From contig JAIPGO010000039.1 in the NCBI GenBank assembly GCA_021736135.1, positions 1 to 33,972 on the forward strand: DNA of 33,972 nt, read 5' to 3'. Positions 1 through 33,972 of this stretch are shown here, piece after piece. Each line of letters begins with the position of its first letter. Position 1 is the first letter of the stretch. The DNA is from Candidatus Cloacimonadota bacterium (GTDB taxonomy: Bacteria; Cloacimonadota; Cloacimonadia; Cloacimonadales; TCS61). The translations under genes were made by a program, and so were the position numbers. The notes beneath the pieces were generated by a model. The model had not been told where the DNA came from, ran no database searches, and worked only from the letters and a program-made list of their open reading frames with translations.

Positions 1-1498
1 CGCAAAGTGAAGTATCAATGATCTGTCTGCCGAGTTTTTCCAGTCTGTCCAGGTCTGCTTCTTCACCTTCACCGTTGGTGATACGTTCCAGGATCTTATG
101 CATATGCTTGAGACCAATGCGGCAGGGCGTGCATTTTCCGCAGCTTTCTTCCATGCTGAATTCGAGGAAGAATTTGGCAACATTGACCATACAGTTATTT
201 TCATTCATCACGATCACGCCGCCGGAACCCATCATCGCGCCTTTAGCAGTAAGATTTTCGTAAGTAATGGGAGTATCGAGATGTTCAGTAGTAAGGCAGC
301 CGCCGGAAGGGCCGCCGAGCTGGACAGCCTTGAATTTTCTATCACCGATTATTCCTCCGCCCACATCAAAGATCAATTCACGCAGAGTAATACCCATGGG
401 AACTTCCACGAGACCGGTATTGCGCACGTCACCTGTGAGAGCAAAAACCTTGGTACCACGACTGGTATCCACGCCCATAGCATAGAACCATTCCGCGCCT
501 TTACGGAAAATAGTGGGCAGATTAGCCAGGGTTTCCACATTATTAACGGTAGTGGGTTTACCCCATACGCCGCTAACGCTGGGGAAGGGTGGTTTGGGAG
601 TAGGCTGCCCTCTTTTACCTTCAATGGAGGCAATAAGAGCGGTTTCTTCGCCACAGACAAAAGCGCCGGCACCGGTTCTAACCTCAGCAGCAAAGGAGAA
701 GCTGCTGTCAAAGATGTTTTCACCCATCAATCCGAATTCATGAGCCTGGGCAATAGCCTGCTTAATGCGGCGAATGGCAAGGGGATATTCCGCGCGGATA
801 TAAAAATAACCCTTGCTGGCGCCGGTGGCATAGGCAGCGATCATCATACCTTCCAGAATACGATGCGGATCGCCTTCCATAAGGCTTCTATCCATAAAAG
901 CACCGGGATCACCCTCATCACCGTTGCAGATCACGTATTTGGGAGCATCCTGTACCTGAGCCGTAAGGTTCCATTTTAACCAGGTGGGAAAACCGCCACC
1001 ACCGCGTCCGCGGAGACCACTTAGCTTAACAAGCTCGATAGCATCGGTGGGTTTCATTTCGGTAAGCACTTTGCCAATGGCTTCATAACCGCCGACGGCG
1101 ATGTATTCTTCGATGCTGTCCGGATTGATGTAGCCGCAGTTTTCCAGGGCAACCTTAACCTGTTTTTTATAAAAGGGCAGGTCTTTTTTTGTTTCGTAGA
1201 TTTTTCTGTCATCCTGCAGCATAAGCCTTTTAAGTGGTCTGCCTTTCACAAAATGTTCTTCCACGAGTTCCGGAATATCGGCAACTGTTAATTTCTGGTA
1301 GAAAACCCCTTCAGGATAAACAAGCATAACGGGACCGGCATCACATGGACCCATGCAGCCGGTTTCAATGATATTGATCTCTTCGCTTATATTCTGGCGT
1401 TTAATCTCTTCCAGGAGTTTTTCTTTGATCTTAAGAGCCCCGGCGCTAACGCATCCTGAACCACAACACAATAAGACATCAGTTCTTTTGTAAATCAT
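1..1498 (-). CDS. hndC: HndC/NuoF-like NADH-binding flavoprotein of a hydrogenase complex (3' end missing)
   Basis: This is the NADH/FMN subunit of an Hnd/Hyd-type hydrogenase or related NADH dehydrogenase; it passes electrons between NAD(P)H, FMN and iron-sulfur clusters in the cytoplasm. About 499 codons are present and the reading frame stays open to the window edge, so the C-terminus is missing. Seen in the translation: an N-terminal thioredoxin-like [2Fe-2S] domain with CCGSGC at residues 11-16 and GCMGPC near 50; the FMN loop GRGGGGFPTW near residue 165; the NADH-site motif NGDEGDPGAF near 190; and ESCGKCTPCR near 450, which binds a [4Fe-4S] cluster. The ATG at 1498 follows GGAGG by four bases, directly after the hndB stop. 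A C-terminal ferredoxin domain and a catalytic [FeFe] hydrogenase gene are expected just outside the window, by analogy with known clusters. Confidence 0.93.
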   Translation of the reverse strand, partial: MIYKRTDVLLCCGSGCVSAGALKIKEKLLEEIKRQNISEEINIIETGCMGPCDAGPVMLVYPEGVFYQKLTVADIPELVEEHFVKGRPLKRLMLQDDRKIYETKKDLPFYKKQVKVALENCGYINPDSIEEYIAVGGYEAIGKVLTEMKPTDAIELVKLSGLRGRGGGGFPTWLKWNLTAQVQDAPKYVICNGDEGDPGAFMDRSLMEGDPHRILEGMMIAAYATGASKGYFYIRAEYPLAIRRIKQAIAQAHEFGLMGENIFDSSFSFAAEVRTGAGAFVCGEETALIASIEGKRGQPTPKPPFPSVSGVWGKPTTVNNVETLANLPTIFRKGAEWFYAMGVDTSRGTKVFALTGDVRNTGLVEVPMGITLRELIFDVGGGIIGDRKFKAVQLGGPSGGCLTTEHLDTPITYENLTAKGAMMGSGGVIVMNENNCMVNVAKFFLEFSMEESCGKCTPCRIGLKHMHKILERITNGEGEEADLDRLEKLGRQIIDTSLC

Positions 1499-1506
1499 TC
1501 ATCCTC

Positions 1507-1872
1507 CTAAGATGTTGTAGTAACGAGGTAGTCCTGCACGATGCGGTTATTAACCAGATGTTCAGCAACGATGCGGCGGGCTTTTTCAGGATCAATATTG
1601 CCATAGGTAACGGCGGGTTTATCATTTTCGATAACATCCACAACGGGTTCCATAGACGAAAGACCCTTTTCACCGGTTTGAGTCACAATGATGCCGGTGA
1701 GATTACGGGCGGCTATTTCGTCGAGAATAGCCTTCATAACTTCTCTAGCGCCAGTAGCAATACCGGAAGTACCCATGCCAACGACCACTTTAAAGCGATA
1801 ATTGGATTCGCGGAGTTTCATCTCATTCTGGGCTTTTTCCCTGATTTTCCGCAATTCTTCCAAGGTCTTCAT
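1507..1872 (-). CDS. hndB: HndB-like thioredoxin-fold ferredoxin subunit without cysteines
   Basis: A 121-residue protein of the HndB type, the small subunit usually found between the NuoE-like and NuoF-like subunits of NADH-linked hydrogenases. An N-terminal helix (LEELRKIREKAQ) is followed by a thioredoxin-like fold with GMGTSGIATGA (near residues 32-42) and TQTGEKGLSSMEP (near 64-76). These match the two cluster-binding loops of the family, yet the protein contains no cysteine at all; the aligned positions carry Gly, Gly, Glu and Ser. It therefore cannot hold a cysteine-bound [2Fe-2S] cluster and is probably structural. The ATG follows GGAGGAAAATTA, and its A is shared with the TAA stop of the upstream ATPase gene, so the two are translationally coupled. 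Confidence 0.87.
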   Translation of the reverse strand: MKTLEELRKIREKAQNEMKLRESNYRFKVVVGMGTSGIATGAREVMKAILDEIAARNLTGIIVTQTGEKGLSSMEPVVDVIENDKPAVTYGNIDPEKARRIVAEHLVNNRIVQDYLVTTTS

Positions 1873-2444
1873 TAATTTTCCTCCATTTCTGTATTTTTTA
1901 TTCCTTCTTTCAACATTTCATCGAGAAAAGTGATAACGTCCGGATAACTTAGCGGAATATCACCTAACTCTTTTTTCACTAATTCGGTAGAAAACTTGAA
2001 ATCAAGACAGCTACCGTCAATTTTGCAGTGCTGCAGCTTAAGATGCAGGTCTATCTGTTCATGACCGAGAACAGCTGTGAGAATAGTATCTGAGATCATA
2101 CCCAGCGGCATACGGTCAATGTGATCATAGGCGAATTCGGCAGTGAGCACAGTACCTTTACTGACAACACTTTCGATTTTGAAACTGCCGGCGCAGCGCT
2201 CGGCATTCTCTTTAAACAGCGGGATACCCAGTCCGACTTTTTTCAGGCGTTCCGTTTTGGAAGTATAAAAAGGATCCTGAGCAGCCTGCAGAGTTTCATT
2301 ATCCATACCGAAACCGTCATCCTTAATGATGATGCGCAGAAGGTTTTCTGGTTCCAGAATAGTGATAATAATCCAGATATTCCGTGCTTTGGCGCGAACG
2401 GAATTTTCTATGATATCAAGAAGATGTAATGAGATATCCTGCAT
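1872..2444 (-). CDS. GHKL-fold ATP-binding protein (second copy in the operon)
   Basis: A 190-residue protein with a histidine-kinase-like ATPase domain. Visible motifs are the N box ENSVRAKA (about residues 12-19), the G1 box DDGFGMD (about 42-48) and a G2-like GLGIPL (about 72-77). No histidine phosphoacceptor domain, transmembrane segment or sensor domain is present, so it is a stand-alone nucleotide-binding or kinase module. The C-terminal 70 residues are not recognised. It sits between hndA and hndB, six bases after hndA and overlapping the hndB start. It is only loosely similar to the ATPase encoded at 5532-6032. Stand-alone GHKL proteins are known neighbours of [FeFe] hydrogenase genes in anaerobes, but their target is unknown to me. 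Confidence 0.8.
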   Translation of the reverse strand: MQDISLHLLDIIENSVRAKARNIWIIITILEPENLLRIIIKDDGFGMDNETLQAAQDPFYTSKTERLKKVGLGIPLFKENAERCAGSFKIESVVSKGTVLTAEFAYDHIDRMPLGMISDTILTAVLGHEQIDLHLKLQHCKIDGSCLDFKFSTELVKKELGDIPLSYPDVITFLDEMLKEGIKNTEMEEN

Positions 2445-2449
2445 TATAA

Positions 2450-2938
2450 CTAAGCCTGCCGGTATTTTTTCAGAATTTCTTTGAGCTTATCGCGGTTTTC
2501 GATGCGTCCAAATGTATCTTCTCCAATAACGAAGACAGGAGCCAGCGAACAAGCGCCAACGCAACGTACCGAGGTGAGAGTAAATTGATTATCCGGCGTG
2601 GTTCCACCCAGTTCGATTTTGAGTTCATCGCTGAGCATCTGCAGTAAACGGGGAGCGCCTTTAACGTAGCAGGCGGTTCCAGTGCAGACATTGATCACAT
2701 ATTTTCCGCGTGGTTTCATACTAAAGAAATTGTAAAATGTAACAACTCCATAAACTTCACTCAGGGGCATATTCAATTCTTCAGCAATAAAACGCTGCAC
2801 TTCTTCAGGGAGATACCCAAATATTTCCTGAGCATCGCGCAGAATTTCAATCAGCGGTTTTTCGAGACCTTTCTTTTCCTCGATCACCTTCTTCAGTTCG
2901 GCATAGAGGGCATTATCCCTGTAACAATCTTCTGCCAT
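2450..2938 (-). CDS. hndA: HndA/NuoE-like [2Fe-2S] subunit
   Basis: A 162-residue NuoE-family protein, the usual length. An N-terminal helical bundle (KPLIEILRDAQEIFGYLP, then VTFYNFF) is followed by a thioredoxin-like domain with the four [2Fe-2S] ligands in the patterns CTGTAC (Cx4C) and CVGAC (Cx3C). In Hnd/Hyd complexes this subunit passes electrons between the NuoF-like flavoprotein and the hydrogenase. Unlike HndB encoded just downstream, it keeps every cluster cysteine. The ATG follows GGAGGAAGT, a strong ribosome site. Confidence 0.93.
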   Translation of the reverse strand: MAEDCYRDNALYAELKKVIEEKKGLEKPLIEILRDAQEIFGYLPEEVQRFIAEELNMPLSEVYGVVTFYNFFSMKPRGKYVINVCTGTACYVKGAPRLLQMLSDELKIELGGTTPDNQFTLTSVRCVGACSLAPVFVIGEDTFGRIENRDKLKEILKKYRQA

Positions 2939-2965
2939 ACTTCCTCCATTATATTTATTTTTTAA

Positions 2966-3712
2966 TTACAAATCCTTTAAAAAGACCTTACGACCGCATT
3001 CCTGTCGGCACGCCATTTTCAGTTCCGCAATCGTGGGTTGATCCAGATAAAATTCCGTGTAGCCTGCTCCGATATCTTCAGGATAATGGGCATCAGAATT
3101 ACGGATCAAGGTGTAATCTGCCAGTTGCGGATATTGAACCATCAGCCGGTTATGATCTGCTTTGGCAGTAATTCCGCAGGCATCTATCGGCAGACCTGAC
3201 GGAATCATTCCCAATTGCCCGATAATGCTGAAACTACCGGCATCAACATGAGCCGGAAAGATCAGGGCGCCGTATTCAACCGCCTTTTCGAGTACTTCTT
3301 CAAGGCTTAACAGCGAGGAATTGATCAAAGCTTTTTCCTCGATTCTGACAATATTGGCATCTGCATCAACAACAACCTGATCACCGAAGAAATCCGGATC
3401 ATTGGCAACCGGAAGCAGCGATTCATAAATAATTTCACTAAAGGCAGCCGCTGCTGCCGGAGCATCGAACAGAGTAATCAGGTGGATCTCTTCCGCGGTC
3501 TGCACTTCCATGCCATACAGAAGGTGAATTCCGGCTTTATCTGCGACTTCTTTATAGGCAGAGCAGTTAGCCATTGAGTTATGATCCGTGATGGCAATGA
3601 TATCAAGCTCGCGTTCACAGGCTTTACTGATCACCATCTGCGGGGACATGGAAAGAGCGCCACAGGGTGATAGCACCGAATGAATATGCAAGTCAGCTTT
3701 AAACCAGTGCAC
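2966..3712 (-). CDS. PHP-domain metal-dependent phosphoesterase
   Basis: A 248-residue cytoplasmic PHP-superfamily protein. Metal-ligand motifs occur in the expected order: DLHIHS near residue 7, ITDHNS near 41, GMEVQT near 67, FPAHVDAG near 153 and RNSDAHYPEDIG near 206. PHP enzymes hydrolyse phosphoesters (nucleotide, sugar or histidinol phosphates) using two or three metal ions; this one's substrate cannot be read from sequence. The start is GTG at 3712, with AGGA seven bases upstream; no in-frame ATG suits better. It lies 181 bases after the DRTGG gene, the largest gap inside this operon, and an A/T-rich inverted repeat sits in that gap. Its position among hydrogenase and signalling genes suggests removal of a signal or phosphate, which is inference. 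Confidence 0.85.
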   Translation of the reverse strand: MHWFKADLHIHSVLSPCGALSMSPQMVISKACERELDIIAITDHNSMANCSAYKEVADKAGIHLLYGMEVQTAEEIHLITLFDAPAAAAAFSEIIYESLLPVANDPDFFGDQVVVDADANIVRIEEKALINSSLLSLEEVLEKAVEYGALIFPAHVDAGSFSIIGQLGMIPSGLPIDACGITAKADHNRLMVQYPQLADYTLIRNSDAHYPEDIGAGYTEFYLDQPTIAELKMACRQECGRKVFLKDL

Positions 3713-3893
3713 GTTTGAATCCTGTTTTTAATCCATATAGTGCCGTAGAAATTTGCGGATAGTAGAAAGCTTTTGGCGCAGAGAGAATTAGATAATTTTC
3801 ATAAATATAAAAATAATATTCATGAAAATTTTCTAACTCTTCTACACACAAAATCTTACTGTTCTTCATCAAAACCTGCTGCACAAAATGGAT
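3713..3893 (-). other. Intra-operon gap with long A/T-rich inverted repeat (3784-3840)
   Basis: The two arms, 3784-3802 and 3822-3840, pair at 17 of 19 positions. Five further pairs form inside the loop (3804-3808 with 3816-3820), and weaker symmetry continues outward. Because of the symmetry both strands encode similar short peptides, which makes the small open frames here look deceptively alike; I do not regard them as genes. As RNA it would form an A/U-rich hairpin between the DRTGG and PHP cistrons. It could be a processing or stabilising site, or a worn miniature mobile element. Confidence 0.6.
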
Positions 3894-4229
3894 TTATGGA
3901 TGCAGTAACTGGTAAAGTCTGCCGGCAACTTCAAAAGTGGTCATATTCGTGGCAAGAAGAATAATACCTTCTTCATTTGCTTTTTTGATCACAGCTTCGT
4001 CCGGTTTCATCTTATTACTGAATATCACAGCAGCGATATTTGCCAGGCTGGCAACTGCCACAACGTTCAGATGGCGCATAATAGTGATCCAGATTTGACC
4101 TTCGTGGGCATTGCCCATCACATCGGAAAGCAGATCTGAGGCATAGCCGCCTGATATTTCCATATCTGTTTCTATTTCACTGGTCAGGAATTGAGCATTT
4201 ACCGCATTTATAAACTCTTTCAGTTTCAT
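3894..4229 (-). CDS. DRTGG-domain-like protein (second copy)
   Basis: A 111-residue single-domain protein resembling the DRTGG/HPr-kinase N-terminal fold. It begins MKLKEFINAVNAQFLT, has the family-like segment GGYASDLLSDVM near residues 27-38 and ends with the segment IILLATNMTTFEVAGRLY. The protein encoded at 6033-6380 has the same layout (MKLGEIVKAL, AFASDLISDIL, LPLITTQFTMYKTSGIL), so the two are paralogues. DRTGG domains occur in regulators and next to CBS domains and are suspected to bind ligands. The ATG follows AGAGGTAAT and begins seven bases after the HydS-like gene, which implies co-transcription. The ligand is unknown. Confidence 0.75.
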   Translation of the reverse strand: MKLKEFINAVNAQFLTSEIETDMEISGGYASDLLSDVMGNAHEGQIWITIMRHLNVVAVASLANIAAVIFSNKMKPDEAVIKKANEEGIILLATNMTTFEVAGRLYQLLHP

Positions 4230-4236
4230 ATTACCT

Positions 4237-5520
4237 CTATTTAGTATTATTTTTTGGTCTCATTTTCTTACGTAACAGCACTACGCAATCTTCAATAGTA
4301 GATTTACCTTCCACAATATCCTCAGCTAAAGTAATGCAGGTAGGAGAGCCACAGGCAGAACAGTCAAGTCCTGGCAATTCTGCATTTATCTGGTGTATTC
4401 TCTTCATTTTTTCGAGGGCGGACTTAATATCGCTGCTAAGCTTCATAATGGAGCGACCCTCCAGCTGTTCAACTCCGAATTTTCCCTTCTCGAACATATC
4501 CAGAATTTCCTGGGATTCGAAACTGGCAGCTTCTTCTTTATTCATAATGTGCCGTATGCGGCTGGCGGCAATAAAGGGATTTTCGATATTTAATACACCA
4601 CCCACGCAACCAACGGTACAGCTATCTAATACAATATAATCGTAATGGTCAATCTGCTGATTCTCAATTTTTAAGAGGACTTCTATGACATTTGGTATGC
4701 CACAGACGGAAAGAGTTTTAATTTTATTTTCTTCCAGATCGGAAGCGGCATTCCTTGATATTGCCCAGCCTAATCCGCGGGTATGAATATCCATGGGACG
4801 CTTATCCTGAACTGCCTGTTTCAATACTTCCAGGGCTTCCCCAAAAACATTCTGGATAGAAATCGCACCATCTTCCAGATTGCTGAACTTTCCTTCCGGT
4901 TGATGAACAGCTGTTACCTGAGCAATACAGGGCACAATCAGGTAAATGCCGATGTCTTCTGCGGCGAGTTTTTTTTCTTTGATCAGTTTCTGGCGGTAAT
5001 ACATGGCAACTATACTGCGAGGTGATTCCAGATGCAGAAGATTGGGCAGCAATGAGGGAAACCTGACCTGGATCAATCTTACCACTGCCGGACAGCTACT
5101 GGAAAGAACGGGTCGAATTTCGGGACTGTTTTGCAGGTATTTATGCAGCATCATTCCAAAAAGTTCTGTCACCATAGATTCCTCGATAACCTCATCAAAG
5201 CCTATTTGTAAGAGAGCTTTTTTTGCCGTTGCATAACTTATATGCTCCGAAAACTGACCGGCATAAGAACTGGATAACACTGCTACTTTGTATTTTTTAT
5301 TTTTGATGATATCCAGCTTATCAGACCAGGGCAGCAAAGCGCCAAATTGACAAGCGCTGAGGCAGCGACCGCAATCGATACAGCGGTCTTCATCCAGTGC
5401 TACTTTACCATTGCGGATGCGTAAAGCCTGAGTAGGACACACCCGCACGCATTTCATACAGGCAACGCATTTTTCTGTCTTTACCTGCAGGGCATGGAAA
5501 TATTTTTTTTCTTTGTCCAT
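4237..5520 (-). CDS. HydS-like [FeFe] hydrogenase-family iron-sulfur protein, probably sensory
   Basis: A 427-residue soluble protein. Two [4Fe-4S] ferredoxin motifs (C18-C21-C24-C28 and C47-C50-C53-C57) precede an Fe-only hydrogenase large-subunit-like domain (about 78-330). A third cluster motif ends the protein: C387-C390-C395-C412, pattern Cx2Cx4Cx16C. The four cysteines that hold the H-cluster cubane in true hydrogenases have counterparts: C143 (SSSCP), C198 (VPCIAQ), C301 and C305 (DSCTVGC). However, the catalytic TSCCP cysteine is Ser142 and the lysine of PCxxK is Gln201; both normally serve proton transfer or the cofactor pocket. No small-subunit region and no PAS domain are visible. 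This fits the group C/D [FeFe] hydrogenases described as putative H2 or redox sensors better than a turnover enzyme. It lies between the ATPase and the second DRTGG gene. Confidence 0.85.
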   Translation of the reverse strand: MDKEKKYFHALQVKTEKCVACMKCVRVCPTQALRIRNGKVALDEDRCIDCGRCLSACQFGALLPWSDKLDIIKNKKYKVAVLSSSYAGQFSEHISYATAKKALLQIGFDEVIEESMVTELFGMMLHKYLQNSPEIRPVLSSSCPAVVRLIQVRFPSLLPNLLHLESPRSIVAMYYRQKLIKEKKLAAEDIGIYLIVPCIAQVTAVHQPEGKFSNLEDGAISIQNVFGEALEVLKQAVQDKRPMDIHTRGLGWAISRNAASDLEENKIKTLSVCGIPNVIEVLLKIENQQIDHYDYIVLDSCTVGCVGGVLNIENPFIAASRIRHIMNKEEAASFESQEILDMFEKGKFGVEQLEGRSIMKLSSDIKSALEKMKRIHQINAELPGLDCSACGSPTCITLAEDIVEGKSTIEDCVVLLRKKMRPKNNTK

Positions 5521-5531
5521 ATTTCTCTCAA

Positions 5532-6032
5532 TCAGGATTTTTTTCGGAAAAATATCATAAACTCCAGCAAAGTGCGTCCGCCTTCTTCGGAGTCAATATG
5601 CAACACATCAACATTTTTTTTGATATTCGGAAGCCCGAGTCCGGCACCGAAACCCATTTCACGAACCTGTTCATCGGCAGTACTGAAACCGGGAACCATT
5701 GATTGCTCGATGTCTTTCATACCGGGACCTTTATCATAAAACTTAATTACGACAAATTCAGGATAGATATTACCGGTTATTTCACCACCTCTGGCATGAG
5801 CGGTTTCATTAATTTCTGCTTCATAAGATGCTATGGCAATACGGCGTAAAATATCATGATCAACCCCCAGACGTTTCAACGCCATCTTGATCTGGGAAGA
5901 TGCATTGCCGGCATTAACGAAATCGCGCTCTCCAATTGTAAAATCCATAACAATCACCGGTTCCGGTCGTTCCAGGAAATATGAACTGGCTTCCTCAGCA
6001 AAAGCTTCATTAAAATACCAGTATTCAGCCAT
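5532..6032 (-). CDS. GHKL-fold anti-sigma-factor-like ATPase (first copy)
   Basis: A 166-residue protein with an RsbW/SpoIIAB-like ATPase domain. Seen are IKMALKRLGVDHDILRRIAIASYEAEINETAHA (N box, written here only as its key part EINETAHA), the G1 box DKGPGM near residue 107, and GFGAGLGLPN near 132. Proteins of this family act as Ser/Thr kinases or anti-sigma factors in partner switching. No anti-anti-sigma (STAS) partner or sigma factor lies in this operon, so the target differs or lies elsewhere. The ATG at 6032 directly follows the TAG/TAA region of the DRTGG gene (one base apart), so translation is coupled; the ribosome site is weak. Confidence 0.82.
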   Translation of the reverse strand: MAEYWYFNEAFAEEASSYFLERPEPVIVMDFTIGERDFVNAGNASSQIKMALKRLGVDHDILRRIAIASYEAEINETAHARGGEITGNIYPEFVVIKFYDKGPGMKDIEQSMVPGFSTADEQVREMGFGAGLGLPNIKKNVDVLHIDSEEGGRTLLEFMIFFRKKS

Positions 6033-6380
6033 TTATATCTTACAGCTTCTTAATCCGAGATTGAAAAGAATACCACTGGTTTTATACATGGTAAATTGAG
6101 TGGTTATTAGAGGAAGATCTCTTTCCTTAGCCATTTCCACAATTTCCTGTGACGGTTTCTTGCCGCGTACAAATACGATGCCGAATAACTCGATCATATC
6201 GGAAAGCCTGATGATCTGAGGATTCGTCAGTCCTGAAAGCAATAATGTGGGTTCCTTGGTGCACATCAGTATGTCACTGATGAGATCACTGGCAAATGCG
6301 CAGGTAATCTCTTTCTCCATAGCGGTTGCTCCCACTAGCACATCCGCTTCCAATGCCTTTACAATTTCACCTAACTTCAT
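6033..6380 (-). CDS. DRTGG-domain-like protein (first copy, first gene of operon)
   Basis: A 115-residue protein, paralogous to the one at 3894-4229. It has the N-terminal MKLGEIVKALEADVL, a central AFASDLISDIL near residues 28-38, the strand-turn GIVFVRGKKPS near 67-77 and a C-terminal LPLITTQFTMYKTSGIL. It probably binds a small ligand and regulates its neighbours, which is inference from the fold. As the first gene after the promoter at 6430-6457 it may be the best expressed of the set. AGGAAA lies upstream of the ATG at suitable distance. Confidence 0.75.
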   Translation of the reverse strand: MKLGEIVKALEADVLVGATAMEKEITCAFASDLISDILMCTKEPTLLLSGLTNPQIIRLSDMIELFGIVFVRGKKPSQEIVEMAKERDLPLITTQFTMYKTSGILFNLGLRSCKI

Positions 6381-6429
6381 AACAATTTCCTGTTCTGTTT
6401 ATTTTATCTCATTTCTAATTATTCTTGGC

Positions 6430-6457
6430 AAAATATTGACCCTGACTCTCAGGTCAA
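6430..6457 (-). promoter_or_regulatory. Promoter with palindromic operator in its spacer, ahead of the hydrogenase/signalling operon
   Basis: Read on the minus strand: TTGACC (6457-6452), a 16-base spacer, then TATTTT (6435-6430), about 50 bases before the first ATG at 6380. The spacer and -35 box form an inverted repeat. CCTGA and TCAGG flank a three-base centre (6441-6453), and TTGA/TCAA continue outward with one bulged base. A repressor or activator bound here would control RNA polymerase directly. It does not match the Rex consensus I know. GAGTATACTC (6485-6494), a perfect 10-base palindrome, lies just upstream. Confidence 0.6.
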
Positions 6458-6591
6458 GTAAATTAAATAACTGTGAGTAGCAATGAGTATACTCGTCTAA
6501 TCGGGCTATTTTATTGTGAAAACACTCCGCTCTTATGTATGTCTGGCGGAGCTTAATTATATGGTTATCTCAAAACTGCAAAGAGCTTTAT

Positions 6592-6640
6592 AAATTCTGA
6601 TATATCTCCGAGCCTGCGTATCCAGACCATCCTGGTCTGG
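6592..6640. repeat. Single partial copy of the double-hairpin repeat family
   Basis: This stretch matches the second half of the 121-bp unit found at 29005-29402: it shares AAATT..GAT, GAGCCTGCGT and the hairpin arms CCAGACCA (6622-6629) and TGGTCTGG (6633-6640). The hairpin begins two bases beyond the mtaD stop codon. The array at 29402 likewise touches the stop of its neighbour. It may act as a 3' end stabiliser or weak terminator. Confidence 0.8.
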
Positions 6641-6642
6641 TT

Positions 6643-7899
6643 TTATGCCTTTCGCAATTTTTCAATGGTCTTTCTGAATCCGGCAATTATTTCCTGTTCG
6701 CCCTTTATCCTGCGGTTATGCATAAGAATTTTTCCGTTACAGATGGTGGTATGTACGCAATCAGCATGCGCAGAATAGACGAGATTAGAGCTGAGATTAT
6801 GGTTAGGGATAAGATTGATATTATCCAGATCCACCAGGATAATATCAGCCAGATTTCCTTCTTTCACTTCGCCTGCTGCCAGTCCCAGGGCTTTTGCCGG
6901 ATTTAAGGTTGTAGTCTGCAATATGTTTTCCGCAGCAGCCAGTTCCGGATTCATCATGCTGATTTTGGGTAGGATGGCAGCAAATTTCATTTCTTCAAAT
7001 AAATCGAGATTATTATTAGAAGAAGGACCATCAGTAGCAACGCAGACGGGGATTCCCCGCTTCAGAAATTCGGAATATTTGAAAATCCCGGAACTCAGTT
7101 TCATATTACTCACAGGACAGTGCGCCACGGTAAGGTTATGTTTTTTTACGATATCAAAATCTTTATCATCCAGCCAGACCATATGAGCCGCAATAACATT
7201 ATTTCCCAGAAATCCTATTTTATCCAGATACTGCAAAGGTGTAAGTCCGGTTTTCCGGAGGCAGTCAATAACTTCCTGTTCGGTTTCGGAGACGTGAATA
7301 TGAAGTTTGAGCTGTTTTTCCGAGGCAAATTCAGCCGCCCAGCGGAGAGTTTTTTCACTGACCGTATAAACGGCATGGGGTGCCAGGCTGAATTCTACCA
7401 GTTCTCCATATTGACTGCTATCTTCGTATTGCTGCTGAATATCTTTTTTCAGTTCCGGCAATCTAGCTTCATCGTGGAAATCTATAAGAGTAAAGCCATT
7501 TATAAAGCGTATTCCCATTTCCTGAGCTGCTCTTGCTTCTCCTTTCCAGTGCCAGTACATATCATTTGCCAGCACGGTTCCCGCCTTGATCATTTCCAGG
7601 ATCCCGAACCTGGTCCCCTGATACACGTCTTCTTCGGTCAATTTACTTTCCTGGGGCCATATCTTTTCCTGCAGCCAGGGCATCAGTGCCATATCATCAG
7701 CATATCCCCGGAACAGGGACATAGCTGTGTGTGTGTGCATATTATAAAGTGCCGGCAGCGCAGCCAGCCCACTTCCGTTGATAATCTCAGCGGAATCAGT
7801 ATTGAGATCACTGCCGATACGGGAAACGGTGTTACCCGCGATTAAAATGTCCTTAACTGACCCAGCCAGCAGCACATTTTTGATCAATATTTTCTGCAT
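6643..7899 (-). CDS. mtaD: 5-methylthioadenosine/S-adenosylhomocysteine deaminase
   Basis: An amidohydrolase of about 418 residues that deaminates methylthioadenosine, S-adenosylhomocysteine and related adenosines, part of SAM by-product recycling in the cytoplasm. Metal ligands in order: NMHTHTAMS (HxH), HIHVSETE, AAHMVWLD and ATDGPSSNNN; the family-typical SLFRGYADD and HCPVSNMKLSSG are also present. The start is placed at ATG 7899, with GAGAGGA just upstream. An in-frame TTG at 7911 would add four residues, but it lies in the T-tract of the terminator that closes the preceding TPR gene. No clear promoter lies in the 45-base gap, so expression may depend on readthrough of that terminator. 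Confidence 0.88.
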   Translation of the reverse strand: MQKILIKNVLLAGSVKDILIAGNTVSRIGSDLNTDSAEIINGSGLAALPALYNMHTHTAMSLFRGYADDMALMPWLQEKIWPQESKLTEEDVYQGTRFGILEMIKAGTVLANDMYWHWKGEARAAQEMGIRFINGFTLIDFHDEARLPELKKDIQQQYEDSSQYGELVEFSLAPHAVYTVSEKTLRWAAEFASEKQLKLHIHVSETEQEVIDCLRKTGLTPLQYLDKIGFLGNNVIAAHMVWLDDKDFDIVKKHNLTVAHCPVSNMKLSSGIFKYSEFLKRGIPVCVATDGPSSNNNLDLFEEMKFAAILPKISMMNPELAAAENILQTTTLNPAKALGLAAGEVKEGNLADIILVDLDNINLIPNHNLSSNLVYSAHADCVHTTICNGKILMHNRRIKGEQEIIAGFRKTIEKLRKA

Positions 7900-7908
7900 T
7901 TTTCCTCT

Positions 7909-7934
7909 CAAAAAAAAATCCTGCCTGAGCAGGA
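7909..7934 (-). terminator. Rho-independent terminator after the TPR gene
   Basis: On the minus strand the stem TCCTGC/GCAGGA (arms 7929-7934 and 7919-7924, loop CTGA/TCAG) is followed by a run of at least eight T. On the plus strand the stem is also followed by CTTTTTT, so it may work both ways. Confidence 0.8.
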
Positions 7935-7955
7935 CTTTTTTGGTTTATTCAAATT

Positions 7956-9536
7956 TTAAAAGAATGATTTCTTAGTTACATCGAGAAGCTGTTGCAAAGT
8001 AGCCCGACGTTGTTTGATATAACGCATCTCGCTGTCCAAAGTTGTGCGTTTTTCAGCTTCATCCAGATATTCTTTACTTTTCTGGAAAGACTTATTGGCA
8101 GAATCTTTGGCGTTGTCACGTTTTTCTATCATTGCATCAGCCTCATCACCATAGAGAGTTTTTGCCTTTTCTTCAAAATCAAGGAATTTTTCATATTCCA
8201 CATAACCCTTATCCTGATAGATCTCGCTTAAGATCCGGAATGCCTGATAATTTTCCATATCCAGCTCTAAAGCTTTCAAGGCAGCATTTTCAGCTTCCTG
8301 ATAATTCTTCAGAGTGCTGTAACTATTAGCTAATAGAATATAGACTTTAGGATTCTGAGTATCTTTTGACTTGATTGTTTGAGCAGTCTTTAATGCCAGA
8401 TCGTAATCATTAATCGTGATATAAGCATTTGCCAGATTGTAATATGCCTTTAAATTATTCGGGTTTGCGGCAATCAGGTCATTATACTGTTTGATGGCGC
8501 TATTGATCTTGCCGGTTTTCTGATATGCTTTGGCCAGTTTTTTATTGAGCATATCATCATCCGGGAAACGCTTCATTGCTTCTTCCAGATAAGGCAAAGC
8601 CTCGTCATAATATTCCTGCTCATAAAGCAGATTACCCAGTTCCAGATAAGCTACATTAAGACTGTCATTCAAGCTGATCGCTTTTTCGTAGGAATCCTGC
8701 GCATCAGCGTAATATTCAATATTCTGGTAAAGCCCGGCAATTTGCATCCAGATATCCGCGTTTTCTTCCATATCACTGATCTGCTTCAATGTTTCTATCG
8801 CTTCCTCAAACCTGTCCAGTTTCTTATAAACAATACTCAACTGATTAAGAACATCGTCATTATCAGGAGCAATTTCCAGCGCTTGCAGATAATATTTCAG
8901 AGCCTGCTCGTATTTTTTATTGATGAAGTTGACAGCGCCCAGATAATATAACGCCTGCACGTTTTGCGAATCTACTCCCAGAACTGCCAGGAAAGACTCT
9001 TCAGCCTGCTCGTAATTACGCATAGTAAACTGCTGCATAGCAATATCAATAAGAATATCGGTTTTTGCCACACAGGCTTGCTCAAGACTACAGAATATAT
9101 TCTCTTTCATCGAGGCTATGCGTTCATCACTATTTTTTGTAACCTGAAAAGTCACGTTATTAAAATCACCGCTCTCAACAACAAGCATATTCAGGTTGAC
9201 CTTAAACTGGTTTTTATTCTGGGATGTAACGTTCCCCCACATAATAACATCTGCGCCAATAGTTTTAGCGACTTGCAGTTTTTCATCTTTTCCCAGATAT
9301 ATAAAAGCTTTAGTATTAGCTTTTGCTATTTCTTTATCAGTCTTTTTAATATCCATCAACTCATAGTCCGAGTTGGCATCAAATATTGATTTGAAGTCTC
9401 TTTTTATCATAGCACTCACAATGTAATCGCTATCTTTGTCTTTTTTATCCAGATTTCCTAATGCCACTTTTATCGGCTCCGCTATCAACGCTGCTGCCAT
9501 AAGCAGAATAAGCGTAATGATTAAAAGTTTTCTCAT
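7956..9536 (-). CDS. Secreted or periplasmic TPR-repeat protein with CsgG/TolB-like N-terminal domain
   Basis: A 526-residue protein. An N-terminal signal peptide (residues 1-19, LLIITLILLMAAALIA core) is followed by a domain at about 20-145 containing the segment AKTIGADVIMWGNVTS. This resembles the nucleotide-binding-like N-terminal domain of CsgG/TolB-type envelope proteins. From about 165 to 460 there are roughly eight tetratricopeptide repeats (for example ALYYLGAVNFINKKYEQALKY, AYYNLANAYITINDYDLALK). The C-terminal 60 residues are charged and helical. It most likely scaffolds protein contacts in the periplasm; the partner is unknown. GGAGG lies before the ATG. It is monocistronic or leads mtaD, with a terminator right behind it. 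Confidence 0.82.
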   Translation of the reverse strand: MRKLLIITLILLMAAALIAEPIKVALGNLDKKDKDSDYIVSAMIKRDFKSIFDANSDYELMDIKKTDKEIAKANTKAFIYLGKDEKLQVAKTIGADVIMWGNVTSQNKNQFKVNLNMLVVESGDFNNVTFQVTKNSDERIASMKENIFCSLEQACVAKTDILIDIAMQQFTMRNYEQAEESFLAVLGVDSQNVQALYYLGAVNFINKKYEQALKYYLQALEIAPDNDDVLNQLSIVYKKLDRFEEAIETLKQISDMEENADIWMQIAGLYQNIEYYADAQDSYEKAISLNDSLNVAYLELGNLLYEQEYYDEALPYLEEAMKRFPDDDMLNKKLAKAYQKTGKINSAIKQYNDLIAANPNNLKAYYNLANAYITINDYDLALKTAQTIKSKDTQNPKVYILLANSYSTLKNYQEAENAALKALELDMENYQAFRILSEIYQDKGYVEYEKFLDFEEKAKTLYGDEADAMIEKRDNAKDSANKSFQKSKEYLDEAEKRTTLDSEMRYIKQRRATLQQLLDVTKKSFF

Positions 9537-9636
9537 AATACCTCCAATGCTGATCTTTTCTTCTAATCATTTTTTTACATGTGAACATTTAAAGACAAGT
9601 TTTTTATTACAATTTGTTAAAACAGCATTCCTGGAT

Positions 9637-9670
9637 AAAAAAAAGGACAGGAATTAAGATTCCTGTCCTT
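9637..9670 (-). terminator. Terminator after tRNA-Arg
   Basis: A perfect 12-bp stem (9643-9654 with 9659-9670, arm AAGGACAGGAAT, loop TAAG) is followed on the minus strand by a run of T. It lies six bases after the CCA end of the tRNA. Confidence 0.85.
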
Positions 9671-9676
9671 ATTATC

Positions 9677-9753
9677 TGGTGTCCCCGACGCGATTCGAAC
9701 GCACGGCCTTTTGATCCGGAGTCAAACGCTCTATCCAACTGAGCTACGGGGAC
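9677..9753 (-). tRNA. tRNA-Arg(CCG)
   Basis: The minus strand folds as a complete tRNA of 77 bases including an encoded CCA. The acceptor stem is GTCCCCG/CGGGGAC; the D-arm contains AGCTCAGTTGGATAGAGC; the anticodon stem TTTGA/TCAAA holds the loop CTCCGGA with anticodon CCG; the T-arm has GTTCGAATC. It reads the arginine codon CGG. Confidence 0.96.
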
Positions 9754-9795
9754 ACATCTATTAATTTTCATTCCACTGACTTGCAGTGTGCTTGT

Positions 9796-9824
9796 CATAA
9801 ATTCTAACCGGCTTTTTAGTTCAA
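9796..9824 (-). promoter_or_regulatory. Probable tRNA-Arg promoter
   Basis: Read on the minus strand: TTGAAC (9824-9819), a 17-base spacer, TTTATG (9801-9796), ending 42 bases before the tRNA. The -10 box is imperfect. A short palindrome, CACTG-ACTTG-CAGTG, lies between promoter and gene. Confidence 0.45.
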
Positions 9825-10000
9825 GCTTTTTTTCTCAGCACCCGGATCAGAAAATACATTTCAACCGCAAATACTTGGATAGCATTGATCAATATGCAAA
9901 ACACAGACGAGGACGTCTATGCTACAAGAGGATTTATTTTTTTATTTCTTTTCTTTAATCCGTTTAATTCACTTAATCCGCGGTTTCTATTTTTCTTGAA

Positions 10001-10038
10001 ACGAATCACTAATCACTAATCACGAATCACGAATCACG
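10001..10038 (+). repeat. Heptamer tandem repeat, locus A
   Basis: Five perfect 7-base units in the order ACGAATC, ACTAATC, ACTAATC, ACGAATC, ACGAATC, then ACG. Related degenerate arrays lie at 14760-14821, 22607-22648 and (reverse orientation) 28893-28934. Confidence 0.9.
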
Positions 10039-10087
10039 CTGAACAAAGTGAAGTGCCTTTCGTGGTTTCATAATCTTCTTTTCTGTA

Positions 10088-10996
10088 TTATTTACGCGGA
10101 TGATATACCCGGTGCTCCTTGATGATGAATCTTTTATCTATATTGGAATATATCTGTGTAGTATTTATACTCACATGTCCTAAAAGTATCTGTACAATGC
10201 GCAGATTTGCTCCTGCTTCCACGAGGTGTGTCGCAAATGAATGGCGTATGGTATGCGGACTCACTTTTTTAGTCAATCCCACTTTCAGCGCTAGAGATTC
10301 CAGAATTTTCCAGACGCCCATTCTGGACAGCGGGTTCCCTAAGCGGTTCAGGAAAAGAGTATCTTCCTGTTTATAGCCTTTCAACAGGGGACGATACATA
10401 TCAATATAAGTTTTCAGAAAAGCCAGGGATTTTTCCGCAACCGGAATAACTCTCTGTTTGCGCCCTTTCCCGAAGACGCGTACTACTTTTTCCGTCCAGT
10501 AAATATCGTGTATTGTAAGATTAATAGTTTCTGAAACCCGTAAACCACTGGCATACATCAATTCCAGCATCGCTTTACTACGCCAGTCCAGAGGTGTTTC
10601 CACAGGTATATTATCCAGTAGCTGCAGCATTTCTTTTAAAGTCAGCACATCCGGGATTTTCTGCTGGTAGCGTATCGAGGGTATATCTGCCAGGTTCAAT
10701 TTCAGTTCGATATCCTCTTCAATCATAAAATTGAGCAGAGATTTTATTGCCGAGCGTTTACGGGCAATTGAGCTGCCTGCAAATCCAATGTCTTGTAGTG
10801 AAGCCAGATACTCAATCACATCCTGAGAGACTATATCTTCCAGACGGCAATCCAGAAAATTGATAAATTCCTGACAATCCTGAAAATAAGATATTACCGA
10901 GTTCTCTGCCAGTCCCTGTTCCGCTTCCAGATAATACCGGAAATTATTAAGCCAGGCTCGATTCTGAGGGCGAAATTTATTTTCCTTCGTCTTCAT
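10088..10996 (-). CDS. Tyrosine recombinase of the XerC/XerD type
   Basis: A 302-residue phage-integrase-family recombinase, the normal Xer length. The N-terminal SAM-like DNA-binding domain covers about 10-100 and the catalytic domain 115-300. All active-site residues are present: R153 (SGLRVSE), K177, H248 and R251 (HTIRHSFATHL), H274 (LLGH) and the nucleophile Y283. Xer enzymes resolve chromosome dimers at dif. XerC versus XerD cannot be separated by eye. The start ATG lies within the last codons of the small membrane-protein gene, with GAGG abutting it at no spacing, so initiation probably depends on translational coupling. No mobile-element genes flank it, so a housekeeping role is more likely than a prophage integrase. 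Confidence 0.9.
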   Translation of the reverse strand: MKTKENKFRPQNRAWLNNFRYYLEAEQGLAENSVISYFQDCQEFINFLDCRLEDIVSQDVIEYLASLQDIGFAGSSIARKRSAIKSLLNFMIEEDIELKLNLADIPSIRYQQKIPDVLTLKEMLQLLDNIPVETPLDWRSKAMLELMYASGLRVSETINLTIHDIYWTEKVVRVFGKGRKQRVIPVAEKSLAFLKTYIDMYRPLLKGYKQEDTLFLNRLGNPLSRMGVWKILESLALKVGLTKKVSPHTIRHSFATHLVEAGANLRIVQILLGHVSINTTQIYSNIDKRFIIKEHRVYHPRK

Positions 10997-11216
10997 CCTC
11001 GTCTAATACCTTAAATTCAGCATCCACTATGTCTTTATCTGTTTCTTTTGCCGGAGGTGTTTTAACAAGAACAAAATATATCAAAACAGGTATAGTAATA
11101 AACCAGTAGTGAATAGCAAAAGCGGCAACGAATTTTAAGACACTAATGACTATTTTGAAAAGCAAAACTACTATCAGCACCAGAATGAGCCAGAACCAGA
11201 ACGTATTTACTTTCAT
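10977..11216 (-). CDS. Small two-helix membrane protein with acidic tail
   Basis: A 79-residue protein of no family that I recognise. Two hydrophobic segments (about residues 5-28 and 32-52) are followed by a charged tail ending in DEDEDEGK. The start is placed at ATG 11216 rather than the upstream in-frame ATG at 11270, because GGGAGG lies seven bases ahead and the upstream TPR gene stops two bases before it. The end overlaps the recombinase start by 20 bases. It is probably an inner-membrane protein. Confidence 0.7.
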   Translation of the reverse strand: MKVNTFWFWLILVLIVVLLFKIVISVLKFVAAFAIHYWFITIPVLIYFVLVKTPPAKETDKDIVDAEFKVLDEDEDEGK

Positions 11217-11217
11217 C

Positions 11218-12987
11218 TTAATTCCTCCCGGCTTCCTCTTTCCGCAATTGATTACGGAAAGCGGGAGCAAATATTGATTGTGGATTCTCCTTCAGAAATC
11301 CGGTTATCTTTTCAGTTTTCAGACTGTCAGGAGTTGCCTGCTCTAAAATCTGCAACTGGGCATAATCGCCCAGCAGATCGTTATCAAAATCCTGCTGCCA
11401 CCAGAGTAGCGCATCTGCCAGAGCATTATCTTCTGCCCATTCCGCGGCCAGAAGTTGGATTTCATCATTACCTGTTTCGTCGATTATCTTTTCCAATATC
11501 AGCAAAGCGTCGTCCTTTTTATATAATCCTTCCAGACACCAGGCTGCAAACAGTTGTTCATGAAATTCTTCCGGCAGACTGGTGATGATCTGAGTCAAAT
11601 ATAATGCCTGTGTGGAAAGTTCATTTTCCGGGAGACTTAATAAAAGTTCACCAAGCAGACTGTCTGCTGCCGCATCTTTTTGCATAAATGCGATCTGCCA
11701 GATGTAATAGGTGCTGAGTTTATAAATATCGGTACCGCTTTCCTCATTTTTCAGGATTTCCTGCAACTGCTTCGCTGCATCAGTAAGCTGACCATTCTTT
11801 ATCTGGTAATCAACTGTGGCAAAACCTATTTCCTTTCGTGATTTTTCATTCAGGGCAAAATCAGAAGCTTCCTTCAAAAATCGGATTACTGAATCAGCCG
11901 GACGATCTAACCTGATGGAAAGATCAGCCAGCAATAATCGGGTTTCCTGAGTAACCTGGCTGCGGTAGCGGTAATTTCCTTTTGCTAATTCGTCACGCTC
12001 ATAAACTGCCAGAAGCTCTTCTTCCGCTTTCTCATTATCATTACGCCTCAGATAGAGTCGGGCTTTCATAACCTGCGCTTCCGCCTGCAGGTAGGGTTCT
12101 TTCTCCCGTTCCATGTACTGCTGATATGCCATTAATGCCACTTCATCCTGCCGGCTCTTATACATTTCCTCAGCAAAATTGAACAGCTTGATGGTTTCCA
12201 ATTCAGTATAAATAGCCAGGGCTTGCTCATAATTCTCAATATATGCCAGACACAAAGCATAAACTTCTTTCACTTCCGGGCTTTCGGATTTTTTTTCAAA
12301 ATCAGCTATAGTTGTGATCTGTTTTTTATCGCGCAGTAACAATCCTTGCAGGTTGTTCATTACGTAATGCAGGTATTGCTTATTTCTTTCCAGGTGTTTC
12401 AGATATTCCCGGATTGCCAGGTTGTTATTCTCTGCGCTTTGATAAGCTCTTGCCAGATCAAGAGTATACAGGTAATCGTCTTTAGTCATTTTCCGGGCAT
12501 TTTCCAGGATCGCTGCGGCTTTCTCATATTGCCGGCTGTTTGAAAATATCTGAGCCAGATCCTGATATGATTTAATATTGGTTCTATTGTTCTCAATATA
12601 ATCATCACCGAGTTTTTCTGCTTCTTTAAATTCTCCCTGACTGATCAGAAGAGGTATTTTTATCTGCAGGTAATTATATGCCGGAATAATATCTTTCCTG
12701 GCTTTTAGAAGAGTTTCCGCTTCCTCGAAACGTGAAATTCGCAGCAGGTTAGCCAGAAGCTTTTCCACTACCTGCCAGTCATCTGGATATTTTTCCATCA
12801 TTTCACGATAGATGGTATTGGCTTTTTCATAATCTCGATGCGCAACATAACGATCTGCCTGTTTGAGCATGATCTCTCTCTCGTCATAACCGCTACGTGG
12901 CTTCGCATCTGGATTTGTGGAAAATTGACCGGAAAGCTGAAATGCAAAGGCTGCCATTAACCACATCAGAATTATTTGTTTTTTCAT
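11218..12987 (-). CDS. Secreted TPR-repeat protein
   Basis: About 589 residues, starting with a signal peptide (KKQIILMWLMAAFAFQLSGQ, cleavage near residue 20). It consists almost entirely of helical tetratricopeptide-like repeats, clear at about 35-190 (REIMLKQADRYVAHRDYEKA, WQVVEKLLANLLRISRFEEA) and more degenerate to the C-terminus. Such proteins assemble envelope complexes; a specific role is not visible. The start is ATG 12987, preceded by GGAG; an in-frame TTG at 12999 overlaps the stop of the transporter gene and is less likely. It shares an operon with the NSS transporter upstream. Confidence 0.8.
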   Translation of the reverse strand: MKKQIILMWLMAAFAFQLSGQFSTNPDAKPRSGYDEREIMLKQADRYVAHRDYEKANTIYREMMEKYPDDWQVVEKLLANLLRISRFEEAETLLKARKDIIPAYNYLQIKIPLLISQGEFKEAEKLGDDYIENNRTNIKSYQDLAQIFSNSRQYEKAAAILENARKMTKDDYLYTLDLARAYQSAENNNLAIREYLKHLERNKQYLHYVMNNLQGLLLRDKKQITTIADFEKKSESPEVKEVYALCLAYIENYEQALAIYTELETIKLFNFAEEMYKSRQDEVALMAYQQYMEREKEPYLQAEAQVMKARLYLRRNDNEKAEEELLAVYERDELAKGNYRYRSQVTQETRLLLADLSIRLDRPADSVIRFLKEASDFALNEKSRKEIGFATVDYQIKNGQLTDAAKQLQEILKNEESGTDIYKLSTYYIWQIAFMQKDAAADSLLGELLLSLPENELSTQALYLTQIITSLPEEFHEQLFAAWCLEGLYKKDDALLILEKIIDETGNDEIQLLAAEWAEDNALADALLWWQQDFDNDLLGDYAQLQILEQATPDSLKTEKITGFLKENPQSIFAPAFRNQLRKEEAGRN

Positions 12988-12999
12988 TTTACTCCACAA

Positions 13000-14727
13000 T
13001 TATTCTTTCAGATCCGTTTGAATCCATCTTCTTCTTGCTTCTCCATTGCGGCTGGTAACGATGCTGAAATAAATTGCGCCGCCTACCAGGGCTAAAGTCA
13101 TATATATCGTCAATGCTTCTGTGAGCAGGTCAGAAGAGACAATTCCAATAATCACAACGATTATACCAAGGAGCAATAATGCTGTGAGGAAAGCATAAAA
13201 CCTCTTATAACCTCTTTTATCCAGAAAATCTGTTTTGGGGATGAGAGGTTTCTCTTCTACTGCTGCCTTTGCTTTCTTAGCTGAACCAATCAGCAAGGCA
13301 ATTATGGGCAATAAGAGCACCGGTATCCAGCCGCCTATCAGCAGTGCTTTCACAGGGTAACCTTCATAACCTTCTTTGAATAGATTTACTCCATCTGTAA
13401 TGATTAACGCAATTAATACGACCGGTATCAGGAACTTGATCAAAACATTCCACCAGCGTGCCAGTTTCACATCTGAATAGCTGTTGGAATACTTCCGAAG
13501 TTTATCGGCATTCCCCAGCCATCCGATTACATAGCACTCCAGCAGTACTATGGCAGAAAGCCCAAAGAATTCCAGCCATCGGTCCAGTATATCCATCCAG
13601 TAAAGTCCTGCCCTCGTTGTAAAGATAAGCCCAATGAGAAAGCCCACTATAGAGATTGTTATAATAGCCTTTCGGTGTTTCCAGTTAAATTTATCCATCA
13701 GTCCGCTTGCCATTGACTCCACAAGTGAAAAAGCGGAATCCACTGCCAGGGTCAATAACATCAAAAAGAACATTAATCCAAACAGCCATGACCAGGGCAA
13801 AGAGTTGATTATCGTGGGATATGTAACAAAGGCAAGTCCAATGCCACCTTTAAGCACGTCAGCAACTGCCTGACCGCTGATCTGGGCATAATATCCTAAA
13901 CATCCGAATACTGCAAAACCACCAATAAATGCGGTTGCCGCATCTGCAAAGGCAATGATCAAGGCACTGCCAATAACATCGGAGCCCTTGGGAAGCGATC
14001 TTGCATACGCCATCATGATCCCGAATCCTATAGAAAGTGAATAAAAAACCTGACCAAAAGCTGCCATCCAGACCTTGTAATTCAGCAAAGTTTCAAAATG
14101 AGGTTTTAGATAAAATACCAGACCCAGTCTGGCTCCAGGAAGGGTAATACCTTTATAGACAAATATCAAAAGTAATAGCCAGGGCAATACAACTGTGAAG
14201 TAAACTACTTTTGAGACCGTTTTTGCTCCTTTCCAAATTGACATCAAAACCATTAGCCAACTTACAAATAAGGCTGCCACTATCGTTAACTGGACTCCAC
14301 CAATTTCAAAGGGTCCATCAGAGATATTAAGAAATTTATTAAAGAAGAAGTCTCCTGGTTCAGAGCCCCACTGCAGTTTCGGAGAAAAAACGGTATAATT
14401 GACCGACCACGCCATAATTACCAGATAATAGCAGGTGATCATGAAGCCGATCAGTAATGCCCACCATCCGATCCACTGGGCTGATTTTCGTTCCTTAGCA
14501 AGTCCGTATGGTGCTGATAACCGATGTTTATGACCGATGCTTAATTCCAGTACAATGACCGGAACACCGGCTACAAGTAAGGCGATTATATAGGCAATTA
14601 AAAAAGAACTTCCTCCATAATCATAACATTTAAAGGGAAATCTCCAGATATTTCCCAGGCCGATGGCTGACCCTATCGTAGCCAGGATAAATGCCTTTTT
14701 ACTCGTCCACTGTTCAGTTACACTCAT
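13000..14727 (-). CDS. Sodium-dependent (NSS/SNF-family) transporter
   Basis: A 575-residue inner-membrane symporter of the neurotransmitter:sodium family, which imports amino acids or similar solutes with Na+. The hallmark TM1 motif GSAIGLGNIWRFPF is at residues 19-32, and about 12 hydrophobic helices follow. Beyond the usual core there is a linker (about residues 480-505) and two more hydrophobic segments (LTALLLLGIIVVIIGIV and the segment ending IYFSIV) before a basic end. The substrate cannot be deduced. It leads the group transporter, TPR protein, small membrane protein, recombinase. The mixture looks like loose co-transcription rather than one pathway. Confidence 0.92.
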   Translation of the reverse strand: MSVTEQWTSKKAFILATIGSAIGLGNIWRFPFKCYDYGGSSFLIAYIIALLVAGVPVIVLELSIGHKHRLSAPYGLAKERKSAQWIGWWALLIGFMITCYYLVIMAWSVNYTVFSPKLQWGSEPGDFFFNKFLNISDGPFEIGGVQLTIVAALFVSWLMVLMSIWKGAKTVSKVVYFTVVLPWLLLLIFVYKGITLPGARLGLVFYLKPHFETLLNYKVWMAAFGQVFYSLSIGFGIMMAYARSLPKGSDVIGSALIIAFADAATAFIGGFAVFGCLGYYAQISGQAVADVLKGGIGLAFVTYPTIINSLPWSWLFGLMFFLMLLTLAVDSAFSLVESMASGLMDKFNWKHRKAIITISIVGFLIGLIFTTRAGLYWMDILDRWLEFFGLSAIVLLECYVIGWLGNADKLRKYSNSYSDVKLARWWNVLIKFLIPVVLIALIITDGVNLFKEGYEGYPVKALLIGGWIPVLLLPIIALLIGSAKKAKAAVEEKPLIPKTDFLDKRGYKRFYAFLTALLLLGIIVVIIGIVSSDLLTEALTIYMTLALVGGAIYFSIVTSRNGEARRRWIQTDLKE

Positions 14728-14759
14728 AACAATCTCCTTATTGTTATTTTAATATTTTT

Positions 14760-14821
14760 ACAACTCACGACTCACAACTCACGACTTACGTTTACTCACG
14801 ATTCACGTTTACTCACTATTC
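14760..14821 (+). repeat. Heptamer tandem repeat, locus B
   Basis: Units ACAACTC, ACGACTC, ACAACTC, ACGACTT, then two 10-base variants (ACGTTTACTC) alternating with ACGATTC and ACTATTC. The array runs into the 3' end of the 1074-residue protein gene, so its TAA stop (14811-14809) lies within the repeat. Confidence 0.8.
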
Positions 14822-17800
14822 AATCTCTTTAAATACTCACGTATCAGTTCCTGATATTCAGGTGGAAAATCCCGGTAATTTTCTTCCAGTAACGCTTTCT
14901 GGCGTAATTTGTCAAACTTCATTTTGATTTCAGCAGGAGTATCCCATTCCAGAAATTCACTGTTCTCAGCTTTCCTCTTTTTACTGAATTCCCGCTTATG
15001 AATAGATTTCTGGGCGTCCAGTAACCGGGATAGTATTCTCTCCTGAGTATCGATCAGATCCTGATCAATCCTGCCCTGTTTCAGATTGCGGGATATTCCT
15101 TCCAGATCATCGATCATCTGGTTAATGGCAGAAGTCTGTTTCTGAGCTTCCGTATCATTCTGCAGCATCCTTTTCAGATTTTCAGCCAGACGCTCTTCTT
15201 CTCCTGCCAGTCTTTGCATTTCCTGACGCATGCTCTGCGAAGGTTTTCCGCTGTCCATCATCTGCTGAAAAAGCTGCTGTGTCATCATATTCATCATCAT
15301 CTGCTGTTCACCCATCTGCTGTAACTGCTGCATAAGCGACTGCATACCGCTGCCGCCACCACCCTGCTGCATATTCTGCGAACTTTGCATCAGATCATAG
15401 ATCATCAGATTGATCCCTTTTTGAATATCTTCCAGATAACTTTCCACGTTAGCTGCTTTGGCGTCGTTGATATACTGAAAAAGCTCCCGGAATTCGGACA
15501 TTGTATAATTTACGTCATAAACGAATTTGGGACCCAGAGCCAGTACGATCATCGGAACGGAATAAAGTTTCTGCAGGATCAGGCTTATCGATTCATGTTC
15601 GGATATAAGTTCCGGCAGAATGGCAAAAGGATCGCGCGCATAGCGTTCACTGATCTTTACCTGTTCCCGGCTCATAAAGATGAAACTGCGAATGGCTTGA
15701 TCAAGTGCTTCCCCAATCGCTGCTGAACCGCTCATGCTCATCATGGAATTCATATTTTCCAGCTTCTGACGCAAGCGCTGCATTTTGCTGCCTGCCTGCT
15801 GCTGACTTTGCTGTGCCTGCTGCATCTGCTGGTCACTAAGTTGCTGACTTGCCTGCTCAATATCGCTGCCCAGACTGTCCATCATGCCGGATTCCATAAG
15901 CTGATCCATCTGTTCTTTTACTTTACCGTCACTTTTGGGATCCATTAGGCTATTTGCAGCTTCCATCTGTTTCTGTAAGTCATCCAGCCGTTTCTGCTGG
16001 TCTGCCTGCTCTTGTGCCAGTTTATCGCTGCTTTCTTCACCTTCCGAAGTGCGTTCATTCAGGTCTTCCTGCATCTTTTCCAGTTCTTCGGCAATTTCAA
16101 GGGCTTTCTGCAGGGTTTGTTCCTTCTTTATCTGTTCCAGAAGCTTGAGGGTCTGGTCAATTTTTTCGGCAAAATCCTCCATAGAGAATTTCATATTTTC
16201 CATGGCTTTCTGCATCACTTCCGGATCCATATCTTCCATTGCTTTTGCCATTTCTTCCATAGCTTTCTTCAGATCGTCGTTACTAATTTCTTCCATCAGT
16301 TCCTGGATGCGCTGCATTTTTTCCAGAGTTTCACTGGAAAGCGTCTGGTTATTCTGCATCTTTTCCACCAGTTCCTGGTAGCTTTCCGCCATATTTTCCA
16401 CATTTTCACTCAGGTTTTCCTGTTTCTCAAGAAGTTTTTCCAGGTCTTTTTTATCTTCCCAGTCGTATTCTTCTTTTTTCATCAGTTCCCGGCGCTTTTC
16501 TTCAAAATCCTCCTGCAATTGTTTACTTTCTTCCAGGGTTTTTTCCATGAACTGTGATTTTGCTTCTTCCTCAGATTCTATTTCCTGATATATTTCCGAT
16601 ATTGAAGGGAAGCGCGCCAGATATTTCTGCGAACGCCCCACCTGCTGCTGTGGACTATTATCCGTAATTTCCACCCAATAGGTTAAACGGTCCCCTGGCA
16701 GCAGCCAGATATCATTCAGGTCAAAAACGTATTCCAGTTCGAGCACACTGCCCTTGATCTGTTTCTGAATGATAAGACTATCCGCAACTTCATTATTCAC
16801 CTGATATCTCAAAGTAAGGTCATGCAGCCCGAAATCATCTGTTGCCCGTATTTCCAGACGCAGAAGCATATTCTGGTCTAACAGGGTATCTCTGCCCGGA
16901 TATACTATCCGAATCTCAGGAACCGCATCCGGTACTGCCGTAATGCTTTTTTCCACCCGCTCATTACGGTTACCCAGAAAATCAAGTAGATTGATATGAT
17001 AAGATCCGCTGCGCTCGATGGTAAATTCCCCGTCAAAACTGCTTCTGCCCTTACGTTCCATTGACTGCAATGTGCCATTATCAAATACAACCAGCGCTGT
17101 ATCAATAGGATTATTCGCCACTATCTCCAGTCTTGTTTCCGTGCCGCTTAGTGCTTTTAAATGTCCGTTGCTGCCTTTTTCCAGCACATCTTTTAAACCT
17201 GTATATGCCGGATAGCTGTATTTTACCATATATTCCTGGATCGTCGGCAGTTCAAATATTTCCACCTGAAAAGTATCACTTACCGCATAAGGTGTTTTTA
17301 TGCAGTAAGCAAAAGAAAAATCCAGATTACGGAAAACCCTGCGGTTCTCAAAGAGCTGTTCTTCACGCCAGACTTTTTCCTGTTTCCATAAAAGTGTATG
17401 CTCCACGTTTGGTTCTGCTTCAATGACGCTTATCTCCAAATCGCTGCCTTTGGTCAGTGCTATATTACCGGGACTCACTTCCACAAATTCCTTATGTTCT
17501 TCCGGGGGCATTTTCATCTGCCGGAAATAACCTAAAGCTCCCAGATATCCGCTGCCGTCAATCAATAACAGCAGCACCGAAGCGGCTAATATCGTTAATG
17601 CCAGAGTATAAAGTTGCTGTAAAGGTTCCTTATTTGCCCTAATCTCCTGATTTTCTGCCTGACGGTCTGCCAGTTCCAGAACTGCTGCAATAAACTCCGG
17701 TTCTGACGGATTTTCTGACTGCAGTTCCCAGGCATTTTGATAAGTATCATTTTTATCGTGGTTAAAAATATCCAGTAACCGAGCCGATTGCCGCGCATTC

Positions 17801-18033
17801 AGAAGTGATCGCAGGCACTTGATAACCAGGTAAAGTAAACCCAGAAATAATCCCACCTTAAAGCTTAAGGCCACATAAAACCTTACCAGACGACTCTCTG
17901 CCTGATTATAAATACCGTAGTAAACTGCCACTATCACCAGCACCAGCGAAAGAGCCAGAAGCAGATACCGTCCAATCGTAACCCGATTCTGTGCCCTCTG
18001 CAGCTGCTTGATCCTTCCCACAAACTTTCTCAT
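14809..18033 (-). CDS. Large membrane-anchored coiled-coil protein (DUF4175-like)
   Basis: A 1074-residue protein. Hydrophobic segments lie at about 22-42, 53-75 and 141-160. A mostly beta region at about 185-480 has the look of extracytoplasmic Ig-like sandwich domains (VEVSPGNIALTKGSDLEISV, then LRYQVNNEVADSLI). Next comes a long charged coiled coil, about 485-700, rich in Glu, Lys and Met. A Gln-rich region follows near 740, then a Gly/Gln/Met-rich stretch at about 880-940, and a charged C-terminus. The layout resembles DUF4175 membrane proteins described in Bacteroidetes and Proteobacteria, whose function is not established. The gene stands alone between repeat arrays and the AlbA_2 gene. 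The product most likely spans the inner membrane with its bulk outside the cytoplasm. Confidence 0.7.
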   Translation of the reverse strand: MRKFVGRIKQLQRAQNRVTIGRYLLLALSLVLVIVAVYYGIYNQAESRLVRFYVALSFKVGLFLGLLYLVIKCLRSLLNARQSARLLDIFNHDKNDTYQNAWELQSENPSEPEFIAAVLELADRQAENQEIRANKEPLQQLYTLALTILAASVLLLLIDGSGYLGALGYFRQMKMPPEEHKEFVEVSPGNIALTKGSDLEISVIEAEPNVEHTLLWKQEKVWREEQLFENRRVFRNLDFSFAYCIKTPYAVSDTFQVEIFELPTIQEYMVKYSYPAYTGLKDVLEKGSNGHLKALSGTETRLEIVANNPIDTALVVFDNGTLQSMERKGRSSFDGEFTIERSGSYHINLLDFLGNRNERVEKSITAVPDAVPEIRIVYPGRDTLLDQNMLLRLEIRATDDFGLHDLTLRYQVNNEVADSLIIQKQIKGSVLELEYVFDLNDIWLLPGDRLTYWVEITDNSPQQQVGRSQKYLARFPSISEIYQEIESEEEAKSQFMEKTLEESKQLQEDFEEKRRELMKKEEYDWEDKKDLEKLLEKQENLSENVENMAESYQELVEKMQNNQTLSSETLEKMQRIQELMEEISNDDLKKAMEEMAKAMEDMDPEVMQKAMENMKFSMEDFAEKIDQTLKLLEQIKKEQTLQKALEIAEELEKMQEDLNERTSEGEESSDKLAQEQADQQKRLDDLQKQMEAANSLMDPKSDGKVKEQMDQLMESGMMDSLGSDIEQASQQLSDQQMQQAQQSQQQAGSKMQRLRQKLENMNSMMSMSGSAAIGEALDQAIRSFIFMSREQVKISERYARDPFAILPELISEHESISLILQKLYSVPMIVLALGPKFVYDVNYTMSEFRELFQYINDAKAANVESYLEDIQKGINLMIYDLMQSSQNMQQGGGGSGMQSLMQQLQQMGEQQMMMNMMTQQLFQQMMDSGKPSQSMRQEMQRLAGEEERLAENLKRMLQNDTEAQKQTSAINQMIDDLEGISRNLKQGRIDQDLIDTQERILSRLLDAQKSIHKREFSKKRKAENSEFLEWDTPAEIKMKFDKLRQKALLEENYRDFPPEYQELIREYLKRLNSE

Positions 18034-18121
18034 TTACATCATTACCTTTTTTTTCTTTTAAATTCTTTATTAATTAGCATAAAATAATATATCTCACTAT
18101 ATCTCAATCTGTTATGATAAC

Positions 18122-19795
18122 TTAATCATTTTTCTTATCTTTTTTATATGTATTATATGCCAGGAAATACTGACGGTACTTCCTTCCACCTGTGTGAGAT
18201 ATTTTTCCTGAATTAACCAGATTCCTTAAGTTTTTTCTTAAATCTTCAGTTTTTATATCTATTAGTCTTGTATTAATTTCACCAATACACGAATTTGGAT
18301 GTCGAGATAAATCCTCAATTATTAATCTTTCCAAAACATGTGGTTCGATTGTTTTCAAGGTCGTCTTCATATCCTTACCAAAAAACTGGAAAAATTTATT
18401 ATCTAAAAAATATTCTGTTGCTCGTTTTGTTCCTCTTTTTCTGATCAGACTTTTTACTAACAATGTTGAAACCCAGCTTCTTAATCTGTCTTCTCCCTCG
18501 AGTTGTAATTTCTTTGATAGATTTATTGCACTGATTCTCTGTTCCTGAGCAATAATTCCTAAAGCAATTATTTCCTTCTGCTTTAAGTCCTGAAATGTTT
18601 TAGGTATTTCTTCCATAATAGTTGCTATTTCCATAGATAATACTCTTGAATAAATCGTTACACTGAATCTATCAAATTCACTGATCAATTCTGGTAGTGG
18701 TTTGTTATTAAGGCAAAGTTGTTCATAGATCATATCATAACCTGAACCCTCACTTTCCATTAATCCCAAAGCTTTAAATATTTTTATCATATTAGAATTA
18801 CGACCTCCGGATCTATGCAAGATATTATGTACAGTAATCCCCATTGGTAATCCACCAGGACTTGTTAATGTCAAGCGATCTGAATAAAGGGAAATATAAA
18901 TATCTCCTAAAATGGAATAACTCTTATGTACAAAAGCATTGACTATGATCTCTCGAATAATCTCCCGTCGAAAATGAGGGATCTGATACCGTACAAAACC
19001 ATCTTGTAATTCATCAAATGTATATAACTCGCCTGCTTCTTTTTCTATCTCTATTAATAATTGTCGTGGATTGTACCTGTTATCGCACCAGTCAATTTTT
19101 CTTATTTTCTCTTCTCTTTCATTATATACTATATATTGAACTGTAAGAGGGTAATTCAAGCGTGCTCTTTGATTTTCATATCCAAGCCATAATACGCCCA
19201 GATTTGTCAGATAGTCTCCTTCGATGAGCTGAAAATACTCTAATATCTCGAGATCAGTTTTCGCTTTAATGAAATCAGTAACCCTTGAAGAGTATCTTAT
19301 CTCTTTAAGAAAATACTTGATCTCTTCCTGATTTACATCCTCCAGTCTATAATGCTTCTGGTTCACAATTTCCCATTGAAAGGCATTTTTCTCCTGCAGA
19401 AGATGGATGGCAGCTTGAGGATCGACAGGTTGAGTGGAATCACCTATCCTTATATAAATCTGTCCCTGGGAAGTCGTGGCGATAGTATTTAACGAAGGTA
19501 AGATCAATATCCGTGCATATTGTCCACCATTTTCATGATGACTTATTCTATAATCTACAAAAGATACATTGAAAGTTAAACTCATCAATCGTTTAACAAA
19601 ATCCTCTAATAATGATGCTGAGATTCTTTGAGAGGGATCAGGCTCAATTTCATTATCACCGATCCCTATAATTATTTCACCACCTTGAGAATTAGCAAAA
19701 GCCACACACTCCTTTGCTAATTTTTGAGGATTAGAAAAAATCCTTTCACTCTTTTTCTCAAAGATCATCGTTTCTTTCATGCCATTATCCATCAT
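18122..19795 (-). CDS. AlbA_2-domain ATP-binding regulator-like protein (Schlafen-type / COG2865)
   Basis: A 557-residue protein. An N-terminal AlbA_2 domain (EKKSERIFSNPQKLAKECV, then FANSQGGEIIIGIGDNE at about 30-46) is followed by a GHKL-like ATPase-type C-terminal domain. That domain carries EIIVNAFVHKSY near 275, SPGGLPMGIT near 305 and the glycine-rich SEGSGYDM near 345. Winged-helix-like segments fill the end (about 400-540). Such proteins are annotated as predicted transcriptional regulators; some occur in defence-related loci, though nothing else here suggests defence. The gene is visibly richer in A and T than its neighbours, hinting at acquisition by transfer. Its ATG overlaps the peptidase stop (ATGA), so it is translated with the peptidase. 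Confidence 0.85.
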   Translation of the reverse strand: MMDNGMKETMIFEKKSERIFSNPQKLAKECVAFANSQGGEIIIGIGDNEIEPDPSQRISASLLEDFVKRLMSLTFNVSFVDYRISHHENGGQYARILILPSLNTIATTSQGQIYIRIGDSTQPVDPQAAIHLLQEKNAFQWEIVNQKHYRLEDVNQEEIKYFLKEIRYSSRVTDFIKAKTDLEILEYFQLIEGDYLTNLGVLWLGYENQRARLNYPLTVQYIVYNEREEKIRKIDWCDNRYNPRQLLIEIEKEAGELYTFDELQDGFVRYQIPHFRREIIREIIVNAFVHKSYSILGDIYISLYSDRLTLTSPGGLPMGITVHNILHRSGGRNSNMIKIFKALGLMESEGSGYDMIYEQLCLNNKPLPELISEFDRFSVTIYSRVLSMEIATIMEEIPKTFQDLKQKEIIALGIIAQEQRISAINLSKKLQLEGEDRLRSWVSTLLVKSLIRKRGTKRATEYFLDNKFFQFFGKDMKTTLKTIEPHVLERLIIEDLSRHPNSCIGEINTRLIDIKTEDLRKNLRNLVNSGKISHTGGRKYRQYFLAYNTYKKDKKND

Positions 19796-21045
19796 TTCTT
19801 ATATTTCGCTTCCCATTCCAGCTTCGGTTCCTCATAACTCATATTCCAGAGATATTGCTCGATCTTTTCCTTCTGGCTGCTGTCAATTTCGCGATTTATG
19901 GGATAAACGCCGGCATTAAGTATCCTTTCCAGCATATAGATAGATACTTTTATAGTGCTTAAATAACCGTCGCTGCTCACATTGCGCTGATTATCTCCGT
20001 CAGTATGCATCAATTGTGAAGCAATTCCCCCGCTACGGGCAATATTGAGTGATGGTATTTCATAACGGGCAAAAGGCATACAGTCACTGCTGTAAATTCC
20101 CAGATTCCTGTTAAATAAAAATCCCTTTTCCCTGATCATCCCATCAGCATAGCCCATAAGTTCATTAGTCCCGATCACCGTAACGGAATCAGTACCCATG
20201 GCATCGCCACTTACATCAATATTAAACATCAGACCAAGGCGTGTCTTTATTTCTTCCAGGTGCATTGTCACATAATTCTGACTTCCTAAAAGCCCCAATT
20301 CCTCAGCGCCAAAAAATACTATCCGTAGATCACGTGCCGGTTGATGTTTTTTAAAATATTCCAGAATATTCAAAAGTGCAACAATACCGCCACCATTATC
20401 ACAAGCTCCCGGACTATGCGCAACGGAATCCAGATGTCCGCCTGCCAGCGTTAAAGTTTCATCCAGACCTTTTCCGGGAATATCTACTATAATATTATGA
20501 GCTCTGCCTTTTTTAGTTTCCTGTTTAATCTCAATTTTTACTTCTTTTCCGGAAAGCCTTTTCAGTTTTATACCCACCTCATGGCTTACCGTAATTGAGT
20601 GTACATAACCCTGTTCATAAGCCGTCTGACGGTGACTCAAACTTGTTGCCTTACGCAAGGGACGTCCGATATTGATATAACCTTTCACCCCATTTTCTCT
20701 CAGAAGTGGTGCTATACCCCGGCTGAAGCCGTAACTCATCACGATCTTATCCCGATATTTGCCGCGGTTGTGCTTTACCATATCTATATGATCCAGCCAG
20801 ACCAGTTCGCCTGCCATTTCAATGTTTTCGTTCAATCCGTAAGGGATGCCGGAAAATTCTTTATTTTCTATAATGATCCGTGCCGTCCCCGGATTAAAAG
20901 TGTTGATCTCAAAATCCTCAATTGCCGGTTCCCAGCCTGTTTGACGAATATAGTCACAGATAATGTCAACGGCTTTTTTCTCTCCCTCAGTTCCGCTCAA
21001 ACGCACAAAATCCAGATCCTTGATAACACGCATCGGATTAATCAT
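19792..21045 (-). CDS. M28-family zinc aminopeptidase
   Basis: About 417 residues. The C-terminal two thirds form an M28 co-catalytic zinc peptidase. Ligand motifs are GGHLDSV, ACDNGGG, AEELGLLGS (catalytic and ligand Glu), FNIDVSGD and MHTDGD. A PA-like inserted region (about 95-180, with YRDKIVMSY and VKGYINIG) precedes the metal site, as in many M28 enzymes. No signal peptide is seen, so it may act in the cytoplasm on peptides. Three starts compete: ATG 21105, 21048 and 21045. GGAGG at 21055-21051 leaves five bases to 21045 and only two to 21048, so 21045 is preferred. Confidence 0.88.
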   Translation of the reverse strand: MINPMRVIKDLDFVRLSGTEGEKKAVDIICDYIRQTGWEPAIEDFEINTFNPGTARIIIENKEFSGIPYGLNENIEMAGELVWLDHIDMVKHNRGKYRDKIVMSYGFSRGIAPLLRENGVKGYINIGRPLRKATSLSHRQTAYEQGYVHSITVSHEVGIKLKRLSGKEVKIEIKQETKKGRAHNIIVDIPGKGLDETLTLAGGHLDSVAHSPGACDNGGGIVALLNILEYFKKHQPARDLRIVFFGAEELGLLGSQNYVTMHLEEIKTRLGLMFNIDVSGDAMGTDSVTVIGTNELMGYADGMIREKGFLFNRNLGIYSSDCMPFARYEIPSLNIARSGGIASQLMHTDGDNQRNVSSDGYLSTIKVSIYMLERILNAGVYPINREIDSSQKEKIEQYLWNMSYEEPKLEWEAKYKK

Positions 21046-21233
21046 CATGACCTCCACACATTGTTTTTTGATAATTCTTTTTATTTTCCCGCCCGATGTT
21101 GTCAAGCCTTCAACATATTTCTGTGTATATCCCTTATATTTTACGCTGATGATAAGTAAAGATTGACGAAATGCAAGGAATCAGGGAAAATTGTGTTAAT
21201 AATTAATGGAATAAACCTGAATTTGGAGGTAAT

Positions 21234-21716
21234 ATGGCAGAGAACAGGTTTGAGATCAGAGAAATCGGAAAGATTATTATAGATGACAGACAGGTTATGA
21301 TCGAACTGGGAGAAAAGTATCGTGAGGGATTAGATGGTCTGGCTGGATTCAGTCATATTCAGGTTTTGTGGTGGTGCCACCACAATGATACGGAAAAATA
21401 CCGGCAGAGCATTGAGTGCCATACCCCTTATAAGAACGCTCCGGAAATACTGGGTACTTTTGCCACCCGTTCACCATTCCGTCCCAATCCTATTGGATTA
21501 ACGGCTGCAGCTGTAAAAAGCATTGATGTTCAGAAGGGACGTATTTATCTCTATTACATAGATGCCGAAAATGAATCTCCCCTAATCGATATCAAACCCT
21601 ATCACCCTTCAACTGACCGGATCAGGGACGTGAAAGTGCCATCCTGGTGCGAACACTGGCCTAAATGGCAGGAAGATTCCGAGTTCTTTGCCTGGGAAGA
21701 TGAGTTTGATTTTTAG
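21234..21716 (+). CDS. trmO: tRNA (N6-threonylcarbamoyladenosine-37) N6-methyltransferase TrmO
   Basis: A 160-residue protein of the TsaA/TrmO (UPF0066) family, which adds a methyl group from SAM to t6A37 in tRNA-Thr. Family signatures are GFSHIQVLWW near residue 40, GTFATRSPFRPNPIGLTA near 75-92, and SPLIDIKPYHP near 117-127. The length suits the short bacterial form. The ATG follows GGAGGTAAT. It faces away from the M28 peptidase, and the 188-base gap between them must hold both promoters. Confidence 0.92.
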   Translation: MAENRFEIREIGKIIIDDRQVMIELGEKYREGLDGLAGFSHIQVLWWCHHNDTEKYRQSIECHTPYKNAPEILGTFATRSPFRPNPIGLTAAAVKSIDVQKGRIYLYYIDAENESPLIDIKPYHPSTDRIRDVKVPSWCEHWPKWQEDSEFFAWEDEFDF

Positions 21717-21775
21717 TAATAAAATGTATTTACTCCGGAAATTTCAAAAAATTTTGAAATGATATTGTGCATAAA

Positions 21776-21807
21776 ATTGCAGGCAGCGTTTTAGCGCTGC
21801 CTGCAAT
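21776..21807. terminator. Hairpin terminator between convergent trmO and the outer-membrane-like gene
   Basis: A perfect 13-bp stem (21776-21788 with 21795-21807, arm ATTGCAGGCAGCG, six-base loop). The minus strand shows TTTTAT right after the stem, so it mainly ends the gene at 21830-22417. A second weak A/T palindrome lies at about 21740-21760. Confidence 0.8.
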
Positions 21808-21829
21808 TATAGATTAACCTTTCAGGAAA

Positions 21830-22417
21830 TTATTTAATTCTTCTGCCGAGCATGATGGAGATGTGGGTTTGAACAATATCCAATTCATCATCACCACCCC
21901 ACGAGATGCTTCCATTGTATGTCTGGTATGAAACTTCCAGAAAAAGATCTTTACTGGAAATTATTCCTGCTCCAAAACCGGTGTATAGTCCACCTGTCAG
22001 ATCTCCACTGCCGGCATAATCATCATTGCCGCTGAACAGATCATATCCGATCTTGGCTTTGCCATAAAAATTCATGTTATTAGGATTATTGGTGCCTAAC
22101 TGAATTAAAAAATAGAGCGGGATAAAGCTGAAGGCTTCCTGATATTCATCATTATTATCATCAAAACCACGGGGAACCAACCAGGCTGCACCTATACCGG
22201 CATCAAATTTCGAACCGGCGGATTTGTTGAGAGTATTGATTATCTCACCGAAAACTTCTATTCCTGTGTTAGTATCCTGATCAACACTTCCGGAATAACC
22301 AGATGCGGATATTTCCTGATTGCCAGCCAGATCAACACCAAATCCCAGGTTAAAATCCGCCATTAACAGAGTTACTGTAAATAATAAAAAAAACGATACA
22401 ATAATACTTCTTTTCAT
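21830..22417 (-). CDS. Outer-membrane beta-barrel-like protein
   Basis: A 195-residue protein. A signal peptide (about 1-20, SIIVSFFLLFTVTLLMA) is followed by alternating hydrophobic/polar strands typical of small 8-strand barrels (FNLGFGVDLAG, FYGKAKIGYDLF, GLYTGFGAGII, LFLEVSYQTYNG, THISIMLGRRIK). Acidic and Asn-rich turns lie between. It has no cysteine and a strand-like C-terminus. The role is unknown; porin or structural barrel is the likely class. GGAGGTAAG lies before the ATG. Confidence 0.72.
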   Translation of the reverse strand: MKRSIIVSFFLLFTVTLLMADFNLGFGVDLAGNQEISASGYSGSVDQDTNTGIEVFGEIINTLNKSAGSKFDAGIGAAWLVPRGFDDNNDEYQEAFSFIPLYFLIQLGTNNPNNMNFYGKAKIGYDLFSGNDDYAGSGDLTGGLYTGFGAGIISSKDLFLEVSYQTYNGSISWGGDDELDIVQTHISIMLGRRIK

Positions 22418-22549
22418 CTTACCTCCTGCTTTAAATTTATAACAATCTTAATTAGATCATACTGATCAATTTGAATATTCGGTTTAATTAATGTCAATCA
22501 AAAATTGTTGAAATCGGGGAGAGTAGTTTGATTTAGTGGGGTTTAATTG

Positions 22550-22580
22550 ATATGCCTGATACGCCTTATATGCCTGATAC
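22550..22580 (+). repeat. Short period-18 direct repeat
   Basis: ATATGCCTGATAC occurs twice, at 22550-22562 and 22568-22580. It lies in the 324-base gap 22418-22741, which otherwise holds a heptamer array, the TetR operators and no gene that I can support. Confidence 0.75.
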
Positions 22581-22606
22581 TAAAGAGCAGAGCTGGTTCT
22601 CGCTGT

Positions 22607-22648
22607 TCAAATCACTAATCACTTTTCACTTTTCACTATTCACTTTTT
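22607..22648 (+). repeat. Heptamer tandem repeat, locus C
   Basis: Units TCAAATC, ACTAATC, ACTTTTC, ACTTTTC, ACTATTC, ACTTTTT: a more degenerate array of the same family as 10001-10038, just upstream of the TetR control region. Confidence 0.8.
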
Positions 22649-22665
22649 TTAAGAATTTTCTTGAC

Positions 22666-22723
22666 GTGAGTGGCACTCATAAAGAAATGAGTCCGACTCA
22701 TATAGGAAATGAGCATTAGTCAT
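22666..22723 (+). promoter_or_regulatory. Three evenly spaced palindromic operators ahead of the efflux operon
   Basis: Palindromes of the form ATGAGT-N3-ACTCAT lie at 22666-22680 (first base G), 22687-22701 (perfect) and 22709-22723 (ATGAGC/AGTCAT variant). Their starts are 21 and 22 bases apart, two DNA turns, so bound dimers would lie on one face. A TTGACG box overlaps the first site (22661-22666). The third site ends 18 bases before the TetR start codon. Autoregulation by the adjacent TetR protein is the natural reading. Confidence 0.72.
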
Positions 22724-22741
22724 ATTAAAAAAGGATGTTAT

Positions 22742-23332
22742 ATGCCAAAGATCATTGAGAACATACGGGAGCGTATAATTGAAGTTGCTTATAATCTTTT
22801 CATTCAGGAAGGATATGAGCAGGTGAAGACGGGGCGGATTGCGCGGGATTGCGAGATTGCAGCGGGGACTCTGTTCAATTATTTTCCGACGAAATGGGAT
22901 CTGTTGCGGGAGATACTGGATAAAGTGAAGGAATATGGTTTAAAGGAATTTCTGCAGGCAATGCAGGAGAATCCTGATGGTTATAAGCGTCTGCAATTTG
23001 CAGTTTCGGGTATGTTTTATATCATAGACCGCATCGGCAAGCTGGGTAAGGATTTCTTTATATACATCCTATCGCTTGATGAAGCGGGAATTAACAGGTG
23101 GAAACACGAAGATCCGATTTCAGAGCAACTGATGCTGAAGTCCTTGCGGGAGAGTTTTCCGCAGATGAATGAATTCAGTGAGGATGAGCTTCATCTGCTG
23201 CTGCATAGTTTTCAAGCGCTGGTGATTGCTGCCTATACGCCTGATGAGAAAGAGCAGGAAGCACGGAAGCGTTTCGTGTGCCGTTCCTTTATAGCCATGT
23301 TAAATAGTAAAAAATATGATAAGGAGTGCTGA
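22742..23332 (+). CDS. TetR-family repressor of the efflux operon
   Basis: About 196 residues. The N-terminal helix-turn-helix (IIEVAYNLFIQEGYEQVKT, then IARDCEIAAGTLFNYFPTK) is typical TetR; the remainder is the helical ligand-binding domain. It probably represses its own operon through the three palindromes upstream and releases on binding a pump substrate. The start is placed at ATG 22742, with AAGGA suitably upstream. The earlier in-frame ATG (22709) lies inside the third operator and lacks a ribosome site. The stop overlaps the start of the TolC gene. Confidence 0.9.
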   Translation: MPKIIENIRERIIEVAYNLFIQEGYEQVKTGRIARDCEIAAGTLFNYFPTKWDLLREILDKVKEYGLKEFLQAMQENPDGYKRLQFAVSGMFYIIDRIGKLGKDFFIYILSLDEAGINRWKHEDPISEQLMLKSLRESFPQMNEFSEDELHLLLHSFQALVIAAYTPDEKEQEARKRFVCRSFIAMLNSKKYDKEC

Positions 23333-24651
23333 TGATTACACAAAGAAAGAGACTGGCAATATTATTGATGCTGATATTTACATCTGTAATGCTGTCAGCA
23401 GAAGAACCTGAAGTGATCAGATTAAGCTGGGACGAAGTAGGCAATCGTTGCCGGCTGGACAATCTGAGCTTAAAGATGAATGCCTTGGATGAGGATAGCC
23501 AGCAGCAGGAAGTGAACCGTGCCTGGGGCGGTTTTTTGCCGACGCTTGATTACACCTGGCTCTGGAGTGATGATGAGGCTGACGATGCTTATTTACTGCC
23601 GGAAAATTTGTTTATTCATTCACTGCAATTGACTTTTCCTCTTTTTACGGGTGGAGCGCGGATTGCAAACCTGAAAATGCAAAAGCATCTGCAAAAATCA
23701 ATGACTGCCGAATTTAAGGGAGCAGAGGATGGCGTTGTTCTGCAGGCAATGCAGGCATATTACGGAGCAATTCTGGCAGATGAAATGGTTGAAGTATATC
23801 GAGAAGCACAGATTCTGGCAGAGACGAATCTGCGGCAGGTGGAAAGCTTTCGTGACGCAGGGACGGCAACAGAACTGGCAGTGAAACAGGCACGGACGCG
23901 CTATTTTGAAAGCATTCCGCAACTGGCAAGTGCTCAAAATCAGAAGAAGCTGTCTTTAAAACAATTGAAATATCTCTTGAACATAGCTGCTGAAGATAGC
24001 CTTGAGGTTAATGATGACCTGGTTGAACGTCAGTTTCTGGGTTCTTATGCCGGAATGAAACTGGAAGAGATCAGAATACTGGCGCATGATAACAGGTCGG
24101 AAGTGGAACAGATCATTCAGCAGAATAAAGCTGTTACGCAGCAGAAGATGCTGGCATTTTCAAAATTCCTGCCAGTAGTTGCTTTAACAGCTGGCACGCA
24201 GCACGTTGCTTACAGCGAGGACTGGAGTGTAAAATCTGAGGAATTTGATCGGTCAAACAGTATTGGACTGGCTGTGCAGTTGCCCTTATTCAACGGTGGC
24301 AGTCGTTATTTTGACCTGAAAGTGGCCGGAAATGCTAAAAGGAAAATGAACATTTTACTGGAGCAGGTAATAGACCAGGTTGAGCTTGATGCGGAGCAGT
24401 CTTATTATACATATCTGGAAGCGCGGGACAATCTAAAGAGCCAGGAGGAAGCATTGGCGGCAGCAGAAGAAAGTCTTCGTCTGGTAAACCTCTATTATGC
24501 GCAGGGGATGGTCAGTCAGACGGAAGTGCTGGGAGCACAACTGGCATATACCCAGAACCAGGCGGCAATGAAAAACGGGATATTTTTATACAATACAAGC
24601 CAGCTTGCGCTGTTGAAAGCCATTGGCGATCTGCACTGCATCTGGAAATAA
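23332..24651 (+). CDS. TolC-family outer-membrane efflux channel
   Basis: About 439 residues, with a signal peptide (LAILLMLIFTSVMLSA) and two related outer-membrane-factor halves of beta strand plus long helices. Recognisable segments are SLQLTFPLFTGGARIANLK in the first half, VQLPLFNGGSRYFDLK in the second, and the helical AQGMVSQTEVLGAQLAYTQ near the end. It trimerises into the outer-membrane duct of the tripartite pump. The ATG at 23332 shares bases with the TetR stop (TGATG) and follows AAGGAG by five bases; a GTG at 23326 is less likely. Confidence 0.93.
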   Translation: MITQRKRLAILLMLIFTSVMLSAEEPEVIRLSWDEVGNRCRLDNLSLKMNALDEDSQQQEVNRAWGGFLPTLDYTWLWSDDEADDAYLLPENLFIHSLQLTFPLFTGGARIANLKMQKHLQKSMTAEFKGAEDGVVLQAMQAYYGAILADEMVEVYREAQILAETNLRQVESFRDAGTATELAVKQARTRYFESIPQLASAQNQKKLSLKQLKYLLNIAAEDSLEVNDDLVERQFLGSYAGMKLEEIRILAHDNRSEVEQIIQQNKAVTQQKMLAFSKFLPVVALTAGTQHVAYSEDWSVKSEEFDRSNSIGLAVQLPLFNGGSRYFDLKVAGNAKRKMNILLEQVIDQVELDAEQSYYTYLEARDNLKSQEEALAAAEESLRLVNLYYAQGMVSQTEVLGAQLAYTQNQAAMKNGIFLYNTSQLALLKAIGDLHCIWK

Positions 24652-24671
24652 AATATAGAGAGGATATAAAA

Positions 24672-25781
24672 ATGCAGAAGAACATATTATTGATCCTGCT
24701 CATTTTGAGCTTAATGATAATAAGCAGCGGTTGTGACCAGGATAAGAAAGACGAGAAAAAGGCTGTTATCCCTGTGATGATTTACACTGCTTCTCCGGAT
24801 AGAATTGCCAGTTACATCAAGCTGACGGGCGGCATTGAAGCTGATACCGATCTTGATCTTTATTCAATGGCATCTGAGAAGATCAGAAAAATCACCGTTT
24901 CCGAAGGTGATAAAGTAAAGAAAGGTGACCTGTTACTCGTTCAGGAAAATGAGATTTTTGTGCAGGGAGTGAAACTCGCGGAAGCAGGGGCAGCTTCGGC
25001 TCAAGCACAAGCAGAGCTGGCAGAGAAGGAATATCATCGTACGGAATCATTACTTGCGGAAGGCGCAGTAACCAGACAGCAGTTTGACCAGACGGAAATG
25101 CAGTATCAGGCAGCACAGGCGGGAAAGGAACTGGCAAAAGCGCAACTTGCTCAGGCAAAGCAGCAACTTGCATATAGTAGTATTTATGCCCCGGCAGATG
25201 GGGAAGTGGCGATGCTCTATTATCGTCAGGGTCAGATGGTGCCGGCAGGAGTACCGTTGATCAAACTGGTTAATACTGTTAAAATGACAGCGCGCCTTAA
25301 AGCACCGGAAACTGATCTGCAAAAAGTTTATCTGCAGCAGGGAGTAGTAGCGCATTTCCCGGCATTCCCGGAGGAAGAATTCAACGGAAGAATAATCAGT
25401 ATTGATAAAGCAATTGATCCGTTAACCCGCACTCTGGAACTGGAAGTATTGCTGGAAAATGGCACAGACAGGTTGAAGTCGGGTCTTTTCGGGGAATTTC
25501 TACTGGTAACTGACAATAGGGAAAATGTGATTGTTCTTTCCGATCAGGCGATCATGACGCGGACTAAACTCAGAATTGATAATGACGGCAAGCAGATCAC
25601 CGAAAAGGAATATTACGTGTTTCTGGAAAAAGATGGCAAAGCTGCTTTGCAGACCATTACCACCGGCATCCATTCCCGTGGACGTCTGGAGATCTCAGAA
25701 GGACTGAAATTCGGGGACAGGATAATCGTCGTTGGACAGAATATTGTGAAAGACGGGGATGAAGTTAAAATAGTGAACTAA
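24672..25781 (+). CDS. RND efflux periplasmic adaptor, lipoprotein
   Basis: A 369-residue membrane-fusion protein. The lipobox ISSGC places the lipid-bearing Cys at residue 21, followed by Asp, which in E. coli favours retention in the inner membrane, as expected for an adaptor. A lipoyl-like half motif (KITVSEGDKVKKGDLLLVQ, about 74-92) comes before a coiled-coil hairpin (about 95-160). The second lipoyl half (SIYAPADGEVAMLYYRQGQ) and beta-barrel and membrane-proximal domains follow. It bridges TolC and the RND pump encoded on either side. Confidence 0.93.
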   Translation: MQKNILLILLILSLMIISSGCDQDKKDEKKAVIPVMIYTASPDRIASYIKLTGGIEADTDLDLYSMASEKIRKITVSEGDKVKKGDLLLVQENEIFVQGVKLAEAGAASAQAQAELAEKEYHRTESLLAEGAVTRQQFDQTEMQYQAAQAGKELAKAQLAQAKQQLAYSSIYAPADGEVAMLYYRQGQMVPAGVPLIKLVNTVKMTARLKAPETDLQKVYLQQGVVAHFPAFPEEEFNGRIISIDKAIDPLTRTLELEVLLENGTDRLKSGLFGEFLLVTDNRENVIVLSDQAIMTRTKLRIDNDGKQITEKEYYVFLEKDGKAALQTITTGIHSRGRLEISEGLKFGDRIIVVGQNIVKDGDEVKIVN

Positions 25782-25794
25782 GACTGGAGCAGGA

Positions 25795-28700
25795 ATGAAA
25801 CTTATAGATTTATCAATAAAAAGAGTTGTACTGATCTCAATGGTCTATATCTTGATCGTGGGATTTGGGATTTACTCATTAACGCAATTGAAGATTGACT
25901 TATATCCTGATATGGATTTTCCCATTGTGGCAGTGATCACGACCTATTCCGGGGCAGGTCCTGAGGATATGGAAAATCTGGTAACCAGACCTATTGAGGA
26001 AGCCGTGGTTGCCACGGAAAACGTGAAGAATGTGACTTCCAGTTCTGCCGAAGGGTCGTCAATCGTGATGCTGGAATTCAACTGGGGTACGGACATGGAT
26101 CAGGCGGATACCAATGTGCGCAATAACATAGATTTCGTGCGTGATTATCTGCCGGATGATGCCTCCGATCCCCTGGTTTTCAAATTTGATCCTTCCCTGA
26201 TGCCCATTATGTTCATCTCGCTATCTAATGATAATATGGGGCCTGCGGAACTGCTCAATCTTTCGGAAGACCGCATAGAAGCACTGCTGGAACGGGTTGA
26301 TGGCGTGGCGGCAGTAAGCACGATGGGTGGTTTGCGGCGACAGATCAACGTGAACCTTGATCCCATACTGATGGCCGCCAATATGGTAAATGCCCAGCAG
26401 ATCACAGGTGCCATTGGCGCAACGGCAGGTTTGATGCCGGCAGGTAACATTGATACTGCCACGAAGAGTTATAATATCAGAGTATATTCCGAATATCGTA
26501 CTTTGGAGCAGATAGAGAACGTGATCGTGGGCAATGTCGGTGGAAAACCTGTTAAGCTGAGTGACGTGGCAAGCGTGGAAGACGATTATGCCGAACTGCA
26601 CAGTAACGTACGTGTGGACGGCACATCCGGCGTGACGCTGATCGTGCAAAAACAGAGCGATGCCAATACGGTTCTTGCCTGTAAAGGTGTGAAGAAAGAG
26701 CTGAATGACATCCTGAAATTGCTGCCTCAGGGGAGTAAATTTAATCTGATGTTTGATCAAAGCCAGTTCATTCAGGATTCGGTCAATAATCTTTCTATGA
26801 CGGCAGTGCTTGCCTTTCTTATCTGCTGCGTGGTTATCTACCTCTTCCTGCGTAACCTGCGGGGAAGCATCATTATGGCAATTTCAATGCCGGTATCGGT
26901 TATTTTCACTTTTGCCGTTCTTTATGTGAACGGGCTTACCCTGAATATCATTTCAATGGCGGGGCTGGCTCTGGCAGTGGGTATGCTGGTTGATAACTCG
27001 GTTGTGGTTCTGGAAAACATCTACCGACACCGCGAAGAAGGTTATTCCAAAGCGGAATCAGCAAGTCTGGGAGCCAGCGAAGTCAGCAATGCCATTGTTG
27101 CTTCCACTATTACCACGATAGCTGTGTTTTTACCGGTACTTTTTGTGCCCGGCATCACAGGTCAGATATTTGGCGATATGGTGATCACCATTACATGCTC
27201 TCTGGCAGTATCATTGGTGGTTGCCTTAACTCTTGTGCCAATGGTCTCATCGCGCCTGATCAGAACTCAGGCTGAAAAGAAGAATCAGAAACAGAATGCT
27301 CTATTGAAAAGTCTGAACAGTTTCTTTACCTGGTTGGAGTTAAAATATAAACATGTTCTGCACTGGGCTATCAATAATAAGCGGAAAGTTCTGATTGCTG
27401 TCATGCTGCTTTTCTTTGGTTCTCTGGGACTGATACCCGTAATTGGTGGAGAATTCATGCCTGAAGCAGATCAGGGTCATATTCAGATCTATGTGGAAGG
27501 CAGGGTTGGTATTCCTTACGATGAACTGGAAGGTCTGGCATTGCAGGTGGAAAACGCATTGTTGACGGCAGCGCCGGAAACAGATGCCCTATACCTGCGC
27601 TATGGCGCTCAGGAAGGATTGATGGCATTTGATTCGGCTTCTAATAATATGGAAATTCATCTGAAGCTCAAAGATGCCAGCCACAGAAATCGTTCCCAGA
27701 AGGAGATCGAAGACTCCATTCGTGAGAATTTCAGCAAGATTGCCGGTATCAGTTATAATATCACTCAGGGTAATATGATGGGTGACCAGAAGGCTATCGT
27801 GGTCAAACTCATCGGTAATGACCTGGCAAAAGGTGAAGAAATTGCCAACCAGATCTATGAAAAGATGCAGAAAGTGAAGGGCTTTGTGGATATCGAAAAA
27901 AGCATCGAACAGCAGGTGCCGCAACTGGAAGTGAACCTGAACCAGGACGTGCTTAATGAATATGGGCTTTCTTCTCTGCAGATTGCCAGCATTATTTCAT
28001 ATTCTATCCAGGGCGTGACGGCTCAGCGCTTTCGTGAAGAAGGTGACGAATATAATATCCACGTGCAGCTCGATAAGAAATACCGTAATGACCGTGCAGC
28101 TCTGGAATCGCTGCTGATACCCACGATGAGCGGCGTTAACGTACCCTTGCGGCAACTGGCAACTATTGAAGAAACCATTGCTCCGCCCTCAATACAGAGA
28201 GAAAATCAGGAGCGTCTGGTGAGTGTGAACTGCAATCTTACCCGTAAAACAGACCTGAACAAGGCGAAACGCTATATCAATGAGATACTTGATGAAACGC
28301 CGATCCCTTCGGAATTTACGGTACTGATCGGCGGACAGGCGGAAGACCAGCAGGAATCCAATTTCTGGCTGCTGATCGCCTTCGCAGTTGCTATTGTGCT
28401 GGTATATATGGTGATGGCTTCCCAGTTTGAGTCGCTCATTGATCCCTTCATTATATTCTTCACCATTCCTCTGTCCCTTATCGGTGTATTCCTGATGCTC
28501 TTCATCACGGGAACGAAGATAAGTATTATGTCGCTGGTCGGCGTGGTGATGCTGGTGGGTATTGCCGTAAATAACGGTATTGTGCTGGTAGATTACATTA
28601 ATCAGTTACGCCAGCGTGGACTTGGCGTGTTGGAAGCCGTGGAAAAAGCAGGTGCAGCACGAATGCGCCCGGTTTTGATGACTGCTTTCACCACGATTTT

Positions 28701-28896
28701 CGGTATGGTGCCACTGGCATTGGAAATGGGTTCTGGTGCCGAACTCTGGGCGCCCCTTGCTCGCTCGGTCATCGGAGGGCTCTTTTCCACCACGATTCTC
28801 ACACTGGTCGTGATCCCGGTAATTTACATAGTTGTGGAATACCTGGGAAACAAGCATACACGTAAAAGGATGAAGGGAGTTAGTGAAGAGACGTGA
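25795..28896 (+). CDS. RND-family efflux pump permease
   Basis: A 1033-residue inner-membrane, proton-driven pump of the AcrB/HAE type. It has the N-terminal TM1 (VVLISMVYILIVGFGIYSL), two large periplasmic loops and twelve membrane helices. The TM4 motif reads GMLVDNSVVVLEN: D400 matches AcrB D407, but N401 stands where AcrB has D408. The TM10 motif reads GIAVNNGIVLVDY, with Asn where AcrB has K940. The proton relay therefore differs from the AcrB triad; this version is known from other RND groups. Its substrate is unknown, drugs or lipophilic compounds being typical. The TGA stop falls inside a heptamer repeat array. Confidence 0.95.
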   Translation: MKLIDLSIKRVVLISMVYILIVGFGIYSLTQLKIDLYPDMDFPIVAVITTYSGAGPEDMENLVTRPIEEAVVATENVKNVTSSSAEGSSIVMLEFNWGTDMDQADTNVRNNIDFVRDYLPDDASDPLVFKFDPSLMPIMFISLSNDNMGPAELLNLSEDRIEALLERVDGVAAVSTMGGLRRQINVNLDPILMAANMVNAQQITGAIGATAGLMPAGNIDTATKSYNIRVYSEYRTLEQIENVIVGNVGGKPVKLSDVASVEDDYAELHSNVRVDGTSGVTLIVQKQSDANTVLACKGVKKELNDILKLLPQGSKFNLMFDQSQFIQDSVNNLSMTAVLAFLICCVVIYLFLRNLRGSIIMAISMPVSVIFTFAVLYVNGLTLNIISMAGLALAVGMLVDNSVVVLENIYRHREEGYSKAESASLGASEVSNAIVASTITTIAVFLPVLFVPGITGQIFGDMVITITCSLAVSLVVALTLVPMVSSRLIRTQAEKKNQKQNALLKSLNSFFTWLELKYKHVLHWAINNKRKVLIAVMLLFFGSLGLIPVIGGEFMPEADQGHIQIYVEGRVGIPYDELEGLALQVENALLTAAPETDALYLRYGAQEGLMAFDSASNNMEIHLKLKDASHRNRSQKEIEDSIRENFSKIAGISYNITQGNMMGDQKAIVVKLIGNDLAKGEEIANQIYEKMQKVKGFVDIEKSIEQQVPQLEVNLNQDVLNEYGLSSLQIASIISYSIQGVTAQRFREEGDEYNIHVQLDKKYRNDRAALESLLIPTMSGVNVPLRQLATIEETIAPPSIQRENQERLVSVNCNLTRKTDLNKAKRYINEILDETPIPSEFTVLIGGQAEDQQESNFWLLIAFAVAIVLVYMVMASQFESLIDPFIIFFTIPLSLIGVFLMLFITGTKISIMSLVGVVMLVGIAVNNGIVLVDYINQLRQRGLGVLEAVEKAGAARMRPVLMTAFTTIFGMVPLALEMGSGAELWAPLARSVIGGLFSTTILTLVVIPVIYIVVEYLGNKHTRKRMKGVSEET

Positions 28897-28934
28897 GTCG
28901 TGAGTCGTGAGAAGAAGACGTGACTCGTGATTCG
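28893..28934 (-). repeat. Heptamer tandem repeat, locus D (reverse orientation)
   Basis: Plus-strand units GTGAGTC, GTGAGTC, GTGAGAA, then ACGTGACTCGTGATTCG: the complement of the ACGACTC/ACTAATC family. It begins in the last codons of the pump gene and contains its TGA stop (28894-28896). Confidence 0.75.
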
Positions 28935-28952
28935 ATATATTAAGAAAACCAG

Positions 28953-28990
28953 GCAGGCAGGTTCTGATAAATTTAACAGAACCTGCCTGC
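28953..28990 (+). terminator. Long hairpin after the efflux operon
   Basis: A perfect 14-bp stem (28953-28966 with 28977-28990, arm GCAGGCAGGTTCTG, ten-base loop) follows the pump gene by about 55 bases. The T-tract after it is weak (TCTGTTTATA), so it may be a terminator or a 3' stabiliser. Confidence 0.65.
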
Positions 28991-29004
28991 TCTGTTTATA
29001 TGAA

Positions 29005-29402
29005 CCAGAGCTGGAAGCTATGGATACAAAGCCTGGCAGGTTATTCAAAGCTGATAAGTTTCCTGCGAAATTTGAAATATCCCCCAGTCTGCGTTACCAG
29101 GCCATCCCTGGTCTGGATTTCAAAACCAGAGCTGGAAGCTCTGGAAACATAGTCTGACAGATCATCTTAAAGCTGATAGTGTGTTGCGAAATTTGATGTT
29201 TTCCTGAGCCTGCGTTACCAGACCATCCCTGGTCTGGATTTCAAAACCAGAGCTGGAAGCTCTGGAAACATAGTCTGACAGATCATCTTAAAGCTGATAG
29301 TGTGTTGCGAAATTTGATGTTTTCCCAAGCCTGCGTTACCAGACCATCCCTGGTCTGGATTTCAAAACCAGAGCTGGAAGCACTGGATACGCAACCTGAT
29401 GG
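29005..29402. repeat. 121-bp tandem repeat array, 3.3 units, with paired hairpins
   Basis: Units start at 29005, 29126, 29247 and 29368 (partial), exactly 121 bases apart. The units at 29126 and 29247 differ by about two bases; the first unit is more diverged. Each full unit holds two hairpins: CCAGAGCT-GGA-AGCTCTGG and CCAGACCA-TCCC-TGGTCTGG. The array ends with CTGGATACGCAACCTGA, an inverted relative of the GAGCCTGCGTTACCAG found inside the unit, so the basic element is bounded by imperfect inverted termini. Its last base adjoins the stop codon of the methyltransferase. No gene lies here. A partial copy is at 6592-6640. Confidence 0.93.
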
Positions 29403-30056
29403 CTATTTCCTCAATATGATCACCTTAAACGGAATATCTTCAGAATTCGGGTCACCGCTGTCAGTTAATATCTTCTGTTCTTTCAGAACAGTGAAATTCA
29501 ATGAATCTGTAATGGTTTTTATGTATTGATCGGTATGCTTAAATATTGAAACTCCCCACGCAGTTGGGAGTTTGATGTAATCCGGTTGTGGGTTTGATCC
29601 CGGTTTCAGCTCAACTGAAGAGGGTATTGCTATCGAAAAAGCTAAAAGCCCGTCAGGTTTCAGGATGCGATGTGCATCTTTGATTATTGGCAGAATATCA
29701 CCGAAAAAATGGAAAACGCCACAACAGATGATATTTGAAAATGATCTATCCGGATAGGGAAGAGGGATATCTCTAATATCATACTGCTTTAATTCCTTAG
29801 CAAACGATTTCTTCCTGCACATTTTCAGCATTTCCTCTGAACCATCTAATCCGGTGATATCCAGACCCATCCTGGAAAAATGAATAGAGCTTAATCCGGT
29901 ACCAATTCCCAGATCAAGAAGTGTTTCTCCTGGTTTTATATATTCAAAACACATTCCGAATAAAACATCATGTCCATAACTGTGAAATTCTTTCACCTGA
30001 TCATCATAACTGGCGGCATACACATCATGGCTTTTAATAAAATCAGTTTCCTTCAT
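29403..30056 (-). CDS. Class I SAM-dependent methyltransferase
   Basis: About 217 residues with a Rossmann-type methyltransferase fold. Motif I is LLDLGIGTGLSS (about 47-58), the acidic ribose-binding loop is DITGLDGSEEML, and the later motif DRSFSNIICCGVFHFF is followed by LKPDGLLAFSIA. It resembles UbiE/Methyltransf_11 enzymes; the acceptor cannot be named. The start is placed at ATG 30056, behind GGAGGGCTT, instead of an in-frame ATG at 30125 that would reach into the preceding gene. It is the last gene of the DUF134-led operon. Confidence 0.85.
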   Translation of the reverse strand: MKETDFIKSHDVYAASYDDQVKEFHSYGHDVLFGMCFEYIKPGETLLDLGIGTGLSSIHFSRMGLDITGLDGSEEMLKMCRKKSFAKELKQYDIRDIPLPYPDRSFSNIICCGVFHFFGDILPIIKDAHRILKPDGLLAFSIAIPSSVELKPGSNPQPDYIKLPTAWGVSIFKHTDQYIKTITDSLNFTVLKEQKILTDSGDPNSEDIPFKVIILRK

Positions 30057-30075
30057 AAGCCCTCCTATTAGTTTC

Positions 30076-31431
30076 TTATTTATGCAACTGCGCCACGGCA
30101 TTTTCAGCGGCTTTGATGAGTACATATTTCGTGGGTGCAGTAGTCAGCAGCGGATGCGTGCCAACCTGGAAGGAGAGAAGTTCATATACCGTAACGTATT
30201 TCTGAATTGCCAAAGCGATGAGATTGATCAATTCCCCCGTGGAGTCTCCGCCGATGATCTCTCCGCCGATGATCGTACTTGTCTGCGGTGAAACCACCAG
30301 TTTGACCATCATTTTGGAAGTGTCAGGCAGCGTTGCCGGATGCCGGTCAACGTCTTCGAATTTTCCGACTATATAAGAGATATTTGCTTCCTGAGCAGTC
30401 TGCTCTATTGCACCAGCCGAGGCAAATGAAACACCGTTTATCTTGGTGGAAAAAACAGATAATGTACCGGTAAAATTACGCAGCAGTTTAATATTGAACA
30501 GGTTATATCCCAGCACGCGTGCTTCTGCCGTTGCCGTGGAGGCCAGCATAATATTATCCGTTCTGCCTGTAATGAAGCCGGTAGTCTGTGAACAGTCACC
30601 GATGGCAAATACATCAGGAACAGCCGTTCTCATATAACGGTCAACCACGATGGCGTGGTTTTTATTGATCTGTAATCCCAGGTTTTTTGCCAGTCCTGTA
30701 TTAGGGCGATAGCCTATGGAAGCTATAACGAGTTCGGCTTCGATGACTGTGCCATCCTGTAATTTCACACCGGTTACTTTATCGTTTTCACCCAGAATTT
30801 CACTCACACGGTTGCTGGTATAAAGCTGAATACCGGTTTCTTTGATCGCAGCATCAGCCCTTAAAGCCACATCAGGTGAAAAAGCACGGGAAAGGCATAA
30901 TGCTTCCATTTCCACCAGTGAAACTTTCTTATCCTTGTGCTGAGCAAGTTGTTCCGCCACTTCCACGCCGATAAAACCACCACCAATGACTACGATATTC
31001 TTTGCCAGGTCAGTTTTAGCTTTCAGGGCTTCTATATAATCATAACTTTTTATGATATATTCCACGCCTTCCAGATCATATCCGGGAATAAAGGATGGTA
31101 CAACCGGAGTTGAACCCGTGGCAAAAACCAGTTTCTTAAAACCGAACCGTGAATGATCGCAGGTGATCACGGTTCTGCTTTCCAGGTCAATATCGACTAC
31201 CTGATCCACATAAACCTCGCCACCGGCATCGATAAACGGTTTGGGTCCCATCATGTTCTTTGTCACGTCACCCAAAGCATAAAAAATGTAAGGAATACCG
31301 CAGGGTACCAGCCCTTTTGCTTCTTCCTTGATCATCAGAAAACTTTTGTCGGGATTCTGTTTTTTCCCCGTAACTCCCGCGATGATACCCGAAGGTCCTC
31401 CACCAATAATGATTACGTCATAAGTCTGCAT
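30076..31431 (-). CDS. FAD-dependent pyridine nucleotide-disulfide oxidoreductase (NADH oxidase / CoA-disulfide reductase type)
   Basis: About 451 residues. Motifs are the FAD-binding GGGPSG (10-15), the single redox cysteine C44 in GLVPCGIPY, the NAD(P)H-binding VIGGGFIGVEVAEQL near 156, the second FAD motif AIGDCSQT near 277, and a dimerisation domain at about 320-451. Single-cysteine members of this family include NADH oxidase, CoA-disulfide reductase and NADH polysulfide reductase; sequence alone does not choose among them. The start at ATG 31431 has GGAGAA upstream; the longer frame to 31473 lacks such a site. It lies two bases after the MFS gene, so they are co-transcribed. Confidence 0.88.
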   Translation of the reverse strand: MQTYDVIIIGGGPSGIIAGVTGKKQNPDKSFLMIKEEAKGLVPCGIPYIFYALGDVTKNMMGPKPFIDAGGEVYVDQVVDIDLESRTVITCDHSRFGFKKLVFATGSTPVVPSFIPGYDLEGVEYIIKSYDYIEALKAKTDLAKNIVVIGGGFIGVEVAEQLAQHKDKKVSLVEMEALCLSRAFSPDVALRADAAIKETGIQLYTSNRVSEILGENDKVTGVKLQDGTVIEAELVIASIGYRPNTGLAKNLGLQINKNHAIVVDRYMRTAVPDVFAIGDCSQTTGFITGRTDNIMLASTATAEARVLGYNLFNIKLLRNFTGTLSVFSTKINGVSFASAGAIEQTAQEANISYIVGKFEDVDRHPATLPDTSKMMVKLVVSPQTSTIIGGEIIGGDSTGELINLIALAIQKYVTVYELLSFQVGTHPLLTTAPTKYVLIKAAENAVAQLHK

Positions 31432-31433
31432 AA

Positions 31434-32606
31434 TTAATTCTCCTTTTTTATATTTTTTAATAATAAAACACACGGAATCGTACCTAAAGCTGATATAGCA
31501 GCCATTTTATAAGTTAGATCAAGCCCATATTTGTCAACTGCTGCCCCGACTGCCATTACCATCAGGGAACTGAGTGCAAAGCTGATGCTCATATAAATGC
31601 CGTTGATCAACGAAAGATGCTGTGAATCACGATCATGGATCAGTGCCAGCAATACCGGTCCACTACCGATTAGAAAGAAACCGTTCAAGATCAGTACGGG
31701 AATCAGCAGTATTCCCTGCACGTGAATGAATAACCACAGTAATAAAGGATTTGCCAGGGCAATGATCATAAGCGTATTCTTTCTTCCGATCTTATCGGAA
31801 ATGGTGCCTGCCAGAAAAGTGCCACCGGCTCCGGCAAGCTGTAAAACGGAAAGCGCTCCGCCGGCAATCCACAACCCAGACCCTTTCATACTCATATAGG
31901 TGGGCAAGTAAATAGTCAGTGCCGCTTTTAAGCCGGCCCGAAAGAATATAATGCCAGCTATAACGGCAAACAGCGGTAATAATTTCTTTAAAGTAGGTTT
32001 TATTCTTTCTCTGTCTATGGAAGTTACTTTCCTGGCTACTTTAAAATTACGTAAACGAAAACAGAGAATTATAGATGCCAGCAAACCTAATGGTATCAAT
32101 CGGTAAGTGCCTTCCATTCCCCAGAGTGAAATGGCACTGAGGATGACCAGCGGTCCCAGAGTCCTTGCCAGTTCACCACCCAGCATATAAAAACTCATTC
32201 CTTTACCGATGCGGTCACCGGATACCTGTTTAATGAGAACCGGTGCCGGTACGTGAAAAAGCGCTGAGCCGATCCCTGCCATAAAGATCAGGATCACAAC
32301 CGCAATATAATGTGGTGCAATCCCCAGCAGACTCATCCCCGTTGCTGTGATCACAGGGGCAATGATTAGCACATAGCGCACACTCAGCTTGTCTGCTGCT
32401 AACCCGATCAGAGGATTAAAAAGGGAAGGAATCTGGCGGATAATATCCAGAGATCCCGCCTGAAATACGGAAATACCCAGTTTATTGATCAAAAGCGGCA
32501 GCAGCGGTGCCAGAAATGACGAATATATATCATGCAGCAGATGCGCCAGCGATACCGTCAGCACATCAGTTAAACGAAATTTATTATCTTTACCTGTCAT
32601 TTTCAT
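31434..32606 (-). CDS. Major facilitator superfamily transporter
   Basis: About 390 residues with 12 predicted membrane helices. MFS signatures include GLAADKLSVR after helix 2 and GTISDKIGRKN in the second half (the conserved D-x-x-G-R-K/R type loop). The opening helix SLAHLLHDIYSSFLAPLLP recalls fosmidomycin-resistance-like (Fsr) exporters. The substrate is unknown. The start is uncertain: ATGs at 32633, 32606 and 32600 are in frame. The latter two have a modest GGGA upstream and overlap the end of the DUF134 gene, so 32606 is used. Confidence 0.85.
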   Translation of the reverse strand: MKMTGKDNKFRLTDVLTVSLAHLLHDIYSSFLAPLLPLLINKLGISVFQAGSLDIIRQIPSLFNPLIGLAADKLSVRYVLIIAPVITATGMSLLGIAPHYIAVVILIFMAGIGSALFHVPAPVLIKQVSGDRIGKGMSFYMLGGELARTLGPLVILSAISLWGMEGTYRLIPLGLLASIILCFRLRNFKVARKVTSIDRERIKPTLKKLLPLFAVIAGIIFFRAGLKAALTIYLPTYMSMKGSGLWIAGGALSVLQLAGAGGTFLAGTISDKIGRKNTLMIIALANPLLLWLFIHVQGILLIPVLILNGFFLIGSGPVLLALIHDRDSQHLSLINGIYMSISFALSSLMVMAVGAAVDKYGLDLTYKMAAISALGTIPCVLLLKNIKKEN

Positions 32607-33039
32607 GATCCCGGCAGCAGTCACCATGCCCATGGTTTTCTGCCAGATCGGTTATATCCTCTGATTCACAATAAGGGCAAAGTATAACGTGCTCATCCAT
32701 TGGTAAAGCAATGATCTTTCCGCAATTATTACACTTGAAAACATTCCCTTTAAAATGAATGCTGCCACCCTCTATCTGCAGTAATTTACCGTTCATAATA
32801 AAATCAGCCAGTTTTTTACGGGCAGCATCGATCAGCCGGGTAAAAGTGGGACGTGAAATTTCCATCCTGACAGCAGCTTCCGAATGTTCCAGTCCTTCCT
32901 GATCCGCCAGGCGTATTGCTTCATATTCATCCAGGCTGAGCAGCACCGTTTCCAGGCCATACCGCCGGATGCCCACAGGCTTGAATGCCGTAAACAACGG
33001 CGGCTGCTTTACCAGCCTCTCTTTCTTGGGTCTTGTCAT
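32590..33039 (-). CDS. DUF134-family DNA-binding regulator with zinc-ribbon tail
   Basis: About 149 residues. The N-terminal DUF134 helix-turn-helix domain contains LSLDEYEAIRLADQEGLEH and AAVRMEISRPTFTRLIDAA, as in sigma-70 region-4-like regulators. It is followed by a zinc ribbon (FKCNNCGKII and ILCPYCES, two CxxC pairs) and a His/Cys-rich end (HGHGDCCRDHE), which may also bind metal. It likely regulates the operon that it leads, possibly through the palindrome at 33126-33146. ATG 33039, with GGGAG close upstream, is preferred over the ATGs at 33093 and 33054. Confidence 0.85.
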   Translation of the reverse strand: MTRPKKERLVKQPPLFTAFKPVGIRRYGLETVLLSLDEYEAIRLADQEGLEHSEAAVRMEISRPTFTRLIDAARKKLADFIMNGKLLQIEGGSIHFKGNVFKCNNCGKIIALPMDEHVILCPYCESEDITDLAENHGHGDCCRDHENDR

Positions 33040-33125
33040 TTTTTCTCCCTTCATTCCCAGTTCAAGCGGACAACATTTTGCACCTATGTTCATTATGCAA
33101 GCTTTTTTTGGGAATACTTTTGGAG

Positions 33126-33146
33126 TGCATTAACAGTGTTAATGCA
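33126..33146. promoter_or_regulatory. Perfect palindromic operator upstream of the DUF134 operon
   Basis: Half-sites TGCATTAACA and TGTTAATGCA are perfect complements around one central base (33136). The site lies 87 bases before the DUF134 start. No other gene is within 190 bases, so it most likely controls this operon. Core TTAAC-N3-GTTAA has dimer-site geometry. Confidence 0.7.
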
Positions 33147-33339
33147 ACGAGACGCAGTCGAGTTAAATTCAGGGATAGTGAGCGAAGAAGATTAAAGATT
33201 AAACATGATAAGAAAAGTGAACAGAGGACATTGACATTTGATGTAATGGCAGCTCGAGAATCCCGTGTGTTATGTCCTGACTATTCCAGTATGCAATAAG
33301 ATAAATAGAGAAGGTTCTTATCAGAAATATATAAGGAAT
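33147..33339. other. Gene-free stretch
   Basis: Between the palindrome and the secreted-protein gene I see no convincing gene, RNA or terminator. The short open frames here have no ribosome site or recognisable product. Confidence 0.5.
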
Positions 33340-33807
33340 CTAAAGGCTGAAATTAAAGAAAGGAAATATCTTCAAAAATCCATTTTCATTGTAATTGATA
33401 AATCCTAACTGTAAATTCTGCCCACCTCCGGTTATAATATTCAAAAATCCAAACTGCAAACCGACCATATCATCTCTAACGTAATTAACAGTACTGAATT
33501 GCAGACCTGTCATACTGCCTGAGGCTGACAAAAGATCACCGAACTGGATGCCGAGGGAATTTCCCATATTGTAATTGACCATATTGTATTGAATACCTGT
33601 AAAGTTATCATTAACCTGACTGAGAAATCCTATATCAACGCCGGTAAAATCATTAGTTGAGCTATGAACCAGATTTAACTTAAATCCTTTTATGGGGGTA
33701 CTTTCCGGATGAAGTTGCAGAGGGTTGATAACGCCCACCTGAAACACTTCCTCAGCAAAAAGACTGGTGAATAAGAATAAAACGCATAAAAATATCAGTT
33801 TTTTCAT
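33340..33807 (-). CDS. Small secreted repeat protein (LA_2272-like surface repeat)
   Basis: A 155-residue protein with a signal peptide (KKLIFLCVLFLFTSLFA, cleaved near 18). It is built from short repeats of about 20 residues around the pattern GLQFGxLN/GIQYNMVN (DFTGVDIGFLS, NFTGIQYNMVNY, SMTGLQFSTVNY, DMVGLQFGFLNI, NLQLGFINY). This looks like the beta-helical or barrel-like LA_2272 surface repeat family, whose function is unknown to me. It is probably at the cell surface or in the outer membrane. GGAGATAAT precedes the ATG. Confidence 0.72.
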   Translation of the reverse strand: MKKLIFLCVLFLFTSLFAEEVFQVGVINPLQLHPESTPIKGFKLNLVHSSTNDFTGVDIGFLSQVNDNFTGIQYNMVNYNMGNSLGIQFGDLLSASGSMTGLQFSTVNYVRDDMVGLQFGFLNIITGGGQNLQLGFINYNENGFLKIFPFFNFSL

Positions 33808-33857
33808 TATTATCTCCTTTTTTTATCATAAAATTTTAAGCCTTTTTCATATTTCCT

Positions 33858-33949
33858 AACTTATTGATAAAGAATAAGTTAAATTTCTTAAAAACATCTT
33901 GACTACCTCCTAACTGACAAATTATTGTCTTAATGTCTTGCGGGACAAT
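33858..33949. promoter_or_regulatory. Divergent control region with several inverted repeats
   Basis: Between the secreted-protein gene and the edge gene lie AACTTATT/AATAAGTT (33858-33865, 33873-33880), GACAA-ATTA-TTGTC (33916-33929) and TGTC-N6-GACA (33934-33947). A TTGACT box (33899-33904) with a 17-base spacer places TTATTG as a weak -10 within the second palindrome. A repressor bound there would block the plus-strand gene at 33968. Confidence 0.55.
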
Positions 33950-33967
33950 AAATTAAAAGGAGTCAAG

Positions 33968-33972
33968 ATGCG
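33968..33972 (+). CDS. Start of a plus-strand gene cut by the window edge
   Basis: Only ATG and two more bases are present. AAAAGGAG lies five bases upstream, and a promoter and operators precede it, so a gene start is likely. Nothing can be said of the product. Confidence 0.5.

Follow-up and report, generated by a model that had tools for sequence, protein, structure and literature searches.

A tandem array of inverted REP pairs of the REPIN/BIME type in a Cloacimonadota genome, and its probable link to a transposase of sister genera

Introduction

REP hairpins are short non-coding mobile DNA elements that are thought to be copied by dedicated REP transposases. When two REP elements are paired in inverted orientation they are called REPINs, a type of element that is also named BIME.

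The closest described systems come from a few well-studied bacteria. The REPINs of Pseudomonas fluorescens SBW25, the GI REP doublets, consist of two inverted REPs and, between them, a spacer whose length is constant and whose sequence varies; they are intergenic and dispersed, occur also in regular tandem arrays and are linked to genes of REP-associated Y1 transposases, or RAYTs (PMC3116915). The REP/BIME elements of E. coli, which are associated with TnpA-REP, form mosaic pairs of REP and inverted REP, are found in tandem copies and carry a 5' tetranucleotide tag, GTAG, next to a bulged stem (PMC8266576). The GTAG super-family of Di Nocera et al. has an unpaired tag at one end, a stem of 6-13 bp, many copies and flanking positions at RAYT genes (PMC3733652). 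Here, an array of paired hairpins is compared with these systems. It is located in a Candidatus Cloacimonadota bacterium (assembly GCA_021736135.1, the source genome), on a stretch of 33,972 nucleotides (contig JAIPGO010000039.1) that is referred to as the window.

Results

Architecture of the array

The copies in the array match at 90% and are free of indels (TRF), and the self-identity at a lag of 121 nt is 0.88, whereas 1000 shuffles gave 0.25 (maximum 0.35). There are 2 differences in 121 positions between units 2 and 3, and 27-28 between unit 1 and either of these. Each unit contains two hairpins with 8-bp stems: A, which reads CCAGACCA-TCCC-TGGTCTGG on the forward strand, and B, which reads CCAGAGCT-TCC-AGCTCTGG on the reverse strand (loop GGA/TCC). 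The two are mutually inverted, and their tagged heads face each other over the 69-nt spacer (table 1). The first-pass annotation had described an exactly spaced 121-bp tandem array with two nearly identical units and two hairpins per unit, all of which is reproduced here. It had also mentioned inverted ends; this is correct for B relative to A inside the unit, but not for the ends of the array, which are both formed by B in the same orientation (starting at 29005 and 29368) with one stem mismatch apiece.

Table 1. Coordinates of the array, its hairpins and the neighbouring features in the window
Feature	Position	Strand	Basis
RND efflux permease gene (AcrB/AcrD/AcrF family), upstream of the array	25795..28896	+	Pfam PF00873, E 4e-263
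Inverted repeat in the interval between RND gene and array, 26-nt arms, 85% complementary	28946..28997	.	
Tandem array of head-facing REP pairs, BIME/REPIN type, 3.2 x 121 nt	29003..29387	+	TRF
REP B copy 1, one stem mismatch, tag GTAT on - strand	29005..29023	-	Pattern scan and sequence
REP A copy 1, tag GTTA + CCAGGCCA-TCCC-TGGTCTGG, one G-T wobble	29093..29116	+	
REP B copy 2, CCAGAGCT-TCC-AGCTCTGG, tag GTTT on - strand	29126..29144	-	Pattern scan
Spacer, 69 nt, B head to A head	29145..29213	.	
REP A copy 2, tag GTTA + CCAGACCA-TCCC-TGGTCTGG	29214..29237	+	E 1.5e-7
REP B copy 3, identical to copy 2 letter for letter	29247..29265	-	Pattern scan
REP A copy 3, identical to copy 2 letter for letter	29335..29358	+	E 1.5e-7
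REP B copy 4, one stem mismatch, tag GTAT on - strand	29368..29386	-	Pattern scan and sequence
Class I methyltransferase gene, stop abutting the array	29403..30125	-	Pfam PF08241, E 5.5e-19; ORF list

As single-stranded DNA, a 112-nt array unit folds with z = -3.4. The distance between B and the tag of A is kept at 69-71 nt in nine units from five loci, and the sequence of the spacer diverges, so that the elements form inverted REP pairs with a spacer of set length. Two other classes of repeat were ruled out: a coding repeat, because the period of 121 nt is not divisible by 3 and the array occupies an interval between two genes, and CRISPR, because the units are homologous also between their hairpins and the repeated element is a genuine pair of hairpins. 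A known structured RNA was ruled out as well, because at the Rfam gathering score a tRNA was the sole match in the window and the array has no match to a curated family.

Stem pairing and the tag

Tag and hairpin are both conserved. Among source-genome loci that were selected for carrying the repeat, at least 6 of 8 stem positions pair in 68 of 83 CGT-N10-TCCC sites, compared with 3 of 119 sites with C[ACT]T. Compensatory changes are present at 8/8 stem pairs in 16 REP variants, and since these variants were picked by hand as hairpins, they support covariation between subfamilies rather than pairing as such. The tag is always GT(A/T)N. In the source genome it is mostly GTTN; the window family uses GTTA, GTTT and GTAT, GTTC and GTAC are found at other loci as well, and exact GTAG is confined to a second family described below. 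In other Cloacimonadota, among them the MAGs Tobar13.5m-G52 and Candidatus Stygibacter frigidus, all 19 copies of an exact 20-mer are preceded by GTA[TCA] at the position of the REP tag. The 20-mer also occurs in two proteobacterial MAGs; these single hits without a tag are approximately what chance would give in 257 Gb, and they were discarded. The use of GTTN in the source genome, as opposed to GTAN in its relatives, may reflect either decay or the action of another enzyme. The scarcity of GTAG speaks against movement of the family by a RAYT, since the Stenotrophomonas enzyme no longer cleaved when the tag was GTTG (PMC8266576).

Dispersal in the source genome and in relatives

When the array was used as a BLAST query, 40 matches were found in the source genome, and a pattern of tag and stem gave 39 matches and, when reversed as a control, none. 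With a covariance model of the REP, at least 142 copies were found; this is a lower bound, as the model search was limited to 150 scored candidates per genome, and all copy counts derive from searches. The same model found 97 and 61 copies in two genomes of a sister genus and 41 in one genome of another family, and altogether 19 of 40 relatives had matches. The family thus consists of short palindromes (20-40 nt) with many intergenic copies: 72 of 90 REPs are located outside ORF proxies at a coding density of 84%, and the remaining 18 are inside three ORF proxies that span arrays. The gaps holding REPs are tandem in 12 of 19 cases and convergent in 5.

Independent arrays of the same 120-122 nt unit are located on contigs C64 and C139, and single or partial units on C38 and C85. 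At many other loci the pair has a short-linker form, TCAGGGCA-GGGA-TGCCCTGA AAACGTTT CCAGACCA-TCCC-TGGTCTGG, in which the linker is palindromic; arrays of this form have other periods, 65 nt in C98 and about 129 nt in C94. Units that adjoin each other at one locus resemble each other more than they resemble units of other loci, and this suggests growth in place. The first-pass annotation had recommended a genome search with one unit and had named confinement to this locus together with a lack of hairpin conservation as grounds for giving up its REP-like reading. The unit proved to be dispersed in the source genome and in relatives, and its hairpins are conserved with compensatory changes.

Several other repeats were observed. 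Within the window, a lone intergenic REP of the array family is located at 6615-6640 on the forward strand, with tag GTAT (GCGTATCCAGACCATCCTGGTCTGG) and a loop that is one base shorter. At three loci (L022:8150-8420, L024:5570-5640 and L026:6450-6510), there are units with a CCCCGAT..ATCGGGG hairpin in place of part of hairpin B, resembling repeats near the Y1 gene of locus L009; an insertion of one REP into another or a conversion between families is possible. Heptamer-like intergenic repeats, GTGAATC or GTGAGTC with their complement, occur at scattered sites of the genome, in many cases immediately next to REP pairs (window 10001-10038, 14760-14822, 22619-22647 and 28885-28935; also L032, L027, L036 and L037). 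In L034:6685-8520, an ATPase-like gene and a small neighbouring gene have REPs on both sides, and this pair is possibly a mobile or defence cassette.

A RAYT beside the same hairpins in sister-genus genomes

Both hairpin sequences of the window are present letter for letter beside RAYT genes in sister-genus genomes. In genome G004 (contig C243), the RAYT has 201 aa and matches Y1_Tnp above the cut-off; its score to the NCBIfam REP transposase model is 62 bits, under the cut-off of 80. Tagged hairpins of the array family, CCAGACCATCCCTGGTCTGG among them, are located on either side of this gene, and one of them abuts its stop codon. Its homologue in genome G031 (contig C103; 74% identity) is followed after 32 nt by GTAT-CCAGAGCTTCCAGCTCTGG, whose stem-loop is identical to hairpin B of the window, and further copies of GTAT-CCAGAGCATCCTGCTCTGG are found on both sides. 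In both genomes, therefore, a RAYT (a Y1 HUH transposase) is flanked by the same REPs, as is characteristic of REPINs and BIMEs.

The same PPIase gene is located directly downstream of the RAYT in both genomes. The syntenic locus of the source genome is on contig C75. Its neighbouring genes are homologous (52-70% identity) and it carries REPs in matching positions, but the stretch in which the RAYT would be expected consists of 300 nt that contain no such gene. A gain of the RAYT by the sister genus at the PPIase site is just as possible as its loss from the source genome. As to the REP-associated transposase that the first-pass annotation had advised to look for, a RAYT with the same hairpins was found in the sister genus, but none beside the family in the source genome, a 148-contig MAG (97.95% complete) with many REP arrays near contig ends. 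The likely transposase of the array family thus appears to survive in sister genera and to be missing from the source genome.

A second REP family with its own transposase

Nine Y1_Tnp matches are present in the source genome, and no window-type REP is located within 1.5 kb of any of these genes. One of them, the RAYT on contig C147, is an open frame that scores 91 bits (cut-off 80) against the NCBIfam REP-associated tyrosine transposase. It is flanked by GTAG-CACAGACG-TCCC-CGTCTGTG hairpins, whose stem is unlike that of the window family. This GTAG family has 45 listed matches in the source genome, 32 of them identical to the 26-nt query. The C147 RAYT and its REPs make up a complete REP/RAYT pair, which looks recently active and whose REP family looks younger than that of the window.

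The open frame on C147 allows for the alternative that the window family is not orphaned and that this enzyme still moves both sets of REPs. The enzyme is the one RAYT of the same clade in the source genome (E 2e-22), and an 8-bp stem and a TCCC loop are common to its REPs and the window family. However, its flanks contain only the CACAGACG family, whose listed matches are mostly exact, whereas the window family has another stem and another tag, is more diverged and has no hairpin near any Y1 gene of the source genome. We therefore consider this alternative unlikely.

A decayed copy of GTAG-CACAGACG with 3 mismatches was observed in the window at 9902-9927 on the reverse strand, about 150 nt from a tRNA (9680-9753). 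Two further Y1 transposase loci of this genome have their own repeated hairpins, GGAGTACATTAAG-AATT-CTTAATGTACTCC in L012 (G000:C26) and CCCCCGAT-TGAA-ATCGGGGG in L009 (G000:C123), which suggests several REP/transposase pairs in one genome.

Genomic neighbourhood

Considering the orientation of its neighbours, the array is located between convergent genes (table 1). The inverted repeat that precedes it is followed by TTTTCTT on the reverse strand and is, by its sequence, a possible terminator of the methyltransferase transcript; the terminator scan made no call at this repeat, and it called no intrinsic terminators within the array.

The position of the array directly at the methyltransferase stop would suit a functional RNA element, kept mainly to stabilise or end the transcripts of the RND and methyltransferase genes. 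The RNA fold of its reverse strand is strong (z -4.9), and effects of REPs on mRNA decay and termination are known (PMC8049555). On the other hand, the same element is present at many unrelated genes, mostly in tandem rather than convergent gaps, the array itself has no called terminator, and both the dispersal and the link to a RAYT would be left unexplained. Such an origin is therefore improbable, more so than continued movement by the C147 enzyme. That the array is a chance or misassembled tandem repeat of no family, as could be suspected because tandem repeats are prone to assembly errors and the source genome is a MAG, is refuted for practical purposes by the independent arrays, the single units and the related elements in other genomes, and only the copy number at the array site is uncertain.

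Discussion

The array is best explained as part of an old REPIN/BIME family that was moved by a RAYT, which has probably been lost, and that has grown locally by tandem duplication; we assign a probability of about 0.85 to this explanation. The first-pass annotation had spoken of REP-like elements and recent amplification, and the dispersal, the compensatory changes and the sister-genus RAYT with the same hairpins all agree with it. Each REP would consist of a GT(A/T)N tag followed by a stem of 8 bp and a loop of TCCC or TCC, and a Y1 transposase of the RAYT type, recognising tag and hairpin in single-stranded DNA, would have copied REP pairs to new intergenic sites. We infer this copying from the known mechanism and from the sister genus, in which RAYT genes have the same hairpins on their flanks. 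At the array site, slippage or unequal recombination would have multiplied one inserted pair into three units in head-to-tail order; multiplication in place is indicated by the 119/121 identity of neighbouring units and by the greater divergence between loci. Local amplification of REPINs has also been attributed to the host replication machinery (PMC8049555). With its cognate RAYT probably lost from the source genome, the window family is likely orphaned, so that local duplication and decay would be its only remaining sources of change. If the array has a role, it would be a passive one, with hairpins at the transcript ends of two convergent genes, where they may affect mRNA.

To a broader, tentative scenario we give less than even odds. 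The tag of the REP population would have shifted from GTAN to GTTN, the population would have outlived the loss of a vertically inherited RAYT, and a second pair of GTAG-REPs and RAYT would have spread, which would amount to a natural succession of REP systems in one lineage. The syntenic loci with and without the RAYT are useful to models of REPIN persistence after RAYT loss.

No description of REPs or palindromes in Cloacimonadota was found in the open-access literature, and Cloacimonadota is not among the phyla given for GTAG repeats in the accessible part of PMC3733652. The family appears to be ordinary in kind but undescribed in this phylum, and it extends REP/RAYT systems to Cloacimonadota. 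Inverted REP pairs, a spacer of fixed length and variable sequence, tandem clusters and the linkage to a RAYT place the array among REPINs and BIMEs (PMC3116915, PMC8266576, PMC8049555). It shares with the REPINs of SBW25 all the features listed in the Introduction, the stem, loop and tag sequences being different; unlike in SBW25, its pair combines A with B, which are different REPs, and no cognate RAYT was found in the source genome (PMC3116915). It resembles the E. coli elements in its mosaic pairs, tandem copies and 5' tag, whereas its REPs have GTAN or GTTN in place of GTAG, and their 8-bp stem, which carries a TCCC loop, has no bulge; they are thereby nearer to the perfect-palindrome REPs that go with group 3 enzymes (PMC8266576). 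The features given for the GTAG super-family are likewise present, GTAG being exact in the CACAGACG family and replaced by GTTA, GTTT or GTAT in that of the window (PMC3733652). In other respects, the array belongs to a well-understood class of bacterial repeat.
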